This document shows, piece after piece, positions 1-64,000 of a DNA stretch of 64,000 bases (within the stretch, counting starts at the first letter, position 1; each line of letters starts with the position of its first letter). This DNA is from Kosakonia oryzae (GTDB taxonomy: Bacteria > Pseudomonadota > Gammaproteobacteria > Enterobacterales > Enterobacteriaceae): positions 1,922,001-1,986,000 of the forward strand of contig NZ_CP014007.2 in NCBI RefSeq assembly GCF_001658025.2, in the 5' to 3' direction. The notes below the pieces were generated by a model, which was given only the letters and a program-made list of their open reading frames with translations, did no database searches and was not told the DNA's origin. Both the position numbers and the translations under genes were made by a program.

Positions 1-177
1 CCTGATAACAGCGAGCAGCATGCCCGGGATTTACTGGAAGCTAAAAGCGAGATCCTGAAACTCCGGGCGCAACTGAAGCGCACCGAAGAAGAACAGGATA
101 TCCTGAAAAAGGCTGCGCGGCACGCCAGACTGAATTTACGCTTTATCAATAAATACTGTGCCTTATCGGGGGCATGA
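1..177 (+). pseudogene. IS3-family transposase OrfA, C-terminal fragment
   Basis: An open frame runs in from the left edge and stops at 175-177. It ends in the charged helix and ILKKAARHA motif typical of the end of IS3-family OrfA (the leucine-zipper region after the helix-turn-helix). The N-terminal half lies outside the window, so it cannot be said whether the whole OrfA is intact. The OrfB that follows is broken, so the element is very probably dead. Confidence 0.7.
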
Positions 178-850
178 CGATGTGTCGGATACTAAATGTC
201 GCCCTGGTCGGGTACTAAGCGTGGCTCTATAACCCGGTCTGAGCGCGGGATAAATATAATCAGCGTCAGCTGGTGCTCATCCGTGATTCATATTCATTGA
301 GCTGAGGTGTTTACGATTACCGACGGGTTCATGCTGATCTCAACGGAATCGGGCAGACCTCCGGTGTTGTCCCTAAGTGTGTGTAGCGCCAGTTTACCAC
401 CCTGGGGGCCAACCAGGTCTTATCTTTATCCGTACCTGGCAGGGCTAGCTGTATCTGGCGATGATCTATAGTGCGCTGGTCTGAAACTCACTCTCTCATT
501 TGAACTGGCGCTGGAGGTGCTGGTGATGGCCGTGTGGCAGTACAAACCGACAAGTGGCACCATTGTGCATTCGGAGCAGGGCAGTCAGTATGGTAGTTAC
601 GACTGGCAGCGCTTCTGTCGAGCCAATAATCTGGCCCCGAGTATGAGCCGGGTCGCAACTGCTGGGATAACGCAGTCGCTGAATCGTTTTTCAGTTTACT
701 GAAGAAAGAACGTATCAGAAAACGGATCTATAAAACCCTGGATCTGGCTGGCGCCGATATCTTTATTACATTGAAGCGTTTTATTACCGGGTGCGCCACC
801 ACACTTACCTCGGCGGTGTCAGCCCGGAGGCCCTCGAGCAGACTCCGTCG
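178..850 (+). pseudogene. IS3-family transposase OrfB, decayed
   Basis: Broken remnant of the DDE transposase that follows OrfA. Readable pieces in different frames include RQLVLIRDSYS and YDYRRVHADLNGIGQT (about 265-360), HSEQGSQYGSYDWQRFCRA (about 568-625), ESFFSLLKKERIRKRIYK-like text (about 685-735) and LGGVSPEALEQTP (about 809-847). Stops, frameshifts and an apparent internal deletion prevent a full product. The pieces resemble IS3-subgroup OrfB proteins. The element marks the left flank of the polysaccharide-modification cassette. Confidence 0.7.
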
Positions 851-1536
851 TGAGGACAGGATATGTCTTCAGTCGTGGGGTGAGCACACTATGATAATAA
901 TTATAAGAATGCTCTGCTTCCATTCGATAGTGATTATTTTTCTGCAGTGTGGAGGCTGCTATCTGTGAAGTCATTAAATCAGGATTAAAGAGCTATATCA
1001 GCATTTAGGTATATTTTGAAACCTTATCCGCCGATAAAAAAGCAATCCTAAAAAGCGATCATGCTGATTATTCCTGTTTTGTTTAGTGGAGTAGTAGACT
1101 CAGGTTATGTCTTATCAAAAAAGTTTATTCATAAAGAAATATGAAACAGTATTTTTTAACTGAGCTGTAGAGTATTATATCTTTCAGCTTTTTGTATGAA
1201 AAATTGAAAGTTCCTATTTGGAATAAAGCATTAGGTACACCTCAAGAAATAGTAATGAGAGAGTATGTCGATACCTTCTGAAAATAGGTGTGTGGAGTTA
1301 ACTTGCAGAAGGAAACTATACGGATTTCTTCAGGATTTATTTTCGATAAACTCATTTATGAAAACGAAATAATATCTATAATTCTTGAGATGGTATATGA
1401 AAAATTTTATTTTTTATGTCTGCCTTTATATATTGGAGGAGGGTTCATTATGGCGGAGTTGAGGCGGGGGAATAATAAATGTTATTGTCAGTAAAATTTT
1501 CAATGTCTTAATTATATATAAATGTAGGGTGGGAGA
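851..1536. other. AT-rich stretch without an intact gene
   Basis: About 690 bases of AT-rich DNA with many stops. A short readable frame at 1195-1281 (YEKLKVPIWNKALG then TPQEIVMREYVDTF and a stop) looks like the relic of a coding region, but I do not recognise the family. A 68-codon frame at 1288-1494 has no convincing ribosome site and no family resemblance. Best read as decayed coding DNA between the IS remnant and gtrB. Confidence 0.4.
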
Positions 1537-2475
1537 GTGAAAACAATATCAATCGTTGTTCCATGTTATAATGAAGAAGATGTTATTGAGGTTACCGCTA
1601 AGAGGTTACTTGATTTTATTGAACAACATAAAAAATTTAAGTTCGAAATTATTTTCATTAATGATGGTAGTAGTGATCATACAGAGGAGAAGTTATCGAC
1701 ATTGTGCGACATTCATCAAGTCATAAAGACAGCTTCATTCTCAAGAAATTTTGGTCATCAGATAGCAGTATCTGCTGGCATTGATCTTGCGTCTGGTGAT
1801 GCAGTTGTTCTAATTGATGCGGACTTACAAGACCCTCCTGAAGTCATTGATCAGATGATTGATAAATGGCTTGAAGGTTATGATGTTGTTTATGGCACAA
1901 GGACTGATAGGCATGGAGAGTCAAAATTTAAACTTCTTACGGCGAAATACTTCTACCGTACGTTGAATAAACTGTCAGAAGTACCTATTCCGTTGGATAC
2001 GGGTGATTTTCGTCTGATGGATAAGAAAGTTGTTGAGCAGTTGAAAAACATGCCTGAAAAATCACGATTTGTACGTGGCATGGTAAGTTGGGTCGGTTTT
2101 AGACAAACGTCAGTTAATTATAGGCGATCAGAGCGTTTTGCTGGCGAAAGTAAATATCCATTAAGGAAAATGATTAAGTTTGCCTTTGACGGAATTCTAT
2201 CATTTTCAAAAAAACCACTTCAATTATCAATTTTATTTGGTTTTGCATGTTCGTTTATTGCACTTATCGGGATTGTTTATAGTGTATATATTCGTTTAAT
2301 GACAAATGAGTGGGTTGAAGGATGGGCAACGATATTCATCGCTATCCTTTTTTTGGGTGGGGTTCAATTAATTTCAATTGGCATTCTTGGCGAATATGTC
2401 GGCAGAATTTATGATGAAACAAAAAATAGGCCTATGTATATCCTTGCAAAGAAAAATGGTTTTGAAAATAAATAA
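1537..2475 (+). CDS. gtrB: GtrB-type undecaprenyl-phosphate glycosyltransferase
   Basis: A 312-residue GT-A (GT2-family) transferase. In the GtrB family it moves a sugar, usually glucose, from UDP-sugar to undecaprenyl phosphate on the cytoplasmic face, making the lipid donor for O-antigen side-chain modification. Visible features are the N-terminal ISIVVPCYNEE strand-loop, the DxD metal site at Asp94-Asp96 (LIDADLQDP), and two C-terminal membrane segments at about 228-255 and 264-290. The start is GTG at 1537, preceded by a GGGTGGGAG purine run. It overlaps gtrA by 20 bases. AT-rich codon use unlike the downstream his/cob genes suggests horizontal transfer. The sugar cannot be read from the sequence. 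Confidence 0.88.
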   Translation: MKTISIVVPCYNEEDVIEVTAKRLLDFIEQHKKFKFEIIFINDGSSDHTEEKLSTLCDIHQVIKTASFSRNFGHQIAVSAGIDLASGDAVVLIDADLQDPPEVIDQMIDKWLEGYDVVYGTRTDRHGESKFKLLTAKYFYRTLNKLSEVPIPLDTGDFRLMDKKVVEQLKNMPEKSRFVRGMVSWVGFRQTSVNYRRSERFAGESKYPLRKMIKFAFDGILSFSKKPLQLSILFGFACSFIALIGIVYSVYIRLMTNEWVEGWATIFIAILFLGGVQLISIGILGEYVGRIYDETKNRPMYILAKKNGFENK

Positions 2476-2833
2476 TACCTTTACGCGATTTATTACATCA
2501 GGAATTATCAATACACTTGTTGGATATTTTGTTTTTTTTATCTGCTATAAATTTATAGAACTTTCTCCTGCTATATCTAATGCAATAAGTTACGCATTTG
2601 GATTGGTCTGTTCTTTTATTCTTAGTGCAACATTTGTGTTCAGTAAAACGAATCAATTAAGGAAAAGGAGCATTAAATTTATCATTTGTTTCTTTATAGC
2701 CTTTATGGTTAATCAATTGGTGTTGTGGTTTTTGTCTTCCTCGATTAATATCTATTTTTCACAGATTTTCGCGATGGCCTCGTATACAATTGTTTTCTAC
2801 ATTTTAAATAAATACTTTGTTTTCAGTTCATGA
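2456..2833 (+). CDS. gtrA: GtrA-family flippase
   Basis: A 125-residue membrane protein with four predicted hydrophobic segments and the family opening FTRFITSGIINTLVGYFVFF. GtrA proteins are thought to flip the undecaprenyl-phosphate-sugar made by GtrB to the periplasmic side. I chose ATG 2456 because it gives the usual GtrA length of about 120 residues; a longer in-frame start at 2378 lies inside gtrB and adds non-family residues. It overlaps the gtrB end by 20 bases, implying coupled translation. Here gtrB precedes gtrA, the reverse of the phage-borne gtrA-gtrB order. Confidence 0.85.
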   Translation: MVLKINNTFTRFITSGIINTLVGYFVFFICYKFIELSPAISNAISYAFGLVCSFILSATFVFSKTNQLRKRSIKFIICFFIAFMVNQLVLWFLSSSINIYFSQIFAMASYTIVFYILNKYFVFSS

Positions 2834-2954
2834 CTAATGTTTCTTGAAGCTTCTAGTGGGATATTTGCGAGTATATAAAATTTAGTATTGACACCTACTG
2901 GCTGTGCTGGAGTTATTTATCCACGATGGACCTGAAATCTATAGGTAATGTTAA

Positions 2955-4427
2955 ATGAATAGTAATAATTTAGTGAAAATAAATCCAGTAATGGTTTTTT
3001 TTATTTTTATATTTGTTTTCTTAATGTTCTTTTTTACTGTAATTCACCCAATTACTATTATTTCTGGTGATGATTGGAAAGGACTGTCTTTGTCACGTGC
3101 AGCATACCCTCAGTGGCACGGTTTCAATCCTATCAAAGTTGTCCCTGAGTTATTGCTTCCATTTGTTGGATATTTTTCTTCTTTCCTTTTGAAACCCTTC
3201 GGAGTTAACTTCTTCTTTGGTATTGCGGTTATTACTGCTTTTGTTACATCCTCTATAGTTACTTTTTTTCTTATACAATTACACCTTTTTCTGAAGGAAA
3301 AAATAGCTACAGATAGTAGATTGTCTTTGATAATAACATCTATTGTGTTTTTGTATTTTTTTGGGATGTTCAAATCTACGGATAATAGCCCATACTTGCT
3401 ATGGGAGATTAATTTAACTTGTTATTATCATTATGTATTGCCTGCGTTAATGAATGGTTCATTTGTGATTTACCTTATGAGAAAGGATGTAAATAATACA
3501 TTCTGCTCTCGTTTGTTAAATGGAGAACCTTTGTTTCTTGTACTTGTGACTTACTTGTGCGTGTTTTCGAGTATTTTTGCTAGTATCGTTTTGGCCTCAT
3601 ACTGTGGAACAAAATTCCTTATCAGTATATTGGCAAATATTAAATGTAAATCCAATATTTTCAGAGATAATCAATTTAATATTTTTGTGTTGGGTGTGTG
3701 GTTTATTTCTGCTGTTTATGAAATGAATGGTGGCAGGGCATCTCAGATTGAAGAGAGTGATTTAGCAATAGGGAAAAGTATAAGTAATTTAATTCATTTT
3801 CTATATGGCACTGATCTTTTATTTGGTGGTTTCTTAATTTTTAGTTTAATTATCAGTGTTTACTTTTTCTCTTTTGGACATGGAAAGAAATTACCTGAGA
3901 TAAAGAATACATATTGGGTATCAGTAATTTCCTGGGTGTTTTCTTTTGTCGCTTTAATCTTAGTTTGTGCAAAAGCATCTCCATCTTATGCAGGGCGCCC
4001 AGTTGCTATGTGGGGGGTTTATATGTATCCCTTATTAGTAACCTGTATTTTTATTTCATCTGCATGTAAAAAGAATAAATGGATTTCAACATTGCTACCA
4101 TTGTTAGTGCTGTGCCTTCTTAATAAAGCAACTTCAGCAAAAAACACATTAATGGAATCACAGAACCTTAATTTAACTTTCGCAACGGCTCAGGATGTTG
4201 GCGAAAATATTATATCTCAAATTATTAAGGCTGAAAGGGACGGCCAAACTTCAGTCGTACTCCATGTGCCAAAAGGAGATGATAATGATAACTGGCCTTT
4301 CCCGATATATATGGGGTCGGGGATCTCAAGAACATTACTAATTAATGGTATTACCAAAAAAGAAATTGAAATAAAAATATATCCAGATAAAAATATGAAT
4401 TCTGAATATAATATACCATTTAAATAA
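2955..4427 (+). CDS. polytopic GT-C-like glycosyltransferase (GtrC/GtrII role)
   Basis: A 490-residue, very hydrophobic protein with about ten predicted membrane segments. After the first segment there is a periplasmic-type loop with an acidic pair (ISGDDWKG, about residues 39-46), the placement seen in GT-C transferases that use lipid-linked sugars. Being third after gtrB and gtrA, it occupies the slot of the serotype-specific transferase that adds the sugar to O antigen in the periplasm. Family assignment rests on topology and context; these proteins are highly divergent. ATG 2955 is the only sensible start. Codon use is AT-rich. Confidence 0.65.
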   Translation: MNSNNLVKINPVMVFFIFIFVFLMFFFTVIHPITIISGDDWKGLSLSRAAYPQWHGFNPIKVVPELLLPFVGYFSSFLLKPFGVNFFFGIAVITAFVTSSIVTFFLIQLHLFLKEKIATDSRLSLIITSIVFLYFFGMFKSTDNSPYLLWEINLTCYYHYVLPALMNGSFVIYLMRKDVNNTFCSRLLNGEPLFLVLVTYLCVFSSIFASIVLASYCGTKFLISILANIKCKSNIFRDNQFNIFVLGVWFISAVYEMNGGRASQIEESDLAIGKSISNLIHFLYGTDLLFGGFLIFSLIISVYFFSFGHGKKLPEIKNTYWVSVISWVFSFVALILVCAKASPSYAGRPVAMWGVYMYPLLVTCIFISSACKKNKWISTLLPLLVLCLLNKATSAKNTLMESQNLNLTFATAQDVGENIISQIIKAERDGQTSVVLHVPKGDDNDNWPFPIYMGSGISRTLLINGITKKEIEIKIYPDKNMNSEYNIPFK

Positions 4428-4899
4428 TGGAATATAACTATTTTAAATGAGAACACTATGTCTAGGAATAGGGGATGATGTTAATCTCAATTTAGGGGTA
4501 TTTGTGGTTTTTTGGATAAGGCTTTCTAATAAAGTATAGTGATCGACAATAACTTTCTTCCTATACATGACAAAATTTTAATATCACTGTGAATCAGTTA
4601 TTTTCGGCATGCAAGTAATGCTCAGTATTTTGTTTTTCTCTTAAATAGGATTTTTTAGTTAGTTAACTGAGACAGTGAAATATTATTTTGATGAGTGCTT
4701 TATAAATGGTTTTAGCTGTGTTGTTACTATGTAGATTATTATATTATAATTAATAAATTGATTTTACAAATGATTTTTATATTGATCATGGAATTTAGGA
4801 GGCATTGTAGAAAATATTTTGTTTTAATAAAACCTCCCTGTCAGAGGGGGATGATTGATTATGGGTGATATAATTATATAATATACGGCTGCGATAAAG
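4428..4899. other. AT-rich gap with a possible promoter for the acyltransferase
   Basis: About 470 bases with no open frame I would defend. Near the right end, TTGATT (4855-4860) and TATAAT (4877-4882), 16 bases apart, could be a sigma-70 promoter for the acyltransferase gene, giving a very short leader. A second TATAAT lies at 4869-4874. In AT-rich DNA such matches arise by chance, so this is weak evidence. Confidence 0.3.
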
Positions 4900-6069
4900 A
4901 TGATATATTTAGAGCAACATCAGATCTTGTTTTTCTTAATAAGCATATTGTTTATTAGTGCTATGTTTAGTGTTTTTTTTAAATATAATGTGGACGTCGA
5001 ATCAAGAAATATCCAGCTCGATTCAATTAGGTTTTTTTTGGCCTCATCAGTGATGTTTAGTCACTCTATTTATATGTATCATCATATACGGGGGCCAAAA
5101 TGGATGACTACCACACCTATACTCTCTTTTTATGCAATGATCGGTGTGGCTATGTTTTTCTCAATAACAGGATTTCTCTTTTGGGGAAAGGTTAGTAAAG
5201 ATGATAATCCTAATTGGATATCCTTGTTTATAAATAGATTTTTTAGGATCGTTCCATTAATAATAATCAACGTCATATGTATAGTTATTGTTTACTCATT
5301 CTATGCGTGGCTGTCAGAGAGGAATACTCATATAAGTTATGACTTAATATACTGGTTCGATTTTTTAAACAATACTAAAAAGCAATTTAATGGAATTAGT
5401 AGTGCTTGGGTAGCTACGGCAGGGGTTTATTGGACTCTTGTATATGAATGGGGTTTTTATTTCTCTTTACCTATTCTATGGATGTTAGGGAGGAAAAACA
5501 GATCTACAGCCTTTACTATTGGTTTGATTTTTCTCATCATTTATCTCTTACCTGGACTAGTACAACAAATTTCTTTCTATGTGAGACCTTTTGCTTTTTT
5601 GCATTTTGTGATTGGAATGTTGGTCTGGGAAGTTAAAAACAAAATAATCATAAGTAAAAAAGTTGCTGATGTGTTATTGCTATTTTCTGTTGGGTATATA
5701 CTCTTCTTTGGATATAAGACAGGTGAGGCTGTGTATGATACTTCAAGTTACATTAATTTTTTTATATTCTTGATCTTATTGTTGCTCAGTAAAGGAGCGG
5801 ATCTTTGGGGGGTACTGAAATTTAGGATTTTTGTTCTTTTGGGGGAAGCCAGTTATAGCATATATATTATGCATGGTGTTGTCATTTTTACATTGCTGCG
5901 AATAGCTCAATATTTAAATGTATCCGATAGGTATATACCTTTTTTGTTTTTGGTAAGCTATGTTACGACATATTTGGTATCAATAATGACATATTTTTAT
6001 ATAGAGAAACCATTTATTTTTCATGGTAAAAAAATTGTTAAATTGTATGTTAAAAATGAGAGGGACTAA
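4900..6069 (+). CDS. acyltransferase-3 family membrane protein (OafA/WecH-like)
   Basis: A 389-residue integral membrane protein with about ten hydrophobic segments. It shows the acyltransferase-3 hallmarks: LDSIRFFLASSVMFSH (about 31-46; arginine and histidine of the family core), then GVAMFFSITGFLFWGK (about 77-92), and a C-terminal ASYSIYIMHG motif. Such proteins O-acetylate sugars of lipopolysaccharide, capsule or Nod-type glycans using cytoplasmic acyl-CoA. Next to the gtr genes it probably acetylates the O antigen. Substrate is unknown. The Shine-Dalgarno sequence is weak. AT-rich like its gtr neighbours. Confidence 0.8.
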   Translation: MIYLEQHQILFFLISILFISAMFSVFFKYNVDVESRNIQLDSIRFFLASSVMFSHSIYMYHHIRGPKWMTTTPILSFYAMIGVAMFFSITGFLFWGKVSKDDNPNWISLFINRFFRIVPLIIINVICIVIVYSFYAWLSERNTHISYDLIYWFDFLNNTKKQFNGISSAWVATAGVYWTLVYEWGFYFSLPILWMLGRKNRSTAFTIGLIFLIIYLLPGLVQQISFYVRPFAFLHFVIGMLVWEVKNKIIISKKVADVLLLFSVGYILFFGYKTGEAVYDTSSYINFFIFLILLLLSKGADLWGVLKFRIFVLLGEASYSIYIMHGVVIFTLLRIAQYLNVSDRYIPFLFLVSYVTTYLVSIMTYFYIEKPFIFHGKKIVKLYVKNERD

Positions 6070-6256
6070 TTTTATTAGAGTTGAATTTTTATTTTATAAG
6101 GATGATCTACATCATTCTTCATTTTATTAACTGACCTTTCACAATCTTTTTCTGTCACATCTGTTTGTGGAAGAACTGTAAATATTTCTTAAATTCGTAC
6201 CGTTCTCTTTCGGAGCATCTCCTGATATGCTGATTATGTCCGCTGAGGACATTGCC

Positions 6257-7284
6257 ATGCGTAAAGCCCTATTTACTGAGTACCAGATCATAGCTGTTCT
6301 CCAGTTCGTCGAGGTCGGACGAACTGTCTAATATATTGACCGCGAAGTAGAAATAGCAGATGCCTGGTATTACAACTGGAAAGCGAAATATGGCGTGATG
6401 GAAGCCGCTGATATTAAAAAGATCAAAGTTCTGGAGTATGGGAGCCGCGTATTAAACAGATGATTGCCGATGATGAGTCTGGGAAATCGTACGTTAAAAG
6501 GCGTTATCGGGAAAAAGCTTTAAAAACAGCTATAAAGTTTGAACTTGCCTGCTATCTGAATGAAAGTTATCGCTGAGCAGGACGGTCTACTTTTATTAGC
6601 CTGATACCTGTTGTGATGAGCCGGTACTCCTGGCGCTGACTGAAGCGGCTGAGTGCTATCCGCAACCAAAAACATGTTTACTGGATTTATTGCCTGCTGA
6701 GACTAAATGTTCGCTGCAAGGGCAAGCAACATCTGCATGTCCGTAATTCGGCACCACTAGCGATGCCGGATACGCTTAACCAGATCTGGCCTGTTGATTT
6801 TGTGCACGCTGTACTGGTTTGCGGCAGACACTTCTGGACCCTCCTTATGGTGGATGATTTTGAGTGTGAAGCGTCGGCGACAGAGATCGACCTGAATATC
6901 CCGACGCGGCGCGTACTCAGGGGTCTGGACGGGGTGGTGGCAAAACGGGGTTATCCGATGACGATGCGGATGGATAACGGGCCAGTACTCGTCTACTTGG
7001 TGCAGGACAGTAGGCTGAGGACCATAACGTGACATAGGAATTTTTCAGGTCACGTAAGCAACACAGTATGCCTTTATAGAATGTTTGAACCCGACATACC
7101 GCATGGAAATACTGGCTTGTCACCTATTCAGAACACTGAGCGAAGTACGGGAAATCACAGATCGCTGGCTGCTGTCATACAACAGTGAGTGGTCCCATGA
7201 ATCCCTGAATAACCTAACGGCGGAAGAATATGGGCTGATGGCACAAGGCCCGGAAATCTCAAAAAATGTGTGCTTCCACTACAG
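6257..7284 (+). pseudogene. IS3-family (IS407/IS51-like) element, decayed
   Basis: A second IS3-type remnant. It opens at ATG 6257 with MRKALFTEYQIIAVLQFVE and YYNWKAKYGVMEAADIKK, the HTH start of OrfA, interrupted by a TAA in place of the usual lysine codon. Later pieces match OrfB: NQIWPVDFVHAVLVCGRHFW (about 6778-6837), the second DDE aspartate in MRMDNGPV (about 6964-6987) where the usual PEF glutamate region is altered, and EVREITDRWLLSYNSE near 7145-7190. Multiple stops and frameshifts make it nonfunctional. It differs in subgroup from the remnant at 1-850, so the two are not a simple composite transposon. Confidence 0.75.
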
Positions 7285-7341
7285 CACACTTATAAACGTA
7301 CTGACAAGGATGGCGTCTTCCACACCGAGTGGCTGGATTAA
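7285..7341 (+). pseudogene. gnd: 3'-terminal fossil of gnd
   Basis: Eighteen codons plus TAA read HTYKRTDKDGVFHTEWLD, the C-terminus of enterobacterial 6-phosphogluconate dehydrogenase (Gnd). Upstream of the first histidine codon the reading frame leaves Gnd and joins the IS3 remnant, so the rest of the gene is missing here. gnd normally sits between the O-antigen cluster and ugd, exactly this position. The fragment is therefore a scar left when the cassette or an IS element entered at the gnd 3' end. Whether a complete gnd lies left of the window cannot be seen. Confidence 0.85.
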
Positions 7342-7368
7342 TCTGAAATCATTCGTTTGATGAATACA

Positions 7369-7397
7369 AGCCCGGTTAGCGTAACCGGGCTTTTTTT
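7369..7397 (+). terminator. intrinsic terminator of the gnd position
   Basis: A ten- to eleven-base-pair stem (AGCCCGGTTA / TAACCGGGCT) with a three-base loop is followed by a run of Ts. It lies 27 bases after the gnd fossil stop codon, so it is probably the original gnd terminator. Confidence 0.9.
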
Positions 7398-7606
7398 CGG
7401 CCGCAGCGCGGCTTTTCAGGGCACTCGTCTTTAATTTGTTGACATTTCGACATTAAACTTCGCATCAACGCCGCTGTTGCAGGCTGGTTGTCGCCTTGAC
7501 AGTCCCTCAACAGAAGAGGTAAAAACCCCAACAGTTATTGATATTAAGTGGGTGGCGACAGATTCGTCATCTCCGGTTTCATACACTCACAAAAGTTGCT
7601 TATCGA

Positions 7607-8773
7607 ATGAAAATAACAATCTCCGGAACAGGTTACGTTGGGCTATCAAACGGGATTCTGATCGCGCAGAACCATGAGGTCGTCGCGCTGGATATCGTGC
7701 AATCCAAAGTTGATATGCTTAACCAGAAGATTTCTCCCATCGTTGATAAGGAAATCCAGGAGTATTTGCAGAATAAGCCGCTGAATTTCCGTGCCACCAC
7801 GGACAAGCAGGAAGCGTATCGCGGCGCCGACTTTGTGATTATCGCCACCCCGACGGATTACGATCCGAAAACCAACTACTTCAATACCAGCAGCGTGGAA
7901 TCGGTGATCCGCGATGTGCTGGACATTAACCCGCAGGCGGTGATGATTATCAAATCCACCATTCCGGTGGGCTTTACCCAGTCAATCCGCGAAAAATTCG
8001 GCGTGGATAACATCATTTTTTCACCAGAATTCCTGCGGGAAGGGAAAGCGCTGTACGATAACCTGCATCCGTCACGTATCGTCATCGGCGAGCGTTCTGA
8101 ACGTGCTGAGCGTTTTGCCGCGCTGTTGCAGGAAGGGGCGATTAAAAAAGATATTCGCGTGCTGTTTACCGACTCTACGGAAGCCGAAGCGATCAAACTG
8201 TTCGCCAACACCTATCTGGCGATGCGTGTTGCTTACTTCAACGAGCTGGACAGCTATGCGGAAAGCTTGGGGCTGAACAGCCGCCAGATTATTGAAGGCG
8301 TTTGTCTCGATCCGCGCATCGGCAACCACTACAACAACCCGTCATTTGGTTACGGCGGCTACTGTCTGCCGAAAGACACCAAACAGCTGTTGGCAAACTA
8401 CCAGTCAGTGCCGAACAACATTATTTCGGCCATCGTTGATGCTAACCGCACGCGTAAAGACTTTATCGCCGATTCCATTCTCTCGCGTAAACCGAAAGTG
8501 GTCGGCGTTTACCGCCTGATCATGAAGAGCGGTTCCGATAACTTCCGCGCGTCGTCCATTCAGGGCATCATGAAGCGCATTAAAGCGAAGGGTGTGCAGG
8601 TCATCATTTATGAACCGGTGATGCAGGAAGATGAATTCTTCCATTCCCGCGTAGTGCGCGACCTGGAGGCGTTTAAGCAGGAAGCTGACGTGATTATCTC
8701 CAACCGTATGGCGCAGGAACTGTCTGATGTAGCGGACAAAGTCTATACCCGTGATTTATTCGGTAACGACTAA
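7607..8773 (+). CDS. ugd: UDP-glucose 6-dehydrogenase
   Basis: A 388-residue protein, the exact length of E. coli Ugd. It oxidises UDP-glucose to UDP-glucuronate with two NAD+, feeding capsule, colanic acid and L-Ara4N-lipid A synthesis. The N-terminal NAD site reads [12 protein letters not shown]; the catalytic cysteine is in [11 protein letters not shown] (about residue 253). ATG 7607 begins the conserved MKITISGTG; an in-frame upstream start at 7538 adds non-family residues. The 200-base upstream region has a TTGACA hexamer (7439-7444) but no clear -10. The gene ends at a bidirectional terminator shared with the convergent epimerase. Confidence 0.97.
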
Positions 8774-8785
8774 AGACGAAAAATA

Positions 8786-8812
8786 AAAACGGCCCATAAG
8801 GGCCGTTTTTTT
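8786..8812. terminator. bidirectional terminator between ugd and epimerase
   Basis: Stem ACGGCCC / GGGCCGT with an ATAA loop, flanked by A-run on the left and T-run on the right, so it can terminate both convergent genes. It slightly overlaps the stop region of the minus-strand gene. Confidence 0.9.
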
Positions 8813-9815
8813 ATACTTTATAAAAGTCTCTGTACCACTCAACAAAGCGTTTCACCCCTTCTTTAACCGAGGTTTGCGGTTTAAAACCGATTGTGTCGTA
8901 CAGTGGTTGAGTGTCCGCGCTGGTCTCCAGCACATCGCCCGGTTGAATCGGCAGCATATTTTTCTGTGCTTCAATGCCCAGCGCCTCTTCCAGCGCCGTA
9001 ATGTAATCCATCAATTCCACCGGCGAGCTATTGCCGATGTTATAGACATGGTAAGGCGCAGAGCTGCTGGCTGGTGTACCGGTTTCTACCGTCCAGCCCG
9101 GGTTGGCCTGCGGGATCACCTCCTGCATACGGACGATCGCTTCAACGATATCATCGATATAAGTGAAGTCGCGCTTCATCTTGCCGTAGTTATAAACGTC
9201 GATGCTTTTGCCTTCCAGCATCGCTTTGGTGAATTTAAACAGCGCCATGTCCGGGCGCCCCCATGGGCCATAAACGGTGAAGAAACGCAAACCGGTAGTC
9301 GGTAATCCGTAAAGGTGAGAGTAGGTGTGGGACATCAACTCATTGGCTTTTTTGGTGGCCGCATACAGCGAAACCGGATGATCAACGGAATCATCTGTGG
9401 AGAAGGGCATTTTACGGTTCAGGCCGTAAACGGAACTGGAGGAGGCATAGAGCAGATGCTGTACTTTATTGTGGCGGCAACCTTCCAGTACGTTCAGATG
9501 CCCAATGAGATTCGATTCGGCATAAACATGCGGATTTTCCAGCGAGTAGCGTACGCCAGCCTGCGCCGCTAAATGGATCACCCGGTCGAATTTCTCGGCC
9601 GCAAATAGCTGTGCCATATTTTCGCGGTCGGCGAGGTCAATCTTGTGGAAGCTGAAGCCGGGCGAGGCCAGCAGATCCAGGCGTGCCTGTTTCAGGCTCA
9701 CATCGTAATAATTATTGAGATTATCAATCCCTACAACCTGGTGGCCAGCCTGCAAAAGGCGCTCGCTGACGTGGAAGCCGATAAAGCCGGCCGCGCCGGT
9801 AACCAGAAATTTCAT
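8811..9815 (-). CDS. uge: UDP-glucuronate 4-epimerase-like SDR enzyme
   Basis: A 334-residue extended short-chain dehydrogenase. The Rossmann motif TGAAGFIGFH is at residues 6-15 and the catalytic YAATK is near residue 151; an RDFTYIDDIVEAI motif follows. Length and sequence match the Uge group that interconverts UDP-glucuronate and UDP-galacturonate, used in Klebsiella-type capsule and lipopolysaccharide core. Its position beside ugd, which makes UDP-glucuronate, supports that substrate. Related 4-epimerases with other substrates cannot be fully excluded. It is transcribed toward ugd, and its start codon is about 200 bases from wzz on the other strand. Confidence 0.85.
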   Translation of the reverse strand: MKFLVTGAAGFIGFHVSERLLQAGHQVVGIDNLNNYYDVSLKQARLDLLASPGFSFHKIDLADRENMAQLFAAEKFDRVIHLAAQAGVRYSLENPHVYAESNLIGHLNVLEGCRHNKVQHLLYASSSSVYGLNRKMPFSTDDSVDHPVSLYAATKKANELMSHTYSHLYGLPTTGLRFFTVYGPWGRPDMALFKFTKAMLEGKSIDVYNYGKMKRDFTYIDDIVEAIVRMQEVIPQANPGWTVETGTPASSSAPYHVYNIGNSSPVELMDYITALEEALGIEAQKNMLPIQPGDVLETSADTQPLYDTIGFKPQTSVKEGVKRFVEWYRDFYKV

Positions 9816-10017
9816 CTCTCATCCTTTATGACATCTAATACAATTCGCATATTGTATGATGCTCACAGGCTAATCGCTATAAGTTAAAGAATTTATCAGC
9901 TGGTACAAAAAATGAACGATAAACATTTTTTAAATATTATCCTATAGAAAAAAAAACAGGGGGGCCTACACTCGCGCACTATAATATTTTTTCATGCATG
10001 TCTTATTTAAGGTTGCT

Positions 10018-11001
10018 ATGACGTACGAAAAAAATAACCACCAGACTGAGCAAAATAATACGCAGGAACAGATTGATTTAATTGATCTTTTATTGCAAGT
10101 CTGGCGTGGGAAGTGGCTTGTGGCAATGTTCGTTGTGGTGAGCATTATCCTTGCTGTTGCTTATATAAACATTGCAAAAGAGAAATGGACATCAGTCGCG
10201 GTGATCAGCTCGCCTGACGCTGGGCAGATTGCTGCTTATACGAACGCCATGAGCGTAATAATTAATACACCTAACTTTGATATCAACGATATTCAACAGC
10301 GTGTCATCACGCGTTTTAATGCCGCATTTTCCGCCCTGACGGAGACGCTAAAGAACCAGGAAGAGCCGGAAAACCTTACGATTGCCGCCTCGGTTAAGGG
10401 GCAGCCATTACCATTGAAAGTGACCTACGTTGGCTCAACGGCTAAAGAAGCTCAGCAGAAACTAGCGCAATATATTGAGCAAATCGATCAAAAAATCGGT
10501 AAAGAGCTGGTCGAAGACTTGCGAAGCAATATTCATGCGCAAACCTCAAATCTGATGGAATCTTTGTCCACACAAGAAAAAGTGGCGCAGGAACAAAAAG
10601 ATCTGCGGATTAAACAGATTGCACAGGCGCTCACGGTTGCCAAGGAAGCGGGTGTGCAGGCTCCGCAAGTTCAGCAGGCGGAGAATATTTCTCAGGATAA
10701 CATGTTCCTGCTTGGCAGTACGGCGCTGGAATCAATGATTAAGAATGAATCATCCCGACCGCTGGTCTTCTCTGATGATTACTTTAAAACCCGTCAAAAT
10801 TTGTTGGATTTGCAGGCAATTACTGTCGATCCTAAAACTATTCATGCCTATCGCTATGTAATGAAACCATCACTACCCGCCTTCCGTGACAGTCCAAAAA
10901 AAGCGTTGACGCTGGTGCTGGCCACGTTACTGGGAGGGGTGATTGGTGCGGGGTTCGTACTGGCACGCAATGCCATCAGGGCTTATCAGGTGAAGCCGTA
11001 A
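10018..11001 (+). CDS. wzzB: O-antigen chain-length determinant Wzz
   Basis: A 327-residue inner-membrane polysaccharide co-polymerase that sets the modal length of Wzy-polymerised O antigen. It has the two expected membrane helices, about residues 33-52 and 296-316, flanking a large periplasmic coiled-coil domain. The proline-rich stretch PSLPAFRDSPKKAL precedes the second helix. ATG 10018 is chosen because AAGG lies five bases upstream; a longer frame from 9994 adds eight residues without a ribosome site. The gene sits between the epimerase and the convergent his operon, the usual enterobacterial place. Confidence 0.93.
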   Translation: MTYEKNNHQTEQNNTQEQIDLIDLLLQVWRGKWLVAMFVVVSIILAVAYINIAKEKWTSVAVISSPDAGQIAAYTNAMSVIINTPNFDINDIQQRVITRFNAAFSALTETLKNQEEPENLTIAASVKGQPLPLKVTYVGSTAKEAQQKLAQYIEQIDQKIGKELVEDLRSNIHAQTSNLMESLSTQEKVAQEQKDLRIKQIAQALTVAKEAGVQAPQVQQAENISQDNMFLLGSTALESMIKNESSRPLVFSDDYFKTRQNLLDLQAITVDPKTIHAYRYVMKPSLPAFRDSPKKALTLVLATLLGGVIGAGFVLARNAIRAYQVKP

Positions 11002-11034
11002 ACAAACAGCTTTCACGGCATCCAACTGGGCAAT

Positions 11035-11062
11035 AAAAAACCGGGCAGCGCCCGGTTTTTTT
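11035..11062. terminator. bidirectional terminator between wzz and hisIE
   Basis: Stem CCGGGC / GCCCGG around AGC with A-run before and T-run after. It serves wzz on plus and the histidine operon on minus. Confidence 0.9.
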
Positions 11063-11067
11063 ACGCC

Positions 11068-11672
11068 TTACTGATGCCGCTTGCGCAGGTTCTCAATCAC
11101 GGTCGTCAGATCCAACTGCTGATCCTGCAATAACACCAGCAGGTGATACATCAGGTCAGAAGCTTCGTTCGTCAGCTCTTCGCGGTCGTGTACGGTCGCC
11201 GCCAGCGCCGTTTCCACACCTTCTTCCCCGACTTTTTGCGCGATACGCTTGGTGCCGCTGGCGTACAGTCTGGCCGTATAGGAACTGGCCGGGTCGGCGG
11301 TTTTACGCGATGCCAGCAGCTCTTCAAGTTGATACAGGAACAACCATTGATGGCTATTATCGCCAAAGCAGCTTGAGGTGCCGGTATGGCAGGTCGGCCC
11401 AATTGGGTTCACCAGCACCAGCAGGGTATCGTTGTCACAGTCCGGGGCAATATTAACAAGATTGAGGAAGTGGCCAGAGGTTTCCCCTTTGGTCCACAAA
11501 CGTCCTTTGGTGCGGGAGAAAAAGGTCACTTTACCGCTTTCCAGCGTCTTCGCCAGCGCCTCTTTATTCATATAACCCAGCATCAGCACTTCGCCGGAAA
11601 CCGCATGTTGCACCACGGCGGGCAGCAGTCCGTCGGTTTTTTCCCAGTCCAGTTGGGCCAGTTGTTGCTCTG

Positions 11673-11679
<7 letters not shown>
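11068..11679 (-). CDS. hisI: bifunctional phosphoribosyl-AMP cyclohydrolase / phosphoribosyl-ATP pyrophosphatase
   Basis: A 203-residue fusion (HisIE) catalysing the second and third steps of histidine synthesis. Residues 1-115 are the cyclohydrolase half, with [10 protein letters not shown] and the metal-binding CDNDTLLV and GPTCHTG segments. Residues about 115-203 are the pyrophosphatase half, with [10 protein letters not shown]. It is the last gene of the operon, overlaps hisF by seven bases and ends six bases before the shared terminator. Confidence 0.97.
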
Positions 11680-17184
<5,505 letters not shown>

Positions 17185-17188
17185 GGCC

Positions 17189-18088
17189 TTACTCCATCAT
17201 CTTCTCAATCGGCAGAACCAGGATAGAGCTGGCGCCCAGCGCTTTCAGCTTTTCCATCGTTTCCCAGAACAGGGTTTCGCTGCTCACCATATGCATTGCC
17301 ACGCGCTGCTGGTCACCCGCCAGTGGCAGAATGGTTGGGCGTTCAGCGCCTGGCAGCAGCGCGACAACTTCTTCCAGACGCTCGCTCGGCGCGTGCATCA
17401 TGATGTATTTCGATTCGCGGGCCTGGATAACGCCCTGGATGCGGGTCAGCAATTTATCGATCAGTTGCTGTTTGGCGTCACTCATCTCGCCGTCGCGCTG
17501 GATAAGGCACGCCTTCGAGCGGTAAATCACTTCAACTTCGCGCAGACCGTTAGCTTCCAGCGTGGCGCCGGTTGATACCAGGTCGCAAATCGCGTCGGCC
17601 AGACCGGCGCGCGGGGCAACTTCAACAGAACCGTTCAGCAGACAGGATTTGAAAGAGACGCCTTTCTGATCCAGATAGCGTTTCAGCAGGTGCGGGTAAG
17701 AAGTGGCGATGCGTTTACCATCCAGCGCTGCCGGGCCATCCCAGGACTCATCCACCGGCGTGGCCAGCGACAGACGGCAACCGCCGAAATCGAGACGGCG
17801 CAGGGTGAAGTAGCGCGGATCCTCGCCCTGCGCGCGGCGGGTCAGCAACTCTTCTTCCAGCACGTTCTCGCCAATAATGCCCAGGTCAACGACACCGTCC
17901 ATGATAAGCCCCGGAATGTCGTCATCGCGTACGCGCAGAATATCGATCGGCATATTTTCCGCCAGTGCGATCAGACGCTGCGTGTGCAGGTTGATCTTAA
18001 TGCCGCAGCGGGCCAGAAGTTCGCGAGAGTCATCGCTCAGGCGGCCGGATTTCTGAATAGCTATGCGTAAACGCGTGTTATCTAACAT
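17189..18088 (-). CDS. hisG: ATP phosphoribosyltransferase
   Basis: A 299-residue long-form HisG, the first and histidine-feedback-inhibited enzyme of the pathway. It has a periplasmic-binding-like catalytic core and a C-terminal regulatory ACT-like domain (about 225-299). ATG 18088 gives [17 protein letters not shown], the family start; the open frame extends 39 codons upstream through the attenuator hairpin, which is an artefact of the leader sequence. It is the first structural gene after the hisL leader and is controlled by attenuation. Confidence 0.97.
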
Positions 18089-18121
18089 TCTGTTGTCCTC
18101 GTTATCCTGCTGAATTTGGTT

Positions 18122-18160
18122 CAAAAAAAAGCCCCCGGAAGAAGATCTTCCGGGGGCTTT
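18122..18160 (-). terminator. his operon attenuator
   Basis: On the minus strand a strong GC-rich stem (AAGCCCCCGGAAGA / TCTTCCGGGGGCTT, partly self-complementary at the loop) is followed by a run of Ts, 34 bases before hisG. It lies downstream of the His-codon leader peptide. Ribosome stalling on the His codons is expected to prevent this terminator from forming. Confidence 0.93.
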
Positions 18161-18220
18161 CTCTGCGTTCATGCACCACTGGAAGATCCAAACGTCTTCC
18201 AGCACACATCGCCTGAAAGA

Positions 18221-18271
18221 CTAGTCAGGATGATGGTGATGATGGTGGTGTTTAAATTGAACGCGGGTCAT
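18221..18271 (-). CDS. hisL: his operon leader peptide
   Basis: A 16-codon gene too short for ordinary ORF calling: MTRVQFKHHHHHHHPD then TAG. It contains seven consecutive histidine codons and appears identical to the E. coli/Salmonella leader. Translation speed through the His run senses charged histidine tRNA and sets the fold of the downstream attenuator. It is the basis of histidine control of the operon. Confidence 0.96.
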   Translation of the reverse strand: MTRVQFKHHHHHHHPD

Positions 18272-18309
18272 AAAATTCTCAATGAATGCTTATTCACATA
18301 ATGTTGATT

Positions 18310-18339
18310 AACCTAAACCACTTTAGCTGACAAACGCAA
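18310..18339 (-). promoter_or_regulatory. his operon promoter
   Basis: On the minus strand TTGCGT (18334-18339) and TAGGTT (18310-18315) are separated by 18 bases. TAGGTT is the -10 element described for the Salmonella his promoter, which supports the call. The start of transcription would fall near 18303, about 30 bases before hisL. Confidence 0.75.
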
Positions 18340-18447
18340 GGGCTTTTTTAATCATTCATTCATTTCATATACATTGTATGAATTGTCAGTTGTCGCTGGC
18401 TGGCGTAGCCTTGAAGAGTCAGGTGCCGGAAAGGAAGGGGAGGAAGC

Positions 18448-19272
18448 ATGAAAAAGGTCGCTATTGTCGGGTTAGGATGGCTGGGCATGCCGCTGGCATT
18501 ATCATTAATGGCGCGGGGCTGGCAGGTGACCGGCAGCAAAACTCGCCCCGATGGTGTGGAAGCTGCGCGTATGTGCGGTATCGAAAGTTATTTGCTGAAT
18601 CTCGAACCGGAACTGGTATGTGATACGGACGATCTTGACGCGCTGATGAATGTCGATGCGCTGGTGATTACACTTCCCGCACGGCGCAGCGGGCCTGGCG
18701 AAGAGTTCTATTTGCAGGCGGTGCAGGAAATCGTCGATAGCGCGCTGGCGTATCGTATTCCGCGCATCATCTTTACCAGTTCCACGTCGGTATATGGCGA
18801 TGCAACGGGTGTCGTGAAAGAGAGTACGCCGCGCGAGCCGGTGACGGCCAGCGGGCGGGTACTGAAAGAGCTGGAAGACTGGCTGCACAATTTGCCGGGG
18901 ACTTCCGTTGATATTCTGCGCCTGGCCGGGCTTGTCGGGCCTGCACGCCACCCGGGGCGATTCCTCGCCGGGAAAACAGCGCCCGACGGCCAGCATGGCG
19001 TTAATCTGGTGCATCTGGAAGATGTCATTGCGGCTATCACGCTGCTGTTGCAGGCACCAAAAGGCGGACACATCTACAACCTTTGTGCGCCGTCTCATCC
19101 CTCGCGGGAAAGCTTTTATCCGCAGATGGCGCGCCAGCTTGGACTGGCTCCGCCGCATTTTCTCGAATCAACCTCCCACGAGAAGGGCAAAGTGATTGAT
19201 GGCAGCCGGATTTGTAATGAGCTGGGCTTCGACTATCTCTACCCCGATCCGTTTAATATGCCGCTGTCATGA
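18448..19272 (+). CDS. yeeZ: YeeZ, NAD(P)-binding SDR-like protein
   Basis: A 274-residue atypical short-chain dehydrogenase/epimerase. The dinucleotide motif VGLGWLGMPLA is at residues 7-17; an FTSSTSVYGD segment sits where SDR enzymes carry the catalytic Ser/Tyr. Substrate and physiological role are unknown. ATG 18448 follows a strong GGAAGGGGAGGAAG ribosome site. It is divergent from the his operon, as in E. coli. The yeeY (LysR) gene that follows in E. coli is absent. Confidence 0.9.
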   Translation: MKKVAIVGLGWLGMPLALSLMARGWQVTGSKTRPDGVEAARMCGIESYLLNLEPELVCDTDDLDALMNVDALVITLPARRSGPGEEFYLQAVQEIVDSALAYRIPRIIFTSSTSVYGDATGVVKESTPREPVTASGRVLKELEDWLHNLPGTSVDILRLAGLVGPARHPGRFLAGKTAPDGQHGVNLVHLEDVIAAITLLLQAPKGGHIYNLCAPSHPSRESFYPQMARQLGLAPPHFLESTSHEKGKVIDGSRICNELGFDYLYPDPFNMPLS

Positions 19273-19343
19273 CATTTTTTGTGCAAAAAATGCTATTAGT
19301 ATGATTAATAGTTCATTGAAAGCTTAAAAATCAGGCACCTGGA

Positions 19344-19410
19344 TGCACCAATGCAGTGAGTTGGCTTGCACTGTATTGTCATCGCGCCTCAATCTGGTGC
19401 AAAATGTGCC
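19344..19410 (+). promoter_or_regulatory. possible NtrC site and sigma-54-like promoter upstream of plaP
   Basis: GCACC-N5-AGTGA (19345-19359) fits the NtrC dyad GCACY-N5-RGTGC at nine of ten positions. A second half-site GCACT lies at 19368-19372. TGG-TGCAAAAT-GTGCC (19395-19410) has the GG-N10-GC spacing of a sigma-54 promoter but only partly matches the consensus. A terminator hairpin about 20 bases downstream makes productive use doubtful. Low confidence. Confidence 0.3.
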
Positions 19411-19428
19411 GCTGCAAAAATAGAGAGT

Positions 19429-19459
19429 AACCGACCTTAATCCGTCGGTTATTTTTTTT
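19429..19459 (+). terminator. intrinsic terminator, probably of yeeZ
   Basis: Stem AACCGAC / GTCGGTT with an eight-base loop and eight Ts. It lies about 155 bases after the yeeZ stop and 150 bases before plaP. Confidence 0.8.
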
Positions 19460-19609
19460 GCGGGCAAAAACGTCATTCAATAAAAGAGGCCGGGCTTCGT
19501 ACCGGATAGATACACATTTAAAAACCGACAGTCGTTGTCGCTGAGGAAAGAACACAAATGGGGCAATTTTTTGCTTTTGCGGCGGTATACACCGTTCTGG
19601 GGGATAGCC

Positions 19610-20968
19610 ATGTCGCATAACGTTACTCCAAAAACCTCTCGCGTGGAATTACGTAAGACGCTTACGTTAATTCCGGTTGTAATGATGGGCCTTGCCTATA
19701 TGCAGCCGATGACGCTGTTCGATACATTCGGTATCGTCTCCGGCCTGACCGATGGTCACGTCGCAACCGCTTATGCGTTTGCGCTGGTCGCCATCCTCTT
19801 TACTGCGTTGAGCTACGGTAAGCTGGTGCGCCGCTTCCCGTCCGCAGGCTCTGCGTACACTTACGCACAGAAATCTATTTCTCCGGCTGTCGGCTTTATG
19901 GTCGGCTGGTCATCGCTGCTGGACTATTTGTTCATGCCGATGATCAACATTCTGCTGGCGAAAATTTACTTCGAAGCGCTGGTGCCGTCCGTACCGTCGT
20001 GGCTCTTCGTGGTCGCGCTGGTGGCTTTCATGACCATCTCTAACCTGCGTAGCATCAAGACCGTGGCGAACTTCAACACCCTGATCGTGATCCTGCAAAT
20101 GGGCATCGTCGCGGTCATCGTCGGCCTGATCATTTACGGCGTTTCACACGGTGAAGGCGCGGGCACGCTGGTCAGCTCCCGTCCGTTCTGGTCTGAAGGT
20201 GCGCACGTTGTGCCGATGATCACTGGCGCAACCATCCTGTGCTTCTCGTTCCTCGGTTTTGACGGGATCTCCTCGCTGTCTGAAGAGACCAAAGACGCTG
20301 AACGCGTGATCCCGCGCGCTATCTTCCTCACAGCGCTGATTGGCGGCGTGGTGTTTATCGCAGCGTCTTACTTCCTGCAACTCTACTTCCCGGACATCTC
20401 CCGCTTTAAAGATCCGGACGCTTCGCAGCCGGAAATCATGCTGTACGTTGCCGGTAAAACCTTCCAGTGGGGCGTATTGATCTTCTCCAGCGTTACCGTC
20501 CTGGCTTCCGGTATGGCGGCGCATGCGGGCGTCTCCCGTCTGATGTATGTAATGGGCCGCGACGGTGTGTTCCCGTCCCGTTTCTTCGGCTATGTACATC
20601 CGAAATGGCGTACCCCGGCGTGGAACGTTCTGCTGGTCGGCGCGATTGCACTGCTGGCGATTAAATTCGATCTGGTAACGGCAACGGCGCTGATTAACTT
20701 TGGTGCACTGGTGGCATTCACCTTTGTGAACCTGTCGGTGATCTCGCAGTTCTGGATCCGTGAAAAACGCAACAAAACGCTGAAAGATCACTTCAACTAC
20801 TTGCTTCTGCCGGTATGCGGTGCGCTGACGGTGGGGGCGCTGTGGATCAACCTTGAGCAGAGCTCAATGATTCTGGGTCTCATCTGGGGCGCAATCGGCC
20901 TGGTCTATCTGGCCTGTGTTACCCGCAGCTTCCGCAACCCGGTGCCGCAGTACGAAGACATCGCGTAA
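19610..20968 (+). CDS. plaP: low-affinity putrescine importer PlaP
   Basis: A 452-residue APC-superfamily permease with about twelve membrane helices. Sequence follows E. coli PlaP (YeeF) closely from [16 protein letters not shown] through [16 protein letters not shown] to the C-terminal [11 protein letters not shown]. PlaP imports putrescine by proton symport. ATG 19610 has GGGGGATA upstream; an in-frame start at 19535 adds 25 non-family residues. It is monocistronic, ending at a strong terminator. Confidence 0.95.
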
Positions 20969-20986
20969 ATCGCTTTACGCAGAGAC

Positions 20987-21019
20987 AAAAAACCGGAGGT
21001 CCAGGCCTCCGGTTTTTTT
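20987..21019. terminator. bidirectional terminator between plaP and sbcB
   Basis: Stem ACCGGAGG / CCTCCGGT with a six-base loop, A-run on the left and T-run on the right, placed between convergent plaP and sbcB. Confidence 0.92.
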
Positions 21020-21045
21020 ATGCTTCAAGGACAGTCTACTCGTGC

Positions 21046-22470
21046 TCAGACAATCTCTTCCGCGTACTGCCACAGCGCCTTCAGTAGAGCCTGCTTTTCA
21101 CTGTTACCGTCGTGCTGCTGGAACAGCGCCTGGATCTGTTCGGCGTACTGTTGCAAATACTCCGGCGTAAAGACGTTACGGCGATGCTGCAACCAGCGTT
21201 GTTGCTCGTTTTCATCCAGCGTGCCAGGGAAGTTGCGCGCCCGGTAGTTAAACAGCAGCTTTTCAATGCGCCCGTCGGCAAAGGTAATATCGAGAGCGGG
21301 CAGGTTACGCGGCTCGGTTTCGAGCAGGATTTTCATCGCTGCGCGATCGGCATCGCTAAAAAAGCCGTTGTAGATCTGCGCATCAACATTCTCTGACGGC
21401 ACGAAGGGTTCTGCCTCGGCAAAAATGGCCAGCACTTTTTCCCGCACCTGCGGGTTGTCACGCAGAATTTGCAGGTTATCAAGACACTGTTGGCGGTTAA
21501 TGCCCAGCCGCTCTGCATCCTGCGGACGCAGCGTATTGGCCTGCGCCAGCACCGGGCATTTATTCAGATGCACCAGCTTCACTGGCACCGCCGCGCTCTC
21601 ACCGAGATCCGCTTTTGGCGTATACAGACGCTCGCGCAGCGCATCGGCATCCAGCTCCAGCAGCGGCGACATATCACCCGCGAGATCCACCATAATCACC
21701 GCGTTGCGGTTCTCCGGGTGCCAGGCCAGCGGCGCAACCCAACTGGTATTGCCGCGCCACGCGCCGAACATGCCGGAAACGTGCACCAGCGGCTTCATCT
21801 GCGGAACATCGATCAGCGCCGCCAGCTTCTGCTTGTTGCGGTGGCTATAGAGATAATCAAACAGCTTCGGCTGTTTTGCTTTAACCAGTTGCGCCATCGC
21901 AATGGTGGCGTACACATCGGCCATCGCATCGTGGGCATTACTGTGTTCGATACCGTTGGCTTTCGTCAGATGTTCAAGGCGAAAACTCGGCAGGCCGTCA
22001 TCGTTCTCCGGCCAGTTGACACCGTCCGGGCGTAGGGCGTAGCAGGCGCGCATTACATCCAGCAGATCCCAACGCGAATTGTTGTTCTGCCAGCTCCAGG
22101 CGTACGGATCGTAAAAGTTGCGATAAAAGATATTGCGCGTGACTTCGTCGTCAAAACGCACATTGTTGTAACCGAGTACGCAGGTTTTCGGTACGGTAAA
22201 GAGATCGTGAATACGCCGGGCGAACGCGGCCTCGTTCTCGCCTTTGGCGCGCGCAATCTGCGGCGTTATACCGGTGATCAGCACTGCTTCGGGCTGCGGC
22301 AGGTAATCATCCGCTGGTTTACAGTAGAAAACTTCCGGCTCGCCGATGACATTGAAATCGGCATCAGTACGCAGCGCGGCGAACTGCGCCGGGCGATCCA
22401 GCGCCGGGCTGGTACCGAAAGTCTCGTAATCGTGAAAGAGAAAAGTGGGCGTTGCGGCGGAATCAGACAC
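21046..22470 (-). CDS. sbcB: exodeoxyribonuclease I
   Basis: A 474-residue DnaQ-type 3'-5' exonuclease specific for single-stranded DNA, acting in recombination and mismatch repair. The first DEDD residues are in FLFHDYETFG (Asp15, Glu17), and later acidic residues are in YNNVRFDDEV and AHDAMADVYA. The C-terminal half is the SH3-like/helical extension that gives the clamp shape. Length is within one residue of the E. coli enzyme. Convergent to plaP and divergent from dacD, as in E. coli. Confidence 0.97.
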   Translation of the reverse strand: MSDSAATPTFLFHDYETFGTSPALDRPAQFAALRTDADFNVIGEPEVFYCKPADDYLPQPEAVLITGITPQIARAKGENEAAFARRIHDLFTVPKTCVLGYNNVRFDDEVTRNIFYRNFYDPYAWSWQNNNSRWDLLDVMRACYALRPDGVNWPENDDGLPSFRLEHLTKANGIEHSNAHDAMADVYATIAMAQLVKAKQPKLFDYLYSHRNKQKLAALIDVPQMKPLVHVSGMFGAWRGNTSWVAPLAWHPENRNAVIMVDLAGDMSPLLELDADALRERLYTPKADLGESAAVPVKLVHLNKCPVLAQANTLRPQDAERLGINRQQCLDNLQILRDNPQVREKVLAIFAEAEPFVPSENVDAQIYNGFFSDADRAAMKILLETEPRNLPALDITFADGRIEKLLFNYRARNFPGTLDENEQQRWLQHRRNVFTPEYLQQYAEQIQALFQQHDGNSEKQALLKALWQYAEEIV

Positions 22471-22680
22471 CAGTTGCTCATCCTGTCAGTAAATATGTCG
22501 CTTATGGTAAACCATCCCACCCTGTGTGCCGAAGAAAAACCCGTCACTGTTCCGCAGAACCTCGCAAAAACAGCGCGTTAAAACCGATCTGTGTCACATT
22601 TTTTTGCAATTTAACCAGGTAACGACACGCGAAGTTCCGTAAAAAGGACAGCGATTTTAGATGCTATTGAGGATATTTCA

Positions 22681-23841
22681 TTGAAACGCCGTTTGTTTGC
22701 TGCTTCTTTGCTGGCGATTTGCGTACATAACGCGCAGGCCGACGACTTACCTTTTGCCCCACAGCCGCCAGCTATTCAGGCTGGCTCCTGGGTATTGATG
22801 GATTACACCACCGGGCAAATCTTAACTGCGGGCAACGAGCATCAGCAGCGTAATCCGGCGAGTTTGACCAAACTGATGACCGGCTATGTAGTGGATCGGG
22901 CGATCGACAGCCATCGTATCAGCGCGGATGATGTGGTGACGGTAGGGAAGGATGCGTGGGCGAAAGGCAACCCGGTTTTTGACGGTTCATCGCTGATGTT
23001 TCTGAAACCCGGCGACCGCCTGACCGTGCGCGATCTGAGCCGTGGTCTGATTGTCGATTCCGGTAATGATGCCTGCGTGGCGCTGGCCGATCATGTTGCG
23101 GGCGGCCAGCCGCAGTTTGTCGCCATGATGAATGATTATGTGCAGAAGCTGAATCTGCGCGACACCCACTTCGAAACTGTCCACGGGCTGGATGCACCAG
23201 GACAGCACAGTTCGGCCTACGATCTGGCGGTATTGTCCCGCGCCATCATTCACGGCGAGCCGGATTTCTACCATATGTACAGCGAAAAAAGCCTGACGTG
23301 GAACGGCATCACCCAGCAAAACCGTAACGGGTTATTGTGGGACAAAACCCTCAACGTCGACGGGCTGAAAACCGGTCACACTTCGGGTGCGGGTTTCAAC
23401 CTGATTGCCTCCAGTGTTGACGGTCAACGCCGCCTGATTGCGGTGGTTATGGGCGCGGACAGTCCGAAAGGCCGTGAAGAGCAGGCGCGTAAATTACTGC
23501 ACTGGGGACAACAAAACTTCGATACCGTCGAAATTTTGCGTAACGGCAAAAAAGTCGGCAGCGAGCGCGTGTGGTACGGCGATAAAGAGCAAATTGCGGT
23601 TGGTACGGATCAGGATTACTGGCTGGTGCTGCCAAAAGCAGAAGTGCAGAACGTCAAGGCGAAGTATGTGCTGAGCAGTAAAGAGCTGGATGCGCCGCTG
23701 GCTGCGCATCAGCAAGTAGGGGAGATTCAACTCTACGATCGCGACCAACTGATCGCTCACTGGCCGCTGGTCACGCTGGAAAGTGTCGGCAAAGGCGGCT
23801 TGTTCTCGCGTCTGAGCGACTGGCTTCATCACAAAGGGTAA
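22681..23841 (+). CDS. dacD: D-alanyl-D-alanine carboxypeptidase DacD (PBP6b)
   Basis: A 386-residue low-molecular-weight penicillin-binding protein that trims pentapeptide stems of peptidoglycan. A signal peptide ends near AQA-DD (about residue 20). The serine-hydrolase motifs are Ser61-x-x-Lys64 (SLTK), Ser127-Gly-Asn (SGN) and Lys230-Thr-Gly. The C-terminus (GLFSRLSDWLHHK) is an amphipathic membrane anchor. The start is TTG at 22681 with GAGGAT upstream; E. coli dacD also appears to use TTG. Confidence 0.95.
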   Translation: MKRRLFAASLLAICVHNAQADDLPFAPQPPAIQAGSWVLMDYTTGQILTAGNEHQQRNPASLTKLMTGYVVDRAIDSHRISADDVVTVGKDAWAKGNPVFDGSSLMFLKPGDRLTVRDLSRGLIVDSGNDACVALADHVAGGQPQFVAMMNDYVQKLNLRDTHFETVHGLDAPGQHSSAYDLAVLSRAIIHGEPDFYHMYSEKSLTWNGITQQNRNGLLWDKTLNVDGLKTGHTSGAGFNLIASSVDGQRRLIAVVMGADSPKGREEQARKLLHWGQQNFDTVEILRNGKKVGSERVWYGDKEQIAVGTDQDYWLVLPKAEVQNVKAKYVLSSKELDAPLAAHQQVGEIQLYDRDQLIAHWPLVTLESVGKGGLFSRLSDWLHHKG

Positions 23842-23927
23842 CGCGCGTGCGGGCAGAGTGGCGGTGATGCGAGTCTGCTCGCATAATTGATGACTCCGAC
23901 ATGCCAGGCGATCGTCGGAGCGCTATA

Positions 23928-23943
23928 CTGTATAAACACACAG
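23928..23943 (+). promoter_or_regulatory. LexA (SOS) box of sbmC
   Basis: CTGTATAAACACACAG matches the LexA consensus CTG-N10-CAG with an AT-rich centre, twenty bases before the sbmC start. E. coli sbmC is a known SOS gene, so the site is expected. Confidence 0.88.
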
Positions 23944-23962
23944 TAACGGTAAGGGAGTCAAC

Positions 23963-24436
23963 ATGAGCTACAACGTGAAGCAACTGGAAAAACGTCGTAT
24001 CGCCGGGTTCCATCTGGTCGGGCCCTGGGATGTGACGGTGAAGCAGGGTTTTAAACAGCTAATGATGTGGGTCGACAGCAATAAGATCGCACCGCTGGAG
24101 TGGGTGTGCGCTTATTACGATAACCCTGACGAAGTGCCGCCGGAAAAGCTGCGCGCGGACGTTGCTATCACCGTCGATGCTGACTTTCAAATCCCGGCAA
24201 ACAGCGAAGGGGTGATCCTCACCGACATTCCGGGCGGTCAGTACGCCGTGGCGCAGGCGAGGGTGTACAACGAAGAGTTTGAAGCGTGCTGGGATCTCTT
24301 CTTTGATGAACTGCTTAGCGATCAATCTGTGCAAATTGCCGCGGGTCCCTGCTTTGAAGTCTACCTGAACGATGCACAGCAGGATGGCTACTGGGAAATC
24401 GACATGCATATCCCGGTTGAGTCGAAAATTCTGTAA
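23963..24436 (+). CDS. sbmC: DNA gyrase inhibitor SbmC/GyrI
   Basis: A 157-residue single-domain GyrI-like protein (SHV/Bacterial effector-binding fold). It binds DNA gyrase and protects cells from gyrase poisons such as microcin B17 and from excess supercoiling. The sequence reads [18 protein letters not shown] at the start and [10 protein letters not shown] near the end, as in E. coli SbmC. AAGGGA precedes ATG 23963. A LexA box overlaps the promoter region, so it is DNA-damage inducible. Confidence 0.95.
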
Positions 24437-24454
24437 GCGATAAATTAACCGGAA

Positions 24455-24487
24455 GAGGCAACAGGAAGCGCTGTCGCCTCTTTTTTT
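24455..24487 (+). terminator. terminator after sbmC
   Basis: Imperfect stem GAGGC-ACAG / CTGT-GCCTC (one A/C mismatch) followed by seven Ts, 19 bases after the sbmC stop. Confidence 0.8.
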
Positions 24488-24561
24488 ATCGCAGAGGGTG
24501 CTATCTGAGTCCGAAAAATCCTACAATTGCGCCTTTGTCGGTTCAATCGGGGGAAGCGACT

Positions 24562-25620
24562 GTGCGTCGCGACAAATCACTCAGTCCTTTCGAAATTCGT
24601 CTTTACCGCCATTATCGTGTCGTACATGGTGTGCGTATCGCGCTGGCTTTTATTCTGACCTTTTTGCTGATCCGTCTGCTGGAGGTGCCGGAGGGAACCT
24701 GGCCACTGATCACGCTGGTGGTGCTGATGGGGCCGATCTCCTTTTGGGGAAACGTGGTTCCGCGCGCATTTGAACGCATTGGTGGCACAATTTTGGGTGC
24801 GGCGCTGGGGCTGGTGGCACTAAAACTGGAGCTGCTCTCGCTGCCGGTGATGCTGCTGTGGTGCGCGGTGGCGATGTTTCTCTGTGGCTGGCTGGCGCTG
24901 GGCAAAAAGCCTTACCAGGCGCTGCTCATTGGCATTACGTTATCGGTGGTGGTTGGCGCGCCGCCAGGTGATATGCATACGGCACTGTGGCGCAGCGGCG
25001 ATGTGATTATCGGTTCACTGCTGGCGATGTTGTTTACCGGGATCTGGCCGCAGCGGGCTTTTTTGCACTGGCGTATCCAGATGGCCAACTACGTCACCGC
25101 CTTCAACCGCGTTTATCAGGCCGGTTTCTCCCGTAACCTGGTTGAACGGCCGCGGCTGGAAAAACATCTGCAAAAAATCCTCAACGACGTGGTGAAGATG
25201 CGCGGGCTGATCGCGCCTGCCTGCAAAGAGACACATCTGCAAAAGGCGATTTTCGAAGCCATCCAGACCGTCAGCCGCAATATGGTCTGCATGCTGGAGT
25301 TGCAAATCAATGCTCACTGGAGCTCACGAACCAGCCACTTTGTGATGATCAACGCGCATACGTTGCGGGATACGCAGCAGATGACCCAGCAAACACTGCT
25401 GACCATTGCGCATGCGCTGTATGAAGGCAACCCGCAGCCGATTCTGGCCAACACTGAAAAGCTCAATGAGATTGTGGCGGAATTGCGCCAATTGAGCAGT
25501 GAACATAAAGGTGATGCGCTGGCTGAAACCTCGATTCACGGTTACGTCTGGCTAAGCATGGAGCTGGCCCGTCAACTGGAGCTGCTGTCACATTTGATTT
25601 GCCGGGCGTTGCGCAAATAA
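24562..25620 (+). CDS. yeeA: YeeA, FUSC-family inner membrane protein
   Basis: A 352-residue protein with six clustered N-terminal membrane segments (about 20-160) and a soluble helical C-terminal half, the FUSC (fusaric acid resistance/aromatic carboxylic acid efflux) layout. No substrate is established. I chose GTG 24562 because it gives exactly the E. coli length, starts the conserved RRDKSLSPFEIRLYRHY and follows GGGGGA by eight bases. A TTG at 24535 is also in frame. Confidence 0.88.
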   Translation: MRRDKSLSPFEIRLYRHYRVVHGVRIALAFILTFLLIRLLEVPEGTWPLITLVVLMGPISFWGNVVPRAFERIGGTILGAALGLVALKLELLSLPVMLLWCAVAMFLCGWLALGKKPYQALLIGITLSVVVGAPPGDMHTALWRSGDVIIGSLLAMLFTGIWPQRAFLHWRIQMANYVTAFNRVYQAGFSRNLVERPRLEKHLQKILNDVVKMRGLIAPACKETHLQKAIFEAIQTVSRNMVCMLELQINAHWSSRTSHFVMINAHTLRDTQQMTQQTLLTIAHALYEGNPQPILANTEKLNEIVAELRQLSSEHKGDALAETSIHGYVWLSMELARQLELLSHLICRALRK

Positions 25621-25786
25621 CGGCCAGATAACCCGATGGCGTTGTTGGGTTGTTTCGATTCAGCTACATTTGCGGTTATGATAGCCACCAGGAAAAATCA
25701 TTGTCTTATGCGACCACATTGGGTAGGTTTGCCTCTAAGGTGGTTGCTTTAACGAATCCGAATCTCACATTATCAGGGGTGTAAAA

Positions 25787-26122
25787 ATGGAAACAAGTAA
25801 GCCTTCATTCCAGGATGTTCTGGAGTTTGTGCGTCTGTTCCGCCGCAAAAATAAATTGCAGCGTGAAATCCAGGACGTGGAGAAGAAGATCCGTGATAAC
25901 CAGAAGCGCGTGCTGCTGCTGGACAACCTGAGCGACTACATTAAACCGGGTATGAGCGTGGAAGCGATCCAGGGCATTATCGCCAGCATGAAGACCGACT
26001 ACGAAGATCGCGTGGATGATTACATCATCAAAAACGCTGAACTGTCGAAAGAGCGCCGCGAAATCTCTAAAAAACTCAAAACTATGGGCGAACTGAAGCC
26101 GATTGAGCCAAAAGCGGAATAA
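25787..26122 (+). CDS. tmaR: TmaR (YeeX), polar PTS regulator
   Basis: A 111-residue, mostly helical coiled-coil protein. In E. coli, TmaR clusters at the cell pole and sequesters enzyme I of the sugar phosphotransferase system. The charged heptads [20 protein letters not shown] and the [15 protein letters not shown] segment are typical. CAGGGG lies ten bases before ATG 25787. About 165 bases upstream contain an imperfect CCAC...GTGG dyad but no promoter I can defend. Confidence 0.92.
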
Positions 26123-26153
26123 CGCTTCCAGCGAGTGGTGAGAGGCGCGCCTC

Positions 26154-27020
26154 TCACCCTTCCAGCACGCCCCCTGCCACCATTTTCAGCAGATAGTTTT
26201 GCGGCCAATGCGCCGTCAACCCGGTCTCTTTCAACTCCCGACGAACGCTTTCCACATCATGGCGTTGGCTATTAAGCAACAGCCCGACCACACTTCCGCT
26301 GTGGGCAACATTCAGTCCATACAGATCGCAGCGCTCCACCAGCTTGAGCAGGGCGGGAAACGCCGGTTTTGGCAGCAGCGCCTGGCTGGCAATCGCGCTT
26401 AACGTCGCGGCTTCTCCCAGCCGCGCGGCATCATTTTCCACGCAGGCCTGCTGCAACAGGCGCCATGCATTATCCAGTGTATGGGCATTTTCCAGCAGCG
26501 CCTGCTGGCGTGGCAGACGATGATAAGCGGCAGTGGTCAGGGTTAGCGGACTTTCAAGCAGCAGCACGTCACACTCCGGCAAACCGCCGCAGGTAATCTG
26601 CGTTGCAGCGGTATTGTGATCGAACAGCGTCAGGCGCGAAAAGATCGTACTGTCGGTCGGTTCCAGTGCCACGCACAGTTGCGCCAGGGTTTTCTCGTCC
26701 AGCGGTTGCTCAAGATGACGGGCCGTTGCCACGGCGGCGGCGGCAATATCCGCAGTGCTGCTGGCCATGCCTTTGGCCAGTGGAATGGTAGAGCGGCACT
26801 CGATGCGTAATGCATGCGTCAGTGTGGCTGGTAGCTGCCAGTGCGCCAGGAGTTGGTTAACCATACGACGCACCAGTGGTCGTTCATCCAACCGAGGTTT
26901 GCCGTGGGTAACTTCGACACTGCTGTACCAGTCCACCGGACAGGAGACCAGTTTTTCACCTCCCAGGATCCAGCCCTGGATTATTTCACCGCACGATGCG
27001 GGACAGTGCGCCAACGCCAC
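26154..27020 (-). CDS. pduX: L-threonine kinase PduX
   Basis: A 288-residue GHMP-family kinase that makes L-threonine phosphate, precursor of the aminopropanol linker of cobalamin. The GHMP glycine/serine loop is PLAKGMASSTADIAAA (about residues 79-94), and the start AHCPASCGEIIQG is characteristic. The start codon is GTG at 27020. In Salmonella pduX ends the propanediol operon; here it stands alone, divergent from the riboswitch-led cob operon, which fits its role in cobalamin synthesis or cobyric-acid salvage. The gene ends 31 bases from the convergent tmaR stop, with no obvious strong terminator. Confidence 0.9.
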   Translation of the reverse strand: MALAHCPASCGEIIQGWILGGEKLVSCPVDWYSSVEVTHGKPRLDERPLVRRMVNQLLAHWQLPATLTHALRIECRSTIPLAKGMASSTADIAAAAVATARHLEQPLDEKTLAQLCVALEPTDSTIFSRLTLFDHNTAATQITCGGLPECDVLLLESPLTLTTAAYHRLPRQQALLENAHTLDNAWRLLQQACVENDAARLGEAATLSAIASQALLPKPAFPALLKLVERCDLYGLNVAHSGSVVGLLLNSQRHDVESVRRELKETGLTAHWPQNYLLKMVAGGVLEG

Positions 27021-27414
27021 GCTGTAACTCCCTTTATAATTAAAGTCCGGATAGTGTCACTTCGACCTCGCGAACGCCAGAATTTCGCGCAATGTAGATT
27101 TCTCGCCGTTCCGTTATTTCTGCAATGTATTTCGCCAGCCCTGGCAACTGATGTCGCAGGCATTTCGTCTGCAAAATATTGCAAATTATGAGGCGATTAA
27201 ATTTCCGTTAGCAATATTTTGTTATTCCGGATGCGCTTGAGAACCCTCTGAAGCCTTAATATCCTGGAAGTGGATGAAAAGGGTGAGCAATAAATTGTCA
27301 TAGCGCAACAAATTATTATTTTCTCAAAGATAAACTGAACCCGTTTTTATTTCCCTGCTGCGATATAGTACGTCAGGGAAAAATCAGGGTAGTAATGACG
27401 TACCGTGATTAAAA
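27021..27414. promoter_or_regulatory. pduX-cbiA divergent control region
   Basis: About 390 bases without a gene. It must carry promoters for pduX and for the cbi operon. A TATAGT (27363-27368) is a plausible -10 for the cbi side, with no good -35, suggesting an activator. Immediately downstream a perfect eight-base inverted repeat, GTACGTCA (27368-27375) and TGACGTAC (27396-27403), is separated by 20 bases. It could be a regulator site or a leader hairpin. No crp-type site was confidently read. Confidence 0.4.
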
Positions 27415-27600
27415 ATCTGTCAGGTTTGCCGCAAATGTATTTTGCGGCTGGGAAGGGGGTGTAAATCCCCCGCAGCCCCCGCTGCTGTAATGCTGACGAC
27501 CCCGTAATCGCCACTGATCGTAAGATCGGGAAGGACGGGTGAGGATGACGCTAAGCCAGAAGACCGGCCTGATGGACATTATCAACAACTTCGGTGGGAA
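27415..27600 (+). promoter_or_regulatory. cobalamin riboswitch
   Basis: The leader carries the conserved AdoCbl aptamer: GGGAAGGGGGTG with paired CCCCC, the GCAGCCCCCGCTGCTGTAA block (about 27472-27490), GGGAAGGACGGGTGAGGATGACG (split over two helices), and the B12 box GCTAAGCCAGAAGACCGGCC at 27550-27569. It lies about 90 bases before cbiA. Binding of adenosylcobalamin should fold the RNA to hide the cbiA ribosome site and switch the operon off, as in Salmonella. Exact ends of the element are approximate. Confidence 0.95.
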
Positions 27601-27686
27601 GTGGGTTGCTCAGTAGCGTGCGGTCGAAAGACCGGGTCAACACGCATCCTGGCTCCGTTCTTCCTGCCCGCTACGGGGTTACAGGA

Positions 27687-29066
27687 ATGTCAGACAGACG
27701 CAGCGCCTTTCTCCTTGCCGGAACCGGCAGCGGCTGTGGGAAAACCACCGTCACGCTTGGGCTGCTCACCGTGCTGCAACGTCGCGGTCTACGCGTGCAA
27801 CCCTTCAAAGTGGGGCCGGATTACCTCGACACCGCCTGGCACAGCGCCGTTACCGGCGTGGCTTCCCGCAATCTCGACAGCTTTATGATCTCGCCGCCTG
27901 TGTTAAATGCGCTGTTTCGCCAGCATTTCACCGCCGCCGATGTCGCTGTTATTGAGGGCGTGATGGGGCTTTACGATGGCTACGGCACCGACCCCAATTA
28001 TTGCAGCAGCGCGGCGCTGGCAAAACAGCTTGCGCTTCCGGTGATCCTGCTGGTTGATGGCAAAGCGGTATCCACCTCCATTGCCGCCACGGTGATGGGT
28101 TTTCAGCACTTTGACCCGCAGTTGCGCATTGCCGGCGCGATCGTCAACCGGGTAAACAGCGACAGCCATTTTCAACTGCTGAAACACGCCATTGAACATT
28201 ACTGCGATTTGCCGGTGCTGGGATATGTTCCCGTTGCTCCCGGCGTGGCGCTGCCGGAACGTCATCTTGGTCTGGTCACTGCCCGCGAGTCGGTCGTTAA
28301 CGCGCAGCCATGGCAGGAGTTTGCCGCACGCCTGGAACAGACGCTTGATATTGACCGCTTACTTGCCCTGAGCCAGACAACCGCGTTGCCGCAGGGGGAG
28401 TTTCCTGCCATGCCCGCGCCAGAGGCGGGCGTAGGGTTAACGCTGGCGCTGGCCGATGACGAAGCCTTCAACTTTTACTACGCCGATAACCTGCAACTGC
28501 TTGAACACGCTGGCGTGCGCATCGTGCGTTTTAGCCCGCTGCATGACCATGAATTGCCCACCTGCCAGATGCTGTGGCTGGGCGGCGGCTATCCTGAGTT
28601 GCACGCGCGCGCGCTGTCGGCAAACCTGCCAATGCGGGATGCCATTCTCGCCGCGCACCGGCGTGGCGTGGCGATTTATGCCGAGTGCGGCGGCCTGATG
28701 TATCTCGGCGATACGTTGTTGGATGCCGCAGGCGAGGAGTGGCCGATGGTCGGCGCCATCCCTGGTCACAGCCGGATGGGCAGTCAGCTCACCCGCTTTG
28801 GCTACTGCGAAGCCCGCGCAACGCAGCAGACCTTACTCGCTGGCGCAGGGGAAACCCTGCGCGGCCACGAGTTTCACTATTCCGATTTCACTCCGCGCGT
28901 CGATGCCGTGCTGGCGTGCCATAAAACGCGCGATGGCGAAGTGCTGAAGCGCTGGCAGGGCGGCTGGCAGGTGGGCAATACCTTTGCCAGCTATTTACAC
29001 CTGCATTTCGCCCAGCGTCCAACGATGCTGGAACACTGGTTTGCAGCCGCAAGGAGGGCGTCATGA
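27687..29066 (+). CDS. cbiA: cobyrinate a,c-diamide synthase
   Basis: A 459-residue ATP-dependent amidotransferase that amidates the a and c acetates of cobyrinate with glutamine. The N-terminal synthetase domain has the P-loop GTGSGCGKTT near residues 12-21; the C-terminal class I-like glutaminase domain carries its cysteine in YAECGGLMYLG. ATG 27687 follows ACAGGA and gives the Salmonella CbiA length; an in-frame start at 27594 would run through the riboswitch expression platform. First gene of the operon; overlaps cbiB by four bases. Confidence 0.97.
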   Translation: MSDRRSAFLLAGTGSGCGKTTVTLGLLTVLQRRGLRVQPFKVGPDYLDTAWHSAVTGVASRNLDSFMISPPVLNALFRQHFTAADVAVIEGVMGLYDGYGTDPNYCSSAALAKQLALPVILLVDGKAVSTSIAATVMGFQHFDPQLRIAGAIVNRVNSDSHFQLLKHAIEHYCDLPVLGYVPVAPGVALPERHLGLVTARESVVNAQPWQEFAARLEQTLDIDRLLALSQTTALPQGEFPAMPAPEAGVGLTLALADDEAFNFYYADNLQLLEHAGVRIVRFSPLHDHELPTCQMLWLGGGYPELHARALSANLPMRDAILAAHRRGVAIYAECGGLMYLGDTLLDAAGEEWPMVGAIPGHSRMGSQLTRFGYCEARATQQTLLAGAGETLRGHEFHYSDFTPRVDAVLACHKTRDGEVLKRWQGGWQVGNTFASYLHLHFAQRPTMLEHWFAAARRAS

Positions 29067-30019
29067 CGCTGCTGGCCTGGTGTGTCGCATTTCTGCTCGA
29101 TCGCTTACTTGGCGACCCGCCGTACTGGCCGCATCCGGTGCGCTGGATCGGCGCACTGATTAACCTGGTGCAAAGCGCCGTCCGGCGAGTGTGCCGCAGC
29201 GATACCGCGCTGCGCATCGGCGGCGGTGTGATGTGGCTGCTGGTGGTGGGCATCACCTGGAGCGTTGCCTGGGGTGTGCTCGCGCTAGCGCAGATAATCC
29301 ATCCGTGGTTCGGCTGGTGCGTAGAGGTGTGGATGATTTACACCCTACTTGCCACACGTTGTCTTGCGGATATGGCGCGGGAAGTGGAGCAGGCGCTGCG
29401 CTTCGGTTCGCTTGCCGAAAGCCGCGAAAAGCTGTCGTGGATTGTCGGTCGCGATACCGCGCAGCTCCAGCCGCCGCAAATCACCCGCGCGGTAGTGGAG
29501 ACCGTCGCGGAAAACACCGTCGATGGCGTTATCGCGCCGCTGTTCTTTTTACTGCTCGGCGGCGCGCCGCTGGCTATGGCCTACAAAGCGGTCAATACCC
29601 TCGATTCGATGGTGGGCTACAAGCATGAAAAATACCGCGCGATCGGCATGGTCAGCGCGCGGTTGGATGATGTCGCCAACTTTATCCCGGCGCGTCTGAG
29701 TTGGCTGTTACTCAGTATGGCGGCCTGGCTCACAGGTAATGACGCGGGCAATGCGCTGCGTATCGGTTTTCGCGATCGGCGCAACCACAGCAGCCCCAAC
29801 TGCGCCTGGCCGGAAGGTACCGTGGCCGGGGCGCTTGGCGTGCGGCTTGGCGGGCCAAATGACTACTTCGGCCAGCGGGTCGAAAAACCGTGGATTGGCG
29901 ATGAGCTCCGCGCCATCACGCCGGATGACATTCCCCGCACCATTCGCATGATGTGGCTTGCCGCCACGCTGGCGCTGGCACTGTTTGCGCTGATACACCT
30001 TGCCCTCGCGGGCGCATAA
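29063..30019 (+). CDS. cbiB: adenosylcobinamide-phosphate synthase
   Basis: A 318-residue inner-membrane enzyme that attaches the aminopropanol (phosphate) linker to the f side chain of adenosylcobyric acid. Several hydrophobic segments and the conserved DRLLGDPPYWPHPVRWIG start and FRDRRNHSSPNCAWPEG motif identify the family. Its substrate depends on threonine phosphate made by PduX (via CobD, not in this window). Confidence 0.96.
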   Translation: MTLLAWCVAFLLDRLLGDPPYWPHPVRWIGALINLVQSAVRRVCRSDTALRIGGGVMWLLVVGITWSVAWGVLALAQIIHPWFGWCVEVWMIYTLLATRCLADMAREVEQALRFGSLAESREKLSWIVGRDTAQLQPPQITRAVVETVAENTVDGVIAPLFFLLLGGAPLAMAYKAVNTLDSMVGYKHEKYRAIGMVSARLDDVANFIPARLSWLLLSMAAWLTGNDAGNALRIGFRDRRNHSSPNCAWPEGTVAGALGVRLGGPNDYFGQRVEKPWIGDELRAITPDDIPRTIRMMWLAATLALALFALIHLALAGA

Positions 30020-30030
30020 GGATGAAGACG

Positions 30031-30663
30031 ATGGATTATTTGCAACAACCGCAGGCGATTGAAGCCAAAAGTTTTGTCATTATCGGCGAGATTATCCAGC
30101 AAACCCGCCCCGATTTTCGTTTTGCCAGCCCGCTGCATGAAGCGGTAACCAAACGGGTCATCCACACCACCGCTGATTTCGACTGGCTCGATATTTTGTG
30201 GTTTTCCAGTGATGCGCTGCAACGCCTGTGCGGGGCGATAACGCAAGGCTGCACCCTTTATACCGACACCACAATGGCGCTTTCCGGCATTAATAAGCGG
30301 TTGCTGGCGGAGTTCGGCGGCGAAGTGCGTTGCTACATCTCCGATCCGCGCGTGGTGCGAAAAGCCAAAGAGGAGGGTATCACCCGTTCGATGGCGGCGG
30401 TCGATCTCGCGCTGACGGAAGCGGAAGAGAAAATCTTTGTTTTCGGCAATGCGCCCACGGCCCTGTTCCGCCTGCTGGAACACAAGGTGCCGGTCAGCGG
30501 CGTGGTTGGCGTGCCGGTCGGTTTTGTTGGCGCTGCGGAATCGAAAGCGGCACTGGTAGAGAGCGGTTTGCCCGCCATTGCCGCGCATGGTCGCAAGGGC
30601 GGCAGCAATGTGGCGGCGGCAATTATTAATGCGCTGCTCTATCACTTGCAGGCGGCGCAATGA
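30031..30663 (+). CDS. cbiC: cobalt-precorrin-8 methylmutase
   Basis: A 210-residue enzyme moving the C11 methyl to C12 to form cobyrinate. The catalytic histidine is in HTTADFDW (about residue 43). ATG 30031 gives [12 protein letters not shown] and the Salmonella length, with GGATGAAG as ribosome site; ATG 30022 is too close to its AAGG. Four-base overlap with cbiD. Confidence 0.96.
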
Positions 30664-31796
30664 GCCAGGCCTTCGACGATCCGGTGTGGCACAACGGTAA
30701 AGCCCTGCGCAAAGGCTATACCACCGGCTCTTGCGCCACCGCAGCGGCAAAAGTCGCGGCGTTGATGGTGCTGCGCCAGCACATTATTCACCAGGTCTCG
30801 ATTGTTACCCCCTCCGGCGTCACCCTGCATCTGAATGTGGAATCGCCGCACATTGAAGGCCAGCAGGCGATTGCCGCCATTCGCAAAGACGGCGGCGATG
30901 ATGTGGATGCCACCCACGGCATGCTGATCTTTGCCCGCGTCACGCTCACCGAGGATGACCAGATTGTTCTGCGCGGCGGTGAAGGCGTGGGCACCGTCAC
31001 CCGCAAAGGTATTGGTCTCGCTGTGGGGGAAGCGGCGATCAACCGCACGCCGCGCCAGACCATCGAAGCCGCTGTCCGCGAAGTGATTGGCCCCACGCGC
31101 GGCGCGCAGGTGGAAATTTTCGCCCCGGAAGGCGAAGAGCGGGCGAAGAAAACCTACAACGGCAGGCTTGGCATTCTTGGCGGTATTTCGATTATCGGTA
31201 CCACCGGTATCGTGACGCCAATGTCGGAAGAGAGCTGGAAACGCTCGCTGTCGCTGGAGCTGGAGCTAAAACGCGCGGGCGGAATGGAACGGGTTATCCT
31301 CGTCCCGGGCAACCACGGCGAACGCTTCGTGCGTGAGCAGCTTGGCGTCTCCGGCGAGCTGGTCGTGACGATGAGCAACTTCGTTGGCTACATGATTGAA
31401 GAGGCGGTACGTCTGGGCTACCGGCAGATCGTGCTGGTCGGCCATCCCGGCAAGCTGGTGAAAATCGCCGCCGGTATTTTTCATACCCACAGCCATATCG
31501 CGGATGCGCGGATGGAGACACTGGTCGCACACCTGGCGCTGCTCGGCGCGCCGCATGATCTGCTGCTGAAGGTCAGCGACTGCGACACCACCGAAGCGGC
31601 AATGGAGTACATCGATGCTGCCGGGTTCAGCCATCTTTACACGCATCTGGCGCAGCGGATCTGCCTGCGCATTGCGCAGATGCTGCGTTTCACGCAAAAC
31701 CCGCCGCAGTGTGATGCGGTGCTGTTCTCTTTTGATAACAAAGTGCTGGGCGCGAATCGCCCGGTTGAAGAGATTGCCGGAGATCTGAAATGTTGA
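30660..31796 (+). CDS. cbiD: cobalt-precorrin-5B C1-methyltransferase
   Basis: A 378-residue enzyme of the anaerobic branch that methylates C1 during ring contraction. The [20 protein letters not shown] start and [13 protein letters not shown] segment are family signatures. It overlaps cbiC by four and cbiE by seven bases, consistent with translational coupling. Confidence 0.96.
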
Positions 31797-32395
31797 CCAT
31801 TGCCGGCATGGGGCCGGGGAACCTCGCGTTGATGACGCCGCAGGCGCTGGAGGCCGTGGCACAGGCCGACGTGCTGGTCGGCGGCAAACGCCACCTGGCG
31901 CAGTTTGCCGATTTTCGCGGTGACGTCCGCGTACTGGATGCCGACATTCCCGGCCTGCTGGCGTGGCTTGAGCAACAACAGCAGCGGCGCGTGGTAGTGC
32001 TGGCTTCCGGCGATCCGCTGTTTTACGGCATCGGCAGCCGGCTGGTGGCGCATTTCGGTATCGGGCAGTTGCGCATTATTCCCGGTATCAGCGCCGTGCA
32101 GTATCTCTGCGCGCGTACGGGCATCGATATGAATGACATCTGGCTCACCAGCAGCCACGGGCGGGCAGTGGATTTCGACGCGTTAGCCCGCGCCCACAAA
32201 GTGGCGATGGTCACTGACGCAAAGTGTGGGCCAAAAGCGATTGCAGAGGCATTGCTGGCGCGCGGCGCGGAAAAGCGCTGGCTGGTGATCGGTGAAAACT
32301 TAGGCCTGGACGATGAGCGCATCCACCGGCTGCGTCCAGCGGAAGTACAGGACGAATATGCGATGAATGTGGTGGTGATCCTCAATGAAAGATGA
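31790..32395 (+). CDS. cbiE: cobalt-precorrin-7 C5-methyltransferase
   Basis: A 201-residue tetrapyrrole (uroporphyrin-III C-methyltransferase-like) SAM methyltransferase. The N-terminal glycine-rich [14 protein letters not shown] loop and [15 protein letters not shown] mark the family. It acts with CbiT, which is fused to it in some bacteria (CobL); here they are separate genes overlapping by 11 bases. Confidence 0.95.
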
Positions 32396-32954
32396 GCTGT
32401 TTATCCGTGGTGAAAAGGTGCCGATGACCAAAGAGGCGGTGCGCGCGCTGGCGCTGTCGAAGCTGGAGTTGCATTGCGCGCAGCACTTGATCGATATCGG
32501 CGCGGGTACCGGCAGCGTCAGCATTGAAGCAGCGCTGGCGCACCCTGGCTTGCAGGTCACCGCCATCGAGCGTAATCCGGCGGCGCTGAGCCTGCTGGAA
32601 GATAACTGCCTGCGCTTTGGCTGTCGCAATATTGCCATCGTCACCGGCGTTGCGCCGCTCTTTGTCGAGCGGCTCGCCGATGCGGTGTTTATCGGCGGCA
32701 GCGGCGGCAACCTGGCGCAATTGATTGACTGGTCGCTGGCGCAGCTTCACCCCGGCGGACGGCTGGTGATGACCTTTATTTTGCAGGAGAACCTTAACAG
32801 CGCGCTCTCACACCTGCATACCCTGCGGGTTGCTGCGCTGGATTGCCAGCAGCTCCAGGTCTCTCTGCTCACCGGGTTGGGCAGCGGTCATTACTTCAAA
32901 GCGAATAATCCTGTCTTTTTGATTTCCTGCGAAAAGGAGAAGCAGCATGCCTGA
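32385..32954 (+). CDS. cbiT: cobalt-precorrin-6B C15-methyltransferase (decarboxylating)
   Basis: A 189-residue class I Rossmann SAM methyltransferase. SAM-binding motif [14 protein letters not shown] lies near residues 40-53. It methylates C15 and removes the C12 acetate carboxyl. Partner of CbiE. Overlaps cbiF by eight bases. Confidence 0.95.
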
Positions 32955-33720
32955 TAACGCTGATGCACAAACGGTCTGGTTTGTCGGCGCCGGGCCGGGC
33001 GATCGCGAACTGATCACCCTGAAAGGCTACCGGCTGTTGCAACAGGCTCAGGTGGTGATTTACGCCGGATCGCTCATTAACACCGAGCTGCTGGAGTATG
33101 CCTGCGCTGATGCGGCATGCCATGACAGCGCCGAACTGCATCTTGAGCAAATTATCGACCTGATGGAAGCCGGAGTGAAAGCCGGGAAAGTCGTGGTGCG
33201 TCTGCAAACCGGCGATGTTTCGCTTTACGGCTCGGTGCGCGAGCAGGGTGAGGAACTGACCCGGCGCGGCATCCGCTGGCAGGTCGTGCCGGGCGTCAGC
33301 GCGTTTCTCGGCGCAGCGGCAGAATTGGGCGTTGAGTACACCGTACCGGAAGTGTCGCAGAGCCTGATCATTACCCGCCTGGAAGGGCGTACGCCGGTGC
33401 CGGAGCGCGAGCAGCTTGAATCCTTCGCCAGCCATCAGACATCGATGGCGATCTACCTTTCCGTGCAGCGCATCCACCGCGTGGCGGAGCGCTTAATTGA
33501 AGGCGGCTATCCGCAGACCACGCCGGTGGCGGTGATCTACAAAGCCACATGGCCACAGAGCCAGACGGTACGCGGCACGCTGGCCGATATCGGCGACAAA
33601 GTGCGTGAAGCCGGCATCCGTAAAACTGCGCTGATTCTCGTTGGCGCATTTCTTGGCGAGGAGTACCACTACTCGCGGCTGTATGCGGCGGATTTCAGCC
33701 ATGAATACCGTAAAGCCTGA
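32947..33720 (+). CDS. cbiF: cobalt-precorrin-4 C11-methyltransferase
   Basis: A 257-residue SAM-dependent tetrapyrrole methyltransferase. It has the [14 protein letters not shown] start, [14 protein letters not shown] and [12 protein letters not shown] motifs. It adds the C11 methyl group. AAGGAGAAGC upstream is a strong ribosome site. The end overlaps cbiG by 20 bases. Confidence 0.96.
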
Positions 33721-34756
33721 ATCGATTGCACTGTTCTGCCTGACGCCGGGCGGCGTGGCGCTGGCGAACCGTCTGAAAGCGGCGCTGCCGATGACCTGTT
33801 TTACCAGCGAGAAGCTGCTCACCGACGGCTTTCAGCCCTTTGCAGGCAGCTTTGCGCAGACCCTGCGCGAGGCCTTTTGCCACTACCCGGCGGTGGTATT
33901 TATCGGCGCAACGGGCATTGCCGTTCGGGCGATTGCCCCACTGGTCAACGACAAATTTCTCGATCCGGCGGTGATCGTCATTGACGAACGCGGCCAGCAT
34001 GCGATCAGTCTGCTTTCCGGCCACTATGGCGGCGGGAATGCGCTGACGCGTTATCTGGCGGGCGTACTGGATGCCGATCCGGTGATTACCACGGCGACCG
34101 ATGTAAACGAACTGGCGGCGCTGGACACGCTGGCCTGTCAGCTTGATGCGCGGATGGACGATTTTCGCGCGGCGGTAAAAACCATCAACCACATGCTGGT
34201 CAGCGGTAAACGCATCGGCCTGTGGTGTGAAGAGGCGCTGCGTGCGGAAGTGGCACGCTGCGACACGCGAGGTTTTATCCCCGTCACGCGCCTTGACGCT
34301 CTGCCGGAAATGGACGGGCTGGTCTGCGTCTCCCTCCGGGCGCAACTGCCTGCGCTGCCCGTGCCGGTGTTCAAGCTGGTGCCAAAGCGCGTGGTCGCGG
34401 GCATTGGCTGTCGGCGCGATACGCCGTTTGCCTTGCTGTCGGCGTTACTGCAACGCCAGTTGCAGGCGCAGGCCTTCGATCCGCTGGCGCTGCGGGCGAT
34501 TGGCAGCATCAGCTTAAAGCAGGATGAGAAAGGGTTACTGCAACTGGCGGAAAGCTTGCGGGTGCCGTTTGAAATTTTTACCGCGCAGGCGCTGCGTGAG
34601 CACGAGCATCGCTTTCCGGCCTCGGACTTTGTCCGGCAGACCGCGGGCGTGGGGAGTGTTTCCGGGCCGGCAGCCTGGCTGATGAGCCAGGGGCAACTGG
34701 TTGGTGAGACCCTGCGGGAGCAGGGCGTGACAATTACTTTGGGAGTTTCGCACTGA
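33701..34756 (+). CDS. cbiG: cobalt-precorrin-5A hydrolase
   Basis: A 351-residue enzyme that opens the delta-lactone and releases acetaldehyde, the oxygen-independent counterpart of CobG-type ring contraction chemistry. Family blocks are [30 protein letters not shown] and the C-terminal [12 protein letters not shown] domain. ATG 33701 begins [18 protein letters not shown]; an upstream in-frame start at 33641 was rejected. It shares one base with cbiH. Confidence 0.95.
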
Positions 34757-35481
34757 TGTTAACGGTAATCGGGATTGGCCCCGGCTCACAGGCAATGATG
34801 ACCATGGAGGCCATCGACGCGCTACAGGCAGCGGAAATTGTGGTGGGTTACAAAACCTACACGCACCTTGTTAAAGCCTTCACCGGCGATAAGCAGGTGA
34901 TCAAAACCGGTATGTGCAAAGAGATTGAGCGCTGCCAGGCGGCAATTGAGCTGGCGCAGGCCGGGCATAACGTGGCGCTGGTCAGCAGCGGCGACGCCGG
35001 AATTTATGGCATGGCAGGGCTGGTACTCGAACTGGTCAACAAGCAACAACTGGATGTGGAGGTGCGGCTGGTGCCGGGCATGACCGCCAGCATCGCCGCC
35101 GCTGCGCTGCTGGGCGCACCTTTGATGCACGACTTCTGCCATATCAGCCTGAGCGATCTGATGACGCCGTGGCCGGTTATCGAAAAACGCATTGTCGCGG
35201 CGGGCGAGGCGGATTTCGTTATCTGCTTCTACAACCCCCGCAGCCGTGGCCGCGAAGGGCATCTGGCGCGAGCATTCGAACTGCTGGCGGCGAGCAAAAG
35301 CGCCAATACGCCGGTGGGCGTGGTGAAATCCGCCGGGCGCAAGAAAGAGGAAAAATGGCTGACCACGCTCGGCGAGATGGATTTTGCACCCGTCGATATG
35401 ACCAGCCTGGTGATTGTCGGTAACCGCGCCACCTATGTGCAAAACGGTCTGATGATTACCCCACGAGGTTACACCCTGTGA
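34756..35481 (+). CDS. cbiH: cobalt-factor III / precorrin-3B C17-methyltransferase
   Basis: A 241-residue SAM methyltransferase that methylates C17 with ring contraction to cobalt-precorrin-4. Motifs: VIGIGPGSQAMMTMEA, VALVSSGDAGIYGMAG and VPGMTASIAAAALLGAPL. The start overlaps the cbiG stop (TGATG) and the end overlaps cbiJ by four bases. Confidence 0.96.
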   Translation: MLTVIGIGPGSQAMMTMEAIDALQAAEIVVGYKTYTHLVKAFTGDKQVIKTGMCKEIERCQAAIELAQAGHNVALVSSGDAGIYGMAGLVLELVNKQQLDVEVRLVPGMTASIAAAALLGAPLMHDFCHISLSDLMTPWPVIEKRIVAAGEADFVICFYNPRSRGREGHLARAFELLAASKSANTPVGVVKSAGRKKEEKWLTTLGEMDFAPVDMTSLVIVGNRATYVQNGLMITPRGYTL

Positions 35482-36263
35482 CGGCAGGCGAGGTGCTGGT
35501 GATTGGCGGTACCAGCGATGCGCGGCTGATTTGCCAGCAACTGGATGAAGCCGGAGTGCGTTACACGCTGTCGGTTGCCACGCCGACCGGCGCGCAGCTG
35601 GCAGGCAACATTCGCGGCCAGGTGCGCTGCGGGCGGCTGGAGATGGGCGAGATGGTTAGCTGGCTCAAACAGAACGGTACGCGCTGGGTGATTGATGCCT
35701 CGCACCCTTACGCCGACGTGGTCAGCCGCAATATTGCCCACGCCTGCAACGCGGCGCAGGTATTGCTGAGCCGTTATCAGCGCCCGGAACAACAGCCGGA
35801 GCTGCAACATTCGCTGCTGTTCAATGTTTCCACGCTGGAGGAAGCCTGCGACAAAGCCCGTAACCTGGGTGATCGCATCTTGCTGACCACCGGCAGCAAA
35901 GATCTGGCGCGCTGGCGCGACGGATTGCCGGGGAAAACGCTGCTGGCGCGGGTGCTGCCCGTGGCGGATGTGCTGGCGCAGTGTGCAGAACTGGGTTTTG
36001 GCGTGGGAGAGATCTTCGCGCTGTGCGGCCCGTTTAGCGCTGAATTTAACGCCGCGTTTTATCGCCAGTACCGCGTTGAGGTGATGATTACCAAAGCCTC
36101 CGGCGCGGAAGGCGGTTATCTGGAAAAAGTACAACCTGCGCTGGATGCTGGCATCCCGTGCATTGTGATTGCCCGGCCGCAACCGCAGGTCGTGGGCGAT
36201 GAGTTACTCAACAGTCAGGATGACTTTGCCGGACGCTTGCAACGCTGGCTGGCGGCACAGTGA
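35478..36263 (+). CDS. cbiJ: cobalt-precorrin-6A reductase
   Basis: A 261-residue NAD(P)H-dependent reductase (CobK/CbiJ family). The GGTSDARLICQQLDEAG start and IDASHPYADVVSRNI are characteristic. The start codon is GTG at 35478, overlapping the cbiH stop by four bases. It reduces the macrocycle before CbiE/CbiT methylation. Confidence 0.95.
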   Translation: MTAGEVLVIGGTSDARLICQQLDEAGVRYTLSVATPTGAQLAGNIRGQVRCGRLEMGEMVSWLKQNGTRWVIDASHPYADVVSRNIAHACNAAQVLLSRYQRPEQQPELQHSLLFNVSTLEEACDKARNLGDRILLTTGSKDLARWRDGLPGKTLLARVLPVADVLAQCAELGFGVGEIFALCGPFSAEFNAAFYRQYRVEVMITKASGAEGGYLEKVQPALDAGIPCIVIARPQPQVVGDELLNSQDDFAGRLQRWLAAQ

Positions 36264-36273
36264 GGAGAACAGA

Positions 36274-37068
36274 ATGAAGAAAGCCCTTCTGGTGGTGAGC
36301 TTTGGCACCAGCTATCGCGACACCTGTGAAAAGAACATCGTCGCCTGCGAGCGCGATCTGGCGGCGAGCTGCCCGGATCGTGCGCTGTTTCGCGCTTTTA
36401 CCTCCGGGATGATCATTCGCAAGCTCAAACAGCGCGACAACCTGCATATCGACACGCCGCTGGAGGCGCTGCAAAAGCTGGCAGAGCAGGGGTATCAGGA
36501 TGTGGCGATCCAGTCGCTGCACATTATCAACGGCGACGAATACGAAAAAATCGTTCGTGAAGTCCAGACGCTGCGCCCGCTGTTCAAACGGCTGGTGATT
36601 GGCGCGCCGCTGCTCAGCAGCCACGACGATTATCTGCATCTGATGCAGGCGCTCTCCCGGCAGATGCCGCAGGTCGCGGCCGATGAGCGCGTGGTGTTTA
36701 TGGGCCACGGCGCCAGCCATCACGCTTTTGCCGCTTATGCCTGCCTCGACCATATGATGGCAGCGTACCGTTTTCCGGCGCGGGTTGGCGCGGTGGAGAG
36801 CTACCCGGAAATCGATCTGCTGATCGACGGCCTGCGTCATGAAGGGGTGAAAGCGGTGCACCTGATGCCGCTGATGCTGGTGGCAGGCGACCATGCGATC
36901 AACGACATGGCGTCCGATGACGATGATTCGTGGAAGACGCAGTTTGAGCGCGTCGGTATTGCCGCGACGCCGTGGTTACAGGGCTTAGGCGAGAATGCCG
37001 ATGTGCGTGCGATGTTCGTCCAGCATCTGCATCAGGCGCTGGCACAGGCAATGGAGGCCGCAGCATGA
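36274..37068 (+). CDS. cbiK: sirohydrochlorin cobaltochelatase
   Basis: A 264-residue ATP-independent class II chelatase that inserts cobalt into sirohydrochlorin, the entry step of the anaerobic branch. Metal-binding histidines are seen in VFMGHGASHHAFAA (about residue 145) and MLVAGDHAINDMASDD (about 207). ATG 36274 with GAGGAG upstream matches the Salmonella CbiK length; the open frame extends 35 codons upstream into cbiJ without support. Confidence 0.96.
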   Translation: MKKALLVVSFGTSYRDTCEKNIVACERDLAASCPDRALFRAFTSGMIIRKLKQRDNLHIDTPLEALQKLAEQGYQDVAIQSLHIINGDEYEKIVREVQTLRPLFKRLVIGAPLLSSHDDYLHLMQALSRQMPQVAADERVVFMGHGASHHAFAAYACLDHMMAAYRFPARVGAVESYPEIDLLIDGLRHEGVKAVHLMPLMLVAGDHAINDMASDDDDSWKTQFERVGIAATPWLQGLGENADVRAMFVQHLHQALAQAMEAAA

Positions 37069-37775
37069 GCGGCAAACTCTACGCGCTGAGTACCGGCCCA
37101 GGTGCTACCGATCTGATCACCGTGCGCGGCGCGCGCATTCTTGGGACGCTCGATGTGCTGTATGCCCCGGCCGGGCGCAAAGGCGGCGACAGCCTGGCGC
37201 TTTCCATTGTGCGCGAGTACCTCGGTGCGCAGACCGAAGTACGCTGCTGCCACTTTCCCATGAGTGCTGACAGCGCGGAAAAAGAGGCGGTGTGGGACGA
37301 CGTCGCCGCTGCGCTGGCAGCGGAAGTCCAGGCCGGTAAACAGGTGGGGTTTATTACCCTCGGTGATGCAATGTTGTTCAGCACCTGGGTATTCCTGCTG
37401 CAACGGCTTGGCCAGCCGCAGTGGCTGGAGATTGTACCAGGCGTCACGTCGTTTGCCGCCATTGCCGCGCGTGCGCAGGTGCCACTGGCGATGGAGCAAC
37501 AGTCGCTGGGCGTGGTGTCCTGCACCGCGCCGGAAGATGAAATCCGCCAGGCATTGCAGCAACACGACAGTCTGGTGTTGATGAAAGTCTATGGCCGTTT
37601 TGCCCGTATCAAAGCGTTGCTGGCGCAAGCGGGGCTGCTGGAACATTCCCTGATGATGGCGGAAGCCACTCTGCCCGGCGAGCAGTGCTGGCGGCAGCTT
37701 AGCGAGGTTGGCGATGACCAGCCGCTGCCCTATTTTTCGACCATTCTGGTGAATAAACAGTGGGAGAGAAGATGA
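37065..37775 (+). CDS. cbiL: cobalt-factor II C20-methyltransferase
   Basis: A 236-residue SAM methyltransferase adding the C20 methyl that is later lost as acetaldehyde. Motifs: [32 protein letters not shown] and [17 protein letters not shown] 37065 overlaps the cbiK stop by four bases; the longer frame from 36972 lies in cbiK. Four-base overlap with cbiM. Confidence 0.95.
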
Positions 37776-38506
37776 AAACGCAACAACTGAAACAGTTGTC
37801 CTGCAGCGGGCTTGCCGCGGCGCTGCTGCTGATGATGGTGCCGCAGGAGGCCTTCGCCATGCATATTATGGAGGGCTTTTTGCCGCCGATGTGGGCGCTG
37901 GCGTGGTGGATGTTGTTTCTGCCGTGCCTGGGGTATGGGCTGGTGCGCCTGGGTCGTATTGTGGCGGACGATACCAATCAGAAAGTGCTGCTGGCGTTGT
38001 GCGGCGCGTTTATTTTTGTCCTGTCGGCGCTGAAAATTCCGTCGGTGACCGGAAGCTGTTCGCACCCGACCGGCGTCGGGCTGGCGGTAATTTTGTTTGG
38101 CCCCGGCGTGGTGGCGATTCTTGGCGCGATTGTGCTGCTGTTTCAGGCGCTGTTGCTGGCGCACGGCGGGCTGACCACGCTTGGAGCCAACGGCATGTCG
38201 ATGGCGGTCATTGGTCCCGTTGTCGGCTATATGGTGTGGAAACTGGCCTGCCGGGCGGGTTTCCGCCGCGATGTGGCGGTGTTTCTCTGCGCCATGCTGG
38301 CGGATCTGGCGACCTACTTTATTACTTCGGTGCAACTGGGCGTGGCATTCCCGGATCCACAAACTGGGGCAACCGGCTCGATCGTGAAATTTATGGGCAT
38401 TTTTTGCCTGACGCAAATTCCGATTGCCATCGCGGAAGGGTTGCTGACGGTGATGATTTACGATCAGCTCACCAAACGACAGTTGATCCCCATAAGGGAG
38501 CATTAA
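37772..38506 (+). CDS. cbiM: cobalt ECF transporter S component CbiM
   Basis: A 244-residue membrane protein that binds cobalt for the energy-coupling-factor importer CbiMNQO. A signal-like N-terminus ends at EAFA, exposing the mature [10 protein letters not shown] whose histidine takes part in cobalt binding. About six membrane segments follow, with [11 protein letters not shown] as another metal-related motif. ATG 37772 follows GGGAGAG. One base separates it from cbiN. Confidence 0.95.
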
Positions 38507-38507
38507 G

Positions 38508-38789
38508 ATGAAAAAGACCCTGATTCTGCTGGCGATGGTGATCGCCCTGATGGTGCTGCCGTTCTTTATCAATCACGGCGGTGAATATGCGGGTTCCGAT
38601 AACCAGGCGGAAAGCCAGATCCTGGCGATTGCACCCCATTACCAGCCGTGGTTCCAGCCGCTGTATGAACCAGCGAGCGGCGAAGTTGAAAGCCTGCTTT
38701 TTACCCTGCAAGGCTCGATTGGCGCAGCGGTCATTTTCTACATCCTCGGTTATATGAAAGGCAGGCAGCGTGATCGCAAACGGTCTTGA
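38508..38789 (+). CDS. cbiN: cobalt transporter accessory protein CbiN
   Basis: A 93-residue protein with two membrane helices (about 5-22 and 65-85) and a small periplasmic loop containing YAGSDNQAE. CbiN helps load cobalt into CbiM. AAGGGAG-type ribosome site sits just inside the cbiM end. It overlaps cbiQ by 20 bases. Confidence 0.94.
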   Translation: MKKTLILLAMVIALMVLPFFINHGGEYAGSDNQAESQILAIAPHYQPWFQPLYEPASGEVESLLFTLQGSIGAAVIFYILGYMKGRQRDRKRS

Positions 38790-39453
38790 TCGGCTGAGCT
38801 ACCAGAGCCGCTGGTTTCACGTGGCGCCGGAGCGTAAATTCCTGTTCTGGTTATTGATGATGGTGCTGGCCTTTTCTCTGCCGCCGTTCGGGCAGGGCGT
38901 GTTGCTGGTGGCGCTGGCGATGTTCACCTGCTGGCTGCTGCGCGTCTCGCTCTGGCGCTGGCTGCGCTGGATGGCTCTGCCGATGGGCTTTTTGCTGGTT
39001 GGCGTGGTGACGATTCTGTTCAGCGTGACGCGTGAGCCGCAGCAGTTATTGTATGGTGTGCATCTGGGCAGCGTCTGGATCGGCGTAACGCCGCAGGGGC
39101 TGGCATCAGCCAACAGCACGTTATGGCGCAGTCTCGCCGCGCTGGCGGCAACCTTCTGGTTGGTGCTCAATCTGACCTTTCCGCAACTGATTGTCTTGCT
39201 CAAACGCGGGCGCGTGCCGCGATTGCTGACCGAACAGATCCTGCTCACCTGGCGCTTTATTTTTATCCTGCTCGAAGAGGCGGCGGCGCTTCATCGTGCG
39301 CAGACACTGCGCTTTGGTTATCGCACCTTGCCGCTGAGCTACCGTTCGTTGGCGATGCTGGTGAGCCTGTTATTTACCCGCGTGCTATTGCGCTACAAAG
39401 CGCTGGTAACCACGCTGGATATCAAACTTTATCAGGGTGATTTTCACCTGTAG
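38770..39453 (+). CDS. cbiQ: cobalt ECF transporter T component CbiQ
   Basis: A 227-residue membrane protein coupling the ATPase CbiO to the cobalt-binding CbiM/N. About five hydrophobic segments, with the coupling-helix-like RGRVPRLLTEQILL and LRFGYRTLPLSYRS regions. The GTG start at 38770 lies within the end of cbiN. Confidence 0.93.
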   Translation: MIANGLDRLSYQSRWFHVAPERKFLFWLLMMVLAFSLPPFGQGVLLVALAMFTCWLLRVSLWRWLRWMALPMGFLLVGVVTILFSVTREPQQLLYGVHLGSVWIGVTPQGLASANSTLWRSLAALAATFWLVLNLTFPQLIVLLKRGRVPRLLTEQILLTWRFIFILLEEAAALHRAQTLRFGYRTLPLSYRSLAMLVSLLFTRVLLRYKALVTTLDIKLYQGDFHL

Positions 39454-39462
39454 GGACAAGGC

Positions 39463-40278
39463 ATGCTGGCATGTGAAAATCTGTGGTTCAGCTACCAGGA
39501 TGTGCCGACGCTGCAAGGGCTGACGCTCGATTTTTCCCGCCAGCCGGTGACCGGGCTGATCGGCGCGAACGGCTGCGGTAAATCGACGCTATTTATGAAC
39601 CTGAGCGGTATCCTGCGCCCGCAAAAAGGGGCGGTGCTGTGGCAGGGAAAACCGCTCGATTACAGCAAGCGCGGGCTGCTGGCGCTGCGCCAGCAAGTGA
39701 CTACTGTATTTCAGGACCCGGATCAGCAGATCTTCTATACCGATATCGACAGCGACATCGCCTTTAGCCTGCGCAACATTGGCGTGGAGGAAGCGGAGAT
39801 CGCGCGCCGCGTCGATGACGCCCTGACGCTGGTGGATGCGCAATCTTTCCGTCAGCAGCCAATCCAGTGCCTGAGCCACGGGCAGAAAAAGCGTGTCGCT
39901 ATCGCTGGCGCGCTGGTGATGCAGGCAAAATATCTGCTGCTGGATGAGCCCACTGCGGGTCTTGATCCCGCCGGGCGCGCGCAGATGATGGCGATCATCC
40001 GCCGTATTGTCGCGCAGGGGAATCATGTGGTGATCTCCAGCCACGATATTGATTTAATTTATGAAATTTGTGATGCAGTCTATGTGCTGCATCATGGCGA
40101 ATGCCTGACGCAGGGAACGCCCGGCGAGGTGTTTGCCCACCGTTCGCTGGTTGAGAAAGCCGGTCTGACGCAGCCGTGGCTGGTAAAACTGCACAGCGAG
40201 CTGGGTTTGCCGCTGTGTAAAAGTGAAGATGAATTTTATGCCCGCATGCGGGCGATGCGGGTTAAGGAGGCGTCATGA
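39463..40278 (+). CDS. cbiO: cobalt ECF transporter ATPase CbiO
   Basis: A 271-residue ABC ATPase. Walker A is GANGCGKST (about 33-41), Q-loop [10 protein letters not shown], signature [12 protein letters not shown] and Walker [13 protein letters not shown], followed by the H-loop ISSHDIDL. It energises CbiMNQ. The start follows GGGACAAGGC, nine bases after cbiQ. Overlaps cbiP by four bases. Confidence 0.96.
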
Positions 40279-41798
40279 CGCTGGCGATTATGTTGCAGGG
40301 CACCGCCTCAGACGTCGGTAAAAGTGTGCTGGTGGCCGGACTGTGCCGCATTTTTTATCAGGATGGGCTGAAAACTGCCCCCTTTAAATCGCAGAATATG
40401 GCGCTCAATTCTGGTATCACGCCGGATGGCCAGGAGATGGGGCGCGCGCAAATATTCCAGGCGGAAGCGGCGGGTATCGTGCCGGATGTGCGTATGAACC
40501 CGGTACTGCTTAAACCTACCAGCGACCGTAAAGCGCAGGTGGTGTTGATGGGCAAAGTGGCGACCGACATGGATGCCGTCAGTTATCACGACTACAAACC
40601 GCGCCTGCGGGCGCAGATTATGGGTGTCTGGCAAAGCCTGGCGCAGGAGTACGACGCGCTGGTGCTGGAAGGGGCAGGAAGCCCGGCGGAGATCAACCTG
40701 CGCGATCGGGATATCGTCAATATGGGCATGGCGGAGATGGCAGCCTGCCCGGTTATCCTGGTGGCGGATATCGATCGCGGCGGCGTTTTTGCGGCCATTT
40801 ACGGCACGCTGGCGCTGCTCCAGCCGCATGAACGCTGGCGAGTAAAAGGGGTGATCATCAATAAATTCCGCGGCGACGTTGCGCTACTGACGCCGGGCAT
40901 AAAACAGATTGAAGAACTGACGGGCGTTCCGGTGATCGGTGTGATGCCGTGGCTGGAGGTCGATCTCGAAGATGAAGACGGCGTGGCGCTGCAACGTGGC
41001 AAATACCTGAGCACCAGCGAGCGGGCGCTGGATATTGCGGTAGTGCAGCTTCCGCATATTTCCAACTTCACCGATTTTAACGCGCTGGCGGCGCAGCCGG
41101 ATGTGCGCGTGCACTACGTGCGCTCGCCCGATGCATTGCAGGGCGCGGATCTGGTGATTTTACCGGGCAGTAAAAATACTCTCAGTGATCTCCAATGGTT
41201 ACGCGAAAGCGGGCTGGCGAAGGCGCTGCTGGCCGGGCATCGCGCGGGCGTACCGACGATCGGCGTTTGCGGTGGTTACCAGATGCTTGGCGAGACGATC
41301 GTCGACGAGGTGGAATCCGGGCTGGGTACTCAGCCGGGGCTGGGGCTGCTCAATACCGTGACCCATTTCGCACAGGATAAAACCACCACGCTTGTTGAGG
41401 CCCGTTTGCAGGAGACACTGCCCGGCTGGCTGGCAAACTGCGCCGGGCTGGCACTGCGCGGATATGAGATCCATATGGGCGAAACAACGTTGCAAAGCGG
41501 TTGCCGCCCGGCGCTGTGGTTAGAGAAAAACGGACAGCGTGTGGCGGATGGTGCGGTCAGCGATGACGGCCTGGTGTTTGGCACTTATCTGCACGGCCTG
41601 TTCGACAGCGATGCGTTTACCCGCGCGTTGCTGAACGGCCTGCGTGAGCGTAAAGGGTTGGGGCCGCTCGATATCGCCGTAAATTATGCCGACTATAAAG
41701 CGCAGCAGTTTGATATTCTCGCCGACGCCATGCGCAAGCATGTCGATATCGATCGTATCTACCAGATTATGCAGCAACATCAGGAGCCAACATGTTAA
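40275..41798 (+). CDS. cbiP: cobyric acid synthase
   Basis: A 507-residue amidotransferase that amidates the b, d, e and g side chains of adenosylcobyrinate a,c-diamide. The N-terminal ATP site is [16 protein letters not shown]; the C-terminal glutaminase domain carries the cysteine in [11 protein letters not shown]. The strong AAGGAGG lies in the end of cbiO. Overlaps cobU by seven bases. Confidence 0.97.
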
Positions 41799-42337
41799 CC
41801 CTTGTTACCGGCGGCGCGCGCAGCGGCAAGAGCCGCCACGCCGAGTCGCTGGTCGCAGACGCCAGCCGCGTACTCTATATCGCCACTTCGCAGATCTTTG
41901 ATCCGGAGATGGCAGCGCGGATTGCGCACCACCGGGCGAGCCGTCCGGCCCACTGGCGTACCGAAGAGCGCTGGCAGCAACTGGCGGAGATCATTACACC
42001 CGACAATGATAGCCGCGAAGCTGTGCTGCTGGAGTGCATCACTACGCTGACGACCAATCTGCTGTTTGCCTTTGGCGGCGAGAGTGACCCGGAACAGTGG
42101 GATTACGCCGCGCTGGAAACGCAGGTGCAGCAGGAGATTGAGGCGCTGATAGCCGCCTGTGCGGCCTGTCCGTCGCCGGTGGTGCTGGTCACCAATGAAG
42201 TGGGGATGGGGATTGTGCCGGAAAACCGCCTCGCGCGGCATTTCCGCGATATTGCCGGGCGCGTCAACCAGCGGCTGGCGCAGGCAGCGGATCACGTCTG
42301 GCTGGTGGTTTCCGGGATTGGAGTCAAAATCAAATGA
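41792..42337 (+). CDS. cobU: adenosylcobinamide kinase / guanylyltransferase
   Basis: A 181-residue bifunctional enzyme activating adenosylcobinamide to the GDP form for nucleotide-loop assembly. P-loop [12 protein letters not shown] is at residues 6-17; the conserved histidine region HHRASRP (about 46-52) carries the guanylylated residue. Overlaps cobS by four bases. Confidence 0.96.
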
Positions 42338-43071
42338 AATTATTCTTTGCCACGCTGTCATTTATCAGCCGTCTGCCGGTGCCGGAGCGCTGGGTGCAGG
42401 GGCTGGATGTCGCCGATTATGTGCGCGGGATTGTCACTTTTCCCTTGGTCGGCGTGCTGCTGGGGGCCATCAGCGGCGGCGTCCTGGTGATCTTGCAGCC
42501 GTGGTGCGGCGCTCCGCTGGCAGCGCTGTTCTGCGTGCTGGCGCTGGCGCTGCTGACCGGCGGCTTCCATCTTGATGGCCTTGCCGATACCTGCGACGGT
42601 GTCTTTTCCGCCCGGCGGCGCGAGCGGATGCTGGAGATCATGCGCGACAGCCGTCTCGGCACGCATGGCGGTCTGGCGCTGGTGTTTGTGCTGGCAGCGA
42701 AAATCCTCACTCTTAGCGAACTGCAACTGCGTGACGCGCCGATGATCGCAGCACTTGCGGCAGCTTGTGCCGCCGGGCGCGGCTGCGCGGTGCTACTGAT
42801 GTTCGGTCATCGCTACGCCCGTGAAGAGGGGCTCGGCAATCTGTTTATCGGCAAAGTGTCGGGGCGCGATACGTCAGTCACGCTCATCATTACCGCGCTG
42901 GTCACGATCGGGGTGCTGGGCGCGAAAGGGATCGTGGCGCTGCTGGTGACTCTGGCGGCGGTATTTCTGCTCGGGCAGATGTTGAAGCGCACGCTTGGCG
43001 GGCAGACCGGCGATACGCTCGGCGCAGCTATTGAGTTAGGCGAACTGATTTTTCTTCTGGCGCTGTTATAA
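42334..43071 (+). CDS. cobS: cobalamin-5'-phosphate synthase
   Basis: A 245-residue integral membrane enzyme that joins adenosyl-GDP-cobinamide to alpha-ribazole phosphate. The acidic motif [19 protein letters not shown] (about 77-95) is the CDP-alcohol-phosphotransferase-like metal site. About six membrane helices. 27 bases separate it from cobT. Confidence 0.96.
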
Positions 43072-43098
43072 CCAGCCCACAACATAATGAGAAACAGC

Positions 43099-44160
43099 AT
43101 GCAGACATTAACGACATTACTGGCAAGCATTCCGGTACCTGATGACGTGGCGATGGCGCAGGCCCAGGTTCATCTGGATGGTTTACTGAAGCCGCCTGGT
43201 AGCCTGGGGCGACTGGAAGCATTAGCGGTACAACTGGCCGGTATGCAGGGGTTGAATGGCGCGCCGCAGATCGCTGAAAAAGCGATTGTGGTGATGTGCG
43301 CCGATCACGGCGTCTGGCATGAAGGGGTGGCGATTTCACCGCAGGTGGTGACCGCAATTCAGGCCGCAAACATGACGCAGGGCACCACGGGCGTCTGTGT
43401 GCTGGCGGCGCAGGCCGGGGCGAAAGTGCACGTGCTGGATGTCGGTATTGATGCCGATCCGATCCCGGGCCTCGTCAACATGAAGGTAGCGCGCGGCAGC
43501 GGGAATATCGCCAGCGGCCCGGCGATGAGCCGCGAGCAGGCGCAGGAACTGCTGCTGGAAACGATGCGCTATACCCGCGAGCTGGCAGCGCAGGGTGTGA
43601 CGCTGTTTGGTGTCGGCGAACTGGGGATGGCCAACACCACGCCAGCCGCGGCGATTGTCAGCGTGCTGGCCGGCGAAGCGCCGGAATCGGTGGTCGGTAT
43701 CGGTGCCAATCTGCCGGAAACGCTGCTCGGGCATAAAGCACAGGTAGTGCGCAGAGCCATTGCGGTGAACCAGCCGGATGCGGCCGACGGCCTTGATGTA
43801 CTGGCGAAAGTGGGTGGTTATGATCTGCTCGGCATGACCGGGGTGATCCTCGGCGCGGCAACCTGCGGTTTGCCGGTGGTGCTCGATGGTTTCCTCTCTT
43901 ACGCCTCGGCGCTGGCCGCCTGTCGCATTGCTCCGCATGTGAAGCCATATATGATTCCGTCGCATCTTTCGGCGGAAAAAGGCGCGCGCATTGCGCTCGA
44001 ACATTTAGGCCTCGAGCCCTATTTCAATATGGGTATGCGTCTTGGTGAAGGCAGCGGCGCGGCGCTGGCGATGCAACTGGTAGATGCAGCCTGCGCGATT
44101 TACCACAAGATGGGCACGCTGGCGGCGAGTAATATTGTGTTGCCGGAAACCAAAGGGTGA
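43099..44160 (+). CDS. cobT: nicotinate-nucleotide:dimethylbenzimidazole phosphoribosyltransferase
   Basis: A 353-residue enzyme making alpha-ribazole phosphate, the lower ligand. Signature [24 protein letters not shown] and [14 protein letters not shown] segments, and the catalytic glutamate in [13 protein letters not shown] near the C-terminus. ATG 43099 starts [12 protein letters not shown] as in E. coli/Salmonella; ATG 43087, four codons upstream, is also possible. Last gene of the cob operon. Confidence 0.95.
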
Positions 44161-44179
44161 TTTTGCTACGCAGAAGAAA

Positions 44180-44205
44180 GCACCCTAATATCATCATTAG
44201 GGTGC
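44180..44205. terminator. terminator between cobT and the KAP NTPase
   Basis: Perfect ten-base-pair stem GCACCCTAAT / ATTAGGGTGC with a six-base loop. On the minus strand it is followed by TTTCTTCT, and on the plus strand by AAAATAT, so it fits best as the terminator of the minus-strand gene and may also serve the cob operon. Confidence 0.75.
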
Positions 44206-44216
44206 AAAATATAACG

Positions 44217-46061
44217 TTAATTTAATTGCTGGCGGATTTTTTCAAACAAGGGCAATGTCTTTTCCTGAATAATATATTTCTTAATCTTGTTACCTTCTAG
44301 CGACGCGATCCCGGACTGCAGGAGATCGCAGATTTTTTCCCAAAAATCTTTTTCACTGGTCATAAAACTTGCCGGACGATGGTTGTTTAATGTATCCCAC
44401 GAGAAATATCGTGTTTCGAGTAAAAAAAGGAGATGGTTTTGCCACTTGTTATCACATTTTAGCAGCATGTCATAAAATGATTCTGGCGGAACAACATGGA
44501 ATAATGGTTTAAATTTATATTCATTCAGTATTAACTCTTCAAGTTTTTCCTTATCCATTGTTGTAAATGCATTGGTAACCGAGGTTGTAAAAAGCTTACT
44601 TAAATTTTCCTTATCTTTTATGATTATCTCTTCTTTCTTGTTAATAGAGATCTGAAAAAGTTTGATGAATAATGGATCTTGTCTGCTAAAGAAATTATAT
44701 CCTGAACGGTCATAACCTTCAGGCATATTCAGCAATTCCTGTTTGGTGGTTTCTGATTCAAGTATTTCAAGAATTTTTGTCTTTGCATGGACTTCTAGTT
44801 GCTCACGTATATCATCTATAAAATTTAGTTTTATGAAAAACAACAGAAGATCGAGTTCGCGGAAAAATAGAAAAAGAGTTTTCTCCTCTGCGGAGAGGAA
44901 ACTTTCTTTAACTTGATGTATTAAAGAATCAAATTCATCATCCTCTAGTTCATTATAATGGATGAGTTTTTTCCATGTCGGGAGCTCTGCTTTTACTTGT
45001 GTTACTTGCTCTGTTGCCTGGAAAAAATAGAGTTTAGAAGTAGCATTATCAACTTCCTCACAGTTTGAATTAAAAAGAATTTCCCGCCAAATATCATGAG
45101 AATAAAGAATGGCATTATCAATGCTATATTTTTTGTTATGGGTATCAATATTTTTTAGTTTTTCCAGAAACTCTTCCTGAGTAAGGCAATTCCTTTTTAT
45201 TTCAAGACTGAATGAGAAAAATAAATTAATAAGGATATCTGTAAACTCTGTGTTCTTTAAGTATTTTTGATCGATTTTTTTGGAGAAAATATTGAAGTCT
45301 TCGATAGTCTGACGTAATAGTCTGAGGTTGTTATATTCGGAGCGTTCATGTGTTTTTTTTATGATTTCAATATGGTTTTTTAGCGTCTTGCTTTCGATGC
45401 TTTTCAAAAAAGAATTAAGAACCTCTGTTACATCATGTTGAACATAAAATGTTTTACCAATGGTCTTTTCTTTAAAGTTGCGATATGTAGCGATAGTACT
45501 TTCATCAACATATTGCGTGGATGTTAATTTAGTTTGGTCTGCAACCAGTATTACCTTCACATTGGAAATTTCAACCAGTTGGTTAACATAACCTAATAAT
45601 TCTTTTAGTGGAATATTGGTACGTTCAAAATCATCGAGTGCAAGAATAATTTCTTGAGCGTTTTTTTTATTAAGCGATTTATCGAAAAAAGATGTTTTGT
45701 TAAAATCAAAGTTTATATTTATGCTTTTTTTGTCATTGGTGCCTTCTCCGAGATCTACTTTTAATCCTAACTTTAACGCGCCTTTTAATATGTTCCCCGC
45801 CAGTTTCGTGTTCTCGTGACCAAGTATTGGATGTAATCCTTTAAATATCGCCTCATCAATTGATGATGTTGATTTAAAACCAAAAAGACTAATGGTTATG
45901 ATTTTTTTATACTTATTGACGGTTGTGTATTTTCGAATGAATTCTGCGAGAAAAAAACTTTTCCCCACGCCCCAATTACCATCAATAAGAAATGCATATT
46001 CTGGTTTTGGCGCTTTTAAATATTCTTCAAGATTAGTTATGAGATGATTGTTTACCGTCAT
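44217..46061 (-). CDS. KAP-family P-loop NTPase, possible phage-defence protein
   Basis: A 614-residue NTPase. Walker A GNWGVGKS is at residues 28-35; the extended Walker B IILALDDFERTNI is at 138-150, followed by the strand VKVILVADQT (168-177). This matches the KAP P-loop family, which includes the F-plasmid phage-exclusion protein PifA. The rest (about 200-614) is helical and charged, with no recognised domain and no clear membrane insertion. GGAAGAG precedes ATG 46061. The gene is much more AT-rich than cobT and fusA around it, pointing to recent acquisition. Function is inferred from family only. Confidence 0.7.
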   Translation of the reverse strand: MTVNNHLITNLEEYLKAPKPEYAFLIDGNWGVGKSFFLAEFIRKYTTVNKYKKIITISLFGFKSTSSIDEAIFKGLHPILGHENTKLAGNILKGALKLGLKVDLGEGTNDKKSININFDFNKTSFFDKSLNKKNAQEIILALDDFERTNIPLKELLGYVNQLVEISNVKVILVADQTKLTSTQYVDESTIATYRNFKEKTIGKTFYVQHDVTEVLNSFLKSIESKTLKNHIEIIKKTHERSEYNNLRLLRQTIEDFNIFSKKIDQKYLKNTEFTDILINLFFSFSLEIKRNCLTQEEFLEKLKNIDTHNKKYSIDNAILYSHDIWREILFNSNCEEVDNATSKLYFFQATEQVTQVKAELPTWKKLIHYNELEDDEFDSLIHQVKESFLSAEEKTLFLFFRELDLLLFFIKLNFIDDIREQLEVHAKTKILEILESETTKQELLNMPEGYDRSGYNFFSRQDPLFIKLFQISINKKEEIIIKDKENLSKLFTTSVTNAFTTMDKEKLEELILNEYKFKPLFHVVPPESFYDMLLKCDNKWQNHLLFLLETRYFSWDTLNNHRPASFMTSEKDFWEKICDLLQSGIASLEGNKIKKYIIQEKTLPLFEKIRQQLN

Positions 46062-46233
46062 GGTAGCTCTTCCATATTAACAGGGGGGATCAATAAACCT
46101 TATTACAGTATACCCTTAAGGAGATATTTTCTATCCTCGCGTTGATATATTAAAAATGCAAATACCAAACATCAGAAAATGATGCTTAATATTTGCGTTA
46201 AGTTCATTGAGACACACTGTTAACTACAGAGGA

Positions 46234-46539
46234 TTATTCCAGCATTATACGCAACAGCGTATCCAGCAGCCCCGGGAAGCAGGCGTCCAGATCTTCCCGG
46301 CGCAGCGAAATCATATTTTCCCGCCCCTGCGGGCGCTGCCAGACCACGCCGCTGTCGCGCAGTACGCGCCAGTGATGCGTCATGGTCGATTTCGCTACAT
46401 CCTGCGGCCGCAACGTATTGCAGCTCAGTTCAGCACCATCGGCGAGCCGTTTGATCATCGCCAGGCGCAGCGGATTGCCGAGGGCGAAGAGCACATTTTC
46501 CAGGCGGAATTGCTCACGTTCTGGGTGGTTAGCGATCAT
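46234..46539 (-). CDS. ArsR-family helix-turn-helix repressor
   Basis: A 101-residue winged-helix protein. The core ALGNPLRLAMIKRLADG (helix 1-2) and the recognition region PQDVAKSTMTHHWRVLRDSG are typical of ArsR/SmtB regulators. The metal-site motif ELCVC of ArsR/SmtB is not present, so it likely senses something other than metals or acts through another ligand. It is divergent from the second EF-G gene, sharing a 224-base control region, so it probably controls that gene and itself. Confidence 0.82.
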   Translation of the reverse strand: MIANHPEREQFRLENVLFALGNPLRLAMIKRLADGAELSCNTLRPQDVAKSTMTHHWRVLRDSGVVWQRPQGRENMISLRREDLDACFPGLLDTLLRIMLE

Positions 46540-46616
46540 AATATTCCTGTGTGGCGATGGCCTGTCTTAAGAAAGTCACGGCCGGGCCGGTACTATACGC
46601 AAACTCGATTTTTAAA

Positions 46617-46732
46617 GCCACGACCTCAATCGTGGCCCAACCAATCGTAATAATAGCAAAAATAGTTCGAATATACTCGTACAGTTGTACTATGATACAC
46701 CCCGTGAATGAATCGCGGCCAATTCCGGCCGC
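46617..46732 (+). promoter_or_regulatory. divergent ArsR/fusA-paralogue control region
   Basis: TATGAT (46691-46696) is a plausible -10 for the plus-strand EF-G gene, with a weak -35 TTCGAA (46666-46671). Directly before the -10 lies the dyad GTACA-GT-TGTAC (46679-46690), a good operator candidate for the ArsR protein. Two more perfect dyads are GCCACGA/TCGTGGC (46617-46636) and GCGGCC/GGCCGC (46715-46732), the last in the EF-G leader about 30 bases before its ATG. Confidence 0.5.
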
Positions 46733-46763
46733 AAACTGACAGTCAAATGACTAAGGACGCATC

Positions 46764-48866
46764 ATGCCCCGACCCATCCCCCTCGAACGTTATCGCAACA
46801 TCGGTATCTCCGCGCATATCGATGCCGGTAAAACCACTACCACCGAGCGCATCCTGTTTTACACCGGGATGAGCCACAAGCTGGGGGAAGTACACGATGG
46901 CGCGGCAACAACCGACTGGATGGCGCAGGAGCAGGAGCGCGGGATCACCATTACTTCCGCGGCAGTGAGCTGCTTCTGGCCCGGTATGGACAGAAGTTAT
47001 GAGCCGCACCGCATCAACATTATCGACACCCCCGGGCACGTGGATTTCACCATTGAAGTGGAACGTTCCATGCGTGTGCTCGATGGCGCAGTGATGGTGT
47101 ATGACTCGGTAGGCGGCGTGCAGCCGCAATCGGAAACCGTCTGGCGCCAGGCCAATAAATATCACGTGCCGCGTCTGGCCTTCGTCAACAAGATGGACCG
47201 TCCCGGCGCGGATTTCTTCCGCGTGGTGCAGATGATGATCGATCGTCTGAAAGCCAACCCGGTGCCGATTGTCATCCCGATTGGCGCTGAAGAGCATTTC
47301 ACCGGCGTCGTGGATCTGATCAAAATGCGTGAAATCATCTGGGATGACGCCACGCAGGGTATGGTTTTCAGCTACGCGCCAGTGCCGGAAGAATTACAGG
47401 CAACCGCGCTGGAGTGGCGGGAAAAAATGGTCTCTGCGGCGGCGGAAGCCAGCGAAGAGTTGATGGATAAATATCTGGAAACCGGTTCGCTGGACGAAGC
47501 TGACATCATTGCCGGTCTGCGCAAACGCACGATCGCCGGGGAGATCCAGCCGATGCTGTGCGGCAGCGCCTTTAAAAACAAAGGCGTGCAGCGCATGCTC
47601 GATGCGGTTGTCGAACTGATGCCATCACCGCTGGACATTCCTGCCATTCAGGGCGTGGATGAAAAAGGCCAGCCGGCAGAACGTCACCCGAACGATGAGG
47701 AACCGTTCTCGGCGCTGGCGTTTAAACTGATGACCGACCCGTATGTCGGCCAGCTCACTTTTATCCGCGTCTATTCCGGCGTGCTGAAAAAAGGCGATGC
47801 GGTTTACAACCCGGTGAAAGGGAAGAAAGAGCGTATCGGGCGTATCGTGCAGATGCATGCCAACGATCGTCATGAAGTGGATGAACTGCGCGCGGGCGAT
47901 ATCGCAGCCTGTGTCGGGCTGAAAGATGTCACCACCGGCGATACCTTAAGTGATCCGGATGCGGTGATCACGCTGGAACGTATGGAATTCCCGGAGCCGG
48001 TAATTTCGCTGGCTATCGAGCCGAAAACCAAAGCGGACCAGGAAAAAATGGGTATCGCGCTGCAACGGCTGGCTTCTGAAGACCCGTCGTTCCGTCTGCA
48101 CACGGATGAAGAGTCCGGCCAGACGATCATCTCCGGTATGGGCGAACTGCACCTGGAGATTATCGTCGACCGTATGAAACGTGAATTCGGCGTAGAAGCG
48201 AACATTGGTCGCCCGCAGGTGACTTACCGTGAAACGCTGCGTAAAACCGTGAAAGACATTGAAGGCAAGTTTGTTCGCCAGTCCGGTGGTAAAGGGCAGT
48301 ATGGCCACGTGGTGCTGACGCTTGAACCGCTGGAGCCGGGTAGCGGCTTTGTTTTTGAAGACGCCACCAAAGGCGGCGTGGTGCCGCGCGAGTACATTCC
48401 ATCTGTGGAAAAAGGGCTGCGCGAAGCCATGAACAGCGGCGTGCTGGCCGGTTATCCGGTGGTGGATGTGAAAGCGACGCTGACATTCGGTTCCTACCAC
48501 GATGTCGACTCGTCGGAAATGGCGTTCCGCATGGCGGCGATCTTTGGTTTCAAAGAGGGCGCGCGCAAAGCGGATCCAGCCATCCTGGAGCCGGTGATGC
48601 ATGTGGAAGTGGAAACGCCGGAAGAGTACGCCGGTAACATTATGGGCGATCTCTCTTCCCGTCGCGGTATGGTGCAGGGCATGGAAGAGCGCTTCGGCAG
48701 CCAGATCATCCGCGCCGACGTGCCGCTGGCCGAGATGTTCGGTTACTCCACCACGCTGCGATCCATGTCGCAGGGGCGTGCAACCTACAGCATGGAGTTC
48801 CACCACTACGCGGAAGCGCCGCGCAATGTGGCGGACGAGATCATCGCCAGCCGCGCCAAAGCCTGA
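46764..48866 (+). CDS. fusA2: second elongation factor G (EF-G paralogue)
   Basis: A 700-residue translational GTPase, full length for EF-G and with all its domains. G1 is AHIDAGKT (17-24), G2 lies in [10 protein letters not shown]3 is DTPGH (88-92), G4 NKMD (142-145) and G5 GSAF. Domains II-V follow, including KQSGG-like [12 protein letters not shown] and the C-terminal [11 protein letters not shown]. It lies outside the rpsLG-fusA-tuf locus and next to its own regulator, and differs from the housekeeping protein I remember from E. coli at many positions. AAGGA precedes ATG 46764. It might give translation under stress or fusidic-acid-type tolerance; this is inference. Confidence 0.9.
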
Positions 48867-48884
48867 CCGTGATGTTCTGAACCC

Positions 48885-48909
48885 AAACCCCGCTGCGGCG
48901 GGGTTTTTT
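48885..48909 (+). terminator. terminator after the EF-G paralogue
   Basis: Stem AACCCCGC / GCGGGGTT-type hairpin with a short loop, followed by six Ts, about 20 bases past the stop. Confidence 0.88.
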
Positions 48910-49050
48910 ATTGCGCGCAGCGTATTCACCACGCGCGATAAACCGGGAGTACTCGTTTTCTCGCTGCGTCATAACGTGCTGTAAAAAAGCAGAAAATGCG
49001 CAAAACGGGCTATGCTTATCCTATCTTCGCTGCTTTTAAGGAGTGCCGCT

Positions 49051-49995
49051 ATGCGCCGCGTAAAACTGCTTTGTTGCCTGCTGGCCCTGATCTCAACCCG
49101 CGCTGCGCTGGCGGTCAGCTACCCTCTGCCGCCCGAGGGCAGCCGGCTGGTGGGAAGCCCGCAAATCATCACTATCGAGCAGGGCAATACGTTGCCGCTG
49201 GAAGCCTTTGCCGCGAAATACGGACAGGGGCTGAGCAATTTGCTGGAAGCGAATCCCGATGCTGATCCGTTCCTACCGAAAGCGGGTTCACAGCTGATTA
49301 TTCCGCAGCAGATCATCTTGCCCGATACGGTGCGTGAAGGCATTGTCATCAACGTTGCGGAGATGCGCCTCTACTATTACCCGAAAGAGAGCAACACGGT
49401 GGAGATCCTGCCGATTGGCATTGGTCAGGCGGGGCGCGAAACGCCGCGCAACTGGGTTACCGCAGTGGAACGTAAACAAGAGGGGCCGACCTGGACGCCA
49501 ACGCCAAACACCCGTAAAGCCTATGCTGCCGAGGGGAAAACCTTGCCCGCTTTTGTGCCCGCCGGGCCGGACAACCCGATGGGGCTGTACGCCATTTATA
49601 TCGGTAAGCTGTATGCCATTCACGGTACTAATGCCAACTTCGGTATCGGTTTACGCGTCAGCCAGGGCTGTATTCGCCTGCGTAATGCGGATATCAAATA
49701 TCTGTTTGATAACGTTCCGCTCGGGACGCGCGTGCAGGTTATCGATCAACCGGTGAAAATGACCACCGAGCCAGACGGCAGCCGCTGGCTGGAAGTTCAC
49801 GAACCGCTCTCGCGTAATCGCACGGAATTTGAATCCAGCAATAAAGTTCCGCTACCGGCCACGCCGGTGCTGCATGCGCTGATGAAGGGCGATGAGGTCA
49901 ATGTCGGCCGGGCGTCTGCCGAGCTTGAACGCCGTTCGGGAATGCCGGTGAATATCAGTAACCAGCCCGGGCAGATCGATAAACAGCGCCTGTAA
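49051..49995 (+). CDS. ldtA: L,D-transpeptidase LdtA (ErfK)
   Basis: A 314-residue periplasmic enzyme attaching Braun lipoprotein to peptidoglycan. A signal peptide is cleaved after ALA (residue 21); a LysM-like segment follows (about 39-85); the YkuD catalytic domain contains His191 ([11 protein letters not shown]) and Cys207 in [13 protein letters not shown] 49051 has AAGGAG eight bases upstream. In E. coli this gene follows cobT directly; here the KAP, ArsR and EF-G genes lie between. Confidence 0.95.
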
Positions 49996-50209
49996 GCGGC
50001 GCTATTTTATTGGCGAAATATCCTGAAAAATAAAATCCACAAAATGAAGTGATTGCGGATTATTGATGTTTTTATTTTTGGGGAATAGTGATTTTGTTAT
50101 TTCCTTTTATTTCAACGCACGGAATGTCAATATTGGGCGCTGCGGACGGACGGTAGGATAGACCTTCATATCCTGATTATTCATGTTCCGGCAGCAGGGC
50201 AATAAAATA

Positions 50210-51655
50210 ATGAGAACTCCGGCAGTAAATAAACAAGCCATGGCCTTACTGGCTTCTCTGGCATTAACCAGTTGCGCCACCTCTGAAGGGCTGCACACGC
50301 ACAATAAAATATTAAATCCGGATTCGCTGGCGGCGAAAAATACGCTGTCGCAGGTCACGTTAAGCCCGGCAAACTGGCCCAAAGGCAACTGGTGGGCGCG
50401 TTTTAACGATCCGCAACTTGATGTGCTGATCCGCGACGGGCTGGCGTCCAGCCCCAGCCTGCAGGAAGTGAACGCCCGCGCCGACCAGGCCAATGCCACG
50501 GTAGTCAGCGCCAGAGCAGAGCAACTGCCTGATATTAATATGGATGCCAGCATTACCCGTTCCCGCGTCGCACGCGTCGATGATCCTTTGCTGGTGGGCA
50601 AAACTTACAGCACGCTGCGTACTGCCTCGCTCGGCACCAGCTACACGCTGGATTTATGGGGCGGCAAGAAAGCGGCCTGGCAGGCGGCATTAGGCAAGGC
50701 CAAAGCAGCGGAGCTGGATAAACAAGCCGCCGCGCTCAGTTTATCGGCCAATATTGCCCGCGCATGGAATAGTTTAAATGTCGCCTGGAAATTGGAAAAA
50801 ATAGCGGCCGCCAATGCTGAACGTCTGGCAAAAATAAGTGACATCCAGCGTCAGTTTTATCACGGTGGTATTTCACCGGAATATCAATATAAACAGGCAA
50901 TGGCTAACGATAAAGATGCGCAGACCGCATTATTACAGGCGCAGGAAAATGTCACCGCAGCGGGAATTAAGTTATCCACGCTGGTCGGCAAGGGACCCGA
51001 TTATTGGCACCATTTGAAACCGTCTGAGAGCAACCCGGCAATGCAAACGACACTGCCCTCGACGATTCCGGCGGAGTTAGTCGGGCGCAGGCCGGATGTG
51101 GTTGCCGCGCGCTGGCGTGTTGAAGCGGCGGAAAAACAGATTAAAGCCACGAAAACCGAGTTCTACCCCAATATCAACCTCGTTGCCGAAGCCGGGACGC
51201 GCAATCTTCTCGGCGATGCGTTTGTCGGCGCGCCGAGCCGGTTTTTCAATGTCGGGCCAACGCTTTCACTGCCGATTTTCGACGGCGGAAAACGGCGGGC
51301 GGATTTGGCAGGCAGCAACGCAGAGTGGGATCTGGCGGTCGCTCACTATAACAGCCTGCTGATTTCCTCACTGGGCGATATCAGCACCTCTATTGTGAAT
51401 CTGAAATCGCTGGAGCAGCAGATTGCACAAACGGAAGCTGCCGATAAACTCGCGCACAGCGCGTGGGACGACGTTTCCGCCCAGTTTAAAGCCGGATTGC
51501 GACCGTGGCTGGACGTCCTCTCATTGCAGGATCAACTGCTGGCGTCAGATCGCAGCGTCGCACAGTTGCAAGCCGATATGATGGACCAGAATATTTTGCT
51601 GATTGAACAGCTTGGCGGTGGATTAATTGTCCAGCCCGCAGCGGCCATCAATTAA
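50210..51655 (+). CDS. NodT-type outer-membrane efflux lipoprotein
   Basis: A 481-residue TolC-like outer-membrane factor. The lipobox LALTSC places the lipidated cysteine at residue 22. The duplicated coiled-coil repeats are visible (SLQEVNARADQANATVV and the LVGRRPDVVAARWRVEAAE segment), as in OprM/MdtP/NodT proteins. It needs an inner-membrane pump and a periplasmic adaptor, neither adjacent; the FUSC-HlyD module at 58.6-61.6 kb in this window is a possible partner. ATG 50210 is chosen; an in-frame ATG at 50183 is an alternative. Confidence 0.85.
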   Translation: MRTPAVNKQAMALLASLALTSCATSEGLHTHNKILNPDSLAAKNTLSQVTLSPANWPKGNWWARFNDPQLDVLIRDGLASSPSLQEVNARADQANATVVSARAEQLPDINMDASITRSRVARVDDPLLVGKTYSTLRTASLGTSYTLDLWGGKKAAWQAALGKAKAAELDKQAAALSLSANIARAWNSLNVAWKLEKIAAANAERLAKISDIQRQFYHGGISPEYQYKQAMANDKDAQTALLQAQENVTAAGIKLSTLVGKGPDYWHHLKPSESNPAMQTTLPSTIPAELVGRRPDVVAARWRVEAAEKQIKATKTEFYPNINLVAEAGTRNLLGDAFVGAPSRFFNVGPTLSLPIFDGGKRRADLAGSNAEWDLAVAHYNSLLISSLGDISTSIVNLKSLEQQIAQTEAADKLAHSAWDDVSAQFKAGLRPWLDVLSLQDQLLASDRSVAQLQADMMDQNILLIEQLGGGLIVQPAAAIN

Positions 51656-51671
51656 TTTGATGCTTAATGTT

Positions 51672-51690
51672 AAATAAATGATATTTATTT
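51672..51690. repeat. perfect AT inverted repeat
   Basis: AAATAAAT-GAT-ATTTATTT, a 19-base perfect dyad 16 bases after the efflux lipoprotein stop and about 115 bases before the oxidoreductase start. It has no T-run on either side typical of a terminator, so it may be a protein site or a weak hairpin. Confidence 0.5.
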
Positions 51691-51806
51691 GTATCAGATA
51701 GTGCGTAGAGTAGGGGGAGTCAAAGGCAGGATAAGCGGCACATATATCGATATGCGACGTAAATATATTCCGCCTGCCACGTTTTCCTAAAAGGACCCCC
51801 GAAGCC

Positions 51807-52832
51807 ATGAAAAAGATCGGATTTTTGACCTTTGGTCACTGGACGCCTTCAGCGCAATCCGCCACTCGCTCAGCCGCTGATGCACTGTTGCAATCCATCG
51901 ATCTGGCGGTTGCCGCTGAAGAGCTGGGCGCGGACGGCGCCTATTTCCGCGTCCACCATTTTGCTCGTCAGCTCAGTTCTCCTTTCCCGCTGCTGGCGGC
52001 CATCGGTGCCAAAACCCGTAATATCGAGATCGGCACCGGTGTTATTGATATGCGCTATGAAAACCCGCTCTATATGGCCGAAGACGCAGGCGCGGCGGAT
52101 CTCATTTCCGGCGGTCGCCTGCAATTGGGGATCAGCCGGGGGTCGCCGGAGCAGGTGATTGATGGCTGGCGCTATTTCGGTTATCAACCCGCCGAAGGCG
52201 AAAGCGAGGCCGACATGGCGCGTCATCGCACTGAAACGCTGCTGGAGATCCTGAAGGGGGAAGAGTTCGCCACGCCAAATCCGCAGCCGATGTTTCCGAA
52301 TCCGCCGGGGCTTTTACGTCTGGAACCCTATTCTGCGGGCCTGCGCGAACGCGTCTGGTGGGGAGCAGGTTCGAATGCAACTGCGGTCTGGGCAGCAAAA
52401 CTGGGGATGAATTTGCAAAGCTCGACGCTGAAAGATGATGAAACCGGCGAGCCGTTCCACATTCAGCAGGCGCAGCAGATCCGCGCGTATCGTGCGGCCT
52501 GGGCGGAAGCAGGGCACCAGCGTACGCCGCGTGTTTCCGTTAGCCGCAGCATTTTTGCGTTGATGGACGATCGCGACCGTGCTTATTTCGGCAGCAGCCG
52601 CAACGATCAGGACAAAGTGGGTTTCCTTGATGAGAAAACCCGCGCGATTTTTGGCCGTAGCTACGCGGCAGAGCCGGAAAAACTGGTTGAAATGCTGAAA
52701 CAGGACGAGGCGATTGCCGAAGCCGATACCTTATTGTTGACCGTGCCGAATCAGTTGGGCGTTGATTATAACGTGCATGTTATCGAATCGATCCTTAAAC
52801 ATGTGGCCCCGGCTATGGGCTGGCGCGATTAA
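51807..52832 (+). CDS. LLM-class flavin-dependent oxidoreductase
   Basis: A 341-residue luciferase-like monooxygenase (FMN-dependent TIM barrel). The segments AAEELGADGAYFRVHHF, IEIGTGVIDMRYENP and GGRLQLGISRGSPEQV match the bacterial-luciferase superfamily. It would oxidise an unknown small molecule using reduced FMN supplied by a separate reductase. No partner gene adjoins it. ATG 51807 follows AAAAGGACCCCC. Confidence 0.85.
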   Translation: MKKIGFLTFGHWTPSAQSATRSAADALLQSIDLAVAAEELGADGAYFRVHHFARQLSSPFPLLAAIGAKTRNIEIGTGVIDMRYENPLYMAEDAGAADLISGGRLQLGISRGSPEQVIDGWRYFGYQPAEGESEADMARHRTETLLEILKGEEFATPNPQPMFPNPPGLLRLEPYSAGLRERVWWGAGSNATAVWAAKLGMNLQSSTLKDDETGEPFHIQQAQQIRAYRAAWAEAGHQRTPRVSVSRSIFALMDDRDRAYFGSSRNDQDKVGFLDEKTRAIFGRSYAAEPEKLVEMLKQDEAIAEADTLLLTVPNQLGVDYNVHVIESILKHVAPAMGWRD

Positions 52833-54961
<2,129 letters not shown>

Positions 54962-54977
54962 TAACTTAAACATTCAG

Positions 54978-55000
54978 AGCCTGCGCATAGCAGGCTTTTA
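54978..55000 (+). terminator. terminator after the porin gene
   Basis: Stem AGCCTGC / GCAGGCT with a five-base loop and a short T-run, 17 bases past the stop. Confidence 0.8.
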
Positions 55001-55180
55001 TATTATCGGCCGGGCGATGTATCGGCGCTGTGGATATGGTATTCCCGCTCATCTTTTACGGCGTGCAGAAATACGTCGCGGTTTTTCCCGGAGCGAACGG
55101 AGATAAGCCATGCCGCCTGTTCTGTTTGCAGGCTTAAAACATGCGCCAGCCATAGTCAGCAATAACCGGCTTGCGATCAT

Positions 55181-56071
55181 TTAAACATGTTTAAGCATAT
55201 GATCGAGAAAGGCGCGTACCGCGGGATTAGAACGACGGCTTTCATGCCAGACAGCCGAAATATTGCCTCGCTCGACCGCAAAACCTGCCAGTACGGGCAC
55301 TAACTTTTTATCCCTCACCAGGGAAGCCACCATAAAGTTCGCGGCCATGCCTATTCCGGCCCCGGCAGCAACAGCGGCGATGACGGCTTCGCTTGCATCA
55401 ACAATGACCGCTGACGAAGGCACAATCTCAATTTCTCGCTCTCCGACGCGGAACGGCCAGCGAAAAAGTTGCCCCGTATTCTGGTAACGCAGATTAATTG
55501 TTTGATGCCCGACTAAGCCATTGGGATGTTCCGGAGGTGCGCAACGGGCTAAATATTCAGGCGAGGCATAACAACCTATCTGATAGGGCGGGAGGTGACG
55601 CGACAGGAGGCTGGAATCCGCAAGCTCACCCATTCGAATGGCAATATCAATATGCTCATCAACAAGGTTTACCATCTGGTCGCTTAAGCGCAGGTCAATC
55701 TTCACTTTGGGGTAAAGCGCGCAAAATTGTGGCAGAACGGGGGCAATTAAATGAATGCCAATGGGTAACGACGCCGCGATGCGCAATGTACCTGCGGGTT
55801 CCGCGCGCGTGCGTTTGGCTACCTGTTCGATCTCTTCCGCATCCCGTAACAACCGCAACGCCCGTTCGTGCAGTTCACGGCCTTCGGCAGTTAAAACCAG
55901 CGAACGCGTCGTTCGCGTGAACAGGGTGATACCGAGGTGCTTCTCCAGCCGCTGAATACTCTTACTGATGGCGGAAGGCGAAACGGAAAGCGAGCGGGCA
56001 GCCGCAGTATAGCTGCCCAGCGCGCCAGCACGAGCGAATGCAATGAGACCGGTGAGTCTTTCAAAAGCCAT
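55181..56071 (-). CDS. LysR-type transcriptional regulator
   Basis: A 296-residue regulator. The N-terminal winged HTH is [20 protein letters not shown] (about 18-37) and the C-terminal half is the periplasmic-binding-like effector domain ([19 protein letters not shown] onward). I chose ATG 56071 ([16 protein letters not shown]) because AAGGA lies upstream and this is the usual LysR start; ATG 56083 is four codons earlier. Divergent from the dehydrogenase gene, about 100 bases apart, so it probably controls it. Confidence 0.88.
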
Positions 56072-56173
56072 TTGTTCCTTCATGGCATAATTAAAGCGAA
56101 ATTCAGCCTCATTATCAATCCGGAATATTCGTCGTATGCTCTGACACCTGAGCACTTTTAGAGCGAGATTGTG

Positions 56174-57190
56174 ATGACTGAAATGATGAAAGCAGTACAA
56201 CTCCATGCGTTTGGCGGGCCGGAAAACCTGCTGTATGAAGAGACCCCCAGGCCGGTAGCGGGCAGCGACGAGGTTCTTGTGCATGTGCAGGCCGCCAGCC
56301 TTAACCCACCAGACTGGTATCTGCGTGACGGCTATCGCGCACTGCCGCCTGAATGGTGGCCGGAGCCCAAATTTCCACTCATTTTGGGGACGGACGTATC
56401 AGGCGTCGTCGCTGCGGTCGGTAAAAATGTGACCGGGTTCAGCACGGGTGATGAGGTCTATTCGATGGTGCGCTTTCCGCAAAAGTTAATGGAGGGCAGT
56501 GGCGGCTACGCGCAATATGTCAGCGTTCCTTCATCCGAGCTGGCATTAAAACCCCAGGGAATTGACCATGTTCAGGCGGCGGGAGCGCCGATGTCACTCC
56601 TCACGGCCTGGCAGTTTCTTGTCGAAACGGGGCATGACGCAGCGAATCCTTTCCAGGCTTTTCCTCATAAAGCCGTGCCATTAAAGGGCCGGACCGTGCT
56701 GATCAATGGTGCCGGGGGCGGTGTGGGGCATCTTGCGGTGCAGATCGCCCGCTGGAAAGGGGCGCGGGTTATTGCCGTGGCCTCTTCCCGCAATGAGGCG
56801 CTGTTACGCGATCTGGGGGCGGATGAGTTTATCGATTACACCAAAACAGCACCGGAGAGCGTAGTAAGCAATGTTGATCTGGTGCTTGATGCGGTGGGTG
56901 GCGCAAATATGGAGCGCTTTCTGCGCTGTATAAAGCCCGGCGGTGCGTTATTTCTGGTTAATCCTCTGGGGTTTTCTGCATGGAGTGAGGCCGCCAAAAA
57001 AGATATTACGGTGTCATCAACGCAAGTTCGCTCCAGTGGCACGCAGTTATCAGAAGCCGCTCGTCTGCTGGAAAAAGGCGTTATCCGGGTGGTTATTGAT
57101 AGCACCTGGCCGTTAGCCATGGCATCGGCTGCCCATCAGCGTGCTGCACAAGGAAGTATTCAGGGCAAAATTGTGCTGACAAACTGTTAA
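56174..57190 (+). CDS. zinc-independent MDR-family NADP-dependent oxidoreductase
   Basis: A 338-residue medium-chain dehydrogenase/quinone-oxidoreductase-like protein. GroES-like domain: [15 protein letters not shown] and [17 protein letters not shown]; nucleotide domain: [18 protein letters not shown], the AxGxxG-type NADP site. The zinc-ligand cysteines of classical alcohol dehydrogenases are absent, so it belongs with quinone oxidoreductase/zeta-crystallin types. It is divergent from a LysR gene and followed 58 bases later by a small monooxygenase, likely one operon. ATG 56174 chosen; GTG 56171 adds one residue. Confidence 0.85.
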
Positions 57191-57248
57191 TCACTTCCCC
57201 GATTTGCCCGGCATGGCGATCGGGAGAAGGCAGAAAAAGGAAAGCGTT

Positions 57249-57551
57249 ATGCTCATCGTCTCCGGCTATATCCATATTGAACCCGCGTGCTTACCGCAAT
57301 TTATGGGCGATATAAAATTACTGGCTCAACGCGTGCGAAAAGGTGAAGGCAACCTCTCGTATGATGCCGCTGTCGATGACCCTGTGACCGGAAGCGTGCT
57401 GATATCTGAACGCTGGCAAAATCAGGAGGCACTGACAGCGCATCTTGCGGCAACCCACACCCGGGCATTTATCGCCCGTTGGGAAGGGCGAATGACGGGT
57501 GAGGTTTTGAAATATGACGCCTTTAACGAAAGAGGGCTGTTGGATGTGTAA
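57249..57551 (+). CDS. antibiotic biosynthesis monooxygenase (ABM) domain protein
   Basis: A 100-residue ABM/quinol-monooxygenase-like protein (dimeric ferredoxin-like fold). VSGYIHIEPACLPQF, then a conserved SYDAAVDDP and ISERWQNQEALTAHL region match YgiN-like proteins. It probably acts on a quinone or aromatic compound together with the upstream oxidoreductase. ATG 57249 is preceded by AAAGGAAAGCG. The frame from 57204 adds 15 non-family residues. Confidence 0.85.
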   Translation: MLIVSGYIHIEPACLPQFMGDIKLLAQRVRKGEGNLSYDAAVDDPVTGSVLISERWQNQEALTAHLAATHTRAFIARWEGRMTGEVLKYDAFNERGLLDV

Positions 57552-57624
57552 TAGCGGTTGCGTTTATTCTGATCGGCGCGTCAGCCCCCTGTTTTTACCG
57601 GCCGCTTCGCGCACGAAATCGGCA

Positions 57625-58419
57625 TTAGCGTGCGCTTAGTTTCCGTTCGGCAAAATAGTGCGCAGGCGTACTGCCCATCGTTTTCCTGAACATAGTGATG
57701 AACGCATTCACGGATTCATACCCCAATTTAGCCGCCACGTTTTGCACGGATACGCCGCTGGCTAACTCCTGTAGCGCAATAATTAAATGGAGTTGCTGAC
57801 GCCAGCGCCCAAAGGTCAGCCCCGTTTCACGCAGCATCAATCGCGCCAGCGAACGCTCGCTTATCGCCAGCCGTTTCGCCCACTCTTTAAATGTGCTGCG
57901 ATCTTCCGGCTGGCTTACCAGCGTATCGGCCATGGTACGTATTTTGGGATTCGCAGAGACAGGCAGGCTCAGTTTCTGCTGCGGCATGGTGGCTAATTCG
58001 TCGAGCGTCACCCGGGTGAGCCTGGCAACGTGGCTATCCGCCGGGTAATCAATGCCCTCGCGGGTTAAACGGTCAACTAATTCTTTAATCAACTGCGAGA
58101 TCGCCAGCGTGCAACACTTCTCCGGGAGTGCTACGGCACCGGGTTCAATGAATAAATAATTAAGATGCGCGTTCCAGGTCGCTTTAGCGCTGTGCGGGAT
58201 CCCGCCCGGGATCCAGACGGCGCAGTGCGGCGGCACGATCCATATGTCATTTTCTGCGCGACAGATAACAGCGCCATATAGCGCAATAATTAGTTGCCCC
58301 TTACGGTGCGTATGCACGGGCACTTCGGCGGCGTAATCAACGAACTCGAGATGACGTGCAACGGCCGGACAGGCTGTGGCGTCAGGATCAAACACTTGCG
58401 TGGCATCATTGGTCTTCAT
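57625..58419 (-). CDS. AraC-family regulator with cupin domain (NimR-like)
   Basis: A 264-residue regulator: N-terminal cupin (HTHRKGQLIIALYGAV, about 36-51) and two C-terminal helix-turn-helix motifs (FKEWAKRLAISERSLARLML and VQNVAAKLGYESVNAFITMF). Layout and motifs resemble E. coli NimR/YeaM. It lies divergent from the FUSC-DUF1656-HlyD pump operon, so it is the likely activator of that operon. Confidence 0.88.
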   Translation of the reverse strand: MKTNDATQVFDPDATACPAVARHLEFVDYAAEVPVHTHRKGQLIIALYGAVICRAENDIWIVPPHCAVWIPGGIPHSAKATWNAHLNYLFIEPGAVALPEKCCTLAISQLIKELVDRLTREGIDYPADSHVARLTRVTLDELATMPQQKLSLPVSANPKIRTMADTLVSQPEDRSTFKEWAKRLAISERSLARLMLRETGLTFGRWRQQLHLIIALQELASGVSVQNVAAKLGYESVNAFITMFRKTMGSTPAHYFAERKLSAR

Positions 58420-58570
58420 CGTGTTGGCAACATTTAGGGATTTTTTGACAGAATAGAGTATTTAAGCGAGTGTGCAAGTCGGTAATAATCCCGGCATGAA
58501 CAAAATAAACTTCTGTCACTGCCGCTTTTGGCGGGCTGTATCTAACGTGTTCCACCGCGCAGACGTCGTA

Positions 58571-60559
58571 ATGGCTTCATTGACGCTGCAAAATGACGCC
58601 AATGCGTTGCTGTATGCCATCAAGAGCTTTGCCGCAGCGATGCTCGCTTATTACATCGCCTTATCGATCGGCCTTGAAAGGCCTTCCTGGGCAATCATTA
58701 CCGTTTATATTGTTTCGCAGACCTCGGTTGGCGCTTCACTCAGCCGATCCCTTTATCGCCTGGCCGGAACAGTCATTGGTGCTGCGGCGACCGTGTTGAT
58801 TGTGCCCACGTTTGTGAATATGCCGATCGTGTGCAGCGTGGTGCTGACCGGCTGGATCACTTTCTGCCTTTACTTATCGCTGCTTGAACGCACACCCCGC
58901 GCTTACGCTTTTGTTTTAGCGGGTTACACCGCGAGCCTGATTGGTTTTCCTGCGGTAATGCAGCCCGGCGCGATTTTTGACACCGCCATCGTTCGGGTGC
59001 AGGAGATCATGATTGGCATCCTCTGCGCGGCACTTCTTCACCGCTATGTGCTGCCAAAACGGATATCCGGGCTGTTCAACAGCAAATTATCGGAAACGCT
59101 GCGCTCGGCGCGACAAACGCTTGCCGACGCGTTAGCAGGTAAATCCGATAAGGCGGCAAATAGCCTGCATCTGGCGCTGGCGTTGCAATATCTTCAGGGC
59201 GTCAGCCACCACATTCCCTATGACTTCGCCCTCTCCGTACCGATCCGCCACGCCAGAAATGCCCTGCATGACAAGCTGGCCCGATTGTTAATTGTGATCT
59301 GCGAATTACGCGATCGCCTGCAGATGATTGAGGCGATGCCGGACGATCTGCACAAGCTGCTGGGTGATGTTCAGAGCTGGCTCGCCTGTCAGGATGAGCG
59401 GGAACGAAAAATCACGGCAGAGACGCTAAGACTACGCAGCGAGCAGTTAACGGCGCAGCAGGATCAGCACGCGCTAACGTTGCAAGATGCCATGCAAGCG
59501 AGCTTTGCCCGTCATCTGACAGAAGCGATCCTCCTTATACAGCAATGCGAGCGGCTTGCCGGGGCCATCCATCATTCGAAACCCGCGCCAGAGCAGGTGC
59601 AAGACCATCCGGTGAAAGGCTACGTTTTCCATCGCGATCATCTTGCGGCTGCACGCACTGCGCTGGGGGCATTCGTGATAATCGTGAGCGGCTGTCTGGT
59701 GTGGATTTTCTCAGCCTGGCCTGATGGCGGCACGGCAGTGTCTATCCTTGGCGTCTGCTGCACCTTGTTTGGCAGTTTCGATGCGCCGGCTCCGCATATT
59801 GTGAAATACATTATTGGTTCCTTCTGGGGCGTATTGATAAGCCTGATCTACAGCTTTGCCCTTCTTCCACATGTCACTGAATTCAGTGTGCTGGTCGCGG
59901 TGTTTGCACCAGCCTATCTGCTGGCCGGATCGCTCCAGGCGCGGCCGCCCACCACGTTTATGGCTATGGGGATCACCCTCACGCTGCCGGTGTTGTGCGA
60001 GTTAGGTCCCCACTACAGCGGAGACTTCGCCGTGGCTGTTAACACCGCCATCGCTTTATTTGCCGCGACAGGTTTTGCCGTGATCGGTATGAGCTTGCTG
60101 CAAACCGTGCAGGCAGACGCGGCGATAAACCGTCTGCTGAAGCGTTGCCGTCGCGATATACGACGCTGCGTGAAAGGGACGTTTAAATCCGATGAGACGC
60201 ACTGGACCAATTTAATGATCGACAGGACCGCCTTGTTACTTCCGCGCTTGCAGCGGAGCAGGCAATCGCCCGCGCAGACGCTTAACCAGATGCTGCACTA
60301 TCTGCGGATTGGCCTCGGCGTGATGCATTTGCGCCGTGGTTATTCCCCGGTGGGAGGCGATACGGATAAAGCCTTCAATGAGCTGTTTTACCTGCCTGGC
60401 AACGCAACAGATGCCGCTATTTTGCGCCAGCGTATTGCCGCAATGATTGGCCTCTGTTTGCCTGCCGGGCAGCAACAATCGCAGCAATTCATTGGCAGGT
60501 TGGTTGATTTGTACTGTGCATTGCAGGAGCAGAACGGGGAGCAAGTCGATGATCAATGA
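58571..60559 (+). CDS. FUSC-family aromatic-acid efflux pump subunit (AaeB-like)
   Basis: A 662-residue inner-membrane protein with two clusters of about five membrane segments (about 12-165 and 360-510) separated by long soluble helical regions, the AaeB/FusC arrangement. It would export aromatic acids or related toxic compounds with the adaptor encoded two genes on. I chose ATG 58571, which leaves about twenty residues before the first helix; ATG 58496 is possible, but a TAATAAT (58483-58489) so close upstream suggests transcription starts near there. First gene of a three-gene operon. Confidence 0.82.
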   Translation: MASLTLQNDANALLYAIKSFAAAMLAYYIALSIGLERPSWAIITVYIVSQTSVGASLSRSLYRLAGTVIGAAATVLIVPTFVNMPIVCSVVLTGWITFCLYLSLLERTPRAYAFVLAGYTASLIGFPAVMQPGAIFDTAIVRVQEIMIGILCAALLHRYVLPKRISGLFNSKLSETLRSARQTLADALAGKSDKAANSLHLALALQYLQGVSHHIPYDFALSVPIRHARNALHDKLARLLIVICELRDRLQMIEAMPDDLHKLLGDVQSWLACQDERERKITAETLRLRSEQLTAQQDQHALTLQDAMQASFARHLTEAILLIQQCERLAGAIHHSKPAPEQVQDHPVKGYVFHRDHLAAARTALGAFVIIVSGCLVWIFSAWPDGGTAVSILGVCCTLFGSFDAPAPHIVKYIIGSFWGVLISLIYSFALLPHVTEFSVLVAVFAPAYLLAGSLQARPPTTFMAMGITLTLPVLCELGPHYSGDFAVAVNTAIALFAATGFAVIGMSLLQTVQADAAINRLLKRCRRDIRRCVKGTFKSDETHWTNLMIDRTALLLPRLQRSRQSPAQTLNQMLHYLRIGLGVMHLRRGYSPVGGDTDKAFNELFYLPGNATDAAILRQRIAAMIGLCLPAGQQQSQQFIGRLVDLYCALQEQNGEQVDDQ

Positions 60560-60767
60560 CATGAATATTGGCGGTGTCTTTTTCCCCGGGCTGCTGATCG
60601 TCGCGCTGCTGGCCCTGGTCTTTACCTTGCTGTGCGTGCCGCTTTTCTCTTTCAGCAGGCTTTACCGGCGTTTGCCTTATCGCCCGCTGATGGGGTTCTC
60701 AATCTATATCGTTACCTTTTCCCTGCTTATCCAGGGGCTGAATGCGCTGGGGTGGTTATCCGTATGA
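60549..60767 (+). CDS. DUF1656 small membrane protein (AaeX-like)
   Basis: A 72-residue protein with two membrane helices (about 10-30 and 45-65). DUF1656 proteins accompany FUSC/HlyD aromatic-acid pumps (AaeX in E. coli). ATG 60549 lies inside the end of the FUSC gene (11-base overlap) and its end overlaps the adaptor gene by four bases, so all three are coupled. Confidence 0.88.
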   Translation: MINDMNIGGVFFPGLLIVALLALVFTLLCVPLFSFSRLYRRLPYRPLMGFSIYIVTFSLLIQGLNALGWLSV

Positions 60768-61627
60768 AATCGTTTCTCTCTCTGTTTGGACGCTACGCGC
60801 TGACATTAAGCGCAGTGGCGGTGGCAACACTTCTGGCTTTTATGATGTGGAAACATTATGCGCAAATACCCTGGACCCGCGATGGCCGGGTGCGCGCGGA
60901 TGTGGTGCAGGTTGCGCCGGAGGTTTCCGGGCCGGTGAGCAGTGTGCAAGTCAAAGATAATCAGTGGGTTAATCGTGGCGATGTGCTCTATACCATCGAT
61001 CCGCGCTGGTTGAAGCTGGCCGTAGCCAGCGCGCAGGCTGACGTTGAGGCAAAACGCCATGAGATGTTAATGCGCCAGGATGCGGCGACAAGACGTTCGC
61101 GCCTCAAGGGCGTGATCGCCAGCGAGGATTTACAGCAAACAGACAGTGCGGCGAACGTTGCGGTGGCGAACTACCATGGCGCGCTGGCCGCGCTGGAACT
61201 GGCTCAGCTTAATTTATCCCATGCCACCGTGCGCTCGCCGGTTGCCGGCTATGTCACGCATCTGCGGCTTCGCGCTGGCGACTATGCCACCGCTGGCGAA
61301 ACAAAAGTGGCCGTCGTCGATGCGAACAGTTTCTGGGTTGTGGGTTATTTCGAGGAGACCAAACTGCGCCATATTCGTGTGGGAAACAGTGCGCAGATAG
61401 CGTTGATGGGGTTTGAGCCTGCCATTACCGGCCATGTTGAGAGTATCGGGCACGGGATCGGTGACAGCAATGACGAAACGGGCGGGCTTGGCCTGCCGGA
61501 CGTGGAACCGACATTTAGCTGGGTGCGGCTCGCGCAGCGTATTCCGGTGCGCATTCATATCGACACCTTACCGGCAGGAATTGATCTGGTGGCTGGGTTG
61601 TCCGCGAGCGTGTTGATTACGCCATAA
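60764..61627 (+). CDS. HlyD-family periplasmic adaptor (AaeA-like)
   Basis: A 287-residue membrane-fusion protein. An N-terminal membrane helix (about 12-30) anchors it; the split lipoyl domain is APEVSGPVSSVQVKDNQWVN and ATVRSPVAGYVTHLRLRAGD; a helical hairpin lies between and a beta-barrel follows. It should bridge the FUSC pump to an outer-membrane channel. No channel gene is in this operon; the NodT-type lipoprotein at 50.2-51.7 kb is a candidate. ATG 60764 begins MKSFLSLFGRYALTL. Confidence 0.9.
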   Translation: MKSFLSLFGRYALTLSAVAVATLLAFMMWKHYAQIPWTRDGRVRADVVQVAPEVSGPVSSVQVKDNQWVNRGDVLYTIDPRWLKLAVASAQADVEAKRHEMLMRQDAATRRSRLKGVIASEDLQQTDSAANVAVANYHGALAALELAQLNLSHATVRSPVAGYVTHLRLRAGDYATAGETKVAVVDANSFWVVGYFEETKLRHIRVGNSAQIALMGFEPAITGHVESIGHGIGDSNDETGGLGLPDVEPTFSWVRLAQRIPVRIHIDTLPAGIDLVAGLSASVLITP

Positions 61628-61667
61628 CGTTGCTGGTCACTATTGTGCACACTTTGGGTTTAACGCT

Positions 61668-62042
61668 ATGAATCACAGAAAAGAACTTATCATCAACGTA
61701 ATCGCGTGGATTAATCGCAATATCCAGTCGCCAATGAAAATTGATGATGTCGCAGCCAGATCCGGCTATTCAAAATGGCACTTACAGCGACTGTTTTTTG
61801 CGGAAACGGGCCAGAATCTGGGGCAGTTTATCAGGGAGAGAAAGCTAAGTTTAATTGCCGAGCAATTAATTACCTCCAATGAGTCATTAATCAATCTGGC
61901 CATGAAATATGGCTTTGATTCTCAGCAATCATTAACCCGGGCGTTTCACAAAAAATATCAACTGCCGCCGCATAAATACAGAAAGACATTTTTCCGCCAG
62001 CCTTTTGATGATTTACATACCGACGTAAAACCACGGAAATAA
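61668..62042 (+). CDS. MarA/SoxS/RamA-type AraC regulator
   Basis: A 124-residue, stand-alone double HTH protein without sensor domain. MKIDDVAARSGYSKWHLQRLF is helix-turn-helix one and LAMKYGFDSQQSLTRAFHKKY is two, closely like RamA/SoxS. Such proteins activate mar/sox/rob regulon promoters (efflux, porin control), and their own level is the signal. It sits 40 bases after the pump operon, so it may be cotranscribed and tie it to a stress response. Which of the known paralogues it represents is not clear. Confidence 0.87.
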   Translation: MNHRKELIINVIAWINRNIQSPMKIDDVAARSGYSKWHLQRLFFAETGQNLGQFIRERKLSLIAEQLITSNESLINLAMKYGFDSQQSLTRAFHKKYQLPPHKYRKTFFRQPFDDLHTDVKPRK

Positions 62043-62140
62043 TCACCGCCTGATTGTTGGCGTGACTCTTCTGTTGCTGGCTGGTGATTCAGGGATATCC
62101 ATTTAAAAAGCGGGGCACCTTGCCGAACTAACGCGCCGTT

Positions 62141-62175
62141 GTACCAGGATAGTGCGTGCTGCACTGACATAATGC
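62141..62175 (+). promoter_or_regulatory. tandem NtrC-like binding sites
   Basis: Two dyads each match nine of ten bases of the NtrC consensus GCACY-N5-RGTGC: GTACC-AGGAT-AGTGC (62141-62155) and GCACT-GACAT-AATGC (62161-62175). Their centres are 20 bases apart, two helical turns, and about 110 and 90 bases before the inferred transcription start of the sigma-54 promoter, where NtrC enhancers normally lie. Confidence 0.6.
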
Positions 62176-62230
62176 GTATTCACCTCGCCATCCTGCCCCT
62201 TTAGCCGCTTTCTCTGCGGTTTTTAAAAGC

Positions 62231-62246
62231 TGGCACATCAATTGCT
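62231..62246 (+). promoter_or_regulatory. sigma-54 promoter of the NCS1 transporter operon
   Basis: TGGCAC-ATCAA-TTGCT is an exact match to the -24/-12 consensus TGGCAC-N5-TTGCW. Transcription would begin near 62257, giving a leader of about 139 bases. With the NtrC-like sites it predicts activation under nitrogen limitation. Confidence 0.8.
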
Positions 62247-62279
62247 TTCTCAACGATACCGCATCCTGCATGGCAGGAA

Positions 62280-62295
62280 CAGGCACCGTAGCCTG
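62280..62295 (+). promoter_or_regulatory. hexaloop hairpin in the NCS1 leader (ANTAR-target-like)
   Basis: Five-base-pair stem CAGGC / GCCTG closing the six-base loop ACCGTA. A at loop position 1 and G at position 4 are the conserved bases described for ANTAR-protein target hairpins. It lies 24 bases into the predicted transcript. A second loop of the same type caps the terminator hairpin downstream. Confidence 0.45.
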
Positions 62296-62348
62296 GCAAG
62301 CGGCTTGTGGCGATGAGCCACTCCAGTACATCGATTTCAGGCGAAGAA

Positions 62349-62384
62349 GCCCTGCCGGCAATGCTGTCGGCGGGGCTTTTTTTT
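62349..62384 (+). terminator. leader terminator (attenuator) before the NCS1 transporter
   Basis: An eleven-base-pair stem (62349-62359 with 62366-62376, two G-T wobbles) closes the six-base loop AATGCT and is followed by eight Ts (62377-62384). The transporter ATG is only 12 bases further on. CAGGC (62338-62342) could instead pair with GCC-CTG (62349-62354), an antiterminator-like alternative. The placement inside the leader implies regulated readthrough. Confidence 0.75.
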
Positions 62385-62395
62385 GGAGTAAATCT

Positions 62396-63889
62396 ATGAG
62401 CAAGTTAAAAGCATGGTTTCAGGGTCCACAAGATATCACTGAAGCAGAAGCCGTTGAGGATTACGCAGTTGGCCGCGTGCCGTCGCACTATCGCTGGCCA
62501 ATTCCGGCCATTATTCTGGTGCTGCTCGGCAACTCGACCGCCATGTTCTGGTTCAGCCTTGGCGCGGACATGAGCTATCAGGTCGGCTGGCCCATGTTGC
62601 TGCTGCCGATTGGTTATATGGTGGTGTTCGCCACCATCATTGGCTCCTGCATCATGAAGATGGCGAGCAAAGAGGGACTTTCACTCAATCTGATGACGCG
62701 CGGGTTGGGATTCGGCTATATGGGATCGGCCTTCACGTCGCTGATTTACGCCGTCAATTTCATCTTCTATTTCCTGTTCGAAGGCACCATTGTTTCTCAC
62801 GCCATCGCCAACTATGCGGGCGTGCCGGTCAACTCGTTTACCGGCATCGCCATCTTTGCGCTGATGGGGCTGGCCGCCATCTGGTTTGTCTGGAAAGGCA
62901 TGTCATCCATGCAATTTCTGCAAACCTGGGGCGTTCCCATTTTCATTGTGCTGTTTGGCTTCTGTATCTGGCAATTAACCCACCACTATCCGGCGGTTAG
63001 CTTCAGCGGTTGGCAGCCAAAAGGGGAGATCGACAGTAACGCCCTGTGGCTGGTGATGAATATGGCCAACGGGCAGATTGTCTTTCAGGGATTGATGGCT
63101 ACTGATTACGGTCGTTTTGCCCGTCCGGGTATTAGCCATAAAGGCACTGCCACCATCATGCTGGGGATGCTGATCCCGATTGTGGTGGTTATGCTGTTTG
63201 GCGCGTTTATGGCCTACACCTTGATGCCGCATATTCAGGGCGCAGATGTCTGGTCGCTGGCGCTCGATCCGGGCTTCGTCTTCCCGCTGATTATTGGTCT
63301 GACCGGCGTGTTATTTGCGGTGATTACCCAGATCCGCATTAACGTGCTCAATCTCTACTCGGGGTCGATTGCACTGTCGAATACCATGGATATGGCGTTT
63401 AACTATCGCCCGGGACGTCAGTGGTGGATGTTGCTGGTCTGGTTGCTCGGCGTAGTTTTCTACATCTGCAATATCTTGCAATATACCGGCACTTTCCTCT
63501 CCATTACCGGCATTCTCACCAACACCTGGGTGTTTATTATCCTTGCGGATTACTTTATCTGCCGCAAAGTGCTGCACCTTGCGCCATCCGATTTTGTGGA
63601 GTTCCGCAAAGAGTATCTGCGGATGTGGAATCCGTCCGGCGTGATTGCGCTGTGCGTTGCGGTTGCCATAGGTGCGGCTGGCGTGTTGGGCCTGTATCCG
63701 ATGGTGTACGCCTCGTTTATCGCCATGCTGGTTGGCCCGGTGCTGCACGTTGCTATCAGCGTGGCCACTCGCGGCAGCTATTACTTCAAAACCTTCCCTG
63801 AGGACATGCAAACCAACTGGAAACCTTCTGATGCTTATCAGGGGCCGAAACCGGTATTTAATCCGTTACTGAGCAAGGAGGCAGAATAA
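62396..63889 (+). CDS. NCS1-family nucleobase/cytosine-permease-like transporter
   Basis: A 497-residue permease with about twelve membrane segments, of the NCS1 (cytosine/purine/allantoin/hydantoin) family. The segment AIILVLLGNSTAMFWFSLGA near the first helix and FARPGISHKGTATIMLGML are family-like. It imports a nitrogen-containing heterocycle or related compound by cation symport; the substrate cannot be read. ATG 62396 has GGAG (62385-62388) right after the attenuator T-run; an open frame upstream passes through the terminator and is not coding. Stop and next start overlap (TAATG), so it is coupled to a carbon-nitrogen hydrolase. Confidence 0.88.
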   Translation: MSKLKAWFQGPQDITEAEAVEDYAVGRVPSHYRWPIPAIILVLLGNSTAMFWFSLGADMSYQVGWPMLLLPIGYMVVFATIIGSCIMKMASKEGLSLNLMTRGLGFGYMGSAFTSLIYAVNFIFYFLFEGTIVSHAIANYAGVPVNSFTGIAIFALMGLAAIWFVWKGMSSMQFLQTWGVPIFIVLFGFCIWQLTHHYPAVSFSGWQPKGEIDSNALWLVMNMANGQIVFQGLMATDYGRFARPGISHKGTATIMLGMLIPIVVVMLFGAFMAYTLMPHIQGADVWSLALDPGFVFPLIIGLTGVLFAVITQIRINVLNLYSGSIALSNTMDMAFNYRPGRQWWMLLVWLLGVVFYICNILQYTGTFLSITGILTNTWVFIILADYFICRKVLHLAPSDFVEFRKEYLRMWNPSGVIALCVAVAIGAAGVLGLYPMVYASFIAMLVGPVLHVAISVATRGSYYFKTFPEDMQTNWKPSDAYQGPKPVFNPLLSKEAE

Positions 63890-64000
63890 TGCGCATCAAC
63901 GTTGCAACCATCCAGTTTGAACCAACGCAGTTCAGAAAAGAGGAGAACGTCACGCGTCTGCTGGCATTAGCAACCCAGGCCGCGCGTGATGGAGCGCGCT
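63889..64000 (+). CDS. carbon-nitrogen hydrolase (nitrilase superfamily), N-terminal part
   Basis: The gene begins at ATG 63889, overlapping the transporter stop by one base, and runs off the window after 37 codons. INVATIQFEPTQF followed by ENVTRLLALATQAARDGA is the typical first strand and helix of nitrilase-superfamily amidases. It probably releases ammonia from the compound imported by the upstream transporter. AAGGAGG lies just inside the transporter end. The catalytic Glu-Lys-Cys residues are beyond the window. Confidence 0.8.
   Translation, partial: MRINVATIQFEPTQFRKEENVTRLLALATQAARDGAR

Follow-up and report, generated by a model that had tools for sequence, protein, structure and literature searches.

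A putative AmiC/AmiR-controlled antitermination leader behind a predicted sigma-54-type promoter in Kosakonia oryzae

We report that the window, i.e. the whole 64,000-nucleotide stretch analysed from the DNA of the plant-associated bacterium Kosakonia oryzae (NZ_CP014007.2, positions 1,922,001 to 1,986,000), has near its right end a putative sigma-54/NtrC-type promoter followed by what is very probably (roughly 0.85) an AmiC/AmiR-controlled antitermination leader, with two hexaloop mini-hairpins termed P1 and P2, for a four-gene operon. The genes and their domains, the conserved sites, which pairings can form, and the fact that P2 and the terminator exclude each other can be read from the sequence. 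Drawing on AmiC/AmiR, NasR and EutV for the start site, NtrC control, the ligand switch, RNA binding and antitermination, we propose that nitrogen limitation would, through sigma-54 and NtrC, start transcription of the operon. With no inducer present the AmiC-like protein would hold the AmiR-like protein and RNA polymerase would stop at about 62384; ligand binding by AmiC would release AmiR, whose ANTAR domains would bind P1 (62280-62295) and then P2 (62338-62354) as the latter emerges. P2, when held, would take up GCC(C)TG of the terminator 5' arm such that the terminator cannot form, and read-through would give transcription of the whole operon, its own regulators included. A first-pass annotation had suggested a nitrogen-type promoter, an attenuated leader and ANTAR control; this stands in outline, with an ANTAR gene in the operon and the leader kept in 11 of 11 loci, but its choice of the second hexaloop is doubtful.

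Genes of the operon

The gene order in the Kosakonia operon is NCS1 permease, double CN-hydrolase, AmiC-like and AmiR-like:

62396..63889, + strand: NCS1-family permease, 497 aa (PF02133, 5.5e-10)
63889..64000 in the window, to window-equivalent 65595, + strand: double CN-hydrolase, 568 aa (PF00795, two stretches)
window-equivalent 65639-66796, outside the window: AmiC-like gene, 385 aa (PF13433)
window-equivalent 66793-67401, outside the window: AmiR-like ANTAR gene, 202 aa, last gene of the operon

The permease scores below the cut-off of the NCBIfam ncs1 model. As judged from an alignment of four sequences, CN-hydrolase domain 1 retains E43, K115 and C148 and domain 2 carries Q387 and G419, which we take to be the catalytic positions of the two halves; by its sequence the second half is degenerate. 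The AmiR-like protein matches AmiR_N (PF21332, 34.6 bits; cut-off 27) and ANTAR (PF03861, 31.5; cut-off 27.3), and the domain search found AmiR_N in this regulator instead of a NIT domain. The AmiC-like protein matches Pseudomonas aeruginosa AmiC (1pea) at 3.5e-54 and its best PDB match is 8tg1, for which our literature search found no describing paper. An AmiC-type binding protein gene adjoins, and overlaps, a gene for an AmiR_N plus ANTAR protein, as in the AmiC/AmiR pair. Because the ANTAR gene is the last of the operon and overlaps the AmiC-type sensor gene, we consider the regulator to be AmiR-like and not NasR-like. An ANTAR-domain gene had been predicted just to the right of the window, and it was found 2.8-3.4 kb beyond, in the same operon. 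The same four genes are present in all 11 Kosakonia/Pantoea loci examined, where AmiR is at least 79% identical.

Promoter, hexaloops and terminator

The following features were identified upstream of the permease gene:

62141..62155, + strand: NtrC-like dyad 1, GTACC-N5-AGTGC, 9/10 to GCACY-N5-RGTGC; inner half-site GTGC in 11/11
62161..62175, + strand: NtrC-like dyad 2, GCACT-N5-AATGC, 9/10 to GCACY-N5-RGTGC; inner half-site TGCA in 11/11
62231..62246, + strand: sigma-54 -24/-12 element TGGCACATCAATTGCT, exact consensus
62257, + strand: putative transcription start, some 12 nt downstream of the -12 GC and at the first base of the conserved leader
62259..62303, + strand: three-way junction, P0 CCGC/GCGG around hairpin a (62264-62278) and P1 (MFE, consensus fold)
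62280..62295, + strand: P1, CAGGC-[ACCGTA]-GCCTG, hexaloop with A1 and G4 (folds and conservation)
62303..62307, + strand: GCTTG, possible anti-P2 pairing with CAGGC 62338-62342, the P2 5' strand (MFE of 62257-62384)
62307..62321, + strand: hairpin c, GTGGC-NNNNN-GCCAC, loop 0/5 invariant
62322..62337, + strand: conserved linker TCCAGTACATCGATTT, 13/16 invariant
62338..62354, + strand: P2 (re-assigned), CAGGC-[GAAGAA]-GCC(C)TG, core GGC-GAAGAA-GCC 62340-62351, invariant in 11/11
62349..62384, + strand: intrinsic terminator, 11-bp stem 62349-62359/62366-62376, loop AATGCT 62360-62365, T8 62377-62384

The two dyads and the exact sigma-54 element are where the first-pass annotation had placed them. 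Single NtrC-like dyads are at chance level in the window (8 with at most one mismatch vs 9.35 expected); those upstream of the operon form a tandem pair, 20 bp apart. TGGCACATCAATTGCT is the sole exact TGGCAC-N5-TTGCW in the window, two elements being found with at most one mismatch against 3.72 expected, and TGGCRC-N5-TTGCW is kept in 11/11 loci, 165-167 bases ahead of the permease start. The start at 62257 is suggested by the sigma-54 element together with the point where conservation begins, and the promoter sequence and its conservation would fit sigma-54/NtrC control of the operon.

The P1 hairpin was confirmed as first described. The pattern CAGGCNNNGNAGYCTG, which was written after the family had been seen, was found once in the window vs 0.01 expected. 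The junction appears in the MFE when 62257-62400 or shorter parts of it are folded, with pairs kept in 11/11 and little variation. The loop of hairpin a is invariant at 1/5 positions, and hairpin c is not in the MFE of 62257-62384, where its stretch pairs otherwise. For the anti-P2 pairing, 55/55 cells are paired in the 11 sequences and two of the five pairs vary, on one side only. No conserved pairing partner was found for the linker TCCAGTACATCGATTT. P1 and P2 are spaced by 42-44 nt, within which a hairpin may form, and the nearly invariant RNA between them is mostly unexplained. A leader peptide was considered and rejected: of 10 aligned leaders only 3 (the window's own, L014 and L022) share the ATG at 62270, it is absent from L062, and an ATG flagged by regular expression in L024 lies at another place, in hairpin c.

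The 11-bp terminator with its eight Ts is present upstream of the start codon, as had been claimed, with 11 bases between its last T and the permease ATG at 62396; a simple terminator scan returned 4 hits, the leader terminator not among them. The second hexaloop had been assigned to the apex of this terminator, and the mini-hairpin GGC-GAAGAA-GCC had been overlooked. GCC(C)TG at 62349-62354 is common to P2 and the terminator 5' arm, which makes the two structures mutually exclusive. On its own P2 is weak (-4.6 kcal/mol), and in folds of the growing RNA it is within the MFE at 3' ends 62352-62356 and 62370-62374. The fold of 62257-62400 beats all 200 shuffles (z -4.43), as does that of 62336-62384 (z -5.48); 62257-62354, without the terminator 3' arm, has an unremarkable fold (z -1.64; 10/200 shuffles equally good). 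Both loops had been described as having A1 and G4, and for P1 and the re-assigned P2 this holds for G4 (11/11 in each) but not for A1, since 7 of the 11 P1 loops start with A and the other 4 with G, while all 11 P2 loops start with G (A in 0/11).

Conservation and comparison with other leaders

Loss of the hexaloops or of the terminator among homologous leaders would have spoken against the first-pass annotation; each of the 11 loci has the sigma-54 element, both hexaloop hairpins P1 and P2, and the terminator together with its apical loop. L015, L016 and L063 were left out because they duplicate exactly portions of L027, L022 and L028, and the Pantoea leaders used were those of L023-L026 (G460, G440, G441 and G424 left out). 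Among the 10 relatives the leader is 87-99% identical to that of the window, with four-fold sites at 42-91% and upstream DNA at 39-91%; for the four most distant the values are 87-89% (leader) and 42-53% (four-fold codon sites). For comparison, the nasF leader shows 83% identity at four-fold values of 64-65%, and 56-59% at 52-63%. With almost no variation, covariation was discarded as evidence for the pairing of P1, P2 or the junction: no pair was changed on both sides relative to the commonest pair, and shuffled controls did equally well. The P1 and P2 mini-hairpins are present in 11/11 leaders, with their pairing unproven by covariation. At one place in the terminator stem the pair varies between UG (6), CG (4) and UA (1). 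No match was found in E. coli genomes (near mode search), and among plasmids (distant mode search) one record, Pantoea sp. SOD02, was found.

A hexaloop mini-hairpin at the 5' base of the terminator is present in 9/9 ANTAR-linked leaders scanned (7 lineages), these having been chosen by eye from printed stretches because they end in a terminator; as for other AmiR_N loci, L067 showed no leader of this kind in the parts that were read, and L069, L070 and L071 were left out. P2 is placed in the same way in nasF and in distant AmiR loci, with A and not G at loop position 4 in L018 and L068. A first hexaloop with R1/G4 was not found by the scan in L064, L065, L066, L018, L068 and L020. Among the leaders scanned, an A1/G4 hexaloop at the apex is confined to the lineage of the window itself; the apex is doubtful as the second hexaloop, which is probably P2 at the terminator 5' base.

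A covariance model of the leader (R1, which includes the terminator) gave strong hits on two of 394 Enterobacterales genomes, both with this operon, and weak hits on 14 others; likeness to the terminator will have helped here, as the model contains it. Ten of the 14 weak hits were read: six, from one genus, have GGGC-AAAGAA-GCC at the terminator base and four resemble plain terminators, and in the only two whose neighbours were checked (L104 and L108) an ANTAR gene lies alongside. No Rfam family reached its gathering score on the window leader; narK RNA gave weak matches to it (13.6 bits) and to the nasF leader (23.1 bits), both under the cut-off of 43.2, and because the nasF control leader reached no threshold either, the absence of a match is uninformative.

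As a control, 135 terminators were inspected, of which 29 have a base hexaloop, 19 with R1/G4 and 12 with A1/G4; by our own reading 16 of the 19 R1/G4 cases are in leaders counted as ANTAR-linked and 3 away from ANTAR genes. Base loops of 4, 5, 7 and 8 occur in 16, 7, 13 and 22 of the 135. This control is a rough guide and not clean, since its own rule missed the terminator in 4/12 ANTAR leaders (L018, L020, nas_L093 and nas_L094), and the 135 come from ANTAR as well as other loci and partly from alignment rows, among which duplicates were counted a single time. Of 24 NasR-hit loci (L072-L095), 8 yielded a leader by the rule used and 16 were left out of that alignment.

Alternative readings and known ANTAR systems

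It is unlikely that the ANTAR protein instead binds P1 together with the apical hexaloop AATGCT, or all three of P1, P2 and the apical hairpin as one array. The apical loop does have A1/G4 and is invariant in 11/11, which the loops in hairpins a and c are not, and CCGGC-AATGCT-GTCGG can still form beside a formed P2; binding at the terminator apex alone would, however, not prevent the terminator from forming, and an A1/G4 apex loop is present in 0/7 other-lineage leaders scanned. Invariance of the apical loop is moreover weak as proof of recognition, as the nasF terminator loop is likewise identical in six Kosakonia sequences. We consider it improbable that the leader (~128 nt) is a second functional RNA beyond the ANTAR target, be it a small-molecule sensor joined to the AmiR switch or an attenuated, sigma-54-made small RNA with trans targets; the idea comes from the three-way junction and the conserved linker, from the anti-P2 pairing that may form (62303-62307/62338-62342) and from the invariant terminator loop, and in its small-RNA version the RNA would accumulate in nitrogen-starved cells without inducer.

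A mainly ligand-binding RNA, i.e. a riboswitch-like three-way junction, AmiR having its effect elsewhere or only on top of it, is quite improbable. A near-invariant ~120-nt leader with junction and conserved linker would suit it, as would the leader identities set against four-fold sites and against nasF above, but P1, P2 and the cognate ANTAR gene account for the core, no Rfam family reaches threshold, and more distant AmiR operon leaders are without the junction yet have P2 (by eye). It is very improbable that NasR, the other ANTAR protein of the genome, controls the leader in trans in response to nitrate: the genome does carry a NasR-like gene, whose presumed target shows hexaloops in matching positions, but the nasF loops, although A1/G4, have other letters (AACGGC, AATGGC, AAAGGC) and the operon has its own ANTAR gene at 11/11 loci. 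Least probable is an ordinary unregulated terminator with hexaloops by chance. For chance speak the R1/G4 base hexaloops away from ANTAR genes and the base loops of other sizes in the terminator control, and the fact that covariation cannot test the dual-hairpin signal here; against it, the leader is flanked in 11/11 by a conserved sigma-54 element on one side and the start codon on the other, and is conserved far above four-fold sites.

The preferred AmiC/AmiR reading agrees in part with the ANTAR model of Ramesh 2012 (PMC3369931), i.e. two hexaloop mini-hairpins with A1 and G4, P2 overlapping the terminator 5' arm. A cognate ANTAR protein, two hexaloop mini-hairpins, G4 in both loops and the overlap are found here; A1 in both loops and a short linker are not. 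For the EutV structure, it is reported that the protein does not contact A1 specifically (PMC8934654). In eut the linkers are 5-12 nt, the linker is 'variable' in the search motif of the authors, and in eutP a linker of 14 nt already impaired induction (PMC3369931). Enterococcus faecalis eut/EutV shares dual hexaloops and a P2 exclusive with the terminator, and differs in its short linkers, A1 in both loops and phosphorylation control. The Kosakonia ANTAR domain matches EutV residues R142, K143, E160, Y164, R168 and M172, among which the contacts E160, Y164, R168 and M172 are shared; counting against the preferred reading, EutV K147, K149, N173, R175 and R177 are replaced by S, Q, A, H and T.

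The nasF leader with NasR is a Klebsiella system. The nasF copy of this genome (L004) likewise has a sigma-54-type element, P1/P2 hexaloops and a terminator with P2 at its 5' base, whereas the operon leader has an AmiR-type regulator without NIT, loops that are not all A1, and is longer and more conserved. With P. aeruginosa AmiC/AmiR the operon shares an AmiC-like sensor beside an AmiR_N-ANTAR protein, a CN-hydrolase gene and a leader terminator before the first gene; it differs in its sigma-54/NtrC-type promoter, the NCS1 permease in first place and the double hydrolase. Moreover, the AmiC-like protein has WHSARYEGF where P. aeruginosa AmiC has CYPTPYEGF, a stretch presumably near the AmiC amide pocket, and therefore the ligand probably differs. 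The amiE leader was compared by its description in PMC3369931, not by sequence.

The type of switch is known already, and what seems unusual is the long, well-preserved leader. If the AmiC/AmiR reading is true, one operon would be under serial control, by nitrogen status (NtrC/sigma-54) and by a substrate sensor (AmiC/AmiR). The leaders would also form a naturally occurring collection of ANTAR targets departing from the A1 rule and the short-linker rule, and on which the importance of A1 and the need for close loops can therefore be tested. Finally, the operon would point to a further nitrogen substrate in Kosakonia and Pantoea.

The operon, its promoter and its distribution

The genome of Kosakonia oryzae (a single contig, 5.4 Mb) carries at the right end of the window an operon that starts with an NCS1 permease gene and is preceded by a leader with several predicted hairpins (window positions):

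62231-62246, sigma-54 element
62257-62384 (approximate), leader RNA
62264-62278, hairpin a
62280-62295, P1, hairpin with hexaloop ACCGTA
62307-62321, hairpin c
62322-62337, linker
62338-62354, P2, hexaloop hairpin at the 5' base of the terminator
62349-62384, terminator, apical loop AATGCT
62396-63889, NCS1 permease, first gene of the operon
following the permease and continuing right of the window, double CN-hydrolase, 568 aa, two CN-hydrolase domains
right of the window, AmiC-like protein, 385 aa
right of the window, AmiR-like protein, 202 aa; AmiR_N 34.6 bits (cut-off 27), ANTAR 31.5 bits (cut-off 27.3)

The elements listed by the first-pass annotation are all present where it placed them, and the ANTAR gene that it predicted just right of the window is the AmiR-like gene of this operon. 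A genome search found two ANTAR genes, this one and a NasR-like NIT-ANTAR gene upstream of nitrate-assimilation-type genes (gene names by eye). Domain 1 of the hydrolase keeps E43, K115 and C148, which we take to be the catalytic Glu-Lys-Cys triad positions; domain 2 has Q387 and G419 at the Lys and Cys positions. The AmiC-like protein matches Pseudomonas aeruginosa AmiC (3.5e-54) and also urea-binding proteins, and since it differs from AmiC in a stretch near what is presumably the amide pocket, something other than a simple amide could be the inducer. A strong GC hairpin (L003:4096-4139, window-equivalent 65595-65638) separates the hydrolase gene from the amiC-like gene, and among nine loci folded the distant Pantoea loci L023, L025 and L026 also have a hairpin in roughly this position, with a very different sequence; such a hairpin may determine how strongly the regulator genes are expressed.

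Taken singly, neither the NtrC dyads nor the sigma-54 element exceed chance expectation for a 64-kb window, and it is conservation in relatives that gives them weight. TGGCRC-N5-TTGCW is kept in 11/11 relatives while the surrounding DNA is not, and the same holds for the inner half-sites of both NtrC-like dyads (11/11). Judged by sequence, this is a conserved putative promoter of nitrogen type. Upstream of the leader lies a gene for a small AraC-family protein (61668-62042, +; RamA and MarA match best in NCBIfam, under the cut-off). With tblastn it was located in three Kosakonia loci as well (L014, L022, L027) and was not found in the Pantoea loci examined (L017 with little upstream DNA).

The AmiR-like protein shares 96-97% identity with its counterparts in Kosakonia arachidis and K. 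sacchari. Few genomes carry an AmiR of this type: 6/394 Enterobacterales genomes have it at E ≤1e-8, two of them at ≥92% identity (K. oryzae and genome G267). It occurs in 4/15 genomes of the same genus (K. oryzae included) and in 10/61 of the genus of G267 (seven at ≥79% identity, two at 38%, one at 25%). A scan of named genomes gave seven loci, on the strength of which the genus of G267 is taken as Pantoea. One relative sits on a 927-kb Pantoea plasmid. The leader is present in all 11 distinct loci with the whole operon that were examined, three exact copies having been left out. No paper title referring to this operon was among the matches listed from the open-licence literature.

Placement of the second hexaloop

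Background on the nasF/NasR system of Klebsiella and on the function of AmiC/AmiR comes in part from PMC3369931 (Ramesh 2012). In the ANTAR target model of that paper, a short linker joins P1 to P2, which occupies the terminator's 5' base, and both loops have A1 and G4. The first-pass annotation proposed a nitrogen promoter and an attenuated leader released by an ANTAR-type or other RNA-binding regulator, the second hexaloop being the terminator apex; the outline holds, and the second hexaloop is probably the base hairpin instead. GGC-GAAGAA-GCC (62340-62351) stands exactly at the 5' base and is preceded by CA, as in the P1 stem (CAGGC).

Hexaloop hairpins at the terminator 5' base in other leaders
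L064, L065: GGC-AAAGAT-GCC
L066: CAGGT-AACGAA-GCCTG
L018: GGC-AATAGA-GCC
L068: AGGC-AATAAA-GCCT
L020: TCAGC-GGCGCA-GCTGA
K. oryzae nasF: GGAC-AACGGC-GTCC

Such a hairpin is found in 9/9 leaders scanned from seven lineages (K. oryzae and P. rodasii counted), chosen by eye as ending in a terminator, with L069-L071 left out; in L067 no terminator-ended leader was seen in the stretches inspected. A covariance model of the leader family, which contains the terminator so that its matches are not independent of it, gave two strong (K. oryzae and G267) and 14 weak matches over 394 genomes. Six of the 10 weak matches read, all from one genus, have GGGC-AAAGAA-GCC at the terminator base, with an ANTAR gene adjoining the leader in both loci checked for neighbours; the remaining four look like plain terminators. 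Because base hexaloops recur in the scanned leaders and in these matches, we assign P2 to the terminator base rather than its apex. Folding is consistent with this placement: P2 is in the minimum free energy structure for RNA ends 62352-62356 and 62370-62374 and is lost from 62376 onward. With P2 imposed, the full leader is about 12 kcal/mol less stable (-50.4 vs -62.2), so P2 would need a protein to stay formed.

The K. oryzae nasF leader (L004:3431-3570, genome C1 about 1081430-1081570), with a sigma-54-type element, P1, P2, a terminator and identical P1 and P2 loops (AACGGC), is a textbook ANTAR target. Rfam narK RNA matches below threshold at window 62232-62289 (13.6 bits) and at L004:3432-3524 (23.1 bits), and some members of this family may be ANTAR targets themselves. 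In L064 (reverse strand) and L065 there is a related operon, hydrolase-AmiC-AmiR, which likewise has a sigma-54-like element and a P2 of its own, and a sugar-type MFS gene upstream of the leader; no NCS1 gene was found in the stretch. Their ANTAR domain has Thr at the EutV Met172 position and scores 23.5 bits in L064 (cut-off 27.3). In another genus, L104 has an ANTAR gene and then a leader whose terminator base carries GGGC-AAAGAA-GCCC (L104:774-1370, 1500-1720), followed by an NMT1-like gene; it is perhaps a nitrate operon.

Conservation and departures from the ANTAR motif

Across 10 relatives the leader (62257-62376) is identical to the window at 119/120 down to 104/120 positions. The four most distant keep 87-89% identity, with 42-53% at four-fold sites of the permease and hydrolase and 39-47% over 134 upstream bases. 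In seven comparisons, nasF leaders are 97-98% identical at 91-92% nasR four-fold identity, 83% at 64-65% and 56-59% at 52-63%, so the operon leader is more constrained than the nasF type of ANTAR target. The loops of hairpins a and c are free to vary (invariant positions: a 1/5, c 0/5); 13/16 linker positions are invariant in the 11 loci, where no conserved pairing partner for the linker was found. Beside it, 11/11 loci allow GYYTG (62303-62307) to base-pair with the 5' strand of P2, CAGGC at 62338-62342 (55/55 cells paired; two pairs vary, each on a single side, and shuffles cannot judge this pairing), and the minimum free energy structure of 62257-62384 has this pairing without hairpin c. 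The pairing may explain the stretch 62303-62307 and could sequester P2 when the transcript is terminated.

Loop position 1 is G in P2 in 11/11 loci and in P1 in 4/11. The EutV-RNA structure report (PMC8934654) describes G4 as stacking on Tyr164 and A1 as without specific contact, so the G1 departure is tolerable in theory; for eutP, PMC3369931 (Ramesh 2012) reports that an A1 change lowers induction. The P1-P2 distance is 42-44 nt here vs 5-12 in eut. A first hexaloop of the R1/G4 kind did not turn up when six distant leaders were scanned; of these six, L018 and L068 have A at P2 position 4. Across this sequence set no pair of P1 or P2 changes on both sides, and shuffled controls do as well. 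Numbered as in EutV by motif spacing, EutV itself not being in the alignment, the AmiR-like protein keeps R142, K143, E160, Y164, R168 and M172, and has S147, Q149, A173, H175 and T177 instead of the EutV residues. We call the leader a variant because it departs from the published ANTAR motif in two features; it seems to function in the manner of an ANTAR leader and, on the sequence evidence, is very probably an AmiR-controlled attenuator.
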